Assembly: GCF_035818615.1 (NCBI RefSeq)
Contig: NZ_JAYKZY010000002.1
Span: forward strand, 3,164,501 to 3,228,500
Reading direction: 5' to 3'
Length of the DNA stretch: 64,000 bases
Source of the DNA: Sphingobium sp. CR2-8
GTDB lineage: Bacteria; Pseudomonadota; Alphaproteobacteria; Sphingomonadales; Sphingomonadaceae
Shown here: positions 1 to 64,000 of the stretch, in pieces
How the letters are laid out: the number at the start of each line of letters is the position of its first letter
How positions within the stretch are numbered: position 1 is the stretch's first letter
Notes under the pieces: generated by a model
Told to the model about the DNA's origin: nothing
The model's input: the letters and a program-made list of their open reading frames with translations, nothing else
Databases searched by the model: none
Program-made: the position numbers and the translations under genes

Positions 1-361
1 TTTGCGTGCCGCCATTGGGCTCAAGGATCTGGCCGATAGTCGCGCCGACTTTCGCATCCACGATCTCGCCCGCCGCCTCCATCGCCCAGAGGACAGTGCC
101 GAAGAAGAAGCCGATGGCAATGCCGATCCCGGCCTCCCGAAACAACATCATCGCCCAGCCGAAGGTGCCGATATTCTGCACCATGAAATTGGGCTGGAGC
201 GCGAAGGCGACGCCGCCGAAGGTCAGGATGATGCCGTTGCGCACGGTCGCGGGGATGATCGATTGCGCGAACAGCGGCATGATGGCGAAGGCGAAGCCGA
301 AGCGGGCGGACGCGATGCCGACCAGCAGCAATTCGCCCATCCATCCCGGTACACCCTGCAT
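1..361 (-). CDS. sctT: SctT, type III secretion export gate protein (partial, cut by window edge)
   Basis: Inner-membrane export-gate subunit of the SctT/FliR family, which forms the export pore with SctR and SctS. About 120 N-terminal residues are visible and the rest lies beyond base 1. The visible part is almost entirely hydrophobic helices, including a segment reading FAFAIMPLFAQSIIP, as at the start of family members. The ATG at 361 is 12 bases after the sctS stop; an in-frame GTG at 373 overlaps that stop and could be the start instead. It is the last visible gene of the leftward operon sctU-fliO-sctQ-sctR-sctS-sctT. The assignment rests on order and hydrophobic pattern. Confidence 0.85.
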   Translation of the reverse strand, partial: MQGVPGWMGELLLVGIASARFGFAFAIMPLFAQSIIPATVRNGIILTFGGVAFALQPNFMVQNIGTFGWAMMLFREAGIGIAIGFFFGTVLWAMEAAGEIVDAKVGATIGQILEPNGGTQ

Positions 362-372
362 ATCCGCGGCCA

Positions 373-642
373 CTATTGCCGGACCATCGCGGGAAAATTG
401 GTGAAGATGGTGTCGCCATAGCGATAGAGGCTGCCCGCGAGCAGCGAGGCGGTCAGGAAGATGGTCGCCACGATCGCAAAGAATTTAAGCGTATATTGCA
501 GCGTCTGTTCCTGAAGCTGCGTCGCCGCCTGCACCAGCGCGACGAGCAGGCCGACCGCCGACGCCGCGACGATCGGCGGGGCGGACATCAGCAGGACGAG
601 CCATAGCGCGTCGATGGTCATGCGCACGATGCTGTCAGACAT
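373..642 (-). CDS. sctS: SctS, type III secretion export gate protein
   Basis: Small inner-membrane protein of the YscS/FliQ family, part of the export gate with SctR and SctT. Its 89 residues are the usual length. Two hydrophobic helices are visible (about residues 12-38 and 50-72) around a short polar loop with QLQEQTL, the family's conserved Q-rich loop. The start overlaps the end of sctR by 8 bases, so the two are probably translationally coupled. The order R-S-T is invariant in flagellar and injectisome operons and supports the call. Confidence 0.95.
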   Translation of the reverse strand: MSDSIVRMTIDALWLVLLMSAPPIVAASAVGLLVALVQAATQLQEQTLQYTLKFFAIVATIFLTASLLAGSLYRYGDTIFTNFPAMVRQ

Positions 643-1285
643 AAGACAGCACCAGACCGTGGGACAGCTTCACCCAGCCGTCGATCAGCACGAACAACAA
701 TATCTTGAACGGCAGGGATATGGTGACGGGGGACAGCATCATCATGCCCATCGCCAGCAATATGTTGGAGATGACGAGGTCGATCACCAGGAACGGCAGG
801 AAGATCAGGAAGCCGATCTGGAAGGCGACAGTCAGTTCCCGCACGATGAAGGCGGGGACGACGACGATGAAGTCGGTGGCGCTGGCGGCGGTCGTGTTAG
901 TCTGCTTCGACACGCGCTGTTGCGTGCGCAGGAAGAAGGCGCGCTCGTCGGCCGCGCTATGTTTGATGAGGAAGGCCCGCAAAGGCTCCTTCGCGCGGTC
1001 GGCGGCGGAGAAGATTTCGCTGGTCTGGGACGGCATGGTCTGCTGACCCGATGCCTGCGCCATCTGCTGCATCGTGGGATACATGACATAGACGGACAGA
1101 ACGAGCGCCATGCCGTTCAGGACGACGTTGGGCGGCACCTGTTGCAAGCCCAGCGCATTGCGCAGCAGGCTCAGGACCACGACGATCTTGGTGAAACTGG
1201 TCACCATCACCGCGAAAAAAGGCGCAAGCGCGATGAGAACGACGACGACAAGGGCGCTGCCAGGCGTGAAGGCGGATACGTCCAT
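635..1285 (-). CDS. sctR: SctR, type III secretion export gate protein
   Basis: Inner-membrane core of the type III export apparatus, YscR/FliP family. At 216 residues it matches non-flagellar members, which lack the longer N-terminal region of FliP. Visible features are an N-terminal hydrophobic helix, the block SFTKIVVVLSLLRNALG, the motif QVPPNVVLNG, and C-terminal helices containing FQIGFLIFLPFLVIDLV and a conserved MGMMMLSP stretch. It lies 5 bases after the SctQ C-terminal gene and overlaps sctS. Confidence 0.97.
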   Translation of the reverse strand: MDVSAFTPGSALVVVVLIALAPFFAVMVTSFTKIVVVLSLLRNALGLQQVPPNVVLNGMALVLSVYVMYPTMQQMAQASGQQTMPSQTSEIFSAADRAKEPLRAFLIKHSAADERAFFLRTQQRVSKQTNTTAASATDFIVVVPAFIVRELTVAFQIGFLIFLPFLVIDLVISNILLAMGMMMLSPVTISLPFKILLFVLIDGWVKLSHGLVLSYV

Positions 1286-1290
1286 GCGAC

Positions 1291-1569
1291 TTAACCCTCC
1301 TTCAGGATGGTTTCGATGAGGACGCCATAGCTGTCGCCCACGGACACGATCTGCCCGGTGGCGATGGCGCGGTTGCCCGCCAGAATGCGGACGGCGAGCG
1401 CGCCGTCGCGATCCTGGAGCGGCAGGAACGCGCCGTCCTGCATCGCCTGAAGCCGGGCGAGCGGCACGTCCGCCGGGTCCAGTTCGAAGCGCAGTGGTAC
1501 GGCGAAGGCATCCTGCGCGAAGGGGGCGTTGGATGGTGCGGCAATCGGGGCGTCGGCTAGGCTGTCCAT
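1291..1569 (-). CDS. sctQ: SctQ C-terminal / FliN-like SpoA-domain C-ring protein
   Basis: Small cytoplasmic C-ring component of 92 residues. The C-terminal half (about residues 45-92) fits a SpoA/surface-presentation-of-antigens domain, with an LQDRDGALAVRILAGNRAIATG pattern followed by VSVGDSYGVLIE. In several systems this part is made from an internal start within sctQ. Here it is a separate reading frame 11 bases downstream of a longer SctQ-like gene, a split resembling FliM/FliN or HrcQA/HrcQB. Position before sctR supports the call. The N-terminal half is low-complexity. Confidence 0.8.
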   Translation of the reverse strand: MDSLADAPIAAPSNAPFAQDAFAVPLRFELDPADVPLARLQAMQDGAFLPLQDRDGALAVRILAGNRAIATGQIVSVGDSYGVLIETILKEG

Positions 1570-1580
1570 GGCTTCGTCCT

Positions 1581-2240
1581 CTATTGTGATGATGATCGGT
1601 GATCGGACCGGAATTGGCGGTCCTGCGGGCTTATCCGGCCGCGCATCGGTGGGGCGCCGGGCCGGATGAGGCTCGCGGACAAAGGCGCGGCGCCGATCAG
1701 CAGAAGGTCCCCGGGGGCCAGCGCGGCGGCATCGGTGGGTGACAGGCGGGGGCCGTCCAGGATCATGCGGACCGGTAAGGGTATATGGCTCACCAGCGTG
1801 GGCGCGAGCGGCGCGGCCGTCGGCAGAAAGGGGGTATTAGGGGCCAAGGCCAGTTCGATCCTCGCGGTCGCGCCTGCGTCTATCCGCGCCACCAGCGTGG
1901 CAGGATCGGCGCGCGCGCCCATGGCGGACGGGACGAGCGTCAGACCGAGCGCGCTCTCGATTGCGCTGAGCAGCGGATCGGCCCGGTCGAGCAGATCGGC
2001 CATGGCCGGACCGTCCGTAGCGTCCATGTGGACGGCTCGGCCATCGAGGCGCAGGATGCGGAAGGCGAAGGCTTCGTCGCAGTGGAACCAGTCCCCGCCC
2101 CCTGCCGGATCAGCAGGAAAGGCGGCGATCAGGGTTGCGCCATCAACGACCCGGCCGCACAGCGCCATCGGCAGCGCCTGCCGCAGATGGGCTTCATCGA
2201 CCGAGATGGCGGGGAAGCGAGGCTTGGTATGGGCGGTCAT
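1581..2240 (-). CDS. sctQ: SctQ-like C-ring protein, N-terminal part
   Basis: Probable cytoplasmic sorting-platform protein of 219 residues, encoded just before the FliN-like gene. The sequence is Ala/Pro-rich and diverged. I see no sharp motif, but a C-terminal region (VSHIPLPVRMILDGPRLS, then a LAPGDLLLIG stretch) resembles a SpoA1 module, in which short beta strands alternate with GD turns. The chosen ATG overlaps the stop of the FliO-like gene (ATGA). A longer frame to 2288 would overlap that gene more and lacks support. The call depends largely on position and on the partner gene. Confidence 0.7.
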   Translation of the reverse strand: MTAHTKPRFPAISVDEAHLRQALPMALCGRVVDGATLIAAFPADPAGGGDWFHCDEAFAFRILRLDGRAVHMDATDGPAMADLLDRADPLLSAIESALGLTLVPSAMGARADPATLVARIDAGATARIELALAPNTPFLPTAAPLAPTLVSHIPLPVRMILDGPRLSPTDAAALAPGDLLLIGAAPLSASLIRPGAPPMRGRISPQDRQFRSDHRSSSQ

Positions 2241-2545
2241 GACAGGGGGTGACCCAGCGGGTTGGCGGGCGCCTTGCCTTCCGGCCACCGGGCAAGCAGG
2301 CTGATGCCGCCTGCCGTGACGCCGACCAGCATCACTTCGCCGCGCACTTCGACCAGGGCGATGCGTTCGCGCTGGCCCACCGCCATGGCGCGCAGGAAGC
2401 GGATCGGCTGTTCGCCCACTTCGCCGCCCTGGAAGCGGTCGTTCCAGCGGCGCAGCAATTTGATCGCGACCCAGGCCAGGCCCAGCACCACGGCCAGCGC
2501 CAGCACCACCGACAGGAGGCTGAGGAAGAAAGTGCCTGCGTTCAT
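2237..2545 (-). CDS. FliO-like membrane protein in the type III operon
   Basis: A 102-residue protein with one N-terminal transmembrane helix (about residues 8-28) followed by a basic stretch (KLLRRW) and a soluble tail of short strands (LRAMAVGQRERIALVEVRGEVMLVGV). This is the architecture of the FliO/MopB family: one helix, then a small domain in which a 'GQRERIALVEV' segment is typical. FliO helps assemble the FliP/FliR gate in flagella and is normally absent from injectisomes. It overlaps sctU and sctQ by ATGA junctions and is therefore part of the operon. Family assignment is from pattern only. Confidence 0.7.
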   Translation of the reverse strand: MNAGTFFLSLLSVVLALAVVLGLAWVAIKLLRRWNDRFQGGEVGEQPIRFLRAMAVGQRERIALVEVRGEVMLVGVTAGGISLLARWPEGKAPANPLGHPLS

Positions 2546-3683
2546 GCCATAGTCTCCGTCATGCTATCCTCTCGCAAAGGCGTTTCCAGTCCGTCGCGCG
2601 CGCGACGCGCCCACAGGATGATTTCCGCAATCGCGTCGAAACTGTCGCGGGGGATGGGGCCGCCGACTTCGCTTTCGGCCCAGATGCCGCGCGCCAGACC
2701 GATGTTGCGGACGATCGGCACGCCCTGCGCTTCGGCTTCGGCGCGCATCGCGGCGGCCAGTGGTCCTTCCCCTTTGCCGCGATCATCGGAACGGGGCAGT
2801 CTTCGGGATCATAATCGAGCGCGATGGCGAGATGGGTCGGGTTGGTGAGCAGCACATTGGCCTTGCCCGCCGCGCCGATGGCGTTCTGGTTCGCCCATTC
2901 CTCATGCAACTGCCGGCGTTGGGCGCGAACCATGGGATCGCCCTCATTATCCTTATATTCCTGCTTGATGTCGCGGCGGCTCATGCGCAGCTTCTTGATG
3001 AAGCGGTGATGCTGCCAGGCGCGATCGACCCCGGCGACGAGTAGGAAGACCCCGCAGGTCCAGGCGAAGAGCTGGATCGACAGCGAGCGGATGAGTTCCA
3101 GCATTGCGCCCGCGACCTTGTCGCCATGATGGGCCACAGGGGACCAGCCCGCGGTCTGGATGAGGCTGATGAAAGCGTCGGCCGATCGCCAGAGAATGAC
3201 CGTCGCAATGATGAGGATGAGGGCGGCCTTCGCTACCGTCTTGGCCAGCTCGACCAGATTGTCGATGCTGAACATCTTCTTGAACCCTTCGACCGGGTTC
3301 AGCTTGTCGAGCGAGGGCTTGAGCTTTTCGGTCGTCATCACCGCGCCGACCTGAAGAAATTCAGCGAGCACACCGATGATGGCGGCCGGACCCAGGATCA
3401 GCAGACTGACCGTTATCAGGACCAGAAACGCGGCCCAGCCGAGCATCGGCGCGGCGCGATCGAACGGCATGGATGTCGCGGTGCCGACCGTGTCGGTCAT
3501 CAGCGCCGTGATCTGATTCCCGGCATAGCCTGCCGCAAATAGCAGCAACAGGAACCACAGGATCATGCCGACAGCGGGGCCGACATCCTTTGATCGTGCG
3601 ACGTCGCCCTTGCGCCGGGCATCGCGCAGTCGCTTGGGCGTTGGCTTCTCGGTCTTGTCGCCGCCGTCGTTCTTTTCGGCCAT
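2542..3683 (-). pseudogene. sctU: SctU, type III secretion switch protein, interrupted by a one-base frameshift
   Basis: Autocleaving inner-membrane switch protein of the YscU/FlhB family. The N-terminal frame shows the basic start (DKTEKPTPKRLRDARRKG), four membrane helices and the cleavage motif NPTH. After IAAKGK the frame is lost at about 2765. The neighbouring frame then supplies the conserved C-terminal region (GVPIVRN, LARGIW, IPRDSFDAIAEIILWA) and ends by overlapping the FliO-like gene. The span is 1142 bases; adding one base gives 381 codons, a normal length. Expected KGKGPLAAAM needs GGG where the sequence has GG. The start at 3683 is preceded by GGAG; an upstream in-frame ATG is less likely. 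Sequencing error or real inactivation cannot be separated here. Confidence 0.9.
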
Positions 3684-4166
3684 ATGTCGCTCCACACGGT
3701 CGCAGGCCGCCATGCGGCCGTCGATGACAGATATGATGTGATTGAAACTGGGCGATAAATGCTGGCAATAAGAGCCAAAGCACAGTTATGAAATACGTGT
3801 GTGGACGGAAGTAAAAGTCCCGATCTATTCCCGCATCGTCAACCCTTCAGATCGGAATCGGGATGAACCGTTTGCATCAGGCGATGTTACGATGTCGATA
3901 CGGACTTTCATGAAAATGTCATTTCGTGATGACGGAAATGTCACGGTTCCATAAGAAATTTTATCTCGGCTCGCCTCGTCGCCTTGCTGACACGATCCGT
4001 CTCGCAAAGATGGTTTGAGAAAATTTCCGCGGCAACAACGCCTCCGCCGATGCGCCTTCTTGCGGATCGGCACTCGCAATATATCTAAATATTACTTTGA
4101 AACTGTACTGCCCAGGACGAATCGAGAATTTGGTGTGTGGACGTCACCAGATGGGAGATCGTCATC
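3684..4166. promoter_or_regulatory. Divergent promoter region between the two type III operons
   Basis: This 483-base gap separates the leftward sctU operon from the rightward lytic transglycosylase-sctV operon, so it should hold both promoters. It is visibly AT-richer than its flanks. I found no convincing plant-pathogen hrp-type (PIP-box) or sigma-54 element. Around 3905-3950 there are two TGTCA-containing stretches and an imperfect palindrome with TTTCGT and ACGGAAA arms, which could be an operator. An open frame at 3825-4079 on the minus strand has no recognisable product and is not called. Confidence 0.5.
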
Positions 4167-4961
4167 ATGCGTATCCGTTCGAATATAATAGTTAGTTTAC
4201 CAATATTATTTGCAGCTACTGCTATTGCGAATCCAGCCGTTGCTGGAGGCGTCAGCTGGCGGGACATCGATTTCAAGTCCTGCCCGCTCAACAGCACGCT
4301 GCGCGTTGCGCAAGGCAGCAGCATGGTCGATTCCATGGCGTTGCAGGGCTGCGCAGCGCGTATCGTCGTGGCGCCCCGCGCCCCGATACAGGGGGCGCCC
4401 GATGTGGCGCGCATCATCGGCGTGAAGGAAGACAAGCCCAAAAAGCGGGCCAAAAGCCGTGACGGCAAACTGGCGGAGCCGCCGCCGGGCACGGTGCGGA
4501 TCAGCGCGATGCTGGACCGCCCCGTCCGCATCGGCCGGATGAACGGGCGGACCGTCAGCACGTTCGACCCGCATATCCTGGCGAGCGCACGGGCGCATCG
4601 GATCGATCCGCTGTTCCTGCATGCGATCATCGGGACGGAATCGACCTATATGCCAAGCGCCGTGTCCCATGTCGGCGCGCGCGGGCTGATGCAGATCATG
4701 CCGGGCACCGGCGCGCGTTTCGGCGTCGCGACGGACGCCCTTTATGATCCAGCCACCAATATCGAGACTGGCGCGCGGCTGATCAAGTCGCTCCAGAAGC
4801 GCTATGGCAAGGATTTCAACCTGATCCTGGCCGCCTATAATGCGGGCGAAGGCGCCGTGGCGCGCTATGGCAACGCCATTCCACCCTATCGCGAAACGCA
4901 GGATTATGTCGTCAAGGTCATGAACCGCTACGCCGCGCTGCGCGCCGCGCCGGGGATCTGA
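4167..4961 (+). CDS. Lytic transglycosylase of the type III secretion locus
   Basis: Periplasmic peptidoglycan-cleaving enzyme of the SLT family, probably opening the wall for needle-complex assembly. The ATG at 4167 follows GGGAGA at good spacing and gives a signal peptide ending near ANPAVAGG; an upstream ATG at 4137 would bury it. The C-terminal catalytic domain (about residues 140-255) has HAIIGTESTYMPSAVS with the catalytic Glu, then GARGLMQIMPGTG, and AAYNAGEGAV, the three SLT signatures. The middle region is a basic, low-complexity linker. It starts the rightward operon, 2 bases before sctV, as specialised transglycosylases often do in type III clusters. Confidence 0.92.
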   Translation: MRIRSNIIVSLPILFAATAIANPAVAGGVSWRDIDFKSCPLNSTLRVAQGSSMVDSMALQGCAARIVVAPRAPIQGAPDVARIIGVKEDKPKKRAKSRDGKLAEPPPGTVRISAMLDRPVRIGRMNGRTVSTFDPHILASARAHRIDPLFLHAIIGTESTYMPSAVSHVGARGLMQIMPGTGARFGVATDALYDPATNIETGARLIKSLQKRYGKDFNLILAAYNAGEGAVARYGNAIPPYRETQDYVVKVMNRYAALRAAPGI

Positions 4962-4963
4962 AC

Positions 4964-6934
4964 ATGACCGCCCGCACCCTGTTCGCCCGGCTGCCGCTGG
5001 CCGCGATCCGCCCAGCCGACCTGATGCTGATCGCAGGCGTCGTCGCGATCGTCGCACTGTTGATCCTGCCGTTGCCGACATTGGTGATCGACATGTTGGT
5101 CGCGACCAATATCGCCATTGGCCTGCTGCTGCTGCTATCGACGCTGCATATTTCCAAGCCGCTGGATTTTTCGACTTTTCCGACGGTCCTGTTGCTGACG
5201 ACGCTGTTCCGGCTGTCGCTGTCGATCGCGACGACGCGGATGATCCTGACCACGGCCGAAGGCGGCCACATCATCCAGCAGTTCGGCGAGATGGTGGCGG
5301 GCGGCAATCTGATCGTCGGGCTGGTCGTGTTCCTGATCATTACCGTCGTGCAGTTCATCGTCATATCCAAGGGCGCCGAACGCGTGGCCGAAGTCGCCGC
5401 CCGGTTCAGCCTGGACGCGATGCCCGGCAAGCAATTGTCGATCGACAGCGACCTGCGATCGGGGCTGGTGGGCAAGGACGAAGCGCGCGAGCGCCGCCGC
5501 GTGCTGGAGCAGGAAAGCAAGCTGCACGGCAGCCTGGACGGCGCGATGAAGTTCGTGAAGGGCGACGCCATCGCCTCTATCGTCATCGTGCTGATCAACC
5601 TGATCGGCGGCCTGGCCGTCGGTGTGTTCAGCCATGGGATGGAAGCCGGGCAGGCCATGCAGGTCTTTTCCATCCTGACCATCGGCGACGGATTGGTCGC
5701 GCAGATTCCCGCTCTGTTCAGCGCCATGGCGGCCGGCCTGCTGGTGACGCGCACGACCGATGAAAGCCGCGACGGCAGCCTTGGTCCCGCCATCGTCCAT
5801 CAGATCGGCAGCAAGCCCAAGGTGCTGGTCCCCGCCGCCTTCCTGTGCCTGTTGATGGCGCTGATCCCCGGCTTTCCCGCCGCCGTGTTCATCGGCATCG
5901 CCATTGCGCTGGGCGCATCGGCCGCCTGGCAGCATCCGGTGTCGAAGGCCTGGATTTTGGGCAAGACCGCGCGGTTCGACACGAGCGAAAAGCCCCTGCC
6001 CGCCGCGATGACAGCCACGCCCGCCGCGCCGCGCCCGGTGCGCCCGCTGGTGCTGGATATCGCTGCGCCGACGATGGACGTGGAGATGGCCGAACGGTTG
6101 CGGCTGCGCTTCACCGGCGTGCTGGAGCAGGTGCAGGATCGGCTGGGCCTGCCCATGCCTGCGGGCGAAATGACGACGCGGCTGTTGCCCGAAGGCGAGT
6201 CCGCGCGCTGGGCGCTGTTCGCCTTCGAAGCGCCGGTCGGATCGGGGATCGTCGAAAGCGGCGGGTCGCTGGAGGATGCCATGGCGACCGCAGTCGATGC
6301 GTTGCTGCGCCGCCACGCCGCGCGCTTCCTGGGGCTTCAGGAAACCACTGCGATGCTCAACCGCCTGGGCGCGGACTATCCCGACCTGGTCAAGGAAGTC
6401 GTCCGCGCGGTGTCCAGCCCCCGTATCGCCGAAGTGCTGAGATTGCTTGCCGAAGAGGAGGTCTGTTTGCGGAATATGCGTGACGTCTTGGAAGCCATCG
6501 CCGAAATCGGCCAGTCGGAACGCAATGCCGTGCCGATCGCCGACCGGACCCGCGTTGCGTTGCGCCGCTATATCTCCGCGCCGCATATGGCCGATGGCCG
6601 CTTCCCCGTACTGGTCGTGGGTGGACGGCTGGAGCGCTTCTTCCGCGACAGCCTGCAATCTGTCGAGGGCGTGCCTCATCTGGCGATGGCACCGGACCAT
6701 GCCCGCGCGCTGATCGACATGATCCGCCAGGAATGCGGCAAATGCGGTGCGCGCGCTATCGTCACCGCCTATGATCTGCGCCGTCCGCTGCGCCAGTTGA
6801 CGGCGGGCGACCTCTTCGGCCTGCCGGTGCTGTGCTATAATGAATTGACGCCCGCCTTGCCGCTGGATGTCGTCGGCACGCTGGACCGGACCCCCGACGC
6901 GATCGAGGAACAGCCGATGGAGGCCGCCGCATGA
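4964..6934 (+). CDS. sctV: SctV, major export apparatus protein
   Basis: Inner-membrane export gate of the YscV/FlhA family that forms the nonameric cytoplasmic ring receiving substrates. Its 656 residues are slightly short for the family. The N-terminal half has about seven to eight hydrophobic helices and classic family stretches (DFSTFPTVLLLTTLFRLSLS; VVFLIITVVQFIVISKGAER; ARFSLDAMPGKQ). The C-terminal cytoplasmic domain begins near residue 340 and includes LNRLGADYPDLVKEVV. A GGGGAT ribosome site lies in the end of the preceding gene. The stop overlaps sctC by 4 bases. Confidence 0.97.
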   Translation: MTARTLFARLPLAAIRPADLMLIAGVVAIVALLILPLPTLVIDMLVATNIAIGLLLLLSTLHISKPLDFSTFPTVLLLTTLFRLSLSIATTRMILTTAEGGHIIQQFGEMVAGGNLIVGLVVFLIITVVQFIVISKGAERVAEVAARFSLDAMPGKQLSIDSDLRSGLVGKDEARERRRVLEQESKLHGSLDGAMKFVKGDAIASIVIVLINLIGGLAVGVFSHGMEAGQAMQVFSILTIGDGLVAQIPALFSAMAAGLLVTRTTDESRDGSLGPAIVHQIGSKPKVLVPAAFLCLLMALIPGFPAAVFIGIAIALGASAAWQHPVSKAWILGKTARFDTSEKPLPAAMTATPAAPRPVRPLVLDIAAPTMDVEMAERLRLRFTGVLEQVQDRLGLPMPAGEMTTRLLPEGESARWALFAFEAPVGSGIVESGGSLEDAMATAVDALLRRHAARFLGLQETTAMLNRLGADYPDLVKEVVRAVSSPRIAEVLRLLAEEEVCLRNMRDVLEAIAEIGQSERNAVPIADRTRVALRRYISAPHMADGRFPVLVVGGRLERFFRDSLQSVEGVPHLAMAPDHARALIDMIRQECGKCGARAIVTAYDLRRPLRQLTAGDLFGLPVLCYNELTPALPLDVVGTLDRTPDAIEEQPMEAAA

Positions 6935-8736
6935 AGCGCGCCCTGTCCCTGGGCGTGATGGCGCTGGCGCTTGCCACGACACCGCTCCACGCCGCCGAGC
7001 CGCCCTTTGGCGACAAGAAGGTGAATATCAGCGCGCGCGATCAGCCGGCCGCCGATTTCCTGAACCAGTTCTTCGCCGCATCCGGCCTGAAAGTGGCGGT
7101 CAACGGATCGGTCGCGGGCAAGATCAACGGGCGCTTTTCCGGCGTGCCCGCCGACATTTGGCAACAAGTGTCCAGCGCCTTCAACCTGATCGCCTATTAT
7201 GACGGCGTGGTCGTGACCGTGTATAACGCCAACGACGTGGAAAGCCGGACGATGACCGTCGCACCGGGCCGTGCATCCGACCTGTCGAGCGCAGTGGCGC
7301 GGGGGCGGCTGAGCGACGCCAACAACCGGGTGCGGATTACGTCCGCCGAAGCGGTGCTGGCGACGGGCGTGCCACGCTTCCTGGACCAGGTGCAGCAGAT
7401 CGCGACCGCCTTGCCCCGCACCGCGGTGCGCGAGCAGCCGGGTGCGGTCGCCATCGCGCCGGGGCAGGCCCAGCCGCTGACCCCGGGTGGCATCGACCCC
7501 TATGAATTGCGCGTCTTCTACCTGCGCTATGCGCGGGCGGACGATACGACGCTCAGCACCGGCGATCGGCAGGTCCGGGTGCCGGGCGTGGGCACCACGG
7601 TGTCGCGGATCATGGGCGACGGCATGCCGATCGGCACGGTCGGCGGCAGCTATGGCGAGCAGCAGGTGCGGCAGTCGGTGCCGCGGCTGATGGGCAAGGG
7701 GCTGGACAGCGTGCGCCCCGATGCGTCGCGATCGACGCCCTATGATAATGACGAAGAGGATTATCTGGGCCTGCCGCCGGGTGGTGGTTCGGCGCAGGCG
7801 GCCCAGCCGCTGCCGCAGACGGGGCCGCGTATCACCACCGATCCGTCGCTGAACGCCGTGATCGTGCGCGACCGGCCGGAAAATATGCCCGCTTATGAAG
7901 GGCTGGTCCGGTCGCTGGACGTCGCGCCGCAGATCGTGGAGCTGGAAGCAACGATCATCGACATCAATGTCGACAAGTTGAGGGAATTGGGGATCAACTG
8001 GCGGATCGGCAATGGCGATTTCAGCGCGCTGTTCGGTGGCGACGTGGTGCGCCGCACCGGCAATCCGCTGACTGACGCAGTGATTTCGGGCAGCGGCCAG
8101 GCCAATCGCGGCCTGTCCCTGTCCGGTATCATCGGATCGAACAACCAGTTTATCGGCCGGATCAACGCGCTGGAGGAAAAGGGCGCGGCCAAGATCGTGT
8201 CCCGTCCGCAGCTGGTCACCCTGTCCAATGTCGAGGCAGTGTTCGATCGCACCCGCACCTTCTATGTCCGGGTGGCAGGCGATCGGCAGGTGGATTTGTT
8301 CAACGTGACGGCGGGCACCACCCTGCGCGTCAATCCGCATGTGCTGGTCGACAATGGCCAGCCGCGCATCCGCATGGTCGTGAATGTCGAGGACGGCGCG
8401 CTGCTGGACGGCACGGTAGACCGCATCCCAGTGGTCGAGCGGGCCAGCGTCAATACGCAGGCACTGATCGCCGAAGGCGAAAGCCTGTTGCTGGGCGGTC
8501 TGACCGTCAACAGCGACATGGATGCGGAAAGCGCGATCCCCGTGCTGGGGCAAATCCCCGTATTGGGCGAATTGTTCAAGACGCGCTCCAAGCGCCGCCA
8601 GCATACCGAGCGACTGTTCCTGATTTCGCCGCGCATCACACGCCTGGACACCCCCAGTGCGCCAGCGCCCGCGCCCACGAAACTGGGCGTCGCCCGGGTT
8701 AAACCGCCGCAAGTCATCGTGGAGAGCGTGCAATGA
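6931..8736 (+). CDS. sctC: SctC, outer-membrane secretin of the type III system
   Basis: Outer-membrane ring of the injectisome, and the gene that identifies this cluster as non-flagellar. It is 601 residues. A signal peptide (cleavage near LHAAE) is followed by the N0/N1 region (VNISARDQPAADFLNQFF; LKVAVNGSVAGKINGRFSG). The C-terminal secretin barrel domain begins around residue 400 and includes VSRPQLVTLSNVEAVFD and VERASVNTQALIAEGESLLLGGL. It overlaps sctV and sctD by 4 bases each. No pilotin gene was noticed nearby. Confidence 0.96.
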   Translation: MKRALSLGVMALALATTPLHAAEPPFGDKKVNISARDQPAADFLNQFFAASGLKVAVNGSVAGKINGRFSGVPADIWQQVSSAFNLIAYYDGVVVTVYNANDVESRTMTVAPGRASDLSSAVARGRLSDANNRVRITSAEAVLATGVPRFLDQVQQIATALPRTAVREQPGAVAIAPGQAQPLTPGGIDPYELRVFYLRYARADDTTLSTGDRQVRVPGVGTTVSRIMGDGMPIGTVGGSYGEQQVRQSVPRLMGKGLDSVRPDASRSTPYDNDEEDYLGLPPGGGSAQAAQPLPQTGPRITTDPSLNAVIVRDRPENMPAYEGLVRSLDVAPQIVELEATIIDINVDKLRELGINWRIGNGDFSALFGGDVVRRTGNPLTDAVISGSGQANRGLSLSGIIGSNNQFIGRINALEEKGAAKIVSRPQLVTLSNVEAVFDRTRTFYVRVAGDRQVDLFNVTAGTTLRVNPHVLVDNGQPRIRMVVNVEDGALLDGTVDRIPVVERASVNTQALIAEGESLLLGGLTVNSDMDAESAIPVLGQIPVLGELFKTRSKRRQHTERLFLISPRITRLDTPSAPAPAPTKLGVARVKPPQVIVESVQ

Positions 8737-9887
8737 ACGCCGCCACCCTGTCCATGGTCGATAATCCGCGCACCGCCGTCGTCAGTCGGCGCGTGTTGAA
8801 GATCCTGTCGGGTCGCCTGTCGGGAAAGGCCTTCCCGCTCGACGGACGGGACCGGGTGAGCATCGGCCATGGGCTGGCCAATGACGTGGTGCTGCGTGGG
8901 ACGGGAACACGTGACTGCGCGGTGGAGCTGAACCTGACACCCGATGCGGCGCAGTTGCGCGTGTTGCAGGGACAGGTGGAACTGCTCGGCCGAATGCTGG
9001 AGGCAGGCGAGCAGGCGGTGTTGCCTGCCTATCTGCCGATCCGGTTGGGGGAATATCTGGTCGCCCATGGCGCGCCAGTGTCGGCCCGCTGGGAGGATGC
9101 AGGCGCAATTGCCGATACGCCCGTCGGCACGGCGGTCGGCCCATTGCAGGCGCCGCGCATCGTGGACCGGTTGCTGGACATGGGCCGGACGCAGCTGGGG
9201 CGGATCGATCGGCGCACCGTGCGACTGGTGGCCGTCACAGGCTGCGTCGCCCTGCTCGGTATGGCGGCGGCGCAGCCGCTCGGCACACTGGTGATCGGCG
9301 ATCGCAGCGATCCGGCCAAGCTGACGCGCGAGGTGCGGCAGGCCGGTTTTGGCGCGGTGAAGGTGGACAAGACGGCGGATGGCGCGCTGACTTTCAGCGG
9401 CGTGGTGCGGGATGAGGACGAATTGGGGCGGCTGCGTGCGCTGGCGCAGCAGCGCAGCGACAATGTTGTCGTCGATGCGCAGACCGGCCCGGCACTGGCC
9501 GACGCGGCGACCGACCTGTTGCAACAGAAGGGCGTGTCGGCGCGCGTGACCCCGGCGCAACCCGGCGCCTTGGTAGTGCGTGCAGGCTATATGCCCGCCG
9601 ACCGGCAGGAGGACCTGCGCGATGAACTGCGCAAGGACTTGCCCGCTGTCGCATCGGTGGGTTTCAAGGTGGACGATAGCCTGGACGCCAGCCCGTTGCA
9701 GGCTTTCTTTACCCAGAGCGGCGCTGGCCTCGCCACGATCGTCACCGATCCGCCGCATATCCTGACCGCCGACGGCTCCCGCTGGTTCCCCGGGTCGACC
9801 CTGCCGACCGGGCATCATCTGCTGTCCGTGGAGCCGGGCGCCGTAACCTTCGAGAAGGACGGTCGCACCGAACGCATCGCCCCCTGA
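8733..9887 (+). CDS. sctD: SctD, inner-membrane ring protein
   Basis: Outer component of the inner-membrane ring, bridging the secretin and the cytoplasmic platform. It has 384 residues. The N-terminal region (about 20-120) looks like a cytoplasmic FHA-type domain (KILSGRLSGKAFPLDGRDRVSIGHGLANDVVL). One transmembrane helix lies near residues 165-188 (LVAVTGCVALLGMAAA). The periplasmic part contains BON-like ring-building modules (LTREVRQAGFGAVKVDK; LTFSGVVRDEDEL). The place between sctC and the rod/needle genes is standard. Confidence 0.9.
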   Translation: MNAATLSMVDNPRTAVVSRRVLKILSGRLSGKAFPLDGRDRVSIGHGLANDVVLRGTGTRDCAVELNLTPDAAQLRVLQGQVELLGRMLEAGEQAVLPAYLPIRLGEYLVAHGAPVSARWEDAGAIADTPVGTAVGPLQAPRIVDRLLDMGRTQLGRIDRRTVRLVAVTGCVALLGMAAAQPLGTLVIGDRSDPAKLTREVRQAGFGAVKVDKTADGALTFSGVVRDEDELGRLRALAQQRSDNVVVDAQTGPALADAATDLLQQKGVSARVTPAQPGALVVRAGYMPADRQEDLRDELRKDLPAVASVGFKVDDSLDASPLQAFFTQSGAGLATIVTDPPHILTADGSRWFPGSTLPTGHHLLSVEPGAVTFEKDGRTERIAP

Positions 9888-9916
9888 ACTGTCACTGTAG
9901 AGAGAAGGAGACTGAC

Positions 9917-10231
9917 ATGACCGACAGCATTTCCAACGCGAACATGACGACGCTGGCCAACACCCCGCTGACCGGCGCACGGATGCGGCAGGATGACACA
10001 TCGGGCAACTGGTTCGAGGCGTTCGCTTCTGCCTGGGGCAAGGCACTGGACCAGCAGGCCGCGCGCATCGAGCAGAAGTCCGACATGATCGCCAATGAAG
10101 GCGGCGACAATCCGTCGCAGATCACCATGCTGACCGCCGAAGCGATGAAGATGAGCTTCCTGTCGAACAGTTCGCACAGTTCGATCGACAGCGTGTCCAA
10201 GTCGCTCGAAACCATGGCGCGGAAGCAGTGA
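9917..10231 (+). CDS. sctF: Candidate needle protein SctF
   Basis: Small protein of 104 residues without a signal peptide or membrane helix. It sits where needle genes lie, before sctI and sctJ. The C-terminal half is predicted helical, and its end (SSIDSVSKSLETMARKQ) resembles the conserved C-terminal helix of needle subunits, in which a Ser-rich turn precedes a 'K...sI' helix. The length is greater than the usual 75-90 residues, because of an N-terminal Asn/Thr-rich tail. A strong ribosome site (GAAGGAG) precedes the start. The next gene begins one base after the stop. Identification is by position and pattern only. Confidence 0.6.
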   Translation: MTDSISNANMTTLANTPLTGARMRQDDTSGNWFEAFASAWGKALDQQAARIEQKSDMIANEGGDNPSQITMLTAEAMKMSFLSNSSHSSIDSVSKSLETMARKQ

Positions 10232-10232
10232 C

Positions 10233-10625
10233 ATGATCGAATCCATCATGGCACAGGCGTCGACCGCCGCCGCCCCTGCGCGCCTCACCGACCTCAATCC
10301 CGCCATGCCGCAGCAGGTGGGACAGGACAGCGCCGCCGAATTTCAGGCGTCGCTCAAGGCGGCCGCGACCGAGCATATGGGCGGGGCGGACATGAATCCT
10401 GCCGTCCGCGACATGCTCGGCACGCTGGACAAGGTGAATGGCGAAGCGAAGTCGGTGGCCGACTATGCCAAGTCGGTCCAGGCGTCGGGCGGTGAAATGA
10501 CGCCCGGCGAGATCGTGCAGCTGACCATGAAATGCCAGGAATTCATGTTCCACTGCCAGCTGACGTCCAACATCGCCAACCGCAGTTCGGAAGGCGTGCA
10601 GCAACTGTTCCGTCAGCAGGGCTGA
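10233..10625 (+). CDS. sctI: SctI, inner rod / needle adapter protein
   Basis: A 130-residue protein whose C-terminus matches the YscI/HrpB rod family: MTPGEIVQLTMKCQEF, then a helix with TSNIANRSSEGVQQLFRQQ. In family members this part polymerises between the export gate and the needle. The N-terminus is low-complexity, as usual. No signal peptide is present, in agreement with export by the type III pathway itself. It lies between the candidate needle gene and sctJ, the usual order I-J. Confidence 0.82.
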   Translation: MIESIMAQASTAAAPARLTDLNPAMPQQVGQDSAAEFQASLKAAATEHMGGADMNPAVRDMLGTLDKVNGEAKSVADYAKSVQASGGEMTPGEIVQLTMKCQEFMFHCQLTSNIANRSSEGVQQLFRQQG

Positions 10626-10651
10626 CGGAACGGCCGACAAGGAGAGCGACA

Positions 10652-11383
10652 ATGACGAAATTGCGCAAGACCGGGATCGGCCTGCTGGCGGCACTGATGC
10701 TGGCAGGCTGTGGCAGCCAGGAAATCTACGGGCATCTGAAGGAAGCGCAGGCCAACGACATGATCGCCGCGCTGCGCGACGCGCAGATCGACGCCAGCAA
10801 ATCGTCGGACAAGGACGGGCAATGGAGCGTGGCGGTGGAACCCGCCAGCTTCTCCAAGGCCATCCAAGTGCTGCGCGCAAAGGGGCTGCCGCGCGAGGAT
10901 TATGCCAATCTGGGCACCTTGTTCGAGAAGAAGGGGCTGGTTTCCTCCCCCACCGAGGAGCGGGCGCGGCTGATATATGGCCTGAGCCAGGAGTTGAGCC
11001 ATACGGTGAGCGAGATTGACGGCGTGGTGCAGGCGCGGGTCCACCTCGCCATGCCCGAAGCCGATCCGCTGTCGGACAAGGTGAAGCCTGCTTCCGCCGC
11101 GATCTTCGTCAAATATCAGCCGGGTTACGACCTGCGCGGCCAGACCGGGGCGATCAAGTCGCTGGTGACGAACAGCATCGAAGGGCTGGCCTATGAAAAA
11201 GTATCGGTGGTGATGGTGCCGAGCCAGGCCGCGCCGCCGCCCGAAACATCGATATTGGAGGCGAGTTTCGATAGCTGGGCGACCCGGATCGTCTTGGCGC
11301 TGGCCGGGATCGGCGGCTTGGCCATGCTGTTCTGGCGACGGGGCAGGCCCATCGCCTTGCCAGCGCAGAGGGAGTCGTCATGA
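10652..11383 (+). CDS. sctJ: SctJ, inner-membrane ring lipoprotein
   Basis: Lipoprotein of the YscJ/FliF family forming the inner part of the membrane ring. The ATG at 10652 follows GGAG and gives a lipoprotein signal with lipobox LMLAGC. Longer in-frame starts would destroy it. Two ring-building modules follow (ANDMIAALRDAQIDASKS; and IDGVVQARVHLAMPEADPLS with SAAIFVKYQPG), and a C-terminal membrane helix lies near residues 215-232 ending in WRRGRP. Its 243 residues are typical. The stop overlaps the sctK start. Confidence 0.96.
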   Translation: MTKLRKTGIGLLAALMLAGCGSQEIYGHLKEAQANDMIAALRDAQIDASKSSDKDGQWSVAVEPASFSKAIQVLRAKGLPREDYANLGTLFEKKGLVSSPTEERARLIYGLSQELSHTVSEIDGVVQARVHLAMPEADPLSDKVKPASAAIFVKYQPGYDLRGQTGAIKSLVTNSIEGLAYEKVSVVMVPSQAAPPPETSILEASFDSWATRIVLALAGIGGLAMLFWRRGRPIALPAQRESS

Positions 11384-11814
11384 CCGGTTCGGCGGCCCGA
11401 CATGAACTGGCGCGCGTCGCCCGCAAAGGTGGCTGGGCGGTATCGCGCGGTGCGCGGTTTATGGCGGGGCGCAGCGGGCGGCCCGGTTTTGCCGCACTCC
11501 ATATCCTTCCGCGCTGGCCGGTGCTGGACGCCGACGGACAGCAAAGCGTGGCGATGGTCGCGCTGCTGATCAACGGGCGATCTGCGCTGGGCCGGGTCAT
11601 CGATGGCACGCAACTGCGCGGCTATGCCGGACGGGTGGGTGCGCCGGTGCTCGAACGGATATTGATGAGCGCGGATGGCGGGCGCGATCCCTTGCCATCG
11701 GTAGAGGCGCTACCGGAGCGTGCGGCTGTCCTGCTGGCCAGCGCCGATGGCGCGCCAGCGCTGATGCGCGCCGAAACTCTGCTGCGGGAGATGGGCGCAT
11801 GGCCTTCCATCTAA
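11380..11814 (+). CDS. sctK: Candidate SctK, sorting-platform accessory protein
   Basis: Protein of 144 residues in the sctK slot, between sctJ and sctL, with a 4-base overlap upstream and a 16-base overlap downstream. SctK proteins join the SctD ring to the SctQ pods and are very poorly conserved. I see no diagnostic motif beyond a generally helical, Ala/Arg/Leu-rich composition and the pair LPRWPVLDADGQ and LLINGRSALGRVIDG. The length is shorter than many SctK proteins (about 200 residues). The call is by gene order only. Confidence 0.55.
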   Translation: MTGSAARHELARVARKGGWAVSRGARFMAGRSGRPGFAALHILPRWPVLDADGQQSVAMVALLINGRSALGRVIDGTQLRGYAGRVGAPVLERILMSADGGRDPLPSVEALPERAAVLLASADGAPALMRAETLLREMGAWPSI

Positions 11815-12404
11815 TCCACGCTGATGGGCGCGCCCTGCTGGCGAGCGACCGGCCATGGTTGCGTGGGAGCGAGCGCCCCCCGATCGAAGAGGCGGTGGCG
11901 CTGCTGGGCACGGTGCGCGACCTGCATGAGCGGCAGGATCAGGCGCTGGCGCAGGCCCGGACGCAGGCCGCGATCGAAGGGCGGCGAGTTGGCGAGGAGG
12001 AAGGCCGCGCGGCCTTTGCCGCCGCCATCGCCGATCTCACCGATCAGGCGCAGGCCGATGCCGAACGGCGCGACGCGGACATCGCGGCGCTCGCGCTCGC
12101 GGCCCTGCGGCAGATGATCGGCGGCCTGCCCGATGAGGAATTGATGGCGGGCGTGGCCCGTCGCGCGGTCGAGGCGCAAGGGGCGCGTGGGCCGGTGGTG
12201 GTGGAACTGTCGCCCGCCATGCTGCCCCATGTCGAGCGGGCCTTTGTCGATCGGCCATCGACGGTCGAGGTAAGCCTGCGAGCCGAAGAGGGCCTGACCG
12301 ACGACCAGTGCAGGCTGACCGCGCCGGACGGGCGGATCGTGGCCGATGTCGGCGTGCAGATCGCGTCCTTCGCGCGGCGCTGGGAGGTGGGCGATGCGGG
12401 TTGA
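11799..12404 (+). CDS. sctL: SctL, ATPase stator (FliH/YscL family)
   Basis: Cytoplasmic stator of the export ATPase. Its 201 residues and layout fit YscL/FliH: an N-terminal segment, a long charged helix (about residues 40-105) rich in Glu, Ala, Gln and Arg that should form the peripheral stalk, and a compact C-terminal domain (VARRAVEAQGARGPVVVELSP). The C-terminal region includes CRLTAPDGRIVADVGVQI, reminiscent of the family's conserved 'G.i..s.e.ql' strand pair. It overlaps sctN by 11 bases. Confidence 0.85.
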   Translation: MAFHLIHADGRALLASDRPWLRGSERPPIEEAVALLGTVRDLHERQDQALAQARTQAAIEGRRVGEEEGRAAFAAAIADLTDQAQADAERRDADIAALALAALRQMIGGLPDEELMAGVARRAVEAQGARGPVVVELSPAMLPHVERAFVDRPSTVEVSLRAEEGLTDDQCRLTAPDGRIVADVGVQIASFARRWEVGDAG

Positions 12405-13707
12405 AACGCGGCTGGGCGCGCTGTTCGATACGCTGGAGGCCGGCCCGGCCTTCGAGCAGCGGGGCAAGGTGCGCGGCGCGATCGGCACCGCTATCCGCGT
12501 GAGTGGCGTCACCGTGCGGATCGGCGATATCTGCGAACTGGCCAGTCCGGCGGGACGTCATTCGCTGCTGGCCGAAGTGGTCGGCCTGTCGGAACATGAG
12601 GCGATATTATCGCCGCTGGGCGACCTGCGCGGCCTGTCGAGCGAGACGGAAGTGCTGGTGCGCGTCGGCGAGGATCGCGTGCCGGTATCGGGCGCATTGC
12701 TCGGCCGGGTTCTCGACGCCCGGCTCCAGCCGCTGGACGGATTGCCGCCGGTGGATTCGCCATCGACCCAGCCGCTCTACGCCGCCGCGCCCAATCCGAT
12801 GGAGCGCCAGCGGATCGACACCCAGGTCGAAACCGGGGTTCGGGCGATCGACGGCCTGATCCCGCTGGGCCGGGGACAGCGCATCGGCGTGTTCGCGGCG
12901 GCGGGCGGCGGGAAGAGCACGCTGCTAGGTACGCTCGCGCGGCAGGCGCAAGCGGACGTGATCGTCATCGCCCTGATCGGCGAACGCGGGCGCGAGGTAC
13001 GCGAGTTCGTGGAGGATAATCTGGGCTCGGACGGCCTTATGCGATCGGTCGTCATCGCCTCCACATCCGACCGGCCCGCGCTGGAACGCGCGCGCGCCGC
13101 CCATGCGGCGACCGCGATCGCGGAGGGGTTCCGCGCCGAGGGCAAGCATGTGTTGCTGCTGATGGATTCGGTGACGCGCTTTGCCCGCGCCCTGCGGGAG
13201 ATCGGCCTGTCGGCGGGTGAACCTCCGGTCCGGCGCGGCTTTCCGCCGTCGGTCTTCGCCGAACTGCCACGCCTGTTCGAACGGGCTGGCTGCGACGCGC
13301 AAGGCGCGATTACCGGCATCTACACCGTGCTGCTGGAGGATGAGGAGGATGATCCGGTGGGCGAGGAAGTGCGATCGCTGCTCGACGGTCATGTCATCCT
13401 GTCGCGTAAGCTGGCGGCGCGGGGCCATTATCCTGCGATCGACATCCTCACCAGCCAGAGCCGGTTGATGGGGCAATTGGTAGAGGATGGCGAGCGGCGC
13501 GCCGCCTTGTCATTCCGCGCGATGCTGGCGAAGCTCGACGAGATCGAACTGCTGTTGCAGGTCGGCGATTATAAGCCGGGGCAGGATGCGCTGGCCGATC
13601 GCGCCATCGCCCGGCGGGACGAAATGACCGCGTTTCTGCGGCAGCCCACCCATGATGCGCAGCCGTTGCTGATGACGCGCACGATATTGAGGGGATTTGA
13701 AGGATGA
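12394..13707 (+). CDS. sctN: SctN, type III secretion ATPase
   Basis: Hexameric ATPase that releases chaperones and unfolds substrates, related to F1 beta and FliI. It has 437 residues. Walker A reads AAAGGGKST (near residue 175), followed by IVIALIGERGREVREF, the Walker B region HVLLLMDSVTRFARA, and the family block GFPPSVFAELPRLFERAG. The ATG at 12394 follows GGGAGG inside sctL; an upstream start at 12346 would extend into sctL without added homology. The stop overlaps sctO. Confidence 0.97.
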   Translation: MRVETRLGALFDTLEAGPAFEQRGKVRGAIGTAIRVSGVTVRIGDICELASPAGRHSLLAEVVGLSEHEAILSPLGDLRGLSSETEVLVRVGEDRVPVSGALLGRVLDARLQPLDGLPPVDSPSTQPLYAAAPNPMERQRIDTQVETGVRAIDGLIPLGRGQRIGVFAAAGGGKSTLLGTLARQAQADVIVIALIGERGREVREFVEDNLGSDGLMRSVVIASTSDRPALERARAAHAATAIAEGFRAEGKHVLLLMDSVTRFARALREIGLSAGEPPVRRGFPPSVFAELPRLFERAGCDAQGAITGIYTVLLEDEEDDPVGEEVRSLLDGHVILSRKLAARGHYPAIDILTSQSRLMGQLVEDGERRAALSFRAMLAKLDEIELLLQVGDYKPGQDALADRAIARRDEMTAFLRQPTHDAQPLLMTRTILRGFEG

Positions 13708-14156
13708 CCGACAGGATCGACCAGCTAAAGACGATCGTGCGCCTGCGCCGTCGCGACCTCGACCGGTATGAGCGCGAAGTGGCAACTGCGCGCCAGCAGA
13801 TGGCGGTGGCGGAAGCCGAGGCCAGCGCGGCGGCCCAGGCTTGCACGCGCGCATTGGCGACCAGCGAAAAGGCGATGGCGCAGCAAGCGCGCCAGCCCTG
13901 CGATCCGCTGGTGCAGCTCCATTGCCGGGCGAGCGCGGCCAAGGCGGAGGCGGCGCGGCAGTTGCGAGCGCAGGCGCGGGCGGCGCTGGACGAAGCGCAT
14001 AAGCTGGCCGATCGACTGAAGCGCGAATGGATGCGGGCGCAGGTGCGTCACGACGCGATCGTCGGCGAACTGGATCGTGCCGTGCGCGAATGGAAGCGGC
14101 AGTTGAGCCGCCGGGCCGATGCGGACCTGCGACCGATGCCGATGGTCGTCGCGTGA
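13704..14156 (+). CDS. sctO: SctO, central stalk protein
   Basis: A 150-residue, almost entirely helical coiled-coil protein, matching the YscO/FliJ stalk that links the ATPase to SctV. Long heptad-like runs rich in Ala, Arg, Gln, Lys and Glu cover residues 5-130 (RRRDLDRYEREVATARQQMA; KAEAARQLRAQARAALDEAH). Sequence identity in this family is low, so position between sctN and sctP is the main evidence. The stop TGA overlaps the ATG of the next gene. Confidence 0.85.
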   Translation: MTDRIDQLKTIVRLRRRDLDRYEREVATARQQMAVAEAEASAAAQACTRALATSEKAMAQQARQPCDPLVQLHCRASAAKAEAARQLRAQARAALDEAHKLADRLKREWMRAQVRHDAIVGELDRAVREWKRQLSRRADADLRPMPMVVA

Positions 14157-14800
14157 TGACGCCCATTCCCCAGACGGAAATGGCCGCGCCCCGGACGACG
14201 GAGGGCGTCAGGCCAAAGGAGAAGCCCGACCGGGAAACGGTGGACCGGTTTCGCGAGGCGCTGGACCGCAAGAGCGGCAAGGCGGGGGCGTCGAAGCAGG
14301 ATGAGAAGGAGGAACGCGTTGGCGCGGATCGGCTGTCGCCGCTGCCGCAGGCGGGCGCTCAGCCTTCCCTGGTTCCTGTGTTGACGCATGATCGGCCGAA
14401 GCAAGACAAAGGCTATATGTCGGACGAATGCGCCGAGGGGGCGACAGGATCGTCGGCGCCAGCCCCCCGTGATGCGACCGTCGTTTCCGCCCTACCTCCG
14501 GCCGCGCCTGCAATAGATGTCGCCGCCTTTGCGACGCTTGTCGCGCGGCTCGACAGCGGATTGCCGCCGTCTGCGCTGTCCCACCTCGCCTTGCCCGGCG
14601 ATCTGTGGCGCGCCGATCAGGTGATGATCGACCAACAGGCGGGCGGCCTGTCCGTGACCGTCGATATCGGCGGACAGGGGGACGCGCATCATGAAAGCCT
14701 GAACGAACTGGAGGCCCGGCTGCGCGCGCGCGGCATGGTCGCCACCGTATCGGCCGCCGATCCTAATCGGATCGCTGAGGCGGATAGTCGGATCGCTTAG
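14156..14800 (+). CDS. sctP: Candidate SctP, needle-length regulator
   Basis: Protein of 214 residues that fits the SctP/YscP/FliK position. The first ~120 residues are a disordered, Pro/Lys/Asp-rich stretch that could act as the ruler. The last ~80 residues form a compact segment (FATLVARLDSGLPPSALSHL; GGLSVTVDIGGQGDAHHESL; LEARLRARGM) resembling the C-terminal substrate-switch region of FliK-type proteins. The ATG at 14156 overlaps the sctO stop. The longer frame from 14027 lies inside sctO and is rejected. Confidence 0.7.
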   Translation: MTPIPQTEMAAPRTTEGVRPKEKPDRETVDRFREALDRKSGKAGASKQDEKEERVGADRLSPLPQAGAQPSLVPVLTHDRPKQDKGYMSDECAEGATGSSAPAPRDATVVSALPPAAPAIDVAAFATLVARLDSGLPPSALSHLALPGDLWRADQVMIDQQAGGLSVTVDIGGQGDAHHESLNELEARLRARGMVATVSAADPNRIAEADSRIA

Positions 14801-14858
14801 CGCGTCCCGTCGCCCCCCGCCCTAATCTCTTTGCGACAGACGGTGCAGGAGAATGGGC

Positions 14859-16538
14859 ATGGCCGGTACGATCGAAAGCGGAAGCGACCTGAATGCAGGT
14901 GGTCAGAACTGGCTGGAAACGCTGGGTAAGGACATTCAGGAAGGCTTGGGCGCCATTGCCGAAAAGCTGGGCATCGACGGGCTGGTGTCCGATTTTGACA
15001 GGCTGCTGGCTGCGCCGTCCGTGCTGGACAGTTTCGCCCCGCCGCAGGAGCGGGCGAAAGCCCCCGTCGCGCCGGAAAGCTATACCGTCAAGAAAGGCGA
15101 TACGCTGGGCGCGATCGCGACGCGGACCGGCCATTCGGTGGAGGAACTGGCGCGGACCAATGGCCTGTCCAATCCCGACAGGTTGTCGATCGGGCAGGTG
15201 CTGACGCTGGGCGGCGAGGCCGCAGCGGCGGCGCCGACGCAGGCGCGCCCTGCCACCGCGCAGGGCGTCACTACGCAGGGCAACGCCCCGTCCGCGTCCG
15301 GCCTGTCGCAGAACGGCATGGATTTCATCTACGACCATGAAGCGCAGGCCGGTGTCAGCAACCGCCTGCACTGGCCCAAGGCCGGCAGCGGCGTGACGCT
15401 GGGGCCGGGCTATGACATGAAGGGGCGCACAGCCGATGCGATCGAACGCGACCTGACCGCGATCGGGATCGATCCGCAGTCGGCGCGCAAGGCAGGCGAA
15501 GGCGCGGGCCTGACCGGCAGCGCCGCGCGCGATTTCGCCGCCGCCAACAAGGACCTGATCTCGCTGAACGGCGCGCAGGAAAAGGCGTTGCTGCGCCAGA
15601 CGGTCGAACCTTATGCGGCCAAGGTGCGCGACGCGATCAAGGTGCCGGTCACGCAGAACCAGTTCGATGCGATGGTGAGCCTGGCCTATAACATCGGCAC
15701 GGGGAAGGACGGGTTCGCGGGCAGCACCGCGCTGGCGCGCCTGAATGCGGGCGACGCCAAGGGCGCGGCCGAGGCGATGACATGGTGGAACAAGTCGGAC
15801 GGGCAGGTGTCGCAAGGGCTGGTCAACCGCCGCGCCGATGAGGTCGAACTGTTCAATACCCCCGGCGCTACGCTGGCGACGCCCGCCACCCCGACGCAGG
15901 ATGTCACGCCGCCGCAGGTCACGGGCGGCACCAGCCCAGATGCGCTGGCCGCGACCGTCGCCACGCAGGGCGACGCGCAGGCCAGGGCCGACCTGGCCGC
16001 TGGCAAGAAGGTCGTCGTCGCGCTGCGCACCGATACCGATACCCGGGCCAATGGCGGCAAGGGCGTCTATGACGACAGCATCGCCGTCCTGTGGAAGGAT
16101 GAGGCCGGGCGCTATCAGGCGCAGGTCTTTGACGGCAATACCGAACCGTCCGGCCAATATGGCTGGGACGGGCCAAAGGCGGCGCGCGGATCGCACACCG
16201 ACATGAACGGCGACGGCAAGATGGACCTGGGTCGCTTGCAGGCGGGCACGATCCGCTACGAACAGGAAAGCGGCCAGTTTCTGGGCAACACATTCTTCCG
16301 CGCGACCAGGACGCAGGTGGCGGAGCGCGACACCAATCAGGATGGCCGCTTCACCGCCGCCGATGCCAGCCGCATCGATAGCAGCGGCGCAGGCCGATCC
16401 ATGCTGATCCATCAGGGTGGCGCGACCAATACATGGTCGGCCGGGTGCCAGACCATTCCCAAGGCGCAGTTCAACGACTTCGTCGCCGCGCTTGGCGGGC
16501 AACAGGCGTTCAGCTATGTTCTGGCCGATGCGCGCTAG
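14859..16538 (+). CDS. LysM-muramidase with C-terminal SxGC domain, possible type III substrate
   Basis: Cell-wall enzyme of 559 residues with no signal peptide. Residues 74-118 are a LysM module (YTVKKGDTLGAIA). Residues ~155-335 resemble a pesticin/T4-lysozyme-like muramidase: FIYDHEA with probable catalytic Glu161, GVTLGPGYDM, and QFDAMVSLAYNIG. Residues ~380-555 hold two EF-hand-like loops (DMNGDGKMDLG; DTNQDGRFTAAD) and a SAGCQ motif after an IHQGG stretch, reminiscent of L,D-transpeptidase-type SxGC sites. The ATG at 14859 is chosen for its spacing from GGAG; 14853 is possible. It follows sctP by 58 bases in the same direction. Missing Sec signal plus location suggests export through the type III system, which is an inference. 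The next gene overlaps its end. Confidence 0.75.
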   Translation: MAGTIESGSDLNAGGQNWLETLGKDIQEGLGAIAEKLGIDGLVSDFDRLLAAPSVLDSFAPPQERAKAPVAPESYTVKKGDTLGAIATRTGHSVEELARTNGLSNPDRLSIGQVLTLGGEAAAAAPTQARPATAQGVTTQGNAPSASGLSQNGMDFIYDHEAQAGVSNRLHWPKAGSGVTLGPGYDMKGRTADAIERDLTAIGIDPQSARKAGEGAGLTGSAARDFAAANKDLISLNGAQEKALLRQTVEPYAAKVRDAIKVPVTQNQFDAMVSLAYNIGTGKDGFAGSTALARLNAGDAKGAAEAMTWWNKSDGQVSQGLVNRRADEVELFNTPGATLATPATPTQDVTPPQVTGGTSPDALAATVATQGDAQARADLAAGKKVVVALRTDTDTRANGGKGVYDDSIAVLWKDEAGRYQAQVFDGNTEPSGQYGWDGPKAARGSHTDMNGDGKMDLGRLQAGTIRYEQESGQFLGNTFFRATRTQVAERDTNQDGRFTAADASRIDSSGAGRSMLIHQGGATNTWSAGCQTIPKAQFNDFVAALGGQQAFSYVLADAR

Positions 16539-17133
16539 AGCCTTTCTGCTATCCCCGATCCTGGTGTCGCTTGCGGCATGCGGCAGCCCTTCCCCCGCCA
16601 ATTCGCAGGCTGACGCGGTCCAGAAGTCGAGCAACGTCGCGACTACAGCACCGACCGCACGACGTGACAGCGCAACTGTTGATTTGGTCGCGTCCGGGAT
16701 CGATTTCGCTGCGCTGGCAGGGCGATGGACGGTGGCGGGCGTCGCGGTTGGAGAGAATGGCGTGCAGGCGTTGGCAAAGGACGATCCGGCCTATATGGGC
16801 CAGATGTTGGAGATCGCCAGCGATCATCTTGCCTGGTCGCCGGGTCAGAGCGCATCGGCCGCCAATCTGTCCGACCGCTGCGATGATCCGGTCACCGCGC
16901 GACAGACAGGCGCAGCCGCGCAGGATTATGACAGGCAATTCGCCAACCAGCTTGCCGCGTTAGGGATCCACGCCCCCCAACCCCACGCCGTCGAGTGCGA
17001 CAGCGGCCAATGGGGACCGGAAGCGGCAGGTGGCGCGATCCTGTTCCCGGCGCCGGGCGGGCGCATCGCCATGTCCTGGTATGATGGGGCGATGCTCCTG
17101 CTGGAAAGAAAAGGCAAGTTGGCGCTGCATTGA
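16528..17133 (+). CDS. Lipoprotein encoded overlapping the muramidase gene
   Basis: Predicted lipoprotein of 201 residues: the ATG at 16528 gives RAFLLSPILVSLAAC with a clear lipobox. The mature part has a Ser/Ala linker and then a domain starting AALAGRWTVAGVAVGENG, which recalls the G-x-W opening of small beta-barrel or lysozyme-inhibitor-like proteins, with two conserved-looking Cys residues (DRCDDP; VECDSGQW). The start lies inside the muramidase gene, so expression is probably coupled. A self-protection role in the periplasm is attractive but unproven; I do not recognise the family with certainty. Confidence 0.6.
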   Translation: MRARAFLLSPILVSLAACGSPSPANSQADAVQKSSNVATTAPTARRDSATVDLVASGIDFAALAGRWTVAGVAVGENGVQALAKDDPAYMGQMLEIASDHLAWSPGQSASAANLSDRCDDPVTARQTGAAAQDYDRQFANQLAALGIHAPQPHAVECDSGQWGPEAAGGAILFPAPGGRIAMSWYDGAMLLLERKGKLALH

Positions 17134-17206
17134 AGCATCAAGGCATTCCAATGCTCGTCAAATCTTTGGTGCGGACCTCCTTCCTCTTAGGGTCAGGACT
17201 CACTGA

Positions 17207-17677
17207 TCAGAGCCGGAAGATGACGGTTGCGGCGAGCGCCTCATGCGGCGTGATCTGCGCGATCGGGATGGTGCCGATCAATGGATAGGCCTTGGCAAGC
17301 AACCAGCGAATCTTGTCGATAGTCACGGGCGCGAGGCCGTTGCGCTCGCATTTGACGAGCCATTCCTTCGCCACCGCCTCGAAAGTGTTGGCCGCAGCAT
17401 ATTTGGCGGCCATCCTCGCGCACTTTTTCTCCAGCGCCGGATCGATCCCCTCGGCAATCTTCTTCTTGGCTTCGTCGCGCCGGACACGCGCCTCCGCGAG
17501 GCTTATGGTTGGCCACCCCCCGAGATGAAGCTTCTTCTGCTTGTCCAGAAAACGGTAGTTGAAGCGTCATAGCTTCGAACCGTTGGGCTGGATGACAAGA
17601 TAGAGGTTCTGTGAATTGATAAGGTTCCAGGCCTTCGCTCTCGGCTTGGCGGCATTGATCTGGATGTAGGTCAGCAT
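17207..17677 (-). pseudogene. Remnant of a P4-type tyrosine integrase
   Basis: The N-terminal third of a P4-type integrase. From ATG 17677 the frame reads INAAKPRAKAWNLINSQN and LYLVIQPNGSKL, then TGA at 17567-17569 replaces the expected Trp codon (family pattern KLWR.NYRF). Beyond the stop the same frame continues with KKLHLGGWPTISLAEARVRR, IAEGIDP and a SAM-like core-binding region (FEAVAKEWLVK; LAKAYPLIGTIPIAQIT). The catalytic domain is missing altogether. Its start lies about 180 bases from the tRNA-like att copy at 17855, the same arrangement as the other integrase beside the tRNA. It is probably the leftover of an older element in the same site. Confidence 0.85.
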
Positions 17678-17678
17678 G

Positions 17679-18184
17679 GTCGTTTTCCCAGCAAGGCCGG
17701 GTCGATCCGAGGGCAACAAAAAGAGCAACATCTTGTGGTCGCTGCTGTTGCCCTTAGCCGGATTTCGCCGGACAGTGTCTGGCGATTTTCGGTCAAGAAA
17801 TGCTGTAAAACCAGCTGCTTGCTGGACCTTCCCGGACGTCGCCGGAAAGGTCTCTGGTGCCAGAAGAGGACTCGAATTCAGATTTTATGTAATTGTTATA
17901 AAATCTTAGTCTCGAAAATCGATGCCCTTCGATACCCTCACTTATACCCGCATATGGAAATAACGGGGCGGTTCGCTGCCCAAAATCGGCCTTTTGACAA
18001 TATTTTTCTATCTGTTGGAAGCTACCACAATCCGCCTGTGTTTGCAGCCGGTCGCGTCATTTTTCCTGTATTTGTGCGGAGCAGATTGCATCATAGTTTG
18101 GTCGCCTCACATGGTGACAAGCGAACTGGGTGCATCAGGTTTTCAATCAGCCACTTTATACCGAGGCAGATGATCCGGTCACGA
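17679..18184. other. Junction region left of the island
   Basis: About 500 bases without a recognisable gene. It contains the tRNA-like att copy at 17855-17876. To the right of it the sequence is AT-rich (TTTTATGTAATTGTTATAAAATC), unlike the GC-rich type III locus. A 213-codon plus-strand frame starting at 17735 gives no recognisable protein and runs antisense into the next gene, so it is not called. Confidence 0.6.
17855..17876. repeat. att-like copy of the tRNA-Leu 3' end (island left end)
   Basis: These 22 bases match the 3' end of the tRNA-Leu gene at 28835-28857 except for one missing C in a run (GGTGCC here, GGTGCCC in the tRNA). Both are in the same orientation. Direct repeats of a tRNA 3' end are the usual scar of integrases of the type encoded beside the tRNA, so this is the probable distal attachment site. 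Confidence 0.8.
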
Positions 18185-19423
18185 TCACTCTGCCAAACGC
18201 GGCTCTTCCAGATGCTTCTCGATCTGACCCGACTTTACCGGGTCGATCCTGTCAGCTTCGGCCAAGGCCCATCTTTCCCATGCTTCGAGCGTCTGTTTCG
18301 GGCGGAGCGATGTCCCCTCGTCCATGGCCCGCCTGACTTCGCTCACCAGCAACCGGATATCCTGGGCTTGCCGTAGCAATTCGCCGCTGACCCTCAAATC
18401 GACGAGGCGCTGCGCGTTGAGCGCGGCCAGTCTTTCCCTGCGTCGGTGTTCTTCGGCCTCGCGTCGGCGTTGCTGTTCCTCTTCGTCTTCCTTGAGGCTC
18501 CGCCTGAACCGCGCTTCGCCAGCGACGATAGCGCTGGCTGCGATCGAGGCGATCTTCGATTCGATCAAACCATCGGCATCGTCTGCCCAACTTGCGATTG
18601 CGGGCTGCCGGGTGTCGCTGACGATAGAAATGCGTAACACGGTGTTGGCGGGCAGATCGGGTGCAGGCAGGTTTCGTCCCGCTTGACGGACGGAGCGATG
18701 CCTTCCCACGATCTCGAAGCGCAGCGACAAGCTCATGTCGCCAATCCGCATGGCACCGTGAACTTCGTCATTGTCATCACGCGCAGAACCCGAATGGCCT
18801 CGCTTGTCGAGCGCGTCGAAAACTCCGCTCAAGATGCGCAAACGGCGTCGTGACAGCGGCGTGTCGAATTTCGGTGCCTCCCACCAATAAGCCCAGCCTT
18901 CACTTTTCTCCCGCCGCCGCTGTTCGCGCAGCAGGAGGTCGTTCAAGCCGCGATTGGGCGCATCGAGATTCTTGGGCGCGCGGGCGCGGCCGATCGCACG
19001 CAATTCTTGTTCCCGGAGTTCCTCCAGGTCCTCCGGCACATGGATCGAAACAAAAGGTCCATCGGAGGATTTCGGTGCGGCCGGTTCGAACAGATGGCCA
19101 AGCCGACTGTCGAGGCGGATGCGGCCGGTTTCGCCGGGGCGGCGTCCCGGCACCTTGGGTCGGGTTTCCACTTTTCGCCCTGCATGAACGCGGTTCCAAT
19201 GTCCCTGTCGTGGCAGGATCACGCCGTAGGATCGCAGGGCTTTGCGCAAGCCCACATCGGACATGCCGACCTTTGCTGCGAGATCGCGCATGGGGGCTGA
19301 CCAGGCAAAGTCCCAGAGTTGGTCGGGTAGGATATCGACGCCGCTGTAATAGACGTAACGCACGGGCTTTCGGTGCTCCTTTGCTTGGGGTGCGGAGCTA
19401 GATCGAATGGTATCGCGACGCAC
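18185..19423 (-). CDS. Hypothetical island protein with N-terminal HTH-like region
   Basis: Protein of 412 residues starting at a GTG; I do not recognise a named family. The N-terminal stretch (LWDFAWSAPMRDLAAKVGMS followed by DVGLRKALRSYGV and a G-H-W) looks like a helix-turn-helix that occurs at the start of hypothetical proteins on mobile elements. The middle is mixed, with a short beta-rich part (LSLRFEIVGRHRSVRQAG). The C-terminal ~120 residues are a long charged helix or coiled coil (SLKEDEEEQQRRREAEEHRR). A DNA-binding accessory role is plausible, not shown. Confidence 0.65.
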   Translation of the reverse strand: MRRDTIRSSSAPQAKEHRKPVRYVYYSGVDILPDQLWDFAWSAPMRDLAAKVGMSDVGLRKALRSYGVILPRQGHWNRVHAGRKVETRPKVPGRRPGETGRIRLDSRLGHLFEPAAPKSSDGPFVSIHVPEDLEELREQELRAIGRARAPKNLDAPNRGLNDLLLREQRRREKSEGWAYWWEAPKFDTPLSRRRLRILSGVFDALDKRGHSGSARDDNDEVHGAMRIGDMSLSLRFEIVGRHRSVRQAGRNLPAPDLPANTVLRISIVSDTRQPAIASWADDADGLIESKIASIAASAIVAGEARFRRSLKEDEEEQQRRREAEEHRRRERLAALNAQRLVDLRVSGELLRQAQDIRLLVSEVRRAMDEGTSLRPKQTLEAWERWALAEADRIDPVKSGQIEKHLEEPRLAE

Positions 19424-19984
19424 GCAATCATCGATCGGTAGAATTGGCGAGACGGCAGATTGGGTAAGGGCATCGCTAACCCTCCAAGCTTACCGCGCCG
19501 GGCTGTAAGCTGGGCTTAAGTCGGCTCCCTCACATGCGGCGCAGCCCTTCGGACGCAGCTAGCCTTATCCGGGCGAACCTTCTCCTGAGGCGCCCGTTAG
19601 ACGGGCCTGCCAGCGCTTGAACTGTTGAAATCATTTGACAATTTTGCCTATGCGACGGCAGGGCACCATCATTGACAGCATGAATTCGCGAACCAAACCA
19701 ACCACATAGACCGCACCTGACGGCGGGCCTTTTATCTCGCCATCCAAAAATCTTCTCGTCCCCTGTGTAAAATCACCGATCTCAGCGCGGTGGGAGGGCC
19801 GACCGGAAGGGGCCATCCAACAGCCCAAGGGAGGGCGGCCCTCCCATTGTCCCAGCACCATGATGGACATGGCGAGCTTGCGAATATAACGCGTCCAACA
19901 GCGATCAGACGTTGGGCCATCTGCTCGCCAGAACGGGCTGGCACTGTGAGAGCGCCAGCTCGTTCGATGCTTATCTAAGGACGA
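19424..19984. other. Gap without a supported gene
   Basis: About 560 bases between the hypothetical protein and the nucleotidyltransferase gene. A 79-codon minus-strand frame (19631-19870) has no recognisable product and no ribosome site that I could see. Nothing else stands out. Confidence 0.5.
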
Positions 19985-20914
19985 TCAACCTGCCTTTTTG
20001 ATGTCGGCCACCAGCACGCCGATCCGTTCCGAACAGACAGCCAAAACGACGCGGCCGAGTTCCTCGACCTGCACGCCAAGCCAGTCCAACTGCTCTTTCG
20101 TGATGCGGTAGTGCTTGGAATAGCGCGCCTTCACATAGGCTTCCTTCAGCTTGTCGAACAGCGCGCGATCCTGCCGTGTGTCCTGCGGCCAAACGTAGAC
20201 AAGGCGACGGTCGATCAGTTCAGCCTGCCCTCTCAAGAAGCCAAGGTTGTGCACATGCGGCGTGTAGAAAGTGCATACCAGCAACACACAATGATACAGG
20301 CGTTCCGTCGCTTGATGCATCAAAAAGGCCGCGTCTTTGAGCCTACCCTGATCGGCACTGAACTTGGCAGTCTCCAACATGCCTGATGCGCTTGGCATCC
20401 ACTCGCTGAAATACTCCTGCGCCATCTTGAGCGCCTGCTCGGGAGTCTTGGGCTTGGGCTGATGGAGTTCGACATCATCTCTTTCGTATAGCGCGATGCC
20501 ATCCTTCGCGATGTCCATGAAAAAGTAGCGCCCATGCGCCAGCGCGTCGTTCACTTCCTGCAAAGTATGCACGATGAAGTTGACAGGCGTGCGAATGGCT
20601 TTGCTGATCGTCTGCTCGGCATAGAGCCTAGCGTCCAGCTTCGACCAATAAGCCACCCGGTCCGTCAGGCGCTTGTCATTGACGATGATAAGCAGGTCGT
20701 AGTCGGACTGATAGCCCTTCGCCGTGTGCGGCTCATCGATCCAGCCGCCGCGTGCATAGGAGCCATAGAGAATGACCTTGTGGATGCGCCCCTTCTTCTT
20801 CCACTCGTGACGTGCGAGCGAGAGGGCATCATCGAATTCCTCGAACACGATCTGCATCAGACGTTCAAGTTCGCGCTGCTTCTGCGCCGGGAGGTGATCG
20901 AGATCGTTTCTCAT
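19985..20914 (-). CDS. Nucleotidyltransferase (MNT) - HEPN fusion protein
   Basis: A 309-residue fusion of a minimal nucleotidyltransferase and a HEPN domain. Residues 51-56 (GSYARG) and D71/D73 (SDYDLLIIV) form the polymerase-beta-type active site. The second half (from ~175) is helical and HEPN-like, with LKDAAFLMHQATERLYH and ARYSKHYRIT near the end. In split MNT-HEPN toxin-antitoxin pairs the MNT part AMPylates and silences the HEPN RNase; here both lie in one chain. The chosen ATG at 20914 is preceded by GGTGGA. A drug- or nucleotide-modifying role is an alternative, because kanamycin-nucleotidyltransferase-like proteins share this layout. Confidence 0.85.
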   Translation of the reverse strand: MRNDLDHLPAQKQRELERLMQIVFEEFDDALSLARHEWKKKGRIHKVILYGSYARGGWIDEPHTAKGYQSDYDLLIIVNDKRLTDRVAYWSKLDARLYAEQTISKAIRTPVNFIVHTLQEVNDALAHGRYFFMDIAKDGIALYERDDVELHQPKPKTPEQALKMAQEYFSEWMPSASGMLETAKFSADQGRLKDAAFLMHQATERLYHCVLLVCTFYTPHVHNLGFLRGQAELIDRRLVYVWPQDTRQDRALFDKLKEAYVKARYSKHYRITKEQLDWLGVQVEELGRVVLAVCSERIGVLVADIKKAG

Positions 20915-21643
20915 CAGCTTCCACCTAGCAATTCCGTCACGCCGATGCACCCGGTTACGCCGCTGATGGAGGTTGTGACCCCCGCGCCGCCGCGCGCTGC
21001 GCCACGCGCCGATCGGTCGCGGTTAGATAGAATCCGTAGGATTCTTCTATTAGCATTGTTAAAGGGCATTTTTTCCATGCAATATCATGATCTTAATACA
21101 AATTTAGGTTCCCGATAGGCCGAGTTTTCGGTTCCCGATAGGCCGAATCTGGCGGTTCCCGATAGGCCGAGTTGTGTCCGCACTTGTCCCAACGAGGCCA
21201 AAGATATTTGTTTCGTATGCGGAACAAATATTAAATTGCCCTTATTTCTCTTGTCCAGCTGGAGCCGGGCGCATCCGCATGGCTTTCTCACTGTCCGCAT
21301 CATTCTGGCTTCCTGCAATAGGCCGCCTAACTGCTCAAAACTATCGATCCGGCTGTGCTCATGCAGGCAATCCGGCATGGTTCGCGCATGGCTGGGCAAT
21401 ACCCTGTGAGGCTGCGTTTTTCCTCATGCGGTGGGGTCCATCGCCATCCTTAATTCGCAGACCAACGGGTATGATCCGACTGCATCGGCGCTCCGGCGTA
21501 GAAAAGGCCATTCTGGCGATGAAACGTCATGTGGCGAAGCGAAGGCCCGTCATCGATAATCGGCAGCGGTGGCGGAGCGATTAGCTCCCCCTACGCCCCG
21601 TCGCTTCGTCACCACCTTTCATTTGGATGTGGAATTGTCAGCG
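20915..21643. other. Gene-poor region containing iteron-like repeats
   Basis: A 730-base stretch with no convincing gene. It has a short inverted repeat (GAATCC..GGATTC) near 21031-21045, then an AT-rich segment (21050-21106), then three direct repeats (separate entry). A 104-codon minus-strand frame (21085-21399) is produced by reading through the repeats and is not called. AT-rich DNA next to iterons is how many plasmid origins look, but no replication initiator gene is present. Confidence 0.5.
21107..21170. repeat. Three iteron-like direct repeats
   Basis: Three exact copies of a 17-base unit (GGTTCCCGATAGGCCGA) start at 21107, 21130 and 21154, so they are spaced 23 and 24 bases, about two helical turns. 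They lie in an otherwise gene-free, AT-rich stretch. The spacing and identity suggest binding sites for a protein, such as a plasmid-type replication initiator or an island regulator. The repeat count is too small and spacers too short for a CRISPR array. Confidence 0.85.
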
Positions 21644-21898
21644 ATGCGATTGAGCGAGAACACCCTTCAGGCATCAGACCAGACCACGCGTCGAATAGAG
21701 CCTGAGGTTACGCCGATCACTGTGCGCATCCCCGATGCCTGCCGGATGATCGGGATTGGTCGATCCAAGATGTACGAGCTGATCCAGGAGGGGCGGGTCG
21801 AGACCGTCAAGCTGGGGACCAGCACGCTGGTCGTGGTCGAAAGCCTTACCGCTCTCATCGCTGGAATCAGGCAAAAACAAAACGAAAGGCGATTTTGA
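21644..21898 (+). CDS. Excisionase-like helix-turn-helix protein
   Basis: Small protein of 84 residues. The central block VRIPDACRMIGIGRSKMYEL followed by IQEGRVETVKLGTSTLVVVE is the winged-helix DNA-binding pattern of the excisionase/AlpA family, where a recognition helix (GRSKMYELI) is followed by a wing. It could be the recombination directionality factor for the island integrase, or a regulator. The start at 21644 (MRLSEN) is chosen near the domain; a longer frame begins at 21569. Confidence 0.75.
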   Translation: MRLSENTLQASDQTTRRIEPEVTPITVRIPDACRMIGIGRSKMYELIQEGRVETVKLGTSTLVVVESLTALIAGIRQKQNERRF

Positions 21899-22257
21899 TT
21901 TTAATCGAGATTGCCGTTTGACTTTAGCGATGGCGACTGAAGTTGGCACCTTGGTGCGGCTGGTAAAATCATCAGCAGGATAACTGACATTCTGGCTGCG
22001 ACGCGCGATGTCTGCTTTAGCGGCGATTGTCTCCGCTGCCGGCTCGGCAAAGCTACCTAGATTGCCGACGGTCACCTTCAGAAAGGAGCCATAGTCTGCG
22101 TAAAAATGTGCGCAACTCTTTCCGCTTCATGCCATCTATAACCCTGAACATTTCATAGCGCGTGTCGGGATTTTAGGGTCGTAAATTCGCAATTTGTATG
22201 ATGCTATATCGATAGGGGATTCACAGCTTGAATCGGGTGCGATAGTAATCCATCTTG
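21899..22257. promoter_or_regulatory. Upstream region of the MazG-UDG operon
   Basis: About 360 bases, AT-rich at the right end. It should contain the promoter for the rightward MazG-like/UDG-like pair. I could not pick a convincing -35/-10 pair, and the MazG-like start lacks a clear Shine-Dalgarno sequence. No gene is called. Confidence 0.4.
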
Positions 22258-23403
22258 ATGAACCAACAACCGACTATTTTAGAGTTCACCCGGCAAGTCG
22301 AGCGGACCGATCGCCGACCAGAGTCGGACAGGTTGCGTATTGCAGTGCTCGGAATTTTCGGTGAACTCGGCTCTTTGATGAGTGAGATCAAGAAGGGCGT
22401 TCGCGAGGGGCCGAAGTACATTTCGTTTCGGACAACACTGGTCGAGGAAGCAGGGGACCTTCTTTGGTATTTTGCCGCGCTATCACTTACGATGGGTTGG
22501 GAGTTTAGCCGACTTTTATCCGCTGTCTTGGATGCGGAAGTCAGCGAAGGTAGCAGTTTCGCGAGTCTTCAGGGCCTTGTCGACAGGTTGCCGACCGATG
22601 CCTTCGACCCGTGGCTGTCTGCGGGTGAAAAAGCAGGCGCACTTGCTGCACACGTTGGGACCGGCGGTTCGGACGATGAACTTTACGATCTGGCAGTGTC
22701 AGCGCTGCGGGCTGCATTGATCGCTTTCAAGTCTGTGCAGCTGGCGTTTTCGGAGCCAATTGAGCATAATATTGAGAAAAGCCTTTCGCGCTTTCCGATC
22801 AGTAGAAAGCCACTCAAGCTCTATGATGAGAGGCTAACCGGTGAAGGAAAGGCTATAAGCGTCGATGAGCGTTTGCCTGCATTCCTGCCCGTAGAATTTC
22901 GAGAAAAGACCGTTGGGCGGAAGGTCGTTGTCGTGCAGTCTGCTTTCACGATCAAGATCGGCGATCCATTGACTGACAATATTGGAGAAGGAGATGATTA
23001 TCGTTTTCACGATGTCTTTCATCTCGCCTATGCAGCTGTATTAGGATGGTCACCTGTTCTTCGAGCTCTTCTCAAAGTGAAAAGAAAATCCTATCCTGAC
23101 TTGGACGAAAACCAAGATGGGGCACGTGCGATTCTCATTGAAGAAGGCATTTCAACTTTCATATTTAATCATGCAAAGCCGCATCTTTTTCGAGATTCGG
23201 CGGGTGTTGACTATCGTATTCTTTCGACGATCAAAGAATTTGTAAAAGGGTATGAGGTCGAAGATCAGCCGTTCTGGGCTTGGGAACGCGCGATTTTGCG
23301 TGGGTATGATGTTTTTCGCGAATTGACACATTTTCGAAGTGGACGAGTCACTCTCGACATGAGTAAGCGCGACATCTTTTTTGAACCATTGGATGTGCGA
23401 TGA
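22258..23403 (+). CDS. MazG-like nucleotide pyrophosphohydrolase with extra C-terminal domain
   Basis: Protein of 381 residues. The N-terminal ~80 residues carry a MazG-type metal-binding pattern: LGIFGELGSLMSEIKKG (E-x6-E) followed by TLVEEAGDLLWYFAAL (E-x3-D). Such enzymes hydrolyse (d)NTPs to monophosphates. The C-terminal half has a second conserved-looking block (YRFHDVFHLAYAAVLGWSP; RKSYPDLDENQDGARAILIE), rich in His/Asp/Glu, which may be another all-helical hydrolase-type unit. It overlaps the UDG-like gene by 4 bases (ATGA), so the two form an operon. Nucleotide depletion or cleansing during infection is possible; the substrate is unknown. Confidence 0.78.
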   Translation: MNQQPTILEFTRQVERTDRRPESDRLRIAVLGIFGELGSLMSEIKKGVREGPKYISFRTTLVEEAGDLLWYFAALSLTMGWEFSRLLSAVLDAEVSEGSSFASLQGLVDRLPTDAFDPWLSAGEKAGALAAHVGTGGSDDELYDLAVSALRAALIAFKSVQLAFSEPIEHNIEKSLSRFPISRKPLKLYDERLTGEGKAISVDERLPAFLPVEFREKTVGRKVVVVQSAFTIKIGDPLTDNIGEGDDYRFHDVFHLAYAAVLGWSPVLRALLKVKRKSYPDLDENQDGARAILIEEGISTFIFNHAKPHLFRDSAGVDYRILSTIKEFVKGYEVEDQPFWAWERAILRGYDVFRELTHFRSGRVTLDMSKRDIFFEPLDVR

Positions 23404-24074
23404 GTTGGGAGCAAACCTTCGTCGAACGCCTTGCGAGCGTTCAAATCTCCAATGTTTTCAATCCGTATTGCGACCATTGCGAAGTTCACGATCTCGTTGA
23501 CGCGGCCTCGATTCGGCGCTCCAATCTCGAAGCGATACTGGATCTCAGAAAATCGACGAGTGTCGATAGCATTTGGTTTGGTCGCGATCTTGGATATCGA
23601 GGAGGCCGCCGGACAGGGCTAGCCCTGACCGATGAAGTGGCGATGTTTAGCGCGGCAGGCGCTCTAAAGGCGGGTCCCAAAATCGCCCGTGCGACACATG
23701 GAACGCCTGTTGCGGAACGGACGGCGGCTGTAATCTGGTCGCTAATAAATCGCCTGCGACGACCGCCGATGCTGTGGAATGCGTTTCCGTTTCATCCTCA
23801 TGAACCAGAAGCGCCGTTCACCAATCGCGCGCACACCACGCGCGAACGCAGGCTCACCGGCTGGGCCATTGAAGCTCTTATCGATCGCTTTGACAACCCG
23901 CAGCTTATTGCGATCGGAAACGACGCCTCAAAAGCGCTCTCCGATCTTGGTTTTAAGCATCAGACGGCCCGGCATCCAAGCTATGGTGGGCAGCGGGAAT
24001 TCATAGAGACTATGGAGCGACTCCATGGCCTCTCACCGACCTTGCCGCAGAAGGCTGAGCCAAAACTGCTTTAG
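23400..24074 (+). CDS. Uracil-DNA-glycosylase-like protein
   Basis: Protein of 224 residues with motifs of the uracil-DNA glycosylase superfamily in order: FNPYC (20-24), a glycine/arginine-rich GRDLGYRGGRRTG (61-73), WNAFPFHPH (126-134), and RHPSYGG (191-197), which resembles the HPS loop of the family. This suggests a base-recognising or base-excising activity, perhaps on a modified base. It is co-transcribed with the MazG-like gene. Its stop codon overlaps that of the convergent thymidylate-synthase-like gene. Whether it still excises bases cannot be judged from sequence alone. Confidence 0.72.
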   Translation: MSWEQTFVERLASVQISNVFNPYCDHCEVHDLVDAASIRRSNLEAILDLRKSTSVDSIWFGRDLGYRGGRRTGLALTDEVAMFSAAGALKAGPKIARATHGTPVAERTAAVIWSLINRLRRPPMLWNAFPFHPHEPEAPFTNRAHTTRERRLTGWAIEALIDRFDNPQLIAIGNDASKALSDLGFKHQTARHPSYGGQREFIETMERLHGLSPTLPQKAEPKLL

Positions 24075-24892
24075 GCAATTCCACCAGATTTCCAGCACTC
24101 AGCCAGTAGGGTCCGAGTGTCGCCCGCCTTGCGGTTCTTCGCCCCCAGGTCGAGCACGGCTTCTGCAGCGATGATTGTCAACGGGCCAACCTTGGCTCCG
24201 GTGCATTGTGCTACGAAGCATAGGAGTCGGGACAAGCCGATCAGATTTCCGAGCGCCCGTTCTATGTACCAATGTGAGCGGTAGAAGGCCGAAAGCCTCA
24301 AAACATTGTCTCTGTCGATCTTAAAAGAGACATGGCTCAAGCAGGGGCCGCCCAGATTGTATTTTCCATCAGTGAGTGGATTGTAAGTCGCGATCTCCAA
24401 TGAGATATCGTCTAAAGAAACTTCGTAATGCGTCGTTGTCTTGGGTGGATTTTCAATCCGGCCTTTGAGCTTTCCAATCAGGACATCGAGAGGGTTTAGC
24501 TGGCGATTGCCTCTCATCATGGGAGACTTGTCATCATTATAGCGAATAGTCATCCGCTCGAAATATGTACCCCAGACTTTGCGTACTTTAGGTAAAACGA
24601 CCTGAAGATAGTATTCGTAGAATTCATCAGAGCCATTTTTAATCTGAGAATGGTATGTGTCGAGCGGGAATATAGTGTTAGCGACCGTATCAGTTGTCCG
24701 GAACTTATTATCCAGAGCAAATTTATCGAACGCTTTAATGATGGTCCTCTCGGATGCTGTCTTCATCGTCGGGTCGGTTATCGAATAAATTAGATTGTAT
24801 ACAGGCCTAGACGAAATCGAGAGAGCCTTAGTGGCCTTCAGCCACGCTGCCACGGCCGACGGGCTGTCATCAATCACGAGATAGTTCGGCAT
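24071..24892 (-). CDS. Thymidylate-synthase-like protein
   Basis: Protein of 273 residues that aligns by eye with the C-terminal half of thymidylate synthase and pyrimidine hydroxymethylases: GGPCLSHVSFKI with the probable nucleophile Cys184 (family PPCH), YRS at 204-206 (family QRS), GN at 215-216 (family PFN), and VGPLTIIAAEAV where TS has the G-x-x-x-x-x-x-DAH strand. An upstream NTIFP...WGTYFERM block matches the family's N-terminal part. The His after the Cys is Leu, so chemistry may differ. It is the last gene of the leftward operon, 6 bases after the protease gene. A role in pyrimidine modification or sensing is inferred. Confidence 0.65.
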   Translation of the reverse strand: MPNYLVIDDSPSAVAAWLKATKALSISSRPVYNLIYSITDPTMKTASERTIIKAFDKFALDNKFRTTDTVANTIFPLDTYHSQIKNGSDEFYEYYLQVVLPKVRKVWGTYFERMTIRYNDDKSPMMRGNRQLNPLDVLIGKLKGRIENPPKTTTHYEVSLDDISLEIATYNPLTDGKYNLGGPCLSHVSFKIDRDNVLRLSAFYRSHWYIERALGNLIGLSRLLCFVAQCTGAKVGPLTIIAAEAVLDLGAKNRKAGDTRTLLAECWKSGGIA

Positions 24893-24898
24893 CGAAAG

Positions 24899-25510
24899 CT
24901 AAATCCATATTAATCTTGGAGATCTAGCTAAGATGTATTTCGCTGTAAGCCAAGCATAGCCTCGCGTGCCCCAACCTTCGCCCCAAGAATTTTTGATGGA
25001 ATACTCATAACTTCCGCCTGAGGGGCGGAGACCGCAGATAACAACTGCGTGCCGACCCTCTATTTTGGCATTGTTCAAAAGATCAAGAGGGGCCAACCCC
25101 GTACACGCAAAAAATGGCGCGTCTATGTTGATTACTAAGCCAATCGCCCTGCCGCATTTGAGCGACCTTTCGACCGTCGAACCGTCAAATGGTTTGTCCA
25201 TCACATGGGCTTGGTGAAACTCACATGACGCGTTCAGGGGGTTTTCGCTTCTATATGGCCAATCAAGCTCGCTTGCCTGACCATCCAGAGCGAGACTATC
25301 GATCGCTGCGTCGATCGTCAGAGCGTAGGCGACTGGGCGGCAGGCTCGTAGGCTCGCCTGCCGATGCAAGGACTCGGGAGAGAGTAATTCCTTTGGGTCG
25401 CGAACTACCCGGTGGATATCGCTAACCGCAAACGAAAGACACGTCGGATGTGGCCCTTGGTCTCGTGCCAGCCCCAGGTCGATTTCGATAAAGACAGCGC
25501 TATCCGGCAT
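24899..25510 (-). CDS. Papain-like (C1) cysteine protease
   Basis: A 203-residue papain-fold protease without signal peptide or propeptide, so probably cytoplasmic and controlled by another protein. The catalytic set is visible: Gln18 and Cys24 (RDQGPHPTCLSFA), His154 (EGRHAVVICGL), Asn174 (NSWGEGWG). The block LSPESLHRQA...AALxxDGQ...WPY is also typical. The ATG directly follows the stop of the ImmA/IrrE-chagasin gene (TAA-ATG), so the two are made together. The neighbour's C-terminal domain looks like an inhibitor of this very protease class. Confidence 0.85.
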   Translation of the reverse strand: MPDSAVFIEIDLGLARDQGPHPTCLSFAVSDIHRVVRDPKELLSPESLHRQASLRACRPVAYALTIDAAIDSLALDGQASELDWPYRSENPLNASCEFHQAHVMDKPFDGSTVERSLKCGRAIGLVINIDAPFFACTGLAPLDLLNNAKIEGRHAVVICGLRPSGGSYEYSIKNSWGEGWGTRGYAWLTAKYILARSPRLIWI

Positions 25511-26536
25511 TTATTTTGTAGCGGCTTTCACAATCCGAGCGCGATTAGCTCGTGAAAGGCCGCTTTCGGGTGGCATAACGGAGAAGTTGAATGCAACCTC
25601 GCACAGAGGAGCGGCTTCCCATGGGCGTTTATGCTCAAACGGTAGTGACCCGACGCCTTTGGTGTCAGCGCGATAGAAAATGCGCTTTGCCGATGGTGCG
25701 CCTATCAAGTCGGGATCAAGGGATGTGACGGCGTCGAGTTCTGTAAGGCTTGCAGGTGGAGGAGCCTTCGGCAGCCACAAATATCCCGCACCGGCTTGTT
25801 GTTCGAGGCTTACAGTAATGGTGTCGCCGACGTTGACGGCAATGTCGGCTCGATTGTCCCCTTGGCTCAAGACCCAAGCATCGTATCGCGTCTCTGCGGC
25901 GGCGGATACATGGCCCAAGCGTTCCTTGATCTTCTTGGGCTTAATTTCGAGTAGTCGGGCTCTCTGTTCTGCGTTGATGACCCGATTGCGCTCTAATGCC
26001 CACACAGTGGCTTGATAACTCGAACCGCAACGGAGCGACAATTGGTAGATCGTATCCTCTTCTGCAAGGCGAGAGCGCGTCCAGCCCTGTTTATTCGCGT
26101 GATGGCCAATGAGCCACATTGGTAACAAGAAGGTTCCGGCAAATTCGTCCGCTTCGATCTCTTGTAAATACGAGGCGAAACCGTCGATCTTTGGGGCTTT
26201 CAGGCTGTGAGCCGCGCGGCGCAGTACGTTAGGGCTGTCGAGACTAGGTTCGTGAGCCATGAAGGCATGGCCTAATTCGTGGGCAGCCGTGAAGCGTTGA
26301 ACAGAGAGAGGACGCTTGGTGCTGATCATGACGCCGGGCTGATCGCCACGGATGTACGCCCCTAAAAGGCCATCCAGCGGCTTGAAGACCACTCTCACAT
26401 CGAGCCAGGCAAGCGCATCGAATATATCGACGCGCTCGTGAGTGGTCATGATCCGCTCACGAACATCGAGAAATCGTTGAACCTTTGTCGCGGCTGCAGC
26501 CCCTTTCAGGCGCGCGCGCCTTATGGCTTCATTCAA
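25511..26536 (-). CDS. ImmA/IrrE metallopeptidase fused to chagasin-like (I42) inhibitor domain
   Basis: A 341-residue two-domain protein. Residues ~35-195 are an ImmA/IrrE-family zinc peptidase: HELGH at 86-90 and the third ligand in EIEADEFAGTFLLP near 126-139. Residues ~232-325 match the chagasin/I42 fold of papain inhibitors: VNVGDTITVSLEQ, GAGYLW (249-254), GVGSLPF (294-300) and RPW (304-306) correspond to the three inhibitory loops. It overlaps the XRE regulator gene by 4 bases and is followed at once by a papain-like protease. ImmA-type peptidases typically cleave their partner repressor; the inhibitor domain probably restrains the protease until then. That mechanism is inference. Confidence 0.82.
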   Translation of the reverse strand: MNEAIRRARLKGAAAATKVQRFLDVRERIMTTHERVDIFDALAWLDVRVVFKPLDGLLGAYIRGDQPGVMISTKRPLSVQRFTAAHELGHAFMAHEPSLDSPNVLRRAAHSLKAPKIDGFASYLQEIEADEFAGTFLLPMWLIGHHANKQGWTRSRLAEEDTIYQLSLRCGSSYQATVWALERNRVINAEQRARLLEIKPKKIKERLGHVSAAAETRYDAWVLSQGDNRADIAVNVGDTITVSLEQQAGAGYLWLPKAPPPASLTELDAVTSLDPDLIGAPSAKRIFYRADTKGVGSLPFEHKRPWEAAPLCEVAFNFSVMPPESGLSRANRARIVKAATK

Positions 26537-26880
26537 GTGGTAGCGCTTTCCGAACGGGACCGTAGGTAGGTAGCAAAACGCTGCAATTCACCCATGTCCT
26601 GATCCGACAGGGTCTCAGCAGCGCGTGCGAGAAACTCCGTTCGCTCGCTAGCTTTCTGGGCGGACACACCGGTCGTAAAGAACTCAATGCCCCGGCCAAG
26701 TGCCTTCGCGATTTCAGAAAGCTGGGTGGCGCTCACTTGAGTGGTACCAGCCTCAATCGCTTCAATTTCATCAGGCGCAACTCCGATCATTTCTGCGAGC
26801 TCGTCGGCTGAGAGTTCAAGATACTCGCGAGCTTCCGTGACGCGTGCTGCTATATGCCGCTCGGTCGCGATATTAGGCAT
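26533..26880 (-). CDS. XRE-family helix-turn-helix regulator
   Basis: Protein of 115 residues with an N-terminal XRE domain (RVTEAREYLELSADELAEMI, VAPDEIEAIEAGTTQVSATQ, LSEIAKALGRGIEFF) and an acidic helical tail. It overlaps the ImmA/IrrE gene, the standard partnership in which the peptidase cleaves the repressor. It probably represses its own operon. The start at 26880 lies within the last codons of the preceding gene and follows a purine-rich GAAGAAAGAAA. A frame to 26916 begins in that gene's Lys-rich tail and is less likely. Confidence 0.88.
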   Translation of the reverse strand: MPNIATERHIAARVTEAREYLELSADELAEMIGVAPDEIEAIEAGTTQVSATQLSEIAKALGRGIEFFTTGVSAQKASERTEFLARAAETLSDQDMGELQRFATYLRSRSESATT

Positions 26881-27202
26881 TTTCTTTCTTCTTTTCTTTT
26901 TCAAAAAGAGCCGCAATTCGAGGAATGAGGTGCTCCTTCATTTCCTCGAAGCTGTCATAGCCACCCTCTTTGATCGCGCTTTCCGGAATTTGAAATTTGA
27001 CAACCTCTTCCAGCGTCACAAGGGCGCGAACCGCTCGATGGGAATCAATCTCCACCGCAGGTTTCATGATGTCTGAGGATGCAGGTTTGTCACCAGGAAG
27101 GGCGGCATCTGCCGTTTCGTCATCCCACCACCTTTCGAGCACGGCTTCCACCGCCGAGACGGGAAACACGGTCGGCAGGGTTTCCTTCAAGTCATTCGCC
27201 AT
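26873..27202 (-). CDS. Small acidic protein, first gene of the protease operon
   Basis: Protein of 109 residues with no family I recognise. It is acidic, has WW in the helix AVLERWWDDET, a probable strand-helix region (HRAVRALVTLEEVVKFQIPE), and a Lys/Glu tail. A strong AGGAGG lies 6 bases before the ATG, the best ribosome site in the island, so it may be made in excess. Its end overlaps the XRE regulator gene by 8 bases. It could be an antitoxin, substrate or sensor for the downstream peptidases; nothing in the sequence decides this. Confidence 0.75.
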   Translation of the reverse strand: MANDLKETLPTVFPVSAVEAVLERWWDDETADAALPGDKPASSDIMKPAVEIDSHRAVRALVTLEEVVKFQIPESAIKEGGYDSFEEMKEHLIPRIAALFEKEKKKENA

Positions 27203-27471
27203 GATGCCTCCTTCGCTGAGAATGCCAGATCATGAATCCAAAAGCAACAAAGGTTCACATTATGTTCTACTTAAAATCTGGGTTGAGATGATAAGGTCAC
27301 CAAGGGCGATCCTCATCAAAGCTTCGCATCTGCATTGTAGGTTTGACTGCTGGTGAAGACCATTTGCTTCTCGCCTCCGAGGCGTCCCGGAGCAGTCGAA
27401 TCGTTCATCGATTTAGAGAGGCCGCTCGATCGCAAAGTTCAAGGCGCTGCGGATGGCCATGCCATATCTCG
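27203..27471. promoter_or_regulatory. Promoter region of the protease/thymidylate-synthase-like operon
   Basis: This 269-base stretch lies upstream of the operon reading leftward from 27202 and downstream of the integrase gene. It is AT-rich near 27230-27290, with a GTTC-N7-GTTC direct repeat at 27252-27266 that could be an operator for the XRE protein. The AGGAGG ribosome site of the first gene is at 27208-27214. No gene is seen. Confidence 0.4.
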
Positions 27472-28673
27472 TTAGCATACTTTTGGGGACTTCGTAGCCA
27501 AGCCGTCCAGATAATCGGACCACACCTGCATCATCGCGACGCGCTCGTCCCAATATTCTCCGCGAGCATAAGCGCGCCTTACTGCGTCAGCCTCCGCGTG
27601 CGCCAGCTGTCGTTCAATGGCATCCGGATGCCATTTGCCCATCTCATTGAGCAAGGTGCTAGCCATGGCGCGAAAGCCGTGACTTGTCATCTCGTCGCCG
27701 GAATAGCCCAATCGACGCAGCGCGCCGTTCAGCGCATTCTCGGACATGGGTCGCTTAATGGATTGGAAGCCGGGGAAAACAAATTTGCCCGTGCCAGTGA
27801 CACCATGGATCGAGGTCAAGATTTCCAGAGACTGCCGGGATAGTGGCACGCGATGTGGACGCCGCATCTTCATTTTTTCGGCGGGGATCGACCAGAGAGC
27901 TTTGTCAAAATCGATCTCTGTCCATTCGGCGTGGCGCAGTTCACCCGGCCGAACAAAAACATGAGGAGCGAGCCGCAGGGCCGCTCTTGTAACTGCATGT
28001 CCGTCAAAAGCTGCGATCGCACGCATCAGCGGCCCGACCTGTTGACTGTTGGTTATGGCAGCCAGATGCTTCACCTTGGGTGTAGTCAGGGCGTCGCGTA
28101 GATTGGCAGACAGGTCATGTTCTGCCCGCCCGGTGGCAATCGCGTAGCGAAAGACCCGACCGCAGACGCTTCTCAGCCGTCGGGCAGTTTCGTGTCGGCC
28201 GCGCCCTTCGACCTGACGCAGGACGGCCAACAGTTCCATGCTTGTGATCTCGCTGATCTTACGATCACCCAACGAAGGGTATGCGAACTCGAGCAGCCAT
28301 TTCACCTTACCTAGGGTGATTTCGGCGAGCCCTTCGCGCTCCCGCTTCGCCAGCCACTCTTCCGCGACAATCCGAAAGCCGGTCGTTGCCTCGAATGCCT
28401 CACGTGCCTCAGTCTCCTTGCGCGTCGCTGTCGGGTCTAATCCAGACGCCAGCAGCTTGCGGGCTGCTTCTCTTTCTCTCGTGCTTCAGCAAGGGTAATC
28501 AACGGGAACACTCCCATCGCCATCGTCTTGGCCTTGCCGTCGAAGCGATAATTCATGCGCCAATAGCGACCGCCCTGAGGCGTGATCAGAAGGTAGAGTC
28601 CATGCCCGTCCGCCAGCTTGTAGGGCTTTTCGCGGGGCTTTGCTTTGGACAGCGCGAGGGATGAAAGAGCCAT
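27472..28673 (-). pseudogene. int: Island integrase (P4-type tyrosine recombinase), one-base frameshift
   Basis: P4-type integrase that would insert the island at tRNA-Leu. The first part (LALSKAKPREKPYKLADGHG; GGRYWRMNYRFDGKAKTMAMG) is the arm-binding domain. After LAEAREK the frame shifts at about 28473, and the other frame carries on with EAARKLLASGLDP, the core-binding domain, and catalytic residues in RPGELRHAEW, SHGFRAMAS, LAHAEADAVRRAY with the probable Tyr. The 1202-base span plus one base makes 401 codons, a normal length; expected REKREAARK needs AAAA where AAA is present. The start follows GGAG at good spacing. It lies 160 bases from the tRNA. Confidence 0.9.
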
Positions 28674-28774
28674 GAGGGTATCTCCTTTGGCCATGCTGGC
28701 CGATACCCACAAAGATACCTTCATGTACCCCGAATTCACAAATCCACGGGCGGAAACCAGCGGACGCCAGACAC

Positions 28775-28803
28775 AAAAAAACCGCTGTTTCCAGCGGTTT
28801 TTT
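28775..28803 (-). terminator. Rho-independent terminator of tRNA-Leu
   Basis: A 6-base GC-rich core with flanking A/T arms: AAAAAACCGCTG, a short loop, then CAGCGGTTTTTT. It lies 32 bases downstream of the tRNA 3' end in its direction of transcription and ends in a T run. The symmetry allows it to work in both directions. Confidence 0.85.
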
Positions 28804-28834
28804 CGATCTATCCGGATTTCTACGGAAGAACAAA

Positions 28835-28857
28835 TGGTGCCCAGAAGAGGACTCGAA
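28835..28857. repeat. att site within tRNA-Leu 3' end
   Basis: The 23 bases at the tRNA 3' end, repeated with one base missing at 17855-17876. They represent the attachment site regenerated next to the integrase. Confidence 0.75.
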
Positions 28858-28923
28858 CCTCCACGACCTTGCGATCGCCAGCACCTGAAGCTGGTGCGTC
28901 TACCAATTCCGCCATCTGGGCAC
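28835..28923 (-). tRNA. tRNA-Leu (anticodon CAG)
   Basis: Reads on the minus strand from G at 28923 to an encoded CCA at 28837-28835, 89 bases. The acceptor stem GTGCCCA pairs with TGGGCAC. The anticodon stem CCAGC/GCTGG encloses loop TTCAGGT, anticodon CAG, decoding CTG. A long variable arm and the T-arm GGTTCGAGTCC are present, as expected for a class II tRNA. Its 3' end is the island's attachment site and is left intact by the insertion. Confidence 0.97.
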
Positions 28924-29049
28924 GGGGTAGGAGGGCGCCTCTAACCGGGTCCCCCAAAGCTGTCAACGCATTGTCTTCAATATTTTGCTCGCCAATGCAA
29001 AAAGCCGGTTTAAGGCGGATCGCGACTGGAAAATCAGAAGGATGCCGAC

Positions 29050-29817
29050 GTGAACGATACCCCCGCCGACCCGCCTGCGCTGTTCGCCCGGCCTGACGGC
29101 CTGCGCCTGGCCTATCGCCAGCGCGAAGGCATGGGGCCGACGATCATGTTCCTGCCGGGCTACATGTCCGACATGGAGGGCGGCAAAGCGGTCGCGCTGG
29201 ACCAATGGGCGGCCATGCAGGGGCGGGCCATGCTGCGCCTGGACTATGCCGGTTGCGGGGCCAGCGAGGGGCGTTTCGCGGAGGGGACGCTAGCGAGCTG
29301 GCGCGACGACGTGCTGCTGCTGCTCGATCGACTGGTGGAAGGCCCGGTGGTGCTGGTCGGTTCGTCGATGGGGGGCTGGCTGGCGCTGCTGGTTGCGCTG
29401 GCGCGTCCAGAGCGGGTTGTCGCGCTGGTCGGCGTCGCCGCCGCACCCGATTTTACCGAATGGGGCTTTACCGATGCGGACAAGGCGCTGCTGGCGACCG
29501 AAGGCCGGATCGAGGAACCCACGCCCTATGGCGACCAGCCCCATGTGACGACGCTGGCTTTCTGGCAGTCAGGGCAGGCTTTGCGGTTGCTGGAGGACGA
29601 GATCGGCATCGACTGCCCGGTGCGGCTGCTGCATGGGCAGAAGGACCAGGACGTACCATGGTATGTGGCGGTCAAGGTGGCGGGGCAGCTACGTTCATCC
29701 GATGTGCAGACGCTGCTGATTAAGGACGGCGACCATCGCCTGTCCCGCGACGGCGACATCGCCCTGCTGATCCACAGCGTCGCCAGCCTGTTGGCCCTAA
29801 CCGCGGATAGCCTCTAA
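29050..29817 (+). CDS. Alpha/beta hydrolase
   Basis: Cytoplasmic alpha/beta-fold hydrolase of 255 residues, similar in layout to the ABHD10/BEM46-like esterases. Motifs: MFLPGYMSDMEGGKA (oxyanion region), LDYAGCGASEGRF, the nucleophile elbow GSSMGG, the acid region LLHGQKDQDVP, and the catalytic His in DGDHRLS. It starts at a GTG. The stop overlaps the next gene's ATG (TAATG), so the two are coupled. The substrate is unknown. Confidence 0.85.
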   Translation: MNDTPADPPALFARPDGLRLAYRQREGMGPTIMFLPGYMSDMEGGKAVALDQWAAMQGRAMLRLDYAGCGASEGRFAEGTLASWRDDVLLLLDRLVEGPVVLVGSSMGGWLALLVALARPERVVALVGVAAAPDFTEWGFTDADKALLATEGRIEEPTPYGDQPHVTTLAFWQSGQALRLLEDEIGIDCPVRLLHGQKDQDVPWYVAVKVAGQLRSSDVQTLLIKDGDHRLSRDGDIALLIHSVASLLALTADSL

Positions 29818-30686
29818 TGTTTTTCTTCCTGCCGCTCCTGCTCCAGGCCTATGATCCGGAAATCGAGGCGGTGATGAACCGCAGCCGCAAGGAAAAGCAG
29901 GAGGAGCGCGCGGCGGCTGCCGCAGCGGCTACGCCGAAACCGGCCGCTCCGGCACGGGAAGATGGCAAGGTGCCGGTCCCCGCCAAATTCGCCGCACCGT
30001 TCCAGGCCTGCCTGGATCAGGCGATCGAATCCCCGGACGCCGGGGTCGCCTTCGCCCAGAAATGGCGGATCGAGGGGGGCAGCTTCTATGCGCGCCATTG
30101 CATGGGCTTTGCCTATGCGCGGGCCGAACGCTGGACGCCCGCCATCGTCGCCTTCGAACAGGCGGCCGAGGAAGCCGAACGCAGCGGAGAGATGGTTGAG
30201 GCCGCGCGACTATGGGCGCAGGCGGGCAATGCCGCGATGGCGAACGGCGACCTGCCCAAGGCGCGGGGCGATTTCGATGCCGCTTTGGCGCGCGGCCTGC
30301 CCGACGGGCTTGAGAAAGGCGAGGTCCACCTGGACCGGGCGCGCGCATTGGTGGCGCTGAACGACGCGGACGCGGCGCGCGATTCGCTGGACGTCGCGCT
30401 GGTGCAGGCGCCCAAAGACCCGCTGGCGTGGCTGTTGTCGGCCACGCTGGCGCGGCGGTCGGGCGAGATGAGCCTGGCGCAGGCGCATATCGCGCGGGCG
30501 GTGCAACTGTCGCCCGATGACGCGGCGGTGGCGCTGGAGGAGGGCAATATCGCGGTCCTGACCGATCATGAGGATATTGCACGCGCGGCCTGGGCGCGGG
30601 CGGTGAAACTGGCCCCGGATGCGCCGTCTGGCAAGGCGGCGGCGGACAATCTGTCGCGGCTGCCCGTTGCGAAGGCTGCCCAGTAA
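29817..30686 (+). CDS. TPR-repeat protein
   Basis: Protein of 289 residues. A short hydrophobic N-terminus (MFFFLPLLLQAYDP) may be a signal or membrane anchor, followed by an Ala-rich linker and a helical repeat region (~90-280) with TPR-like units: FAYARAERWTPAIVAFEQAA, NAAMANGDLPKARGDFDAAL, ARALVALNDADAARDSLDVA, and others. TPR proteins mediate protein contacts; the partner is unknown. It is translationally coupled to the upstream hydrolase. Confidence 0.8.
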   Translation: MFFFLPLLLQAYDPEIEAVMNRSRKEKQEERAAAAAAATPKPAAPAREDGKVPVPAKFAAPFQACLDQAIESPDAGVAFAQKWRIEGGSFYARHCMGFAYARAERWTPAIVAFEQAAEEAERSGEMVEAARLWAQAGNAAMANGDLPKARGDFDAALARGLPDGLEKGEVHLDRARALVALNDADAARDSLDVALVQAPKDPLAWLLSATLARRSGEMSLAQAHIARAVQLSPDDAAVALEEGNIAVLTDHEDIARAAWARAVKLAPDAPSGKAAADNLSRLPVAKAAQ

Positions 30687-30774
30687 GAGGCCAGCAAGGC
30701 TTTGTAACGGAACCGCTTTTGTCTTCGGCCCGTTCGCCCGACCGTAGCGGGTTGAGGACAAAGGAGACAGCGAC

Positions 30775-31020
30775 ATGGACAGTTATTGGAAGAAAAGCAT
30801 CGGCATCGGCCTGTTGGTGGTAGCTGCGACGGCGACCACCGCCTGTTCGCGCGGCGCGACGCGCGGCGGCCTGATCGGCGGCGCGGGCGGCGCGGTCGTG
30901 GGTAGTGCGACTGGCCTTGGCACCGCAGAGGGTGCGGCGATCGGCGGTGCGGTGGGCGCGGTCATCGGCGACGATAACGACCGCTGTTCGCGGCGCGATC
31001 GCCGTCGTGGTCGTTGCTGA
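30775..31020 (+). CDS. Small glycine-zipper lipoprotein
   Basis: An 81-residue envelope protein. The N-terminus has a signal with a probable lipobox (TATTAC). The core is a glycine zipper (RGGLIGGAGGAVVGSATG; GAAIGGAVGAVIGDD) that could sit in a membrane, and the C-terminus is strongly basic (RRDRRRGRC). An AAGGAGA ribosome site precedes the ATG. Function unknown; related small proteins are often envelope-stress genes. Confidence 0.75.
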   Translation: MDSYWKKSIGIGLLVVAATATTACSRGATRGGLIGGAGGAVVGSATGLGTAEGAAIGGAVGAVIGDDNDRCSRRDRRRGRC

Positions 31021-31032
31021 GCCGGACCCCGA

Positions 31033-31740
31033 TTATTTGAGGTAGAAGTCGACGGTCGTGACGACGCGCACCTTCTTGTAAGGCGTGTCGCTCGATCCGT
31101 CGCCGCCCTCGCCATCGCGGGCGTCGATCGAGAAATAGCCCTGGGTGGCGCTCTTGATGCCCCCTACCCCGGCGCCCGAATCCTTGGCGAACTGTTCGGC
31201 GGCGGCACGGGCGTCGCGGGTGGCGGCGGCGACCATATCGGGCTTCACATCATTCAGCTTGGTGAAGCTGTATTTCATGCCCGACCCTTCCTGCAGCGTG
31301 ACGCCGCGGCGGACGAGGTCGAATTGCTGCGCGACCGCCTTTTGCGCGCGGGCGATGTCGGTGGTGCGCAGCAACATCCGCTGCGTGATGGTGATCGTGT
31401 TGACGCCGTTGTTCAGATATTGGTTCACGCCCGCCCCGGTCGGGGTCAGGTCGCTCGGCTTGAAACCCAGACCCGAGAAATAGGCCTGCAATTCTTTCGT
31501 GTTGCCGTCGATGTCGGCACGGACGGTGGGCAGGTCGAAGCCGGTCGCCGAATAGCTGATCGACCAAGTGGCGAGGTCCGCCGTCACATCCTTTTCAGCC
31601 AGGCCGCGCACGGTGACGGACCGGTCCGCCGCCTTGGCCCGCTTCAATCCATCACCCAGCAGATAGCCGCCCGTGATCGTCCCGAACGCCAGCAGCGCCG
31701 CGCCGCCCAGCAAAACCCTGTCCCGCATTTCCAACGCCAT
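31033..31740 (-). CDS. SIMPL-domain (DUF541) protein
   Basis: Envelope protein of 235 residues. One N-terminal helix (VLLGGAALLAFGTITGGYLL) anchors or exports it; the rest is a SIMPL/DUF541 domain with the hallmark VTVRGLAEKDVTADLATWSI, DLTPTGAGVNQYLNNG and a GGIKSATQGYFSI region. Family members occur in the periplasm or surface, and their role is poorly defined (reported links to oxidative stress). The ATG at 31740 is chosen for the helix start and a nearby GAGG; a longer frame begins at 31764. Confidence 0.85.
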   Translation of the reverse strand: MALEMRDRVLLGGAALLAFGTITGGYLLGDGLKRAKAADRSVTVRGLAEKDVTADLATWSISYSATGFDLPTVRADIDGNTKELQAYFSGLGFKPSDLTPTGAGVNQYLNNGVNTITITQRMLLRTTDIARAQKAVAQQFDLVRRGVTLQEGSGMKYSFTKLNDVKPDMVAAATRDARAAAEQFAKDSGAGVGGIKSATQGYFSIDARDGEGGDGSSDTPYKKVRVVTTVDFYLK

Positions 31741-31843
31741 TATTCGCTTTCCTCTTCCGTCCAATGATGCGCGCCCTTATCTTGGTATGACCCTATTGCT
31801 ATCGAGATGAACCGTTGCTTTATGGCGACGAACGGAGAATATC

Positions 31844-32278
31844 TTGCCCAAATTCCTGCATAGCATGATCCGCGTGACCGACGTGGACAAGAGCATGGCC
31901 TTTTTCGACCTGCTGGGTTTGAAAGAGGTCAACAGGATCGTGAGCGAACAGGGGCGCTTCACGCTCGTCTACCTGGCCGCGCCGGGCGATGAGGATGCGC
32001 AGGTCGAACTGACCTATAACTGGCCGCCACAGGATGGCAGCCCGGCCGAAACCTATGACGGCGGGCGCAATTTCGGGCATATCGCCTACAGGGTAGAGAA
32101 TATCTACGACACCTGTCAGCGGATGATGGATGCAGGCGTGACGATCAACCGGCCGCCGCGCGACGGGCACATGGCGTTCGTGCGGACGCCCGACAATATT
32201 TCGATCGAGCTGCTGCAGGACGGGCGGCTGGAACCGGCCGAACCCTGGGCGTCGATGCCCAATATTGGGGTCTGGTAA
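31844..32278 (+). CDS. gloA: Lactoylglutathione lyase (glyoxalase I)
   Basis: Metal-dependent VOC-fold enzyme that turns the methylglyoxal-glutathione adduct into S-lactoylglutathione. Its 144 residues are typical. Metal ligands fit the family: His in FLHSMIRV, Glu in QVELTYNW, His in FGHIAYRV, Glu in ISIELLQ. The start is a TTG preceded by GGAG at 6 bases. gloB follows 5 bases later, giving a complete methylglyoxal detoxification operon. Confidence 0.95.
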   Translation: MPKFLHSMIRVTDVDKSMAFFDLLGLKEVNRIVSEQGRFTLVYLAAPGDEDAQVELTYNWPPQDGSPAETYDGGRNFGHIAYRVENIYDTCQRMMDAGVTINRPPRDGHMAFVRTPDNISIELLQDGRLEPAEPWASMPNIGVW

Positions 32279-32283
32279 GCGCC

Positions 32284-33006
32284 ATGCTGGAGGTCGTCCG
32301 CATCCCCGTCCTGACCGACAATTATGTCTGGCTGATCCATGACTCCACCAGCGGCGAGACGGTGGTGGTCGATCCGGCAGTGGCGGAGCCCGTGCTGGCG
32401 GCGGCGGCCGACCGCGGCTGGACCATCGGCCAGATCTGGAACACCCATTGGCATGGCGACCATGTCGGCGGCAATGCGGCGATCAAGGCGGCCACAGGCT
32501 GTGTCATCACCGGCCCGGCGGCGGAGGCCGAGAAGATCGATACGCTCGACCGGACGGTGGGCGAAGGCGACAGCGTGCGGATCGGCGAGCATGTCGCCAC
32601 GGTGATGGCGGTGCCAGCCCATACGGCGGGGCATATCGCCTATCATCTGGCGGACGATCGCCTCATCTTCGTGGGCGACACGCTGTTCGCCATGGGCTGC
32701 GGCCGCTTGTTCGAGGGGACGGCGGCGCAGATGTTCGCCAATATGGCGCGCTTTGCGGCGCTGCCGGACGAGACGATCGTCTATTGCGCGCATGAATATA
32801 CGCTCTCCAACGGGCGTTTCGCGCTGGTCGTCGAGCCGGACAATGACGCCCTGGCGCAGCGGGTGGCGGCGGTGGAAGCCGCGCGGGCGCGGGGAGACGC
32901 GACAGTGCCCACCAGCATCGGCCTGGAGCGTGCGACCAACATCTTCATGCGCGCGCGCGACGTGGCGCAACTGGCCGAACGGCGCGCGGCAAAGGACGCG
33001 GCCTGA
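32284..33006 (+). CDS. gloB: Hydroxyacylglutathione hydrolase (glyoxalase II)
   Basis: Binuclear metal enzyme of the metallo-beta-lactamase fold that hydrolyses S-lactoylglutathione to lactate and glutathione. In 240 residues it shows LTDNYVWLIHD, the metal motif THWHGDHVGG, the later ligands in PAHTAGHIAYH and FVGDTLFAMGCGRLFEG, and CAHEYTLSN near residue 165, all standard for GloB. It acts directly after gloA in the pathway and operon. Confidence 0.95.
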   Translation: MLEVVRIPVLTDNYVWLIHDSTSGETVVVDPAVAEPVLAAAADRGWTIGQIWNTHWHGDHVGGNAAIKAATGCVITGPAAEAEKIDTLDRTVGEGDSVRIGEHVATVMAVPAHTAGHIAYHLADDRLIFVGDTLFAMGCGRLFEGTAAQMFANMARFAALPDETIVYCAHEYTLSNGRFALVVEPDNDALAQRVAAVEAARARGDATVPTSIGLERATNIFMRARDVAQLAERRAAKDAA

Positions 33007-33061
33007 CGGTTTTTGCGCTATGGTGGCGTCCTTGACGCTATGTAAGGACAGGAGAGTCGCG

Positions 33062-33460
33062 ATGCGTGCATGGATAGCGATGACGCCGATGCTGCTGGCG
33101 GCCTGCGCGGGCAGCTATGTGCCCAAGCCGCTGACGGACAAGCAGACGGCTGCGCTGGACAAGGCGCTGGACGGGAAGGTCGCGGAGGAAAAGCGCAGCT
33201 GCATCAACCGCGAACCGCAGACCAACCTGACCGTCATCAGCAACAATGTTCTGCTCTACCGGGTCAGCAAGAAGCTGGTATATAAGAATGAGCTGATCGG
33301 CAGCTGCAACGGCCTGACCTATGGCGACACGCTGATCGTGCGCAGCTATGGATCCCAGATGTGCCGGGGCGATTTCGCGACTTCCGCCAATTTGCAGACC
33401 GGCATGCAATCGGGCGCCTGCGCGCTGGGCGACTTCATCCCCTATCGCGCGCCGAAATAA
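33062..33460 (+). CDS. Small lipoprotein, function unknown
   Basis: A 132-residue protein with a lipoprotein signal (TPMLLAAC). The mature domain has five further Cys residues (RSCINREP, GSCNGLTYG, MCRGDF, GACALGDF) that may form disulfides, and the segment TYGDTLIVRSYGSQ. No family name recognised. AGGAGAG lies before the ATG at 33062; upstream in-frame codons fall inside gloB and are ignored. It converges with the MerR gene. Confidence 0.78.
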   Translation: MRAWIAMTPMLLAACAGSYVPKPLTDKQTAALDKALDGKVAEEKRSCINREPQTNLTVISNNVLLYRVSKKLVYKNELIGSCNGLTYGDTLIVRSYGSQMCRGDFATSANLQTGMQSGACALGDFIPYRAPK

Positions 33461-33465
33461 GGCGA

Positions 33466-33834
33466 TCAGTCGCCGATCGCGCGCGCCAGGTCGGTGCGGA
33501 TCGCCAGGAGACGGGTGAGGATGTCATCGCGATCTGAAGGCGCAGAGCGTGGCGGCGTTGCCGGGATGGCGGGCGCAACGACCGGTGTCGGCGCTTCACC
33601 ATCCGCCAGCGCCTTTTGCGCGCCCTTGACCGTGAACCCTTCCACATTGAGCAGATGATCGATGCGGCGGGCCAGCGCCACGTCGGCAGGCCTGTAGTAG
33701 CGGCGGTTGCCCGATCGCTGAAGCGGGCGCAATTGCGGAAAGCGCGTTTCCCAATAGCGCAAGATATGTTGGGGAAGACCCAGCTCGACCGCCAGCTCGC
33801 TGATGGTCAGAAATGCACCCTCTGCCTTTTCCAT
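33466..33834 (-). CDS. MerR-family transcriptional regulator
   Basis: DNA-binding protein of 122 residues. The N-terminal winged helix (LTISELAVELGLPQHILRYW, ETRFPQLRPLQRSGNRRYYR, PADVALARRIDHLL) is a clear MerR domain. The C-terminal part is Pro/Ala-rich and short, with no metal-binding Cys cluster, so its signal is unknown. In many alphaproteobacteria a MerR gene follows ihfA, as here, in the rpmF-plsX-fabH-ihfA cluster. Confidence 0.92.
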   Translation of the reverse strand: MEKAEGAFLTISELAVELGLPQHILRYWETRFPQLRPLQRSGNRRYYRPADVALARRIDHLLNVEGFTVKGAQKALADGEAPTPVVAPAIPATPPRSAPSDRDDILTRLLAIRTDLARAIGD

Positions 33835-33917
33835 GGCGGGGATGTTGCACTCATTACCGCACCAAGGTCAACCTTGGTAACGCAATGGTAATATTGGAAA
33901 AGCGTCCGGCGGGGGTT

Positions 33918-34214
33918 TCAGACCGCGGCGACGCGGTCGCGCATCGTCTGGCTGGCGCGAAAGGTCAGCACCCGGCGCGGTTCGATCGGCACTTCGACGC
34001 CGGTCTTGGGGTTGCGCCCCATGCGCTGCGTCTTGTCGCGCAGGACGAAGGTGCCGAAGCTGGAAATCTTCACATTTTCGCCGCGTTCGAGCGCCGTCGA
34101 CATATGTTCGAGGATCGATTCAACGAGCGCGGCGGCCTCCGCACGCGACAGGCCGACATGGCGGTTCACGCTTTCAGCCAAGTCCGCCCGCGTCAAGGTT
34201 GCATTGCCGCTCAT
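33918..34214 (-). CDS. ihfA: Integration host factor alpha subunit
   Basis: DNA-bending nucleoid protein, 98 residues. It shows [54 protein letters not shown] with the DNA-intercalating Pro loop, and [14 protein letters not shown]. The GNPxTGxE-type arm as '[12 protein letters not shown]' and placement downstream of fabH identify the alpha subunit. The ATG at 34214 is preceded by GGGGA; a longer frame to 34247 lacks support. Confidence 0.93.
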
Positions 34215-34355
34215 CGACCATCCCCACTTCTTGGCCCCTGCAATCATCCTTGCGGATGATCATTTGGAAATGTGATCGATTCGCGCTGTTTTGGCAAGCG
34301 GTTGCTGGATGTCATAACCGTCTTGTTATGCGGCCCGCTGGCTGTTCCAGGCAGC

Positions 34356-35324
34356 TTAGACCCGCAGGACGCAGGCGCCCCAGGTGAAGCCGCCGCCCAT
34401 TGCTTCCAGCACGATCAGGTCGCCCGGCTTGATCCGCCCGTCGCGGACCGCCACGTCGAGCGCCAGGGGCACGGAGGCGGCCGATGTGTTGGCATGGCGA
34501 TCGACCGTCACCACTACCCGGTCGGGCGACAATTTGAGCTTGCGCGCGGTCGCGTCCAGGATGCGGGCATTCGCCTGATGCGGCACCAGCCAGTCTATGT
34601 CGGTGGGGGCGAGGCCCGCCTGTTCCATGACTTCGCGCAGGACCGAGGCCAGGTTCACCACAGCATGGCGAAAGACTTCCTGCCCACGCATGCGCAGCTT
34701 CCCTACGGTCTGCGTGGTGGAAGGGCCACCGTCGACATAGAGAAGCTGGTTGTGGCGGCCATCGGCATGGAGTTTCGTGGCAAGGATGCCGCGGCGGCCA
34801 TCTTCGCTTTCCTCCGCGCCCAGCACGACCGCGCCGGCGCCGTCGCCGAACAGCACGCAGGTGGCGCGATCCTCCCAGTCGAGGATGCGGCTGAAGGTTT
34901 CCGATCCGATCACCAGAGCGCGATTTGCCGCGCCCGACCGGATCATGCTGTCCGCGACCGTCACCGCATAGAGGAAGCCCGAGCAGACGGCGGCGACGTC
35001 GAACGCCACGCAATCGTCGATGCCGAGCGCCGCCTGCACCTTCGTCGCCGCAGCGGGAAAGGTCTGGTCCGGCGTCGCGGTGGCGAGGATGATGAGGTCG
35101 ATATCCTGCGCGGCGATGCCCGCCGCCGCGATCGCCTGGCGCGCGGCGTCGGCCGCGAGGCTGGCGGTGGTTTCGCCGTCACCGGCGATGTAGCGGTTGC
35201 GGATGCCGGTGCGTTCGACGATCCATTCGTCGCTGGTGTCGACGGTCTGCGCCAGTTCGGCATTGCTGACCGCGCGGACGGGCAGGGCCGAGCCTGTACC
35301 CAGCAATATCGAACGGCGGATCAC
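34356..35324 (-). CDS. fabH: Beta-ketoacyl-ACP synthase III
   Basis: Enzyme that condenses acetyl-CoA with malonyl-ACP to start fatty acid synthesis. It has 322 residues. The catalytic triad is visible: Cys in [14 protein letters not shown], His in VPHQANARI, Asn in [12 protein letters not shown]. Other signatures are [13 protein letters not shown] and [11 protein letters not shown]. The ATG overlaps the plsX stop by 4 bases; together they link fatty acid and phospholipid synthesis. Confidence 0.97.
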
Positions 35325-36379
35325 TTGACGGGCTGCTCCAGTTTCGACGCGGCGTCCGACAGCGACTGGATGCCGGCCATGTCCGCGGCGATCCGGCGGG
35401 TGATGTCTTCTTCCAGCAGCCGGGCGGCGACATGCACAGCGTTGGCCACGCCCTTTTCGTCCGCGCTGCCATGGCTTTTCACGACCACGCCGTTCAGGCC
35501 CAGGAAGACCGCGCCATTATGGTTGTTGGGGTCGAGATGATGCTTGAGCAGATGCATCGCAGGCTTCGAGATCAGAAAGCCGATCTTCGAACGGATCGAA
35601 CTGGTGAACGCCTTGCGCAGCACGTCGGTGACGAAACGGGCCGTGCCCTCCGCCGTCTTGAGCGCGACATTGCCGGAAAAGCCGTCGCACACGATGACGT
35701 CGGCGTCGCCACGGGCGATCTTGTCGCCTTCGGTAAATCCGTCGAACTGCAGCGGCAGGCTGGTCGCGCTGCGCAGCACGGCGGCGGCGTCACGAATCTC
35801 GTCCGTGCCCTTAAGGTCTTCGGTGCCGATGTTGAGCAGCCGCACGCGGGGCCGGTCCAGATCGAAGGCGATGCGCGAATAGGCCGCGCCCATCACCGCG
35901 AACTGGACGAGGTTGCGGGCGTCGCATTCGGTGTTGGCACCCAGGTCCAGCATGATGACGTCGTTATTGCCCAGCGTCGGCAGCATCGCAGCGAGCGCTG
36001 GACGATCGACGCCCGGCATGGTGCGCAAGGCGAGTTTCGCCATCGCCATCAGCGCGCCGGTATTGCCGGCGGACACGGCCGCACCCGCCTGGCCCGATTT
36101 CACGGCGGCGATCGCCATGCTCATCGAGCTGCTTTTCTTGCGAATCGCTACGCTGGGCTTGTCCGACCCCGCCACGACCGTATCGGCATGGACGATTTCG
36201 GACGCGGCGCGCAGATTCGGGTGGTCGTCAAGCGCAGCCTTGATCTGCACCTCGTCGCCGAACAGGGTGAAGCGCAACCCGTCATGACGGCGGCGGGCCA
36301 ATGCCACGCCCGCCATCATCACGCGCACGCCTTCGTCCCCGCCCATCGCGTCGATTGCGATTCGCGGCTGACTGGACAC
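35321..36379 (-). CDS. plsX: Phosphate acyltransferase
   Basis: Makes acyl-phosphate from acyl-ACP for phospholipid synthesis. Its 352 residues are typical. Signatures are [11 protein letters not shown] at the N-terminus, [32 protein letters not shown], and [16 protein letters not shown]. It lies between rpmF and fabH in the conserved cluster. Confidence 0.97.
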
Positions 36380-36413
36380 TTAAGATCACCCCTTTGCGGA
36401 GATGGGGATGGGC

Positions 36414-36593
36414 TTACGCCCCGACGGCTACGATTTCGCGGCCGTTATAATGCCCGCAGGCGTCGCACAGATTGTGGGGACGCTTCAGTTCACCGCAGTT
36501 GGAGCATTCATTGAATGCTTCGACGCGCAGCGAATCGTGGCTGCGGCGCATGCCGCGCTTGGAGGGAGAAGTTTTGCGCTTGGGGACAGCCAT
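36414..36593 (-). CDS. rpmF: 50S ribosomal protein L32
   Basis: Protein of 59 residues, [20 protein letters not shown] at the start, then a zinc-binding pair of CxxC motifs ([20 protein letters not shown]), ending GREIVAVGA. It is the first gene of rpmF-plsX-fabH-ihfA-merR, 34 bases before plsX. The start codon is at 36593. Confidence 0.97.
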
Positions 36594-36823
36594 GTCGGCA
36601 CCTTGTTCCGTAAATATTCAAGTTGTACGACCGGCCAGTTCCCATGGAAAAGCTGACGCCAACGGCGCCGCAGACCCATGCGGCCCGGGTGATCGCGAAG
36701 CCCTGCGCCTATAGCGGTTTTTGTTCGGGGCGCAAGGCTTTCCTTCTCCCTGGGCTTGCCTTTGGCCTTGCCCCTTCGCGCCGCGGGCCTAGGGTGCAAG
36801 CTATCAGGGAAAGAGGATATTCC

Positions 36824-37255
36824 ATGCTGCTGCCCATCACGCTGACCTTTGCCGCGGCTTGCGCGCTGCTCAACATGGGACTGGCAATTCGCTGTTCGCG
36901 CATCCGCATCACCGACAAGGTGATCCATGGCGATGCGGGTAACAGCCTGCTGGCGAAGCGGATGCGGGCGCATGCGAACTTCATCGAATATACGCCGATC
37001 GTCCTGATTCTCTTCGCACTGGTGGAAATGGCGGTCGGCGCGTCGCTGTGGCTGTGGATCAGCGCGCTGGTCTATGTGGTGGCGCGCGTCGCGCATGCGG
37101 TCGGCATGGATGCGGACAAGCCGACACCATGGCGCGCGGGCGGCGCGCTGCTGACGTGGGGCGTGATGCTGGTGATGGCAGGCACGGCGCTGACGATCGC
37201 CTATGGCGCGACGCGGGCGATGCCGGTGCCGCCAGCGATGGCGTTGCGGCAATAG
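36824..37255 (+). CDS. MAPEG-family membrane protein
   Basis: Integral membrane protein of 143 residues with four hydrophobic helices. The motif LAKRMRAHANFIEYTPIVLIL (split here: AKRMRAHANF, EYTPIVLIL) is the MAPEG signature, shared with glutathione-dependent microsomal-type enzymes. Function in bacteria is usually unknown. The ATG at 36824 follows AGAGG; the longer frame from 36623 starts in the rpmF promoter region. Confidence 0.9.
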   Translation: MLLPITLTFAAACALLNMGLAIRCSRIRITDKVIHGDAGNSLLAKRMRAHANFIEYTPIVLILFALVEMAVGASLWLWISALVYVVARVAHAVGMDADKPTPWRAGGALLTWGVMLVMAGTALTIAYGATRAMPVPPAMALRQ

Positions 37256-37261
37256 GCGAGC

Positions 37262-37921
37262 TTAGCCCGCCAGCACCGAATCGGCGACGAAGGGATTGGT
37301 GCGCCGTTCGTGCGCGAAATTGCTCATCTGGCCATGGCCGGGCACGAAAGCCGTGTCGCCACCCAGCGGCCACAGCTTGCCGGTGATGGCGTCGATCAGA
37401 TCCTGATGATTGCCGCGCGGAAAGTCGGTGCGGCCGATCGCACCCTGAAACAGCACGTCGCCAACGATGGCGAGCTTGCTGGGGGCGTGATGGAAAACCA
37501 CATGGCCGGGCGTGTGGCCCGGGCAATGGATGACGTCGAGGGTCAGATTGCCGACCGTCACCTGATCGCCATCGCTTAGCCAGCGATCCGGCTCGAAGCT
37601 TTCGCCCGGCAGGCCCCAACGCTCGCCATCCTGCGGCAGCCGGTCGATCCAGAAGCGGTCGTCCTCATGCGGCCCCTCGATCGGGACATTAAGGTCGCGG
37701 GCCAGCACGCCCGCCTGCCCGCAATGGTCGATATGGCCGTGGGTGACGAGGATCTTTTCGATCGTCACGCCATGCTGGGCCACCGCCTTCTTAAGGACAG
37801 GCAGGTCGCCGCCCGGATCGACGAAGGCGCCGCGCATCGTTTCCGTACACCAGAAGAGGGTGCAATTCTGCTGCAACGGCGTGACGGGGATCAGGGTGGC
37901 TTTGAGCGGCGGCGTGGTCAT
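37262..37921 (-). CDS. Metallo-beta-lactamase-fold hydrolase (glyoxalase II-like)
   Basis: Cytoplasmic hydrolase of 219 residues. Metal motifs: LVTHGHIDHCGQ, HCPGHTPGHVVF, GDVLFQGAIGRTD, and PGHGQMSNF. The short form with an N-terminal LIPVTPLQQNCTLFW resembles YcbL-type type II glyoxalases, distinct from gloB at 32284. The ATG at 37921 is chosen over the longer frame because homology begins there. Confidence 0.9.
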   Translation of the reverse strand: MTTPPLKATLIPVTPLQQNCTLFWCTETMRGAFVDPGGDLPVLKKAVAQHGVTIEKILVTHGHIDHCGQAGVLARDLNVPIEGPHEDDRFWIDRLPQDGERWGLPGESFEPDRWLSDGDQVTVGNLTLDVIHCPGHTPGHVVFHHAPSKLAIVGDVLFQGAIGRTDFPRGNHQDLIDAITGKLWPLGGDTAFVPGHGQMSNFAHERRTNPFVADSVLAG

Positions 37922-38033
37922 GCGCCTGATGTGGCGAAGCGGACGGGCGGACGCAAGGCTGTCTCTATGAGCGATACAGACCAAATGCTGTTCGCCGACG
38001 AAGGTCCAGGCCAGTTCGCCTCTCTGGACTGGA

Positions 38034-38051
38034 CCCCGGCCTTCGCCGGGG
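38034..38051 (-). terminator. GC-rich hairpin downstream of the Rrf2 gene
   Basis: CCCCGGC, loop CTTC, GCCGGGG: a perfect 7-bp stem located 33 bases after the Rrf2 stop in its direction of transcription. There is no T run, so it may be a termination aid or just a repeat-type hairpin. Confidence 0.4.
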
Positions 38052-38083
38052 AACGGCTGATTATCTTCCCATCAATCCACTCG

Positions 38084-38509
38084 TCAGGCGTCATCCGTCA
38101 CCGCGAACGGCTCCGCCAGGCTGATGCTGTCCAGAACCTTGGCGGTCTCGTCGCGCACGCGCAGCATGACGCGATGCAGGCGACATTCCGATTCGGGCAG
38201 GCAGTTGGTGCAGCTTTCATGGGCGAAGCGGCTGGCGCAGGGCGTCAGCGCCAGCGATCCGCGCGTCAGACGGACGATGTCGCCATAGCTGATATCGACC
38301 GGCGCCAAGGCCAGCCAATAGCCCCCGTCCCTGCCCCGCTGGGTGGCCACCAGCCCTTCGCGCGACAATTCGGACAGGATGACCGTCAGGAATTTCGAAG
38401 GAATATTCTGCCGCGTGGCGATTTCGTTCAAGGGCACCGGACCCTGGCGGTAACGATCGGCAAGATGCTGAAGCGCGCGGATGGCGTAACGGGTCTTCTG
38501 GGATAACAT
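38084..38509 (-). CDS. Rrf2-family regulator (IscR-like)
   Basis: Winged-helix regulator of 141 residues. N-terminus: MLSQKTRYAIRALQHLA, then NIPSKFLTVILSELSREGLV and RGRDGGYWLA, the Rrf2 pattern. Cys residues in LTPCASRFAHE, SCTNCLPES and ECRLH are positioned to bind an iron-sulfur cluster, as in IscR/RirA/NsrR. No iron-sulfur assembly genes lie beside it, so which Rrf2 member it is remains open. Confidence 0.9.
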   Translation of the reverse strand: MLSQKTRYAIRALQHLADRYRQGPVPLNEIATRQNIPSKFLTVILSELSREGLVATQRGRDGGYWLALAPVDISYGDIVRLTRGSLALTPCASRFAHESCTNCLPESECRLHRVMLRVRDETAKVLDSISLAEPFAVTDDA

Positions 38510-38634
38510 CGGGTTGTTATTCGCTCGCGTGCAGACTTTGGCAAGTCAAGCGACGCGAGAGAGAAAGAAGTTTTCGGGCTGGAATCCGCAGAATCAAGAT
38601 TACTATGTTCGCGCGCAGGCGGGAACACGGTCGG

Positions 38635-39678
38635 CTAGCGCGCAGGCTCCAGCGCGGCCTTCGCTTGTCCGGGGAAGTCGCTAAAGATTCCATCCACCCC
38701 GGTCGCGGCGATGGCGCGGACCCAGGAGGCGAAGTCGCCGTGCCCCTGCGGATCGTCGGCGCGCTGATACTGGGCGGGGAGGAAGATATTTTCCATCCGC
38801 AGCGTCCAGACATGAACCTGCAGGCCCGCGTCATGGGCGCGGCCGACCAGCGCGGTCGCGCCTTCGGGCGCGATGACCAGCGCGGCGGACGGACCGATGC
38901 CATCGGCATAGGTGGCGATCTCGGTCAGGCCCTGCACCGTCAGCATGTCGGCATAGCTGGTGCCGGGGAAGTCGGCCGGGCCGCCTTCCGCATCCACCAG
39001 CTGGATGAGGCGCAGGCGGGTCGCGGCGCGCAAAGCCTTCCAATTGCCGACTTCGAACGATTGGATGAAGACCGGGTCGGCTTCGGTCTGATAGCCGTAG
39101 CGGCTGAGCAGATCGAGCAACGGCGCTTGGTGCGGCAGGCCGAGGCCCGCGAAATAGCTGGGATGCTTGGTTTCGGGATAGAGGCCGATGCGGTGGCCGG
39201 TTTCGGCCTCCTTCGCGCGGACCAGCTTCAATATCTCCTCGAAGGTGGGGATGAGGTAGAGATCGTTGAAGCGCTTATTGGCCGGGCGCACATCAGGCAG
39301 CCGTTCGCGCGCGCGCAAGGTGCGCAACTCGGCGAGGGTGAAATCTTCGGTGAACCAGCCGGTCATGGCGACGCCGTCGATCGTCTTGCTTGTCTTGCGA
39401 TCGGCAAATTCGGGATGATCGGCGACGTCGGTGGTGCCGCCAATCTCATTTTCATGCCGGGCGACGAGAACGCCGTCCTTGGTCAGCACCAGGTCGGGTT
39501 CGATATAGTCCGCGCCCTGATCGATCGCGCGTTCGTAACTGGCGAGTGTATGTTCGGGGCGTTCGCCGCTGGCGCCGCGATGAGCGATGAGGATCGGCTC
39601 CGCGGCGGTCGCGGTGGAAAGGGGGATGAGGCTCATCAGCAGCAATAGCCCAAAGCGCAGCAGCCCCCGTCCGATCAC
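38635..39678 (-). CDS. glpQ: Glycerophosphodiester phosphodiesterase
   Basis: Exported enzyme of 347 residues that cleaves glycerophosphodiesters to glycerol 3-phosphate and an alcohol. A signal peptide ends near TATAAE. The GDPD TIM-barrel starts with LIAHRGASGERPEHTLASY (metal ligands and catalytic His), then YIEPDLVLTKDGVLVARHEN with the second His. Length and long loop structure match the periplasmic GlpQ type. The ATG overlaps the stop of the ArsC-like gene. Confidence 0.93.
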   Translation of the reverse strand: MIGRGLLRFGLLLLMSLIPLSTATAAEPILIAHRGASGERPEHTLASYERAIDQGADYIEPDLVLTKDGVLVARHENEIGGTTDVADHPEFADRKTSKTIDGVAMTGWFTEDFTLAELRTLRARERLPDVRPANKRFNDLYLIPTFEEILKLVRAKEAETGHRIGLYPETKHPSYFAGLGLPHQAPLLDLLSRYGYQTEADPVFIQSFEVGNWKALRAATRLRLIQLVDAEGGPADFPGTSYADMLTVQGLTEIATYADGIGPSAALVIAPEGATALVGRAHDAGLQVHVWTLRMENIFLPAQYQRADDPQGHGDFASWVRAIAATGVDGIFSDFPGQAKAALEPAR

Positions 39679-40031
39679 GCCGTCACGCCTTGCAGCGCAT
39701 TTTCATAGGTCGTCGCCTTGAAGCCGACGATCGTCTGCTTGCCGGTGTCGAGGATCGGGCGCTTGATCATCGACGGATTGGTGATCATCAGCAGGATCGC
39801 CTTGTCCGCGTCGATATGCGCCTTGTCCCCGGCATCGAGCGCCTTGAACGTCGTGCCGGAGCGGTTGAGGATGGTTTCCCAGCCATGCTCCATCACCCAT
39901 TCCTCCAGCTTCGCCTTGTCGACGCCCGCGACCTTATAGTCGTGGAAGCTGTAGGTGACGCGTTCATTGTCCAGCCAGTTGCGGGCTTTCTTGATCGTGT
40001 CGCAATTTTTGATGCCGTACATGGTAATCAT
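39675..40031 (-). CDS. ArsC/Spx-family protein (YffB-like)
   Basis: Thioredoxin-fold protein of 118 residues. The N-terminal MYGIKNCDTIKKARNWLD carries the single Cys of the family, and MIKRPILD is the conserved RP segment. This matches YffB-type ArsC relatives, with uncertain activity (possibly glutathione-dependent reductase), not true arsenate reductases. It lies between RidA and glpQ in one operon. Confidence 0.9.
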   Translation of the reverse strand: MITMYGIKNCDTIKKARNWLDNERVTYSFHDYKVAGVDKAKLEEWVMEHGWETILNRSGTTFKALDAGDKAHIDADKAILLMITNPSMIKRPILDTGKQTIVGFKATTYENALQGVTA

Positions 40032-40046
40032 GATGCTGTGTTCCTG

Positions 40047-40427
40047 TTACCCTTTGAAGGCAGTGACTTCGATTTCGATCTTCATGTCCGGCTTGACGAG
40101 GCCCGCGACGACGCAGCTGGCCGCCGGGCGGATGTCGCCGAAGACGGGACCGGTGATATCGCCCATCACATCCCAATAGGCCACGTCGGTGATATAATAG
40201 GTGACCCGCACCACGTCGGCGAAGGAAAAGCCCGCGTCATCCAGTGCCTTGCCGATGACCTTGAGCGCATTGCGGCCCTGCTCCACCACCGATTCCGGCA
40301 TGATCTTCGTTTCGGGATCGGTGCCGGTGGTGCCGGCGACGAAGCACCAGTCGCCCTGGACGACGGCGCGCGAATAGCCGACCTGCGCCTCGAAGGGCGA
40401 GCCGGAAGAAATGAGCTGGCGGGGCAT
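40047..40427 (-). CDS. RidA-family deaminase
   Basis: Protein of 126 residues of the RidA/YjgF/UK114 fold, which as trimers hydrolyse reactive enamine/imine intermediates. Visible are the N-terminal SGSPFEAQVGYSRAVVQGDW, FVAGTTGTDP, ALKVIGKALDDAGFSFADVV and the C-terminal KIEIEVTAFKG. The canonical active-site Arg position falls in 'DIRPAASCVVAGL', where family members have R-P-A-x-T. It starts the ridA-arsC-glpQ operon. Confidence 0.92.
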   Translation of the reverse strand: MPRQLISSGSPFEAQVGYSRAVVQGDWCFVAGTTGTDPETKIMPESVVEQGRNALKVIGKALDDAGFSFADVVRVTYYITDVAYWDVMGDITGPVFGDIRPAASCVVAGLVKPDMKIEIEVTAFKG

Positions 40428-40576
40428 GAGGATTCCTGCTGCAGTGCGAAAGGATCAGGCGGGCCTTTGCGCCCTTGGTCGCGGGCTGTCCAGTATTTTC
40501 CAGCCTGGCGCACCGGAACGGCGCGCGGGCCGGGCCGTTAGGAAGGGGTGAGGCATCAAGCCCCAGGAGAGACGCG

Positions 40577-40879
40577 ATGGACCGCCCTACCCCCGATCGG
40601 GAACTGGAAGAGAATAGCGAACAGGCCGAAGCCGGCACCCAGGCGCAGGATGTCGCGGACGACGCGGCCGCCCGATCGACCGACCTTAGCGAAGATAGCG
40701 AGCGCGGAGGAAAGCCCAACCCGGCGCAGATCATCCCGGACGATACCGAGGATTTGGTGGAAAAGATGGAAGCGATGAACCGATCGGGCCGGATCGATAT
40801 GGACGCCTATGCCGGCGAACCGTCCATGGACGATGAGGACGATAATTATGGCAAGACCGATGACGAGGATGAAGATTAA
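40577..40879 (+). CDS. Small highly acidic protein
   Basis: Protein of 100 residues, almost entirely Asp, Glu, Gln, Ala and Ser, no hydrophobic core, ending in a run with DDEDDNYGKTDDEDED. It is probably disordered. The segment DDTEDLVEKMEAMNRSGRID followed by DAYAGEPSMDDE recurs as a short motif in sphingomonad hypotheticals, from memory. The ATG at 40577 has GGAGAG upstream and a good terminator follows the stop. Confidence 0.75.
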   Translation: MDRPTPDRELEENSEQAEAGTQAQDVADDAAARSTDLSEDSERGGKPNPAQIIPDDTEDLVEKMEAMNRSGRIDMDAYAGEPSMDDEDDNYGKTDDEDED

Positions 40880-40910
40880 GCTGCTTCACCCTATTGGCAT
40901 GGGCTGATGG

Positions 40911-40944
40911 AAGGCCGTCGCGCGGCATGGCGCGGCGGCCTTTT
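40911..40944 (+). terminator. Rho-independent terminator
   Basis: Stem AAGGCCGTCGCGC / GCGCGGCGGCCTT with one G-U pair, loop GGCATG, followed by TTTT. It is 32 bases after the acidic-protein stop. Confidence 0.85.
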
Positions 40945-41073
40945 GCCTGTTTCGCCTCCGTTCCGGATGATCCCCTTCGCATGGCCGGGGCCGCGGGACG
41001 GGTTGCGCCGGATCGGTGAGAAGGCGGATCGGCTTTAACGTCGCGTTCGCCTTTCCGCCGCTAAGCCCGTGCG

Positions 41074-41670
41074 ATGGCAAAATATGGGACAGGGCGGCAG
41101 CGGTCGCATGAGGACAAGGCGCAACAGGCATGGGGCGCGGAGGCGCGGCGCGCGGGCACCGGTGGGCTTCACCCTGCCGCGCGGCGTGGCAGGATCAGCG
41201 GAGCAGCACTGGTCTACATGCTGTGCCTGGGCTTGTTGCTCGGCTGGTATGGCCCGGTTTGGATGGCGCGGTTCGACGCGCCGACCATCAGCATGCCGAT
41301 GCCCGGCATCGCCGCCGATGTGCTGTCCGCCGATTTCGGCTATTGCCATAGCGGCGGCGGGACCGATTGCGTGGTCGATGGCGACACATTCTGGTTCCGG
41401 GGCGAAAAGATACGGATCGCCGATATCGACACGCCCGAAACCCATGGCCCGCGCTGCGTGGCGGAGGGCGAACTGGGCGCGCGGGCGACGCGGCGGTTGC
41501 AGGCGCTGATGAACCGTGGGCCCTTTACGCTGGAGACGGGCGATCGGGATAGCGATCGTTATGGCCGGGCCTTGCGGGTGGTGACGCGCGGCGGCCAGTC
41601 GATCGGCGAGCAGCTTGTCGCCGAAGGACTGGCCCGACGCTGGGATGGCGCGCGCCACCCCTGGTGCTAG
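41074..41670 (+). CDS. Thermonuclease-like (SNase) protein
   Basis: Protein of 198 residues. A hydrophobic helix (about 44-62, ALVYMLCLGLLLGWYGPVW) anchors or exports it. Residues ~100-198 are a staphylococcal-nuclease-like domain: CVVDGDTFWFRGEKIRIADI, DTPETHGPRC, DRYGRALRVV, GEQLVAEGLARRW. The active-site Asp/Arg pattern (D.D, R in KIRI, E in IGEQL) is preserved in part. Probably a surface-associated nuclease. Confidence 0.85.
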   Translation: MAKYGTGRQRSHEDKAQQAWGAEARRAGTGGLHPAARRGRISGAALVYMLCLGLLLGWYGPVWMARFDAPTISMPMPGIAADVLSADFGYCHSGGGTDCVVDGDTFWFRGEKIRIADIDTPETHGPRCVAEGELGARATRRLQALMNRGPFTLETGDRDSDRYGRALRVVTRGGQSIGEQLVAEGLARRWDGARHPWC

Positions 41671-41708
41671 AGCATGATCCGATCATCCAGGATCGGATCA
41701 TGCTCTAG
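41667..41708. repeat. Perfect palindrome with 18-bp arms
   Basis: Arms CTAGAGCATGATCCGATC and its exact complement flank six bases. It starts inside the SNase stop codon. Sequences built on AGAGCATGATCCGA are dispersed in many alphaproteobacterial genomes, so this is probably an intergenic repeat that may also act as a terminator. Confidence 0.75.
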
Positions 41709-41774
41709 CTATTCTTTGCTTTCCGCATTTTCGAGGCCAGTCGATGACGCCATCTGCTTCGAAAATGCCACAGG

Positions 41775-42347
41775 TTAGCGGCAGCTGACCCCGCCGCGGT
41801 CGATCTCACGGCCCAGCAGCGCGCCCGCGCCGCCGCCGATCAACGTGCCCAGCAGGTTGGACTGGCCCTGCGCGATCTGATTGCCCAGCAGGCCACCCAG
41901 CGCCGCGCCGACGATCAGGCCGGTGGTGCCATCCGAACGGCGGCAATAGTAGCGGTTGTCATTGCCGCGATAGATACGGGTGCGACGATCGACGCGGATC
42001 GGGTCGTAACCGGAGCGATAGTAGCGGTTGGGCTGATAGGAGCGGCCGTAGCGCGGATCGGGGCGGTTCCAGTCATAATTGTTGACGGCGCGACCCGAGC
42101 GGATGTCGCCGCGCTGGTCCTTCCGCCAGTCGCGGCGATCGTCGCGGCGGTCCTGACGTGCATCGCGGCGATCTTCCCGGCGGTCCTGGCGGTCTTCCCG
42201 GCGGTCCTGACGATCGTCGCGGCGGTCTTCGCGCCATTCGCGGTTGTTTTGACCGGGCTGGGCAAAAGCTGGCGTCGCGGCCAGGCCAGTGAGCGCCATC
42301 GCGCCAAGCGATAGGGCGGCGATGGTCTGTTTGAACGAGAATAGCAC
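41775..42347 (-). CDS. Exported glycine-zipper protein with Arg/Asp repeats
   Basis: Exported protein of 190 residues. A GTG at 42347 after AAGGAA gives a signal peptide ending ATPAFAQ. Residues ~30-75 are repeats built on DRRDDRQDRRED. The C-terminal third is a glycine-zipper membrane segment (GLIVGAALGGLLGNQIAQG; GTLIGGGAGALLGREID). The layout resembles RcnB-like/17-kDa surface antigen proteins. The longer frame from 42485 would bury the signal peptide. Confidence 0.8.
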   Translation of the reverse strand: MLFSFKQTIAALSLGAMALTGLAATPAFAQPGQNNREWREDRRDDRQDRREDRQDRREDRRDARQDRRDDRRDWRKDQRGDIRSGRAVNNYDWNRPDPRYGRSYQPNRYYRSGYDPIRVDRRTRIYRGNDNRYYCRRSDGTTGLIVGAALGGLLGNQIAQGQSNLLGTLIGGGAGALLGREIDRGGVSCR

Positions 42348-42656
42348 GGGCAGGGTTCCTTCCCTCTTATGAGCGTGGCGATAGAACCCGTGGTTCCGCA
42401 AGATGTTGCATGAACGGAACAAAACCATGTGTTCAGGCGAGGGACAGAGTGAAGAGGGCGCGCCTCCTTTCTTTCGCGTAGGCAATTGCTCCCTTAACTT
42501 CGCATATTTCTCGCTGATTTCGGCTTTTAATATCCTATCCTTGGAATATTGTTACGCGATGGCGTGATAAACGGTAGCACGTCAAAAGCCCATGGCGACG
42601 ATAGACGCGCGCGCCGTTGTAGGACAGGCAGCCCGCATGCGCCGCCATAAGCGCGT
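42348..42656. other. Gap upstream of the glycine-zipper gene
   Basis: About 310 bases, AT-rich around 42480-42560, likely containing the promoter of the leftward glycine-zipper gene. I see no gene. Confidence 0.45.
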
Positions 42657-42851
42657 TCAGAACGCATTGGCGATGGCCTGGCGCTGATCGTTGGTGAGGC
42701 CGTCGGCGGCGGTCGCATTGTCGCCTTGCGCGCGTGGGCTGTCGTCGCCCGGACCAACGAACTGAATCGCGGTCATGATCACCAGAATGGCCCAGAGCAA
42801 GGCGAACCAGCGGCTGGTGAAGAGCGATCGGAGGCGGACGCCGAAAAACAT
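42657..42851 (-). CDS. Small single-helix membrane protein
   Basis: Protein of 64 residues with one hydrophobic helix (WFALLWAILVIMTAIQFV) and a short polar tail. No family recognised. Codon use looks like the flanking genes and the helix is well formed, so it may be real, but a clear ribosome site is not seen. Confidence 0.5.
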   Translation of the reverse strand: MFFGVRLRSLFTSRWFALLWAILVIMTAIQFVGPGDDSPRAQGDNATAADGLTNDQRQAIANAF

Positions 42852-42885
42852 GAGCGCAGGATAGCCGCGTGGGGTTAAGGAAGGA

Positions 42886-43122
42886 TCACCCTGCCCCGGC
42901 GCAACGGCTTTCGGGCGCTGCGAAGGTGATCGGACTGGTCAGGACGACCTGGTCGAGCCGGGCCGCGGCCATGCAGCGGTGGCACCAGGCATGATCGAAG
43001 CTTTCCTCGATCACCCAGTCCTGCGCCACTATGTCCCACGCCACCCAAGCGTCGCGCGTAACATGGTCGCTGCCGCAGACATTGCAGATATAGGCATGGC
43101 GGAGGGGGACAGGCTCGGTCAT
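42886..43122 (-). CDS. Zinc-ribbon-like small protein
   Basis: Protein of 78 residues with CNVCGSD and CHRCMAA, a pair of CxxC motifs that should bind one zinc ion, around the segment VTRDAWVAWDIVAQDWVIEE. It resembles small hypothetical zinc-ribbon proteins common on sphingomonad chromosomes and plasmids (from memory). Function unknown. Confidence 0.7.
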   Translation of the reverse strand: MTEPVPLRHAYICNVCGSDHVTRDAWVAWDIVAQDWVIEESFDHAWCHRCMAAARLDQVVLTSPITFAAPESRCAGAG

Positions 43123-43193
43123 GGGCCGAGCATAAGGCAGCTTTCGCCATTTTGGCGGGAGATGGGTCCGTTATGGATGCAATGGAAGGCGGC

Positions 43194-43457
43194 TCAGGCG
43201 GCGGCCTTTTGCAATGCGCCAGCCTCGGTCAGACGTCGGTGCAACGCGGAAGCTGAAAATTCAAGCCCATTGGGCCATGCAAGCGCGCCAGCCTCAATGA
43301 AAGCGCGGGCAAAAAAGATTGGATCTGCCAACGGTGCGGTCAGTTCCGTATCGCGCGCGATGATGTCGGCGGCGGACCAAAGCGCCGTGCTACCGTCGCT
43401 GAATGTCAAATCAAGCTGCGCAGGACCAGCAGGCTGGATATGAGTGATCTTAATCAT
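43194..43457 (-). CDS. DUF2442 protein
   Basis: Protein of 87 residues. LTFSDGSTALWSAADII and DPIFFARAFIEAGALAWPNG are the DUF2442 signature. These small proteins usually pair with DUF4160 proteins, and the pair behaves like a toxin-antitoxin or regulatory unit of unknown activity. Here the start overlaps the DUF4160 gene by 8 bases. Confidence 0.88.
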   Translation of the reverse strand: MIKITHIQPAGPAQLDLTFSDGSTALWSAADIIARDTELTAPLADPIFFARAFIEAGALAWPNGLEFSASALHRRLTEAGALQKAAA

Positions 43458-43718
43458 CGAGGTCGGCTCCGGGGATCATCTCCATCGGCAGCAACGCTTC
43501 ACTGCGTTGCTAGTTTGCCATGAGTTCGCCCCGATGGTCCAGCGCCCATTGCCGAACGATCCGCACGGCCTTCTTGGGCAGGTTGCCAGCTATGATTTCG
43601 CCTGTCGAAATGGCGACAAAGCTTCGAAACCTTGATAGCTGGCGTGGAAATGCGGGGGCGGATGATCCTCATGATACATCCGTATGACGATACCGAAAAA
43701 GAGGGAGATGATCGGCAT
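43450..43718 (-). pseudogene. DUF4160 protein, one-base frameshift
   Basis: The first frame gives MPIISLFFGIVIRMYHEDHP and FHASYQGFEA, the start of a DUF4160 protein. The frame is lost at the AAA run 43618-43620. The next frame continues with VAISTGEIIAGNLPKKAVRI and RQWALDHRGEL, ending just inside the DUF2442 gene. The 269-base span plus one base is exactly 90 codons, normal for the family. Expected FEAFVAIS needs TTTT where TTT is present. Confidence 0.85.
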
Positions 43719-43783
43719 ATATCGTCTCCGTTGCCCTCAGTCCGGTTGGACAGGTGGCTTCCCGCCTGTCCCCCGGACGGAGG

Positions 43784-43987
43784 CTAGTTGATGTTGAGTT
43801 GGGCTCGGATAAGATAGGTCGACCTTCTCAGATCACATTGAGCGTCATGCTCAAGCAAAAATGCCCTATCGGATCGGAGATAAATCTCGTCTCCATCCGC
43901 TACTTCCCATACCCAAAATCCGCTCCGATCCTGATATACGCTGGAATACAGCATTCCAGAATCCTTGCAGTAGAACTCCACTGCCAA
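43784..43987 (-). CDS. Doubtful small hypothetical protein
   Basis: A 67-codon frame in an AT-richer 450-base stretch between the DUF4160 gene and nrdB. The translation (YQDRSGFWVWEVADGDEIYL and so on) has protein-like composition with aromatic residues, which is why it is listed, but no family, no ribosome site and no neighbour support it. The rest of 43719-44167 shows nothing. Confidence 0.3.
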   Translation of the reverse strand: MAVEFYCKDSGMLYSSVYQDRSGFWVWEVADGDEIYLRSDRAFLLEHDAQCDLRRSTYLIRAQLNIN

Positions 43988-44167
43988 TCATAGTTCTCGT
44001 CAAGCGTTGTAGTATCAAAGAGTCTGGTGGCCTAATTGGTCTCTATTCCGCCATCCATGAGGCAACTAAAGAATTGATCGAGGCGTGTCTTTAGTGGAGC
44101 AATATTAAAAATATTTAAGTGAAATCTCTACGTCATACCAGCCTCCTACAGTGATTTTTTCAAAAAT

Positions 44168-45220
44168 TCACTCCGCAGCGATCCCCGCCGCCTTGAACAT
44201 GTCCGGGTCGCTTTCGTCGGTGTTGGCCGCGTCGCTGCCCTTGATCTTCTGGCGGCGGTCGAAGGCGTCCCAGACGTCGTTCCACTGGCCGCGCGTCGCG
44301 CCCTTCGAATATTCCGTCGCGCGGGTTTCGAAGAAGTTGGCGTGCTCCACGCCGTTCAGCATCGGGGCGAGCCAGGGGAGCGGATGCTCGTCGATCATGT
44401 AGATGGGTTTGAGGCCCAGCTGGCCCAGGCGCCAGTCGGCGATGTAGCGGACATATTTCTTGATGTCCTTGGGCGTCATGCCGGGCACTGGTCCCATTTC
44501 GAAGACGAGGTCGACGAAGGCGTCCTCGATCCGAACCGTCTTCTGGCACATGTCCATGATGTCGTCCTTGACCGCCGGGGTCAGGCAGTTGCGTTCCGCG
44601 CAGAAGGCGTGGAACAGCTTGATGATCCCCTCGCAATGCAGCGTTTCGTCGCGGATCGACCAGGTGACGATCTGGCCCATGCCCTTCATCTTGTTGAAGC
44701 GCGGGAAGTTCATCAGCATCGCGAAGGACGCGAAGAGCTGCAAGCCTTCGGTAAAGCCGCCGAACATGGCCAGCGTGCGGGCGATATCCTCGTCCGTGTC
44801 GACGCCGAACTGCTGCAGATAGTCGTGTTTGTCCTTCATCTCCTTATACTGCATGAAGGCGCTATATTCGCTTTCGGGCATGCCGATCGTGTCGAGCAGA
44901 TGCGAGTAGGCGGCGATGTGGACGGTTTCCATGTTGGAAAACGCGGTCAGCATCATCTTGACCTCGGTCGGCTTGAACACGCGGCCGTACTTCTCGTGGT
45001 AGCAATCCTGCACTTCCACGTCGGCCTGGGTGAAGAAGCGGAAGATCTGCGTCAGCAGGTTGCGCTCATGGTCGGACAGCTTCTGTGCCCAGTCGCGGCA
45101 ATCCTCGCCCAAAGGCACTTCCTCGGGCAGCCAGTGCAGTTGCTGCTGGCGCTTCCAATATTCATAGGCCCAGGGATATTCGAAGGGCTTGTAGACCTTG
45201 GAGGCTTGGAGAAGAGGCAT
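44168..45220 (-). CDS. nrdB: Ribonucleoside-diphosphate reductase beta subunit
   Basis: Radical-generating subunit of class Ia ribonucleotide reductase, 350 residues. Di-iron ligands and radical Tyr surroundings are visible: EVQDCYHEKYGRVF, METVHIAAYSHLLDTIG, FGGFTEGLQLFASFAML, WSIRDETLHCEGIIKLFH. It works with nrdA encoded 394 bases upstream on the same strand. The C-terminal tail that binds NrdA is Asp/Ala-rich. Confidence 0.97.
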   Translation of the reverse strand: MPLLQASKVYKPFEYPWAYEYWKRQQQLHWLPEEVPLGEDCRDWAQKLSDHERNLLTQIFRFFTQADVEVQDCYHEKYGRVFKPTEVKMMLTAFSNMETVHIAAYSHLLDTIGMPESEYSAFMQYKEMKDKHDYLQQFGVDTDEDIARTLAMFGGFTEGLQLFASFAMLMNFPRFNKMKGMGQIVTWSIRDETLHCEGIIKLFHAFCAERNCLTPAVKDDIMDMCQKTVRIEDAFVDLVFEMGPVPGMTPKDIKKYVRYIADWRLGQLGLKPIYMIDEHPLPWLAPMLNGVEHANFFETRATEYSKGATRGQWNDVWDAFDRRQKIKGSDAANTDESDPDMFKAAGIAAE

Positions 45221-45322
45221 GGGACGGAACTCCGGGCGAAATCGTTACGAGTGAAGGGCGGTTGCAACTTGGACGGGGACGGGACGTTGAGACGTCGCTA
45301 CCCCCCGCACAGGAGAAATATC

Positions 45323-45568
45323 ATGGTCGACCTGACCAGCATCCAAGAACATGCCGAAGTAATCGGCGCCGATGGCGTTCATGTCGGCACCGTCGACCAT
45401 ATGGACGGTGACCGGATCAAGCTGACCAAGAAGGACAGCGGAGAAGGCAGCCATAAGGGGCATCATCATTATATCAGCCAGGGCCTGATCGCGGCGGTCG
45501 AGGATGACGGCACCGTGCGGCTTTCCGCCAATGCCGACGTCGCAGTGACGTTTGAAGAGGAAGAGTGA
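45323..45568 (+). CDS. DUF2171 protein
   Basis: Protein of 81 residues, PRC-barrel-like: EHAEVIGADGVHVGTVDHMD, GDRIKLTKKDSGEG, HHHYISQGLIAAVEDDGTVR. This is the DUF2171 pattern of small alphaproteobacterial proteins. AGGAGA lies before the ATG. It stands alone on the opposite strand between nrdB and nrdA. Confidence 0.85.
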   Translation: MVDLTSIQEHAEVIGADGVHVGTVDHMDGDRIKLTKKDSGEGSHKGHHHYISQGLIAAVEDDGTVRLSANADVAVTFEEEE

Positions 45569-45614
45569 GCGCGCGGGCGCGGCGGCATAGGCCGTCGCGC
45601 CCGGCTTCATGCCG

Positions 45615-47576
45615 TTACTGGCAGGCAAGACACTCATCATAGTCGGTGGTCTCGCCGATTTCGAACTTAGGCGCGTCGATCGTATTGTCGGCCTCCACCC
45701 CGCCGGCGAAGCCCGCGCGCTGGACGCTCTTCGAACGCAGATAGTAAAGTGACTTGATGCCCAGTTCCCAGGCGCGGAAGTGGAGCATGAGCAGATCCCA
45801 TTTTTCCACGTCGGCCGGGATGAACAGGTTCAGCGACTGCGCCTGATCGATATAGGGCGTACGGTCGGCCGCGAGTTCGAGCAGCCAGCGCTGGTCGATT
45901 TCGAAGCTGGTCTTGAACGTGTCCTTTTCTTCCTGGCTCAGGAAGTCGAGATGCTGGACCGATCCGCCCTTTTCCAGGATCGAGTTCCACACCGCGCTGC
46001 TGTCCTTCGCCTTGGCGACCAGCAGCTTTTCGAGATAGGGATTCTTGATCGAGAAGCTGCCCGACAGCGTCTTGTGCGTGTAGATGTTCGCCGGGATCGG
46101 CTCGATACAGGCCGAGGTGCCGCCACAGATGATGCTGATCGACGCGGTCGGCGCAATCGCCATCTTGCAACTGAACCGCTCCATTACGCCCTGATCGGCG
46201 GCGTCCGGGCACGGGCCGCGTTCCTGCGCCAGCATCATCGACGCTTCGTTCACCTTGGCATTGATATGCTTGAAGATGCGCAGGTTCCAGGACTTGGCCA
46301 TCGCGCCTTCGAATGGAATGTTGCGCGCCTGCAGGAAGCTGTGGAAACCCATGACGCCCAGACCCACCGAGCGTTCGCGCATCGCGCTATATTTGGCGCG
46401 CGCCATTTCGGGCGGGGCGCGGTCGATATAGTCCTGCAACACATTGTCGAGGAAGCGCATGATGTCCTCCGCGAACATCGGCTCGTCCTTCCACTCGTCC
46501 CAGGTTTCCAGGTTCATGGAGGAGAGGCAGCACACGGCGGTCCGGTCGTTGCCCAGATGGTCGCGACCGGTGGGCAGCGTGATTTCCGAGCAGAGGTTGG
46601 AGGTCGAAACCTTGAGGCCCAGGTCGCGATGATGTTTGGGCATCATGCGGTTCACCGTGTCGTTGAACACGATATAGGGTTCGCCGGTGGCCAAGCGGAC
46701 TTCGACCAGCTTCTGGAACAGAGCGCGGGCGTTAACCGTGCCGCGGATCGACTGATCCTTCGGGCTGCGCAGGTGGAAGTCCGCGCCGTCGCGCACCGCT
46801 TCCATGAACTCGTCGGTCAGCAGCACGCCATGGTGCAGGTTCAGCGCCTTGCGGTTGAAGTCGCCGGACGTCTTGCGGATCTCCAGGAATTCCTCGATTT
46901 CCGGGTGCGAGACGTCGAGATAACAGGCGGCCGATCCGCGACGCAGACTACCCTGGCTGATCGCGAGGGTGAGGCTGTCCATGACGCGAACGAAGGGGAT
47001 GATCCCGCTGGTCTTGCCGTTGAGGCCGACCGGCTCACCGATGCCGCGCACGCTGCCCCAATAGGTTCCGATGCCGCCACCGCGCGAGGCGAGCCAGACA
47101 TTCTCGTTCCAGGTGTTGACGATGCCTTCCAGGCTGTCGTCCACCGAGTTCAGATAGCAGCTGATCGGCAGGCCGCGACCGGTGCCGCCGTTCGACAGAA
47201 CGGGAGTGGCGGGCATGAACCAGAGGCGCGAGATATAGTCGTAGACGCGCTGCGCATGGGCGGCGTCGTCGGCATAGGCCGCCGCAACGCGGGCGAAGAG
47301 ATCCTGATAGGATTCGCCGGGCAGCAGATAGCGGTCGTTCAGCGTGTCCTTGCCGAATTCGGTCAGCAACGCATCGCGCGACGAATCCGTCACGACGGTG
47401 AAACGCCGCTCCAATACGGTCGAAGAGGTCATGGGTGCAGCCTCCGCCTTGGTTTCAGCAGGCGCGGGCGCTGTATCGGCGGCAGGCCGGGCCTGCTCCA
47501 CCTTCGCATCATCCAACAGATCGTCCATTACAGTCGCCACGTCGCCAGCACCTTGTCCACTATCTCGAAAATCCAT
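45615..47576 (-). CDS. nrdA: Ribonucleoside-diphosphate reductase alpha subunit
   Basis: Catalytic subunit of class Ia ribonucleotide reductase. Its 653 residues are shorter than the E. coli protein, because the N-terminal ATP-cone appears absent and is replaced by an Ala/Pro/Glu-rich stretch. Motifs: PATPVLSNGGTGRGLPISCY with one redox Cys, SNLCSEITLPTGRD and TAVCCLSSMNLE, the substrate loop APTASISIICGGTSACIEP, and a C-terminal redox pair in DECLACQ. Lack of an ATP-cone suggests no dATP activity control. Confidence 0.95.
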   Translation of the reverse strand: MDFRDSGQGAGDVATVMDDLLDDAKVEQARPAADTAPAPAETKAEAAPMTSSTVLERRFTVVTDSSRDALLTEFGKDTLNDRYLLPGESYQDLFARVAAAYADDAAHAQRVYDYISRLWFMPATPVLSNGGTGRGLPISCYLNSVDDSLEGIVNTWNENVWLASRGGGIGTYWGSVRGIGEPVGLNGKTSGIIPFVRVMDSLTLAISQGSLRRGSAACYLDVSHPEIEEFLEIRKTSGDFNRKALNLHHGVLLTDEFMEAVRDGADFHLRSPKDQSIRGTVNARALFQKLVEVRLATGEPYIVFNDTVNRMMPKHHRDLGLKVSTSNLCSEITLPTGRDHLGNDRTAVCCLSSMNLETWDEWKDEPMFAEDIMRFLDNVLQDYIDRAPPEMARAKYSAMRERSVGLGVMGFHSFLQARNIPFEGAMAKSWNLRIFKHINAKVNEASMMLAQERGPCPDAADQGVMERFSCKMAIAPTASISIICGGTSACIEPIPANIYTHKTLSGSFSIKNPYLEKLLVAKAKDSSAVWNSILEKGGSVQHLDFLSQEEKDTFKTSFEIDQRWLLELAADRTPYIDQAQSLNLFIPADVEKWDLLMLHFRAWELGIKSLYYLRSKSVQRAGFAGGVEADNTIDAPKFEIGETTDYDECLACQ

Positions 47577-48017
47577 CGCGATTCCCCGAATGTTCCTGTT
47601 CCGTTCGATTCGGTCAAGTCGGGTCGCGTCAGCCGCGCATCCTTAGCATGATCGTACCGATCCGGGGACGGAAAAAGGCCCAACCGACGCGATCGCACGG
47701 GCGAAACCGCCCTGTCACCGTACAATAGACCCGGCGCGCAATCACAACCTGTTGGGTAACCCCCGTTAACCCGATACCATGGATAGTGCCATAAGCGTGG
47801 GGACGCGCAAGTAGGTAAATGACAAACGAGAGACTCCGTCCGTCGCCAATGAGACTCGCTTGGACGCATCGATGGCATGCGACGCACGGACTTCCCTAGC
47901 CCCCGCAAAAGGCAAGGGGCTGCACGCAAAGAAAAAATAAATTGAGGCTTGTCACGCAAATGCGTGGGCGCCCGATTCCGGTGGTATAGCAGTGCTTGTG
48001 GCTGCCGGGAGAATGAC
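47577..48017. promoter_or_regulatory. Region between nrdA and the glutathione transferase gene
   Basis: A 441-base gap holding the promoters of leftward nrdA and the rightward glutathione transferase. I looked for NrdR boxes in front of nrdA and did not find a clear pair. A 163-codon antisense frame is not supported. Confidence 0.45.
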
Positions 48018-48661
48018 ATGATTCTCTATTATCACCCCTTGTCGTCCTACTGCTGGAAGGTGCTGATCGCCTTTTACGAAAATGGCGCGCCGTTTACCGC
48101 GCGGACGCTGGAGGATGGGGCGACGGCGGACGAATGGCAGGCGCTATGGCCGATCGGGAAATTCCCGCTGCTGCGCGATCCGGCGCGTGATGCGGTCATC
48201 GGCGAAGCGAGCATCATCATCGAATATCTTGCGCAGCATGAACCCGGCACTTTCCACCCCTTCCCCGCCGATCCCGACGCGGCGCTGGAGGTGCGGCTGA
48301 TGGACCGATTGTTCGACCATTATGTCATGACCCCGATGCAGGCGATCGTCGCCGATCGACTGCGCCCCGAAGGCCGGCGCGATCCCGATGGCGTCGCGGC
48401 GGCGCGCGCCCTGCTGGGCAAGGCTTATGCGATGATCGAGGCGCGGATGGCCGGGCGGCGCTGGGCGGCGGGGAAAGCTTCACCCTGGCGGACTGTGCGG
48501 CGGCCCCCGCCCTCTTCTACGCGGACCAGGTCGCGCCGATGCGTGCGGACTTTCCTTCATTGGCGGCCTATCTCACGCGGTTGGAGGCGCGGCCGAGCTT
48601 TGCCCGCGTGCTGGAGGAGAAACAGCCCTGGTGGCATCTTTTCCCCTTCGCGCAACGGTGA
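48018..48661 (+). pseudogene. Glutathione S-transferase, one-base frameshift
   Basis: The first frame encodes the thioredoxin-like domain ([46 protein letters not shown]) and part of the helical domain to RWAAGK. After the G run at 48470-48473 the next frame supplies [20 protein letters not shown] and [20 protein letters not shown], ending at 48661. The span of 644 bases plus one base is 215 codons, a standard length. Expected AAGESFTL needs one more G. Confidence 0.9.
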
Positions 48662-48765
48662 CACCGCCCTTCCCGGCTGGACTTGGGGTCGATTCCCGAC
48701 TAGCCGCTGCCCCTGCCAAGACCCGTCGTGCAGAGGCGGGCCGCACGATATAGGGACCAGGGTAG

Positions 48766-50286
48766 ATGACGCTCATCAAGACCGCAGACCTCATCGAGAG
48801 CGTCGCCGACGCGCTCCAGTTCATCAGCTATTATCATCCGATGGATTATATCCGCGCGCTGGGCAAAGCCTATGAGGCCGAAGCCAATCCGGCGGCCAAG
48901 GACGCCATCGCCCAGATCCTGACCAACAGCCGCATGTGCGCGGAGGGGCATCGCCCGATCTGCCAGGACACCGGTATCGTCAATGTCTTCATCAAATGGG
49001 GCATGGACTGTCGATTGGATGATAATAGCCGGTCGATGCAGGACATCGTCGATGACGGCGTGCGCAAGGCCTATCTGAACCCCGAAAATCGCCTGCGCGC
49101 CTCGATCCTGCGCGACCCGGCCTTTGCGCGGCAGAATACCAAGGACAATACGCCCTGCGTGCTGAACGTGGAAATGGTGCCGGGCAACAAGGTCGTCATC
49201 GACGTGGCGGCCAAGGGCGGCGGGTCGGAAAACAAGACCAAGTTCAAGATGATGAACCCCAGCGATTCGATCGTCGACTGGGTGCTGGAGATGATCCCGC
49301 AGATGGGCGCTGGCTGGTGCCCGCCGGGCATGCTGGGCATCGGCATCGGCGGCACCGCGGAAAAGGCGGTGGCGCTGGCCAAGGAAAGCCTGATGGAGCC
49401 CATCGACATGGGCGAGCTGAAGCTGCGCGGGCCACAGAACAAGATCGAGGAGATGCGGATCGAGATTTTCGACAAGGTCAATGCGCTGGGCATCGGCGCA
49501 CAGGGCCTGGGTGGCCTGTCCACCATCCTGGACGTCAAGATCTACGACTATCCCTGCCATGCGGCGGGCAAGCCGGTCGCGATGATCCCCAATTGCGCCG
49601 CGACGCGCCACGCGCATTTCACGCTGGACGGGTCCGGCCCCGCTTTCCTGGAAGCGCCCAAGATTTCCGAATGGCCGCAGGTCGACTGGAAGCCGAGCAA
49701 GGAAGCGATCAGCGTCGACCTCAACACGCTGACGCCTGAAATCGTGCAAAGCTGGAAGCATGGCGACCGGCTGCTGCTGAACGGCAAGATGCTGACCGGG
49801 CGCGACGCCGCGCACAAGCGGATCAAGGATATGCTTAGCCGGGGCGAGCAACTGCCGGTCGATTTCAAGGGCCGCGTCATCTATTATGTCGGCCCGGTCG
49901 ATCCGGTCGGCGACGAAGTGGTCGGCCCGGCCGGTCCCACCACCGCGACCCGCATGGACAGCTTCATGGACATGATGCTGGAGCAGGGGCTGCTGGGCTG
50001 CGTCGGCAAGGCCGAGCGCGGCGTGGCGGCCACCGAAGCTATCGCCAAGCATAAGAGCGCCTATCTGATGGCGGTCGGCGGCGCGGCCTATCTGGTCGCG
50101 CGCGCAATCAAGGGCGCGAAGGTCGTGGGCTTCGAAGATCTGGGCATGGAAGCGATATACGAATTCGATGTGCAGGATATGCCGGTGACGGTGGCGGTCG
50201 ACAGCGAAGGGCAGAATGTCCATCGCCTGGCCCCGCTGGTGTGGCAGGAGAAGATCAAGCGGGAGAAGCTGCTCGAAGGCGCATGA
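48766..50286 (+). CDS. fumA: Class I fumarate hydratase
   Basis: Iron-sulfur fumarase of the citric acid cycle, 506 residues, oxygen-sensitive class I type. It shows RPICQDTGIVNVF with one cluster-binding Cys, GGGSENKTKFKMMNPSDSI, WCPPGMLGIGIGGTAEKA, IPNCAATRHAHF, and the C-terminal beta domain with TGRDAAHKRI and GPTTATRMDSFMD. Both alpha and beta parts are fused, as in FumA/FumB. Confidence 0.95.
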   Translation: MTLIKTADLIESVADALQFISYYHPMDYIRALGKAYEAEANPAAKDAIAQILTNSRMCAEGHRPICQDTGIVNVFIKWGMDCRLDDNSRSMQDIVDDGVRKAYLNPENRLRASILRDPAFARQNTKDNTPCVLNVEMVPGNKVVIDVAAKGGGSENKTKFKMMNPSDSIVDWVLEMIPQMGAGWCPPGMLGIGIGGTAEKAVALAKESLMEPIDMGELKLRGPQNKIEEMRIEIFDKVNALGIGAQGLGGLSTILDVKIYDYPCHAAGKPVAMIPNCAATRHAHFTLDGSGPAFLEAPKISEWPQVDWKPSKEAISVDLNTLTPEIVQSWKHGDRLLLNGKMLTGRDAAHKRIKDMLSRGEQLPVDFKGRVIYYVGPVDPVGDEVVGPAGPTTATRMDSFMDMMLEQGLLGCVGKAERGVAATEAIAKHKSAYLMAVGGAAYLVARAIKGAKVVGFEDLGMEAIYEFDVQDMPVTVAVDSEGQNVHRLAPLVWQEKIKREKLLEGA

Positions 50287-50294
50287 CATCTCCA

Positions 50295-50320
50295 TCCTCC
50301 CCATCTTCGGATGGGGAGGA
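50295..50320 (+). terminator. UUCG-capped hairpin after the fumarase gene
   Basis: TCCTCCCCATC, TTCG, GATGGGGAGGA: a perfect 11-bp stem 9 bases after the fumarase stop. It has no T run; it is either a terminator or a dispersed intergenic hairpin. Confidence 0.6.
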
Positions 50321-50366
50321 CTGGGAAAGGGGATGACGGGCCGCGTTCCCCCTGTATAGGGCGGGC

Positions 50367-51284
50367 ATGATCACATCCCCGATCTGGTTGCCCGCGACGC
50401 TGATCGCTGGGGCCACGCAGGCGTGGCGCACGGCGGTGCAACGGCGCGTCAGCCATAGCCTGTCGATCAATGCCGCAGGGCTGGTCCGCTATCTCTACGG
50501 CATCCCCTTCGCCCTGTTGCTGCTGGGCGGTTACGCGCTGATCTTCCCCGTACCGCTGCCGACGATCGCCCCGCCCTTCCTACTCTTTTGCCTGGGTGGC
50601 GGGCTGGCGCAGATCATCGCGACCAACCTGTTGATCATGGCGTTCCAGCATCGCAACTTCGTGGTCGGCACCGCTTATTCCAAGACCGAAGCGGTGCAGG
50701 GGGCCATCCTCTCCTTCCTGCTGCTGGGCGAACGGCTCAGCCCGCTCGCCTGGGCGGGGATCGGTTGCGGGGTGATGGGCGTGATGCTGTTGTCGACCGG
50801 CGGCAAGCGGATGGGACCGGGCGACATGCTGCGCGCGCTGGGCCAGCCCGCCGCACTGACGGGAATCGCGTCGGGATTTTTCTTTGCGCTGACCGCGATC
50901 GGCATCCGCCGCGCGACGCAGGCGGTGGGCGGGGACGACCGCATCCTGGCCGCGCTGCTGGTGCTGGTCGTCACGGTATCGATCCAGACGCTGATGCAGG
51001 GCGCGTGGCTGATCGCGCGCGAGCCGGGCGAGATGCGGCGGGTGCTGGCGAGTTGGCGGGTGTCGGGGCAGGTGGGGCTGCTGTCCGCCCTGGGCAGCGC
51101 CTGCTGGTTCACCGGTTTCGCCACCGCGCCGGTCGCGCTGGTGCGGATCGTGGGGCAGGTCGAGGTCGCCTTCACCATGGCGTTTGGCCATTTCTACCTG
51201 AAAGAACGGATGCGGGCGAGCGAGGTGGTCGGGCTGCTGCTGGTGATGAGCGGCGTGGCGCTGGCGCTGATGGGTGCGCTTTGA
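50367..51284 (+). CDS. EamA/DMT-family transporter
   Basis: Inner-membrane protein of 305 residues with about ten hydrophobic helices in two EamA-like halves. The first repeat ends with TAYSKTEAVQGAILSFLLLG, ERLSPLAWAGIGCGVMGVML; the second ends with LVRIVGQVEVAFTMAFGHFY, LKERMRASEVVGLLLVMSGV, the typical EamA internal symmetry. Likely an exporter or metabolite transporter; the substrate cannot be read from sequence. Confidence 0.88.
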   Translation: MITSPIWLPATLIAGATQAWRTAVQRRVSHSLSINAAGLVRYLYGIPFALLLLGGYALIFPVPLPTIAPPFLLFCLGGGLAQIIATNLLIMAFQHRNFVVGTAYSKTEAVQGAILSFLLLGERLSPLAWAGIGCGVMGVMLLSTGGKRMGPGDMLRALGQPAALTGIASGFFFALTAIGIRRATQAVGGDDRILAALLVLVVTVSIQTLMQGAWLIAREPGEMRRVLASWRVSGQVGLLSALGSACWFTGFATAPVALVRIVGQVEVAFTMAFGHFYLKERMRASEVVGLLLVMSGVALALMGAL

Positions 51285-51335
51285 CCGCAGCGGATCGCTA
51301 AGCTTTCCTTTACCATGCGCTGATAGCCCGGTCCT

Positions 51336-52739
51336 GTGGGAAAAGAAGCGCAATCCGAAACCGTCGCCGGCGCGGTGATGAAGGTCGCCAAATTGTCTGG
51401 CGACCTGGGCATCCGCACGCTCGACTTGCAGGCCGATATCAGCGAACTGGCCGACCGGGTAACGCACCAGGCGCGCACGATCGAGGCGATCAGCGGCGCG
51501 GCGGCGCAATTGTCGCGCGATGGCGACAGCATATCCATGGCGGGGCAGGCTGCGCGCGAGCAGGCCGTCGCCGCCCGCGCCATCATCGACGATTCGGGGC
51601 GGCAATTGTCGACCGCCAACCATAATTTCGTCGATCTGATCGAGCAGGTGAGCCGCATCCATGCGCGGCTCGACGGCTTCGGCGAAGCGCTCAAGACGGT
51701 CGCCCATGTCACCAGCGTCATCAGCGGCATCGCCAGCCAGACCAATCTCCTGGCCCTCAACGCCACGATCGAAGCCGCGCGGGCGGGCGATGCGGGACGC
51801 GGCTTTGCCGTGGTCGCGGCCGAGGTGAAGAAGCTGGCGCAGGAAACCGCCACCGCGACCAACACCATCGAACGGTCGATCGCCGCGCTGACCGGCGAGG
51901 CGGGCGGCATGCTGACCAGCATCACCCACGGCGCGCAGACCGCGCGCACCGCGCTTAACGACACCAAGAATATCGAGACGCTGGTCGAGCGGCTCGGCAC
52001 GCTGATGCAGGGCCTGTCGAGCAACAGCGAGGCGATGGCGGGACGGATCACGTCGATGGTGGGATCGGCGAGCGAAATTCGCGGCGGGCTGGCGGCGCTG
52101 GCCAGCACCTCGACCGACAATGCCGACGGCTTGCAGCGGCTGTCCGGGCGCGTGTCCACCGCGAGCGACGACACCAACATGCTGCTGCAATATCTGGCCG
52201 AAAGCGGCATCGATATTCCCGATTCGCCCTATATCCGCTTCAGCCTGGACAGCGCGCGGGAGGTCGCCCGTGCGATCGAACGCGCGATCGATACGGGCGC
52301 CGTGACCGAGGCGGCGATCTTCAGCGATCATCACATACCGGTCGCGGGGACGAACCCGCCGCTCTTCACCCATCCCGTGCAGGCCGCGATGCTGCCCGCC
52401 GCCCGCGCCGCACAGGAAAAGGCGCGCGGCTTTCCCGGCCTGTTCGGCATGACCTTCACCGATCGGCACGCCTTCGGCGCAGTCGCCATGCCCGAACGCG
52501 CGCAACAGCAAAGGCCGGGCGACGAAGCCTGGAACCTGGAATATGCGCGCCAGGGCATGCTCTTCGACTTTCCCGACACGCGCGAACAGGCGAGGATCAC
52601 CCAGCCTTTCTGCATCAAGGCCTATCGCCGCCTGACCGCGCAGGGCGAGGTGATCCTGCTGAAACAGGTGATCGCATCGATCCATGTGAAGGGGCGTCAT
52701 TGGGGCATCTTGCAGATGGCGTATCAGGATCAGGGGTGA
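51336..52739 (+). CDS. Soluble methyl-accepting-chemotaxis-like protein
   Basis: Protein of 467 residues starting with GTG, no membrane helix. Residues ~100-230 contain the highly conserved MCP hairpin tip: [40 protein letters not shown]. The C-terminal ~190 residues (from [20 protein letters not shown]) form a PAS/Cache-like globular domain. It is probably a cytoplasmic sensor for a chemotaxis-type pathway. No che genes are adjacent. Confidence 0.88.
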
Positions 52740-52864
52740 CGCGGTTATGTCAGGTTCGTTAAACCAGAGCAGTCAGTCCCCCAGCCCCCCATAATCGCCA
52801 TCCGCCTCTTGCCCCGTCTTCGCCTTGGGCTATGGCGCTACACGGCATCAACGCGGGAGCAGCC

Positions 52865-54082
52865 ATGGGTCGCCTTGTCAGCATCGTCCGGGGCGCGGGG
52901 ATCGCGCTGCTGTTCGCCGTCATCGCCCTGTGCCTGGCGATCACGATCGTGCCGCCCTTTCTGGACCGCCTTTATTATCAGGGACCGGTCAGCCGCCATT
53001 ATGACGGCGCGCATTTCTTCAATCCGGACGGCGCGATCGAATCCCCCGCCCCGCCGGGTACGAGCCGACAGGGGTTCATCGCCCGCTGGCTGCTGGGCCA
53101 TGACGACCGGCCGCCATGGCCGGAGGCGATAGCAGTCAAGCCCGCGCGTCCCGCCCCCTTCGCCGCGCCGCGCGGGATGGTGGCGACCTGGGTCGGCCAT
53201 GCGACCGTGCTGGTGCAGGCGGCGGGCATCAACATCCTGACCGACCCGATCTGGTCCGACTATGCCAGCCCCCTGCCCCCGTTCGGCCCGAAGCGGATCG
53301 CGCAGCCGGGCGTGCGTTTCGAAGACCTGCCCAGGATCGACCTGATCGTGCTCAGCCACAATCATTACGATCATATGGACATCCCCACGCTGAAGAAGCT
53401 GTGGGCGCGCGACCGGCCGAAGATCGTCACCAGCCTGGGCAACGACGCGATTCTGAAAGCGAACGGGATAGAAACGACGGCGCTGGACTGGGGCCAGTCA
53501 GTCAGCGGCGCGGCGCTGAACGGGCTGGCGCCGCAAGCGGTGATCCAGTGCGGCAATTATGAACATTGTCCCGACTATCGCGTCCATGTGACGCGCAACC
53601 ATCATTGGGGCAGCCGCTGGGGCACGGATCGCAACCGGGCGCTCTGGTCGAGTTTCCTGATCGAGACGCGGGCGGGCAATATCTTCTTTGCGGGCGACAC
53701 CGGCGCAGGCGACATGGGATGGCCCTATGAAGCGCGACGTTTCGGTCCGATCCGGCTGGCGCTGATCCCGATCGGCGCGTTTCGTTTCTGGAAGGGGCAG
53801 ATGCAGTCGGACGCGCATATCGGCCCGGCCCAGGCGGTGGAAGTCTTCAAGCGTCTGGGCGCGTCGACAGCCATCCCCATCCACTGGGGCACGTTCCGCC
53901 TGTCCTACGAACAGTGGGACACGCCGCCCAAGATGCTGGCGCTGGCCCTGCGCTGCGAAGGGATAGAGGGCAAGCGTTTCGCGCCGCTGCGGATCGGCCA
54001 GTCGCTGACCGTGCCGACGGTCCGTCCGGTGCCGATCGGCACCAGGCGGTGCGACGAACGTGCGATCCGGGCTTTGGAATAG
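52865..54082 (+). CDS. NAPE-PLD-like metallo-beta-lactamase-fold hydrolase
   Basis: Membrane-anchored hydrolase of 405 residues: N-terminal helix (ALLFAVIALCLAITIV), then a metallo-beta-lactamase fold. Motifs: WVGHATVLVQAAGINILTDP, IWSDYASPLPPFGPKR, LSHNHYDHMDIPTLKKL, RNHHWGSRW, FAGDTGAGDMG, and PIHWGTF. These match the NAPE-PLD/UlaG-like phospholipase D group. The ATG at 52865 follows GGGAG; 52832 is possible. Confidence 0.88.
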   Translation: MGRLVSIVRGAGIALLFAVIALCLAITIVPPFLDRLYYQGPVSRHYDGAHFFNPDGAIESPAPPGTSRQGFIARWLLGHDDRPPWPEAIAVKPARPAPFAAPRGMVATWVGHATVLVQAAGINILTDPIWSDYASPLPPFGPKRIAQPGVRFEDLPRIDLIVLSHNHYDHMDIPTLKKLWARDRPKIVTSLGNDAILKANGIETTALDWGQSVSGAALNGLAPQAVIQCGNYEHCPDYRVHVTRNHHWGSRWGTDRNRALWSSFLIETRAGNIFFAGDTGAGDMGWPYEARRFGPIRLALIPIGAFRFWKGQMQSDAHIGPAQAVEVFKRLGASTAIPIHWGTFRLSYEQWDTPPKMLALALRCEGIEGKRFAPLRIGQSLTVPTVRPVPIGTRRCDERAIRALE

Positions 54083-54133
54083 TCCACAAGCGCTCCATTA
54101 CTTATCCACAGCCTGTCCACAGGCTTTCCACGG
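54081..54133. other. Cluster of DnaA-box-like sequences
   Basis: A perfect TTATCCACA (54102-54110) lies among AGTCCACAA, TGTCCACAG and TTTCCACGG within 53 bases. This is a DnaA-titration-like arrangement or coincidence. No dnaA, gidA, hemE or parAB genes are near, so it is not proposed as the main origin. Confidence 0.4.
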
Positions 54134-54155
54134 GAGGGCGCATAGCCGCGCGCCG

Positions 54156-54656
54156 TCAGGACGCGGGTGGGCAGTCCCCGATGCGCTTGCCGGTGACGTC
54201 GTGGGTGGTGCGCAACACGGCTTTGCCCCCTTCCGTCTTCGTCATGGTGGTGCCCAAGGTGAGCGTGTCGGCGGTATAATTGCCCTCCACCACGATTTCG
54301 GACGTGCCCGCCCCCGCGGTGCAGGACAAGGTGGCGATCAACCGGCCCTTGCGGATCATCTTATCCTTGTAGCTGCAGGCCGTGCCTTCCTTCCCCGCCA
54401 ATGCGTCGGCGGCGGGAACGCCCTGCGCGTTAGGCGTGATGCACAGCTTGTCCTCTCCGATCTGCTTGAGCGCCGCCTGATATTCGGCCGGGGTGACGGT
54501 GGGCGTGTTGAAGCCGGTGGTCTTGCGCGTGATCGCCCATTGCCCCGCCTGCATCAGCACCGGCCCTTCTTCCGCCTGTGGCGCGGGCGCTGGCTCCGTG
54601 CCGCAGGCGCTCAGGCCAAGGGCCAGACCGATCGGCAACGCCGTCAGCAGTTTCAT
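54156..54656 (-). CDS. DUF3617 lipoprotein
   Basis: Lipoprotein of 166 residues: signal with lipobox LGLSAC, then a DUF3617 domain (MQAGQWAITRKTTGFNTPTV; LCITPN; CSYKDKMIRKGRLIATLSC; EIVVEGNYTADTL). Cys residues in LCITP, CSYK and LSCTA are typical. The second ATG (54656) has better spacing from GAGG than 54662. A paralogue follows upstream at 54791. Confidence 0.85.
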   Translation of the reverse strand: MKLLTALPIGLALGLSACGTEPAPAPQAEEGPVLMQAGQWAITRKTTGFNTPTVTPAEYQAALKQIGEDKLCITPNAQGVPAADALAGKEGTACSYKDKMIRKGRLIATLSCTAGAGTSEIVVEGNYTADTLTLGTTMTKTEGGKAVLRTTHDVTGKRIGDCPPAS

Positions 54657-54790
54657 TCGCATATCCTCATCCCCGTTCTCTGGTCGGAACTGAAGCCAAG
54701 GCTCTACCCACCACCGCCAAAGCGCAAGCGGAAACGGCGCCGGGGTCAGGATTGTCGGCGGAACGCCCGCGTCAACAGTGGCAGGGGCAA

Positions 54791-55354
54791 TCACTTGCCC
54801 GCTACGCAGGCCTCCCCGATCCACTTGCCCTCAGACCGGGCGGTCATCGCCATGGTCGTGCCACTGGGGCCGCCCACCATCTTCATATCCATATCCATCG
54901 CGTAGGTTTCGGGCGCATAGGTGCCGGACAGGGTCGCGTTCATCGTGCCGCCTTGCGACTTGCACGATACCTGCCCCTTCACCGTGCCGCCCTTCGCCTT
55001 GAACCCGCCATAGGTGCAATTCTTGTTTTCCTGCCCGGCGAACATCTCGCCGCTCGGATTGGCGGCCTGCTGCGGCGTGACGCAATATTTGAGCGAGGAC
55101 TGGCTCATCGCGCGCGTCATCTGGTCCTTCATGTTTGCTGGCGCGCCGGGCATGCCGGACAGGTCGATATCCTTGACCGTGAAGCGCCCTTCCCATTGGC
55201 CGGGCTTCAACTGCACCTTGTCGACCTGCGCCTTCACCTCCGCCTTGCTCATCGCGTCGGTGGCGGCGATGTCCACGGTCTTGTCGCCCGGCTTGTCGGT
55301 ACAGGCGGCCAGGCCGATCGCCAGAACCGCAAGCGTCAAGACTGTCCGGCGCAT
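54791..55354 (-). CDS. DUF3617 lipoprotein (paralogue)
   Basis: Lipoprotein of 187 residues: lipobox LAAC, then DUF3617 motifs (KLKPGQWEGRFTVKDIDLS-like opening LKPGQWEGRF; KYCVTPQQAANP; NCTYGGFKAKGGTVKGQVSC; GTMNATLSGTYAPE; MTARSEGKWIGEAC). It is similar in layout to the adjacent gene, so the two are likely tandem duplicates. Cellular role unknown. Confidence 0.88.
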   Translation of the reverse strand: MRRTVLTLAVLAIGLAACTDKPGDKTVDIAATDAMSKAEVKAQVDKVQLKPGQWEGRFTVKDIDLSGMPGAPANMKDQMTRAMSQSSLKYCVTPQQAANPSGEMFAGQENKNCTYGGFKAKGGTVKGQVSCKSQGGTMNATLSGTYAPETYAMDMDMKMVGGPSGTTMAMTARSEGKWIGEACVAGK

Positions 55355-55414
55355 GATCTTCCTCCCTGTTTCCGTGCTGTTGCGCCGATCATAGCAGCGC
55401 CGCGCGCGGGTTCA

Positions 55415-55957
55415 ATGACGGGATGCGAAGAGCTATATGTTCTTTTTTTGTTCCCGGCGATATGCTACGCGTCTCCGTCAAACAACCCGCCGAAGCTGGT
55501 GAGCCAGATCCTCGACACGAACTGGCAGAGGGAGAGCAAGAATGGCTATGATTTCCATATCGACATCATTGCGCGCAATCGGCGGACATATGGCCAATTA
55601 TCGCTGGCTGTCGCGCCCAAGCGATCGCGGTACAATCAGGCGCAGGCAGGCAAGCCCAACCGGCTTGGCGGCGACGATGGGGGTCATTTCATCGCTGCTC
55701 GCTTCAATGGTCCCAGCGACAGCTTCAACCATTTCGCCCAGAATTCCAACTTCAACCGGGGCAGCTATCGCGTCATGGAAGATTCCTGGGCCAAGGAATT
55801 ACGCGCCGGGCATAAGGTGTTCGTGGACATCGAACCGCTTTATGAAGGAACGTCCAAACGGCCCTACCATCTTATCGTCACATGGTATGTCGACGATAGA
55901 AAGTTCTTCAAAGAATTCCCGAACGAAGCGAAAGGCGCCGCAGATGGCAAAAGATAA
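55415..55957 (+). CDS. DNA/RNA non-specific endonuclease-type toxin
   Basis: Protein of 180 residues. A hydrophobic start (LYVLFLFPAICYAS) may be a signal peptide. The domain shows SKNGYDFHIDIIARNRRTYG, GGDDGGHFIAARF (catalytic His91) and NFNRGSYRVMEDSW (Asn114/Glu122), then KVFVDIEPLYEGTSKRPYHL: the Endonuclease_NS_2 pattern seen at the ends of polymorphic toxins. The next gene overlaps by 14 bases and encodes a probable immunity protein. The long upstream frame from 54578 is antisense to DUF3617 genes and rejected. Its T7 run at 55442-55448 makes the exact N-terminus less certain. Confidence 0.72.
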   Translation: MTGCEELYVLFLFPAICYASPSNNPPKLVSQILDTNWQRESKNGYDFHIDIIARNRRTYGQLSLAVAPKRSRYNQAQAGKPNRLGGDDGGHFIAARFNGPSDSFNHFAQNSNFNRGSYRVMEDSWAKELRAGHKVFVDIEPLYEGTSKRPYHLIVTWYVDDRKFFKEFPNEAKGAADGKR

Positions 55958-56372
55958 GTTCGACATTCTTGGGCCGCTTTACAACGAGATCGGCGTGGAA
56001 TTGGTCGATATCGTCGGCGGCGATCCCGATGGCATTTTCCTCTATGTCGAAGTCGGTGACAGATGGATCAGCCCCAATGTCTTCAAGGATGAAGGCCATC
56101 AGATCCGGAATCTCGACGGCAGCAGGCTTCTTTCCGACCTTCTTTGGGAAGCTTGGTATGCCGAGTCGGACGAAGGCGGCATCAAGCGCTGGTCGATCTT
56201 GGAATATGAGATCAAGGACGGAAAGTTCGAGATCAACTACCGTTATCCGGACGAGGTCGATGTAGAAGTCATCGACGACGAACGCCGCCAGGCCGCCCTG
56301 CGTGCGCGTTTCGGCGACAAGCCGGTGGTCTATCCGCCGATGCCCAAGACCGCGTTCGAACTGAAGCCCTGA
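55944..56372 (+). CDS. YezG/DUF600-like immunity protein
   Basis: Protein of 142 residues. The start is inside the nuclease gene. [20 protein letters not shown], then [35 protein letters not shown] and [14 protein letters not shown] resemble the YezG/DUF600 immunity family that protects against nuclease toxins. It is acidic, as expected for a nuclease inhibitor. Pairing is inferred from overlap and chemistry. Confidence 0.68.
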
Positions 56373-56412
56373 TCCCGATTGCGCCTGCGTACAAAGACCC
56401 CATATTCACCCC

Positions 56413-58596
56413 ATGTCGATTCAGATCCGCACCACGCTCGATGAACCGGAAACCGGCGCAGGCTTCGTGCCCCATCGCCCGGCCCGCCCCGAAAAGAGCG
56501 AGGGCGGGCGGCCGTTCACGCTGGTCAGCGAATATGAACCGTCGGGCGACCAGCGCACGGCCATCCCCGAACTGGTCGAACAGGCGCTGGCCGGGGAGCG
56601 GGATCAGGTGCTGCTGGGCGTTACCGGTTCGGGCAAGACCTTCACCATGGCCAAGGTGATCGAGGCGCTGCAACGGCCCGCGCTGATCCTGGCGCCCAAC
56701 AAGATATTGGCGGCGCAGCTCTATGGCGAGTTCAAGAGCTTCTTCCCGGATAATGCGGTCGAATATTTCGTCAGCTATTACGACTATTACCAACCCGAAG
56801 CCTATGTCGCGCGGTCCGACACCTATATCGAGAAGGAAAGCTCGGTAAACGAGAGCATCGACCGGATGCGCCATTCGGCCACCCGCGCATTGCTGGAGCG
56901 GGACGACGTCATCATCGTGGCGTCGGTGTCCTGCCTGTACGGCATCGGGTCGGTCGAAACCTATTCGGCGATGACCTTCTCGATGAAGAAAGGCGGGATC
57001 GAGGACCAGCGCGAGATCATCCGCAAGCTGGTCGCACTCCAATATAAGCGCAACGATGCGGGCTTCGCGCGCGGCAATTTCCGCGTGAAGGGCGACAATC
57101 TGGAGATTTTTCCGTCGCACTATGAGGACACGGCCTGGCGCATCAGCTTCTTTGGCAACGAGATCGAGGATATCGTCGAGTTCGACCCGCTGACCGGCAA
57201 GAAGGTCGCGTCCCTCGACTATGTGAAGGTCTTTCCCAACAGCCACCATGTGACGCCCGGCCCGACGCTCAAGCAGGCGATGGAGGCGATCCGTTTCGAG
57301 ATGACCGAGCGGTTGAAGGAACTGGAGGCGGAGGGCAAGCTGCTGGAGGCGCAGCGGCTGGAGCAGCGCACCAATTTCGATCTGGAGATGATCGCGGCTA
57401 CGGGAAGCTGCGCGGGAATCGAGAATTACAGCCGCTTCCTGACCGGCCGCCTGCCGGGCGAACCGCCGCCGACCCTGTTCGAATATCTGCCCGAAAACGC
57501 CCTGCTGTTCGTGGACGAAAGCCACCAGACCGTGCCGCAGATCGGCGCGATGGCGCGCGGCGATCATCGGCGCAAGATTACGCTGGCCGAATATGGATTT
57601 CGCCTGCCCAGTTGCATCGACAACCGCCCGTTGCGCTTCAACGAATGGGACGCGATGCGGCCGCAGACGGTCAGCGTCTCGGCCACCCCCGGTCCGTGGG
57701 AGATGGAGCAGACCGGCGGCGTGTTCAGCGAACAGGTGATCCGCCCCACCGGCCTGATCGACCCGCCGGTCGAGATCAAGCCGGTCGAGGATCAGGTGGA
57801 CGATCTGATCAACGAGTGTCGCAAGGTGGCGGCGCAGGGCTATCGCACGCTCGTCACCACGCTGACCAAGCGGATGGCCGAAGACCTGACCGAATTCATG
57901 CATGAGGCGGGGATCAAGGTCCGCTACATGCACTCGGACGTCGAGACGCTGGAGCGTATCGAACTGATCCGCGATCTGCGGCTGGGCGTCTATGACGTGC
58001 TGATCGGCATCAACCTGTTGCGCGAAGGGCTGGATATTCCCGAATGCGGGCTGGTGGCGATATTGGATGCGGACAAGGAAGGGTTCCTACGCTCCGAAAC
58101 CTCGCTCATCCAGACGATCGGCCGCGCCGCGCGTAACGTGGACGGGCGGGTCATCCTCTATGCCGATCGCATCACCGGGTCGATGGAGCGGGCGCTCAAC
58201 GAAACCGGGCGACGGCGCGAGAAGCAGGAGGCCTATAATCTGGAGCACGGCATCACGCCGACCACGATCAAGCGCAATATCGGCGACATCATTGCCCATG
58301 TGTCGAGCAAGGATCAGGTCACGGTCGATACCGGGCTGGACGACCGCCCGCACCTCGTCGGCCACAATCTGCGCGCTTATATCGAGGATCTGGAAAAGAA
58401 GATGCGCGCCGCAGCCGCCGACCTGGAGTTCGAGGAAGCCGGCCGCATTCGCGACGAGATCAGGAAGCTGGAAGCCGAAGAGTTGGGGCTACCCGCGCAT
58501 GAGCAGGTCGCCGCGCCGCGCGGGCGGGCGACCGAGGGGAAGCCGGGGACGCGGAAACTGCGCTATGGGAAGGTGCAGAAGAAGTTCGGGCGGTAA
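56413..58596 (+). CDS. uvrB: UvrABC system protein B
   Basis: Helicase-like core of nucleotide excision repair, 727 residues. Walker [18 protein letters not shown], beta-hairpin region [33 protein letters not shown] (DEAD-like), [29 protein letters not shown] and the C-terminal UVR motif ([20 protein letters not shown]) are all visible. The N-terminal ~35 residues are an extra Pro/Arg-rich extension. Confidence 0.98.
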
Positions 58597-58646
58597 ATCC
58601 TGCGTCCCACGGCCAGAAGGAAAGACGGGCGGCCAGCCTTTACCCC

Positions 58647-59150
58647 TTATCGCAGGATAGCCGGATCCCAATGCTCATCCGCCTTGCCATCCACGAACCG
58701 CCACATATCGAACCAGGTGGTCGTATAGCTTTTGGCAGGATCGGCGGGATCCTTGATGTCCCGCACGAAGCTGACCGTCACATAGTCACCCTCCGCCTGG
58801 ACGGCCACCACCTTGGTCTTCATTCTGGCGGGTATCGGGGTGGGCTTTGTCTTCATGACGTCGATGAAGAAATGCATCACCGCGTCGCGTCCCGACCCCG
58901 CATAGGGATTATGCTGGATATATCGTTCCGTCAGATAGAGCGGCGCCCGTTCCCAATGATGGGCCTCCAGCAGTTCCTTGACGATCTTGAGGGCGACCTG
59001 CTTGTTGCGGTTGAGCTTGGAATCGGGGCTGGTGAACAGGGATTCCGGGTCGGGGCTGGCGGTAACCGGCGCATTGAGCGGTTGCGCCGCTACCGGCAAA
59101 CTCGACACACACGCCAGGACCAAGGCCAGACAGTAACGCGCAACGATCAT
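58647..59150 (-). CDS. Exported NTF2/SnoaL-like protein
   Basis: Protein of 167 residues with a signal peptide (LALVLACVSSLPVAAQP). The fold looks like SnoaL/NTF2: NKQVALKIVKELLEAHHWER, LTERYIQHNPYAGSGRDAVM, GDYVTVSFVRDIKDP, TTTWFDMWRFVDGKADEHWD. Similar proteins are annotated as polyketide-cyclase-like or steroid-isomerase-like; activity unknown. The start follows GGGGG. Confidence 0.82.
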   Translation of the reverse strand: MIVARYCLALVLACVSSLPVAAQPLNAPVTASPDPESLFTSPDSKLNRNKQVALKIVKELLEAHHWERAPLYLTERYIQHNPYAGSGRDAVMHFFIDVMKTKPTPIPARMKTKVVAVQAEGDYVTVSFVRDIKDPADPAKSYTTTWFDMWRFVDGKADEHWDPAILR

Positions 59151-59170
59151 ACAGATTCCCCCTTGGCAAC

Positions 59171-60961
59171 TCATCCCCTATACAGCGCATCCAGCCGATC
59201 CGCATAGCGTTTGCGGATGACGTGGCGGCGTATTTTCATCGAAGGCGTCATTTCCTCATTTTCGATGGTGAAGGCTTCGTCGGCCAGGATGAAGCGGCGC
59301 AAGCGTTCCAGCACCGACAGATCGTCATTGACCCGGTCCACCGCTGCGCGCAGCGCGGCCATATAGGCGGGATGGGCCGCAATGCCCTCGACCGCGACAC
59401 CCTGCGCCGTTGCCCAATCGCGCGTCCATTCGGCGTCGGGGACGATGAGGCCGACCAGATAGGGGCGGCGGTCGCCATGGACCATCGCCTGGCCGATCTC
59501 GCTTTGCAGCGTCAGCATCCCCTCGACCTTTTGCGGGGAGACATTGTCGCCCTTGTCGTTGACGATCAGATCCTTCTTCCGGTCGGTGATGCGGATGCGG
59601 CCCTTCGCGTCGATCTCGCCGATGTCGCCGGTGTGGAGCCAGCCGTCTTTCAGCGCCTTTTCGGTTTCCGCCGGATTGCGCCAATAGCCGTGCATGACCA
59701 GTTCGCCGCGCACCAGGATTTCGCCATCCTCCGCGATCCGTACCTCCACCCCATCGAGCGGCGGGCCGACCGTGTCCATGGCGATGCCTGCGGCGGGGCG
59801 GTTGCAGCTGACCACCGGACCGGCCTCCGTCTGGCCATAGCCCTGGAGCAGGGTCAGGCCCATCGCATGGAAGAACAGGCCGACATCGGGGTTGAGCGGC
59901 GCGCCGCCCGATACCAGCGCCTTCATCCGGCCACCGAAGCGCGCGCGAATCTTGGGGATGAGCGTGCGGGACAGGAGCAGCTTCATCGGCCGGTCGAGGA
60001 TCGATCCTTTGCCCGCCTGCTCCTTGGCCGCGATGCGCAGCGCCTGACCCAGCAGATAGGTCGGGAACTTGCCCTGTTTCTCGATCGACTTGATGATGCG
60101 GGTGCGCAGCACTTCGAACAGGCGGGGCACGACGACCATGATGGTCGGGCGCGCTTCCTCTATGTTGGACGCGAGCTTTTCCAGCCCTTCCGCATAATAG
60201 ATCTGCCCACCCAGCAATATGGGGAGGAACTGGCCGCCGCTATGTTCATAGGCGTGGGAGAGCGGCAGGAAGGACAGGAAGACCTCGTCGCCCCAGCCGA
60301 AATCCTCCGCCACGACCTTGGCCGCGCCCTCCACATTGGCGAGGATCGCGCCATGATGCTGCATCACGCCGCGAGGCGCGCCGCCGGTGCCGCTGGTGTA
60401 GATGATGCAGGCCTGATCCTTGCGCGTCGCGGTCTGGCGGGCCGCAACGCCCTGCACGTCGGCGGCCGGATCGGTCGCATGTGCGGCGAGCAGTTCGCTC
60501 CACAAATGGCAGGTCGATGTCCCCTGCGCCCCGCGCAACGGCTCCATCCCGATGACGAAGCTGGCCTGCGATCGGACCACGGCGGGCATCAGCGCCTGAG
60601 CGAGCTTCGCTGTCGAGACGATGACGGCGCGCGCGCCGCTATCGGTCAGGATATGCTGATGATCGCGGGTGGTGTTGGTGGTGTAGGTGGGCACCGTGAT
60701 GCACCCCGCCGCCATGATGGCGAGGTCCGCGATGCAAAATTCCGGGCGGTTTTCGCTGACCAGCATCACCGGGTCGCCGGGTTTCAGACCCTGCGCCCTG
60801 AGCGCGACGGCAAGCGCCGCGACCTGCCGCGCGACCTCCGCCCAGCTGAGGGGATGCCATTGGCCGTCGGCCTTGCGCCAGAGGAAAGGCGCATCGCCCT
60901 TTTCCTGTGCGCGGGCGAAGAACATGGTGACGAGGTTGGGAAATGTATCGATGGCCCTCAA
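59171..60961 (-). CDS. Long-chain fatty acid-CoA ligase
   Basis: AMP-binding enzyme of 597 residues that activates fatty acids to acyl-CoA. Motifs: ACIIYTSGTGGAPRGVMQHH (P-loop-like), LSFLPLSHAYEHSGG, LLQGYGQTEAGPVVSCNR, GWLHTGDIGEIDAKGRIRIT, DRKKDLIVNDKGDNVSPQKV. This is the FAA1/FadD-like AMP-dependent group. A TTG at 60961 preceded by AGGAG at 7 bases is chosen; an ATG at 61015 is possible but lacks a ribosome site. Confidence 0.92.
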   Translation of the reverse strand: MRAIDTFPNLVTMFFARAQEKGDAPFLWRKADGQWHPLSWAEVARQVAALAVALRAQGLKPGDPVMLVSENRPEFCIADLAIMAAGCITVPTYTTNTTRDHQHILTDSGARAVIVSTAKLAQALMPAVVRSQASFVIGMEPLRGAQGTSTCHLWSELLAAHATDPAADVQGVAARQTATRKDQACIIYTSGTGGAPRGVMQHHGAILANVEGAAKVVAEDFGWGDEVFLSFLPLSHAYEHSGGQFLPILLGGQIYYAEGLEKLASNIEEARPTIMVVVPRLFEVLRTRIIKSIEKQGKFPTYLLGQALRIAAKEQAGKGSILDRPMKLLLSRTLIPKIRARFGGRMKALVSGGAPLNPDVGLFFHAMGLTLLQGYGQTEAGPVVSCNRPAAGIAMDTVGPPLDGVEVRIAEDGEILVRGELVMHGYWRNPAETEKALKDGWLHTGDIGEIDAKGRIRITDRKKDLIVNDKGDNVSPQKVEGMLTLQSEIGQAMVHGDRRPYLVGLIVPDAEWTRDWATAQGVAVEGIAAHPAYMAALRAAVDRVNDDLSVLERLRRFILADEAFTIENEEMTPSMKIRRHVIRKRYADRLDALYRG

Positions 60962-61064
60962 GGCTCGACTCCTGCGGTTTCCGGCGCGTCTGGCGCGTGC
61001 CTGATCATGATGCATGGCTATAGCGTCGCGCTGCCGTAACGGCCAAGCGGTTTGACGCGTCTCG

Positions 61065-62087
61065 TCAGTCGAAAAGCCCGTCCTGACCGCCTGCGGGCGG
61101 ATTGAGGCCCAGATGCTTCCAGCCCGGCCCGTTGAGGCAGCGCCCGCGCGCGGTACGGGCGATGAGGCCTAACTGGATCAGATAGGGTTCGACCACTTCC
61201 TCGATCGTATCGCGCGCTTCCGACAGGCCAGCCGCCAGCGTTTCGACACCCACCGGGCCGCCACGATAGATGTCGGCGATCATCATCAGATAACGGCGAT
61301 CCATGAGGTCGAGGCCGAGATGATCGACCTCCAGCCGCATCAGCGCGGCGTCGGCGACTTTCCGGTCGACCGTGGGCGCTCCTGCGACATTGGCGAAGTC
61401 GCGCACCCGGCGCAGCAGCCGCCCGGCGATGCGGGGCGTGCCGCGCGAACGGCGGGCAATCTCGATCGCGCCGTCCGACGTGATGGCAAGGTCGAGCAGC
61501 CGCGCGGCGCGGCGCACCACCAGTTCCAGTTCGTCCACGGTATAGAATTGCAACCGCACCGGAATGCCGAAGCGGTCGCGCAGCGGCGTGGTGAGCAGCC
61601 CCTGCCGCGTGGTCGCCCCGACCAGGGTGAAGCGCGGAAGGTCGATGCGAACCGAGCGGGCGGATGGCCCCTCCCCGATCATCAGGTCGAGCGCGCGATC
61701 CTCCATCGCGGGATAGAGCACCTCTTCGACCGCCGGGTTGAGCCGGTGGATTTCATCCACGAACAGCACGTCGCCTTCGTCCAGATTGGTGAGCAAAGCG
61801 GCCAGGTCGCCCGACTTGGCGATGACCGGGCCGGAGGTGGCGCGGAAACCCACGCCCATTTCCTTCGCCACGATCTGCGCCAATGTGGTCTTGCCAAGGC
61901 CTGGCGGGCCGAAGAACAGCACATGGTCGAGCGCGTCGCCTCGCGACCGGGCCGCCTGGATGAAGATGCGCAGATTTTCGCGCGCCGCCTGCTGGCCGAT
62001 AAATTCGTCGAGCGATTTGGGACGCAGCGCGGCGTCGACATCCTCTGGACGGCGCGCGGGGGTGATGAGGCGATCGTCGTCAGTCAT
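61065..62087 (-). CDS. ruvB: Holliday junction branch migration helicase
   Basis: Hexameric AAA+ motor that moves Holliday junctions with RuvA. Its 340 residues show [20 protein letters not shown], Walker [17 protein letters not shown], Walker [32 protein letters not shown] and [16 protein letters not shown]. It is separated from ruvA by a GIY-YIG gene flanked by repeats. Confidence 0.98.
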
Positions 62088-62107
62088 GGCCGACCCCCGT
62101 CCCTCAC

Positions 62108-62136
62108 GTCATGCTGAACGTGTTTCAGCATCCATC
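62108..62136. repeat. Left inverted palindromic repeat flanking the GIY-YIG gene
   Basis: 29 bases that match the reverse complement of 62480-62508 at 28 positions. Each copy is itself a hairpin with arms ATGCTGAA / TTCAGCAT. The GIY-YIG stop codon lies inside this copy. Confidence 0.85.
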
Positions 62137-62451
62137 GTGCCGCGCGCGCGGATCGAGCGGAGGAAGGCCAAGGTTGACGGCCAGATCTACCCATTGCGGG
62201 TTTTCCGACTCGATCAGATTGATCTTCCATTGGCGATGCCAGCGTTTGAGTTGCTTTTCGCGCGGGATCGCTTGCTCCATCGTATCGCAGGGTTCGTAGC
62301 GGACAAGGCGATGGACGCTGTATCTGCGCGTAAAGCCGGGTATCGTATCCGTGCGATGCTGGATCAGTCGGCCCAGCAGGTTGGACGTCACACCGATGTA
62401 GAGCGTGCCATAGGGCTGGCTTGCGAGGATGTAGACGCAGGGTTCCTTCAT
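62125..62451 (-). CDS. GIY-YIG endonuclease-like protein
   Basis: Protein of 108 residues of the GIY-YIG fold: CVYILASQPYGTLYIGVTSN (the YIL...YIG pair and catalytic Arg nearby), LLGRLIQHRTDTIPGFTRRY, VRYEPCDTMEQAIPREKQLK, WKINLIESENPQW. Stand-alone members act as DNA nucleases or have unknown function. It is enclosed by inverted palindromes and splits ruvA from ruvB, so it may be a mobile passenger. The start follows a GGGAT. Confidence 0.85.
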   Translation of the reverse strand: MKEPCVYILASQPYGTLYIGVTSNLLGRLIQHRTDTIPGFTRRYSVHRLVRYEPCDTMEQAIPREKQLKRWHRQWKINLIESENPQWVDLAVNLGLPPLDPRARHDGC

Positions 62452-62479
62452 CCGCACATCCCTTCCGTGCGAGCGGCCT

Positions 62480-62508
62480 GATGGATGCTGAAACAAGTTC
62501 AGCATGAC
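62480..62508. repeat. Right inverted palindromic repeat flanking the GIY-YIG gene
   Basis: Inverted copy of the element at 62108-62136 with one mismatch. It lies 28 bases before the GIY-YIG start and 15 bases after the ruvA stop. Confidence 0.85.
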
Positions 62509-62523
62509 AGAAATGCGCGTTAC

Positions 62524-63132
62524 TCACTTCGACGCCTTCCGCAGCGCGAGCCGCACCAGCGCGTCGAGGCTGGCGCCTTCGCCCAAATCCTCTTCGGCCG
62601 CAGCGACGGCGACGCTGGCCTCATGCGGTTTGAAGCCGAGATTCTGGAGCGCGGACAGGGCATCGGCGGCGAAGCTGCCGACTGGCATCGCCACCACGCC
62701 GCCCACGCCGATCGGGCTGCCCACGGGGGCTGCGCCGATCTTGTCCTTCAGTTCGTTGACGATGCGCTGGGCCAGTTTCGGCCCCACCCCGTTCGCCCGC
62801 GCGATCATCGCCTTGTCCCCCATGGCGACGGCGCGATGCAGGTCATGCGGCTCCAGCGCGGACAGGATCGCCAGTGCGACGCGCGATCCGACGCCCTGCA
62901 CATGGGTCAGCAGCCGATACCAGTCGCGTTCGTCGGCGCGGGCGAAGCCGACCAGCCGGATCGAATCGGCCGCCACCAGCATTTCGGTATGGATCGTCAC
63001 CGCTTCGCCGACTGGCCCCAACGCGGCGAGCGTGCGCGACGACGCACCGACCAGATAGCCCACGCCGCCCACATCGATGATGGCATGGTCGATGCCGGTG
63101 CTGTCCAGCAGCCCTTTGAGTTTCGCGATCAT
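62524..63132 (-). CDS. ruvA: Holliday junction DNA-binding protein
   Basis: Tetrameric junction-binding partner of RuvB. 202 residues: [49 protein letters not shown] and [20 protein letters not shown] (the two helix-hairpin-helix motifs), and the C-terminal RuvB-binding part [15 protein letters not shown]. ruvC is not in the 140 bases upstream, where a divergent gene begins. Confidence 0.98.
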
Positions 63133-63272
63133 CTGCCCCGTCTTTCGGCGTTGGCGCCTTTGGTCATGGTCTGTTCTTTACAGGCTCATACGCGGCGCGC
63201 CAGTCAAAAGCGCGGCACCTTTTCCCGGCCCAAGCGTAATGCAGCCACTTCCCCCTGCAAGGACGAGACTGA

Positions 63273-63848
63273 ATGTTGATGACCGCGCCGATGCTTTCGC
63301 CAAAGGATTTCGAATTTCCCGCGATCATGCTGTCGGGCGTGGTCGATCATGGCATGTATCTGCATTTCAAAAACTGCCTGTCCACCGCGCCCCAGCAGGG
63401 GCTGGTCGTCGTGGAACTGGCGACATTGGGCGGCGACCCTGAAATCGCCCGCCTGATGGGCGAAGATATCCGGTTCCATTCGGAGCTTTATCCCGATCGT
63501 CGGCTGGTTTTCATGGGGCGCACGGCGGTCTATTCGGCGGGCGCGACCTTCATGAGTTTCTTCGCGACCGAGAATCGCTATCTGACGCGCGGCACGCGGT
63601 TGATGATCCATGAGCGCATCATTACCAAGAATATCCATCTGGCCGGGCCGCTATCAACCTGTATCGCCACGTTGAAGGCGACCTTGAACGAAATTGAATC
63701 GTCGATCGTGATCCAGAATGAGGGGTTCCAGAATCTGATCCTGGGATCGGACGTGACGATGGACGAACTGCTGCTTAAAGCGCCGGAAAACTGGTATCTG
63801 GAAGCCAATGAGGCGCAGGCGCGCGGATTGATCGCCGCAGTGCTGTAA
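63273..63848 (+). CDS. ClpP/crotonase-fold hydrolase
   Basis: Protein of 191 residues with a ClpP-like fold: LVVVELATLGGDPEIARLMG, then FMGRTAVYSAGATFMSFFA with a probable nucleophile Ser, and TRGTRLMIHERI with a probable His, in the same order as ClpP-type serine peptidases (strand-S-helix, then H). The usual ClpP sequence around them is not conserved. Function unknown. AAGGA precedes the ATG; the gene diverges from ruvA. Confidence 0.72.
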   Translation: MLMTAPMLSPKDFEFPAIMLSGVVDHGMYLHFKNCLSTAPQQGLVVVELATLGGDPEIARLMGEDIRFHSELYPDRRLVFMGRTAVYSAGATFMSFFATENRYLTRGTRLMIHERIITKNIHLAGPLSTCIATLKATLNEIESSIVIQNEGFQNLILGSDVTMDELLLKAPENWYLEANEAQARGLIAAVL

Positions 63849-63879
63849 GGACTTGAACAGCGGCGATTTTGCGCCTTTG

Positions 63880-64000
63880 ATGCCGGTGATGCGCACTTCG
63901 CCCCTCTTCCCCTGGCGCTATGGCATGTTCCTGGCTTTGCTGGGGACCATCGCGCCGTTGGCGTTGCTGCTGCCATGGCATGAAGCGGTGATGGCGGGGT
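63880..64000 (+). CDS. Membrane protein, partial (cut by window edge)
   Basis: The last 121 bases open a frame with a hydrophobic helix (RYGMFLALLGTIAPLALLLP) after a short basic start. It is presumably the beginning of an inner-membrane protein. A TTG at 63853 is an alternative start. Too little is visible for a family call. Confidence 0.45.
   Translation, partial: MPVMRTSPLFPWRYGMFLALLGTIAPLALLLPWHEAVMAG

Follow-up and report, generated by a model that had tools for sequence, protein, structure and literature searches.

A candidate inducible nucleotide-modifying conflict system encoded by a conserved seven-gene unit in a tRNA-Leu island of Sphingobium sp. CR2-8

The analyzed window, a 64,000-nucleotide stretch of Sphingobium sp. 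CR2-8 (contig NZ_JAYKZY010000002.1, positions 3,164,501 to 3,228,500), contains at 22255-27202 a set of seven genes that is tightly conserved in relatives ranging from soil bacteria to salt-loving archaea. In general terms this set is probably an inducible nucleotide-modifying conflict system. The more specific logic of an altered base plus an executioner acting on it is put forward here tentatively.

An earlier note on this DNA had described five co-directional genes as a single operon, which was borne out by the coordinates of five minus-strand ORFs (Table 1). The first two neighboring pairs overlap by 8 and 4 bases, respectively, the third pair meets at a TAA/ATG junction, 6 bases separate the last two genes, and AAGGAGG precedes gene 1. 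The true unit exceeds the limits given there: two convergent genes, coding for a MazG_C-type protein and a UDG relative, are part of the system and had been overlooked. No exact 10-mer operator was common to the gene 1 promoter (27203-27472) and the MazG_C promoter, a single sequence pair that yielded weak near matches; this counts against our main reading.

Table 1. Features of the system and of the island carrying it (positions in the window).
Feature	Position	Strand	Evidence
Gene 1, acyl-carrier-protein-like, 109 aa	26873..27202	-	predicted phosphopantetheine site Ser54
XRE-type HTH repressor, 115 aa from ATG	26533..26880	-	HTH_3 and PADLOC matches
M78 (ImmA/IrrE) metallopeptidase fused to chagasin I42, 341 aa, TTG start	25511..26536	-	
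Papain-like C1 peptidase, 203 aa, Gln18-Cys24-His154-Asn174	24899..25510	-	Pfam and active-site residues
TS-superfamily nucleotide enzyme, 273 aa, Cys184	24071..24892	-	TIGR03283, model, conserved Cys
UDG-superfamily protein, 224 aa, Asp63, Asn127, His192-Pro-Ser	23400..24074	+	relatives and motifs
MazG_C-type nucleotide pyrophosphohydrolase, 382 aa	22255..23403	+	PF18722 228.3 bits (cut-off 29.7)
tRNA-Leu (CAG), insertion site	28835..28921	-	
17-bp direct repeat, island right end	28841..28857	.	
17-bp direct repeat, island left end	17860..17876	.	
Island integrase, two open frames	27472..28739	-	ORFs 27472-28305 and 28437-28739 both group with integrase-like ORFs found at other loci

The search for conserved co-occurrence in other genomes, which the earlier note had proposed as a check, was run on 41 loci found by the thymidylate synthase (TS)-like protein alone. 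All five operon families were present in the same order in 32 of these loci (HTH in 36, M78 in 37, C1 in 36 and gene 1 in 34), and a script for order and spacing passed 31 of the 32; in the sole failure, L025, it had picked a second, distant HTH, the proper one being in order. The co-occurrence exceeds chance, and the probability that unrelated genes were merely assembled by chance is practically nil, as this is contradicted by the common order across phyla. A first tally from protein lists, which considered the best 120 matches per search, gave contigs with TS-like proteins (at least 90), the fusion (at least 71) and C1 (at least 21), with at least 10 common to all three; it under-counts co-occurrence and was superseded by the locus survey. 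Tallies over 53 loci exclude L001-L004, L022 and L046-L075 (duplicates or short flanks), the residue counts and the I42 count leave out the near-duplicate loci L004, L046, L051, L053, L054, L055 and L022, the tree additionally omits L007, L038 and L043 (short or split TS), and L088-L116 enter no tally. Two loci, L017 and L019, carry the TS-like gene, a 5-hydroxymethyl-dU DNA kinase (HMUDK) and MazG_C without regulator, carrier or C1, which counts against our main reading.

The interpretation of the XRE and ImmA/IrrE proteins as a repressor/protease pair was supported by PADLOC, in which the HTH protein (HTH_3, 36.6 bits, cut-off 23) matched RmrA (7.3e-11) and capH (5.5e-10), and the fusion had capP as its top match (E 4.6e-16). 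The latter protein unites Peptidase_M78 (38.1 bits, cut-off 22) and Inhibitor_I42 (PF09394; 38.6 bits, cut-off 27.2) in one chain, and its zinc-site residues H86, E87, H90 and E126 were kept in 57/57 sequences. Its start may sit slightly upstream of the one listed, since several close relatives have 345 amino acids. The neighboring peptidase matches Peptidase_C1 (PF00112) with 27 bits (cut-off 20.7), and each of the active-site residues Gln, Cys, His and Asn is kept in 50/50 proteins. The chagasin domain and the papain gene proved to be linked, as suggested earlier: the domain occurs in all 51 M78 proteins encoded beside a papain gene and in none of the six without one, the two thus co-occurring and being lost together. 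In the M78 proteins beside C1, G251 (51/51) and W306 (48/51), which we take to be chagasin binding-loop residues, are retained. Because I42 tracks C1, the idea that I42 is mere decoration was dropped.

The description of the fifth gene product as a TS-like enzyme holds, based on the TS fold of its AlphaFold model (pLDDT 90.8), a C184 column invariant among 64 TS-like proteins, and a match of residues 169-245 to NCBIfam TIGR03283 (thymidylate synthase; E 1.6e-11), whose 44.1 bits lie below the cut-off of 174.55. Like C24 of the peptidase and H86 of the fusion, this cysteine had been named as catalytic in the earlier note. The window protein matched no Pfam family, PF00303 included, the L082 relative also lacked PF00303, and the TS-like profile found 0 matches among PDB sequences at E 0.01. 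The predicted fold and the catalytic cysteine are shared with canonical ThyA, the dCMP hydroxylase AfhB and the CMP hydroxymethylase MilA, from which the protein differs by identities of only 10-15% and by the missing PF00303 match. In a weak alignment with the host ThyA (probability 21%), the Asp after QRS, presumably a folate contact, and the SRR Arg pair, presumably involved in phosphate binding, are not kept. These differences count against our main reading and make ordinary folate and phosphate use by the enzyme appear doubtful.

Gene 1, for which a role as substrate or antitoxin had been considered, looks instead like an acyl carrier protein with a predicted phosphopantetheine attachment site. 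Among aligned relatives, some of which are annotated as acyl carrier proteins, the attachment serine is invariant (59/59) and the preceding Asp nearly so (57/59); carrier proteins have the serine of this D-S motif at the start of helix 2, and in the predicted model a helix begins at residue 54. The antitoxin reading was dropped because of the invariant serine. The window protein had no Pfam match, and Foldseek returned nothing at E 0.001 (best 0.34), which counts against the main reading, as does the failure of any phosphopantetheinyl transferase (PPTase) ORF to cluster near the window system; PPTase-type genes were found near 25 of 53 wide loci, which indirectly supports the predicted phosphopantetheine attachment.

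MazG_C was found in 33 of 53 loci, and the failure to find it in the other 20 weighs against the main reading. Assignment of the window's second convergent protein to the UDG superfamily rests on relatives and motifs: neither it nor its L030 relative matched Pfam (PF03167), the L076 and L084 relatives pass PF03167, and D63, N127 and H192-P193-S194, to which we assign the motif roles of the superfamily's Asp, Asn and His-Pro-Ser, are kept in 19/19 sequences. A PDB profile match, the UDG TM0511, reached only E 0.24. The dependence of this assignment on relatives and motifs likewise counts against the main reading. Elsewhere HMUDK stands in for UDG; the latter takes its place in 20 of 53 loci, and both together occur in none of the 53. 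HMUDK was absent from the surveyed window stretch, and a genome search found none, the control genomes being likewise silent; that the window system carries UDG and not HMUDK is a further point against the main reading. The same applies to the dCTP-deaminase-type gene, which is present in 20 of 53 loci and had no ORF clustering near the window system.

The system sits in an 11-kb island with the features of a mobile genomic island, namely a tRNA-Leu insertion site, direct repeats at both ends and an empty site, the last seen when 11 loci of relatives were compared, in 2 of them. Judging from its two open frames, the island integrase is probably broken.

From this gene content we infer a conflict system that is mobile, stays silent under normal conditions, probably targets phages or plasmids and would benefit its host. 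The HTH protein would keep the operon repressed until infection or DNA damage activates the M78 peptidase, as in CapH/CapP, whereupon cleavage of the HTH protein would release expression. MazG_C, elsewhere also the dCTP-deaminase-type enzyme, would supply dUMP, and the TS-like enzyme would add or alter a group at C5 of the deoxyuridine nucleotide. The holo-carrier protein would serve this step as donor, acceptor or scaffold. Once altered, the 5-substituted deoxyuridine nucleotide would enter newly made DNA, where the altered base could be converted into damage or a block by UDG, through excision leaving abasic sites, or by its counterpart in other versions, HMUDK, through phosphorylation. For the papain enzyme we envisage a role either as a brake or as an additional effector, with the chagasin domain of M78 keeping it in check. 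A bolder version is a long shot: here the TS-like enzyme acts on a nucleotide held by, or with a group delivered by, the carrier's phosphopantetheine arm, UDG and HMUDK are interchangeable executioners attacking that base in DNA, and a chagasin-caged papain enzyme forms part of the trigger. If the main proposal is true, bacteria and archaea share an inducible editing of deoxyuridine nucleotides followed by a glycosylase or DNA-base kinase acting on the edited base, a prokaryotic counterpart of the known toxicity involving 5-hydroxymethyl-dU and SMUG1. Both the chemistry of carrier proteins and the pairing of chagasin with papain would then belong to immunity, and MazG_C and a distinct UDG subfamily would gain a role.

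The same enzymes could instead equip the DNA of the plasmid or host itself with a permanent hypermodified base, evading restriction or marking self, with UDG clearing stray or unfinished bases. The pairing of a TS-family enzyme with HMUDK recalls phage thymidine hypermodification, in which, as PMC5977210 describes, a phage-specific synthase of PhiW-14 makes 5-hm-dUMP. The annotation of one HMUDK relative reads 'putative DNA base hypermodification protein', and 13 of the 22 plasmid records with a TS-like gene are predicted to be conjugative. The next step in the phages is catalyzed by the 5-hmdU DNA kinase. However, replacement of HMUDK by UDG in so many loci, a repressor-protease switch that fits a burst better than constant marking, and 0 TS-like matches among 50,697 phage records render self-marking unlikely. 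Compared with hypermodification of the SP10, PhiW-14 and M6 type, the window has UDG without HMUDK, although some other loci do have the kinase, and the genes are cellular and plasmid-borne and accompanied by a repressor-protease switch, a carrier protein and a papain enzyme.

In an attack on the nucleotide pool, MazG_C and the dCTP-deaminase-type enzyme would drain dNTPs during infection and the TS-like enzyme would eliminate dUMP; there would be no special base, and UDG would do no more than guard against uracil. Such an attack agrees with the frequency of both genes across the 53 loci and with the known role of dCTP deaminase in phage defence. It is nonetheless distinctly unlikely, leaving the carrier protein, HMUDK and the mutual exclusion of UDG and HMUDK unexplained and finding no deaminase near the window system. 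Production of a free small molecule, either an antibiotic of the nucleoside type or a signaling nucleotide built on the carrier protein, would account for the carrier and PPTase genes and for the resemblance of the TS-like model to MilA, a member of the mildiomycin pathway; UDG and HMUDK are DNA-directed families, and no ligase, transporter or synthase family recurred beside the system among the ORF clusters, making this improbable. A toxin-antitoxin or addiction module centered on the protease, with papain as toxin, I42-M78 as antidote and the nucleotide genes as passengers, would fit the tracking of C1 by I42 and the plasmid-borne copies, but whole loci (L018, L062, L082, L083 and L087) retain TS-like and HMUDK genes without C1, which therefore is the optional part, and this explanation is very improbable. 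The altered-base proposal stays our preferred reading.

The earlier statement that no described system has this combination agrees with the literature searched, outside which the likely key treatments (Iyer 2013; Burroughs 2015) fell. By description, the enzyme parts overlap with systems of DefensePredictor (2026; PMC13092281). In its main text, the domains validated for defence in E. coli include thymidylate synthase and 5-hydroxymethyluracil kinase, so that the kind is already known in part; MazG and MazG-C figure there as predicted, not validated, and UDG and HTH appear in the legend on predicted systems. The terms 'acyl carrier', 'carrier protein', 'phosphopantetheine', 'chagasin', 'papain' and 'ImmA' do not occur in that main text, with which our system was compared by description only. 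Were a carrier protein truly to take part in the nucleotide chemistry of an immune pathway, this would be of a new kind. With CapH/CapP, and likewise PprI-DdrO and ImmA-type pairs, the system shares an HTH repressor adjoining an M78 protein whose HExxH motif and additional Glu are intact, but here M78 bears a chagasin domain and the operon contains papain and TS-like genes rather than CBASS. As in known chagasin (I42)/papain (C1) pairs, the inhibitor and its target class are adjacent and the loop residues are kept in the presence of C1, whereas the inhibitor is here fused to a metallopeptidase within the regulator. A C1-I42 neighbor pair outside the system was also observed at L067.

The five genes proposed in the earlier note as one co-directional unit were confirmed in position by an ORF check (table below). 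They code for an acyl-carrier-protein-like protein (gene 1, with Ser54), an XRE-type HTH protein (gene 2), a fusion of an M78 peptidase and a chagasin I42 domain (gene 3), a papain-like C1 peptidase (gene 4) and a thymidylate-synthase-like (TS-like) protein (gene 5). The gene of a uracil-DNA-glycosylase relative (UDG) is convergent to gene 5, with a four-base overlap between both, and is preceded by the gene of a pyrophosphohydrolase (MazG_C). Three further M78 matches in the host genome all lie away from the operon.

Features of the operon and the surrounding island (positions in the window)
Feature	Position	Strand	Assignment or remark
Operon, genes 1-5	24071-27202	-	
Gene 1		-	no Pfam family
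Gene 2		-	HTH_3 (Pfam)
Gene 3		-	Peptidase_M78 + Inhibitor_I42 (Pfam)
Gene 4		-	Peptidase_C1 (Pfam)
Gene 5		-	no Pfam family; partial match to TIGR03283 (thymidylate synthase), under the cut-off
MazG_C gene	22255-23403	+	
UDG-like gene	23400-24074	+	
tRNA-Leu	28835-28921		insertion site
17-bp repeat	copies at 28841 and 17860		
Island integrase	27472-28739	-	two open frames
HEPN + nucleotidyltransferase protein	19985-20950	-	island cargo
412-aa protein	18185-19423	-	island cargo

With the TS-like family as the sole query, a scan of genome contigs yielded 41 loci, whose neighbours were surveyed with profiles grown from the genes of the window. Within reach of the TS-like gene, HTH was present in 36/41, M78 in 37/41, C1 in 36/41 and gene 1 in 34/41 loci; all five families were found in 32 of the 41, which bears out the co-occurrence in other genomes that the earlier note had proposed as a check. 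UDG occurred in 12 of these 41 loci, the family of 5-hydroxymethyl-dU DNA kinase (HMUDK) in 25, either one in 37, and MazG_C in 23. Gene order and spacing agreed in 31 of the 32 five-family loci; in the sole failure, L025, the script had picked a second HTH gene, and the genes that belong to the locus do follow the common order. A search for the fusion protein across 396 genomes of the order gave matches in 39. Twelve matches with E <= 1.2e-49 fell in 11 genomes including the host, and all 11 fetched loci contained gene 1, HTH, C1 and TS-like genes. The 19 weaker loci fetched held mostly other M78 or I42 proteins (TS-like in 2, C1 in 1).

Among the 53 wide loci of the tally set, 20 carried UDG, 29 HMUDK, none both and four neither; in those four, contig ends limit the stretch to 5.2-10.0 kb. 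A quick TS tree of 57 rows, with 19/54 inner branches poorly supported, requires at least six changes of state. The UDG-like proteins share Asp63, Asn127 and His-Pro-Ser (19/19) and a striking R-D-L-G-Y-R-G-G-R-R-T-G stretch, invariant except for Tyr (18/19). The simplest reading is that UDG and HMUDK both handle one common product. HMUDK takes its name from 5-hmdU DNA kinase; excision of 5-hmdU by SMUG1 in human cells is reported to leave toxic abasic sites (PMC12699328), and in PhiW-14 a phage-specific synthase converts dUMP to 5-hm-dUMP (PMC5977210). Enzymes of the dCTP-deaminase type (20/53 wide loci) and MazG type (33/53) would supply dUMP, which fits with Asn216. The most puzzling component is the carrier protein, and a carrier-linked reaction appears improbable. 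Among known HTH repressor/M78 protease switches, CapP is activated by ssDNA and cleaves CapH (PMC13373217; for PprI, PMC10904395).

The catalytic residues named in the earlier note for the C1 and M78 proteins, Cys24 and His86, are both invariant: Gln18, Cys24, His154 and Asn174 are kept in 50/50 C1 proteins, and H86, E87, H90 and E126 in all 57 M78 proteins of the non-redundant set encoded next to a TS-like gene. An I42 profile matched 51/51 M78 proteins beside a C1 gene (E <= 7e-5) in a second round that includes first-round positives, 8/51 having given no match in the first, and, in both rounds, none of six M78 proteins without C1 (L018, L059, L062, L082, L083, L087) even with E allowed up to 10. 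A Pfam search of L018 and L083 at E 0.1 likewise gave no I42. L018 is a telling case: an I42-alignable stretch is kept, but in the absence of C1 Gly251 (51/51 elsewhere) is replaced by Gln, and Trp306 (48/51 elsewhere) by Glu. Independent C1 losses are few, since C1 presence shows at least three changes on the TS tree, one being L017/L019, where M78 is wholly absent. Outside the system, L067 contains another neighbour pair, in which an I42-bearing frame comes after a long C1 peptidase.

Titles and abstracts among the literature matches listed gave no description of the full gene set, and to this extent the earlier view that no such combination has been described holds. The kind of enzyme is partly known already: systems with a thymidylate synthase and a 5-hydroxymethyluracil kinase were validated in E. 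coli defence with DefensePredictor (PMC13092281). That work also names MazG, MazG-C and UDG among predicted systems, citing Burroughs 2015; carrier protein, chagasin and papain are absent from its main text. Among the literature matches listed, no description was found of the carrier protein, of the pairing of chagasin with papain or of the exchange between UDG and HMUDK.

The operon lies in an 11-kb insertion marked by tRNA-Leu, the 17-bp repeat and the integrase. The latter is probably broken, judging from its two frames, and the island may therefore be fixed. Of 11 loci compared from relatives, two have an empty site: the sequence of window 17230-17876 (in L093) or 17517-17876 (in L097) continues straight into that of 28835 onward. 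GC content in 500-base windows is 45-62% in the island versus 60-71% in the flanks. The HEPN-nucleotidyltransferase protein shares 45% identity with a protein that adjoins the system in Sphingomonas paeninsulae, next to MazG_C (L080); searches of Pfam, NCBIfam and PADLOC gave no convincing match for the 412-aa protein. The single ThyA match of the host (G000 C2:1887348-1888252; L106, L107) is split into two frames at a G run, most likely a sequencing error, and no ThyX was found in the host genome.

The TS-like protein is rare (7/385 genomes of the class, host included; 22/72,556 plasmid records, 13 of the 22 predicted conjugative) and had no match among 50,697 phage records. One IMG/VR contig (L116) carries it, adjoined by M78-I42, C1, HMUDK and a second TS; this second TS is of PF00303 type, and similar genes occur in L008, L016, L020 and L078. 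Plasmid loci with gene 1-HTH-M78-C1-TS facing UDG and MazG_C were found in Bradyrhizobium, Sphingobium, Sinorhizobium, Sphingomonas, Sulfitobacter, Acuticoccus and Burkholderia; Rhizobium L085 has UDG and lacks MazG_C, and in Haloarcula the five genes are accompanied by HMUDK, a PPTase and a dTMP kinase, the last two by annotation. Sphingomonas sp. C8-2 contains a close copy on a 5.6-Mb contig (identity: TS-like 91%, fusion 94%, C1 82%) and a second, distant TS-like gene on plasmid CP034356.1. The TS-like gene of a Sphingomonas MAG (L007, 6770-7783) is divided between two open frames. L017 and L019 have an isolated trio of TS-like, HMUDK and MazG_C genes amid other genes, with no carrier, HTH, M78 or C1. 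A protein of some 197 aa, whose L026 member had no Pfam match, recurs beside the TS-like gene in 15 loci (L018, L023-L037 and others) and is possibly a further component of the system.
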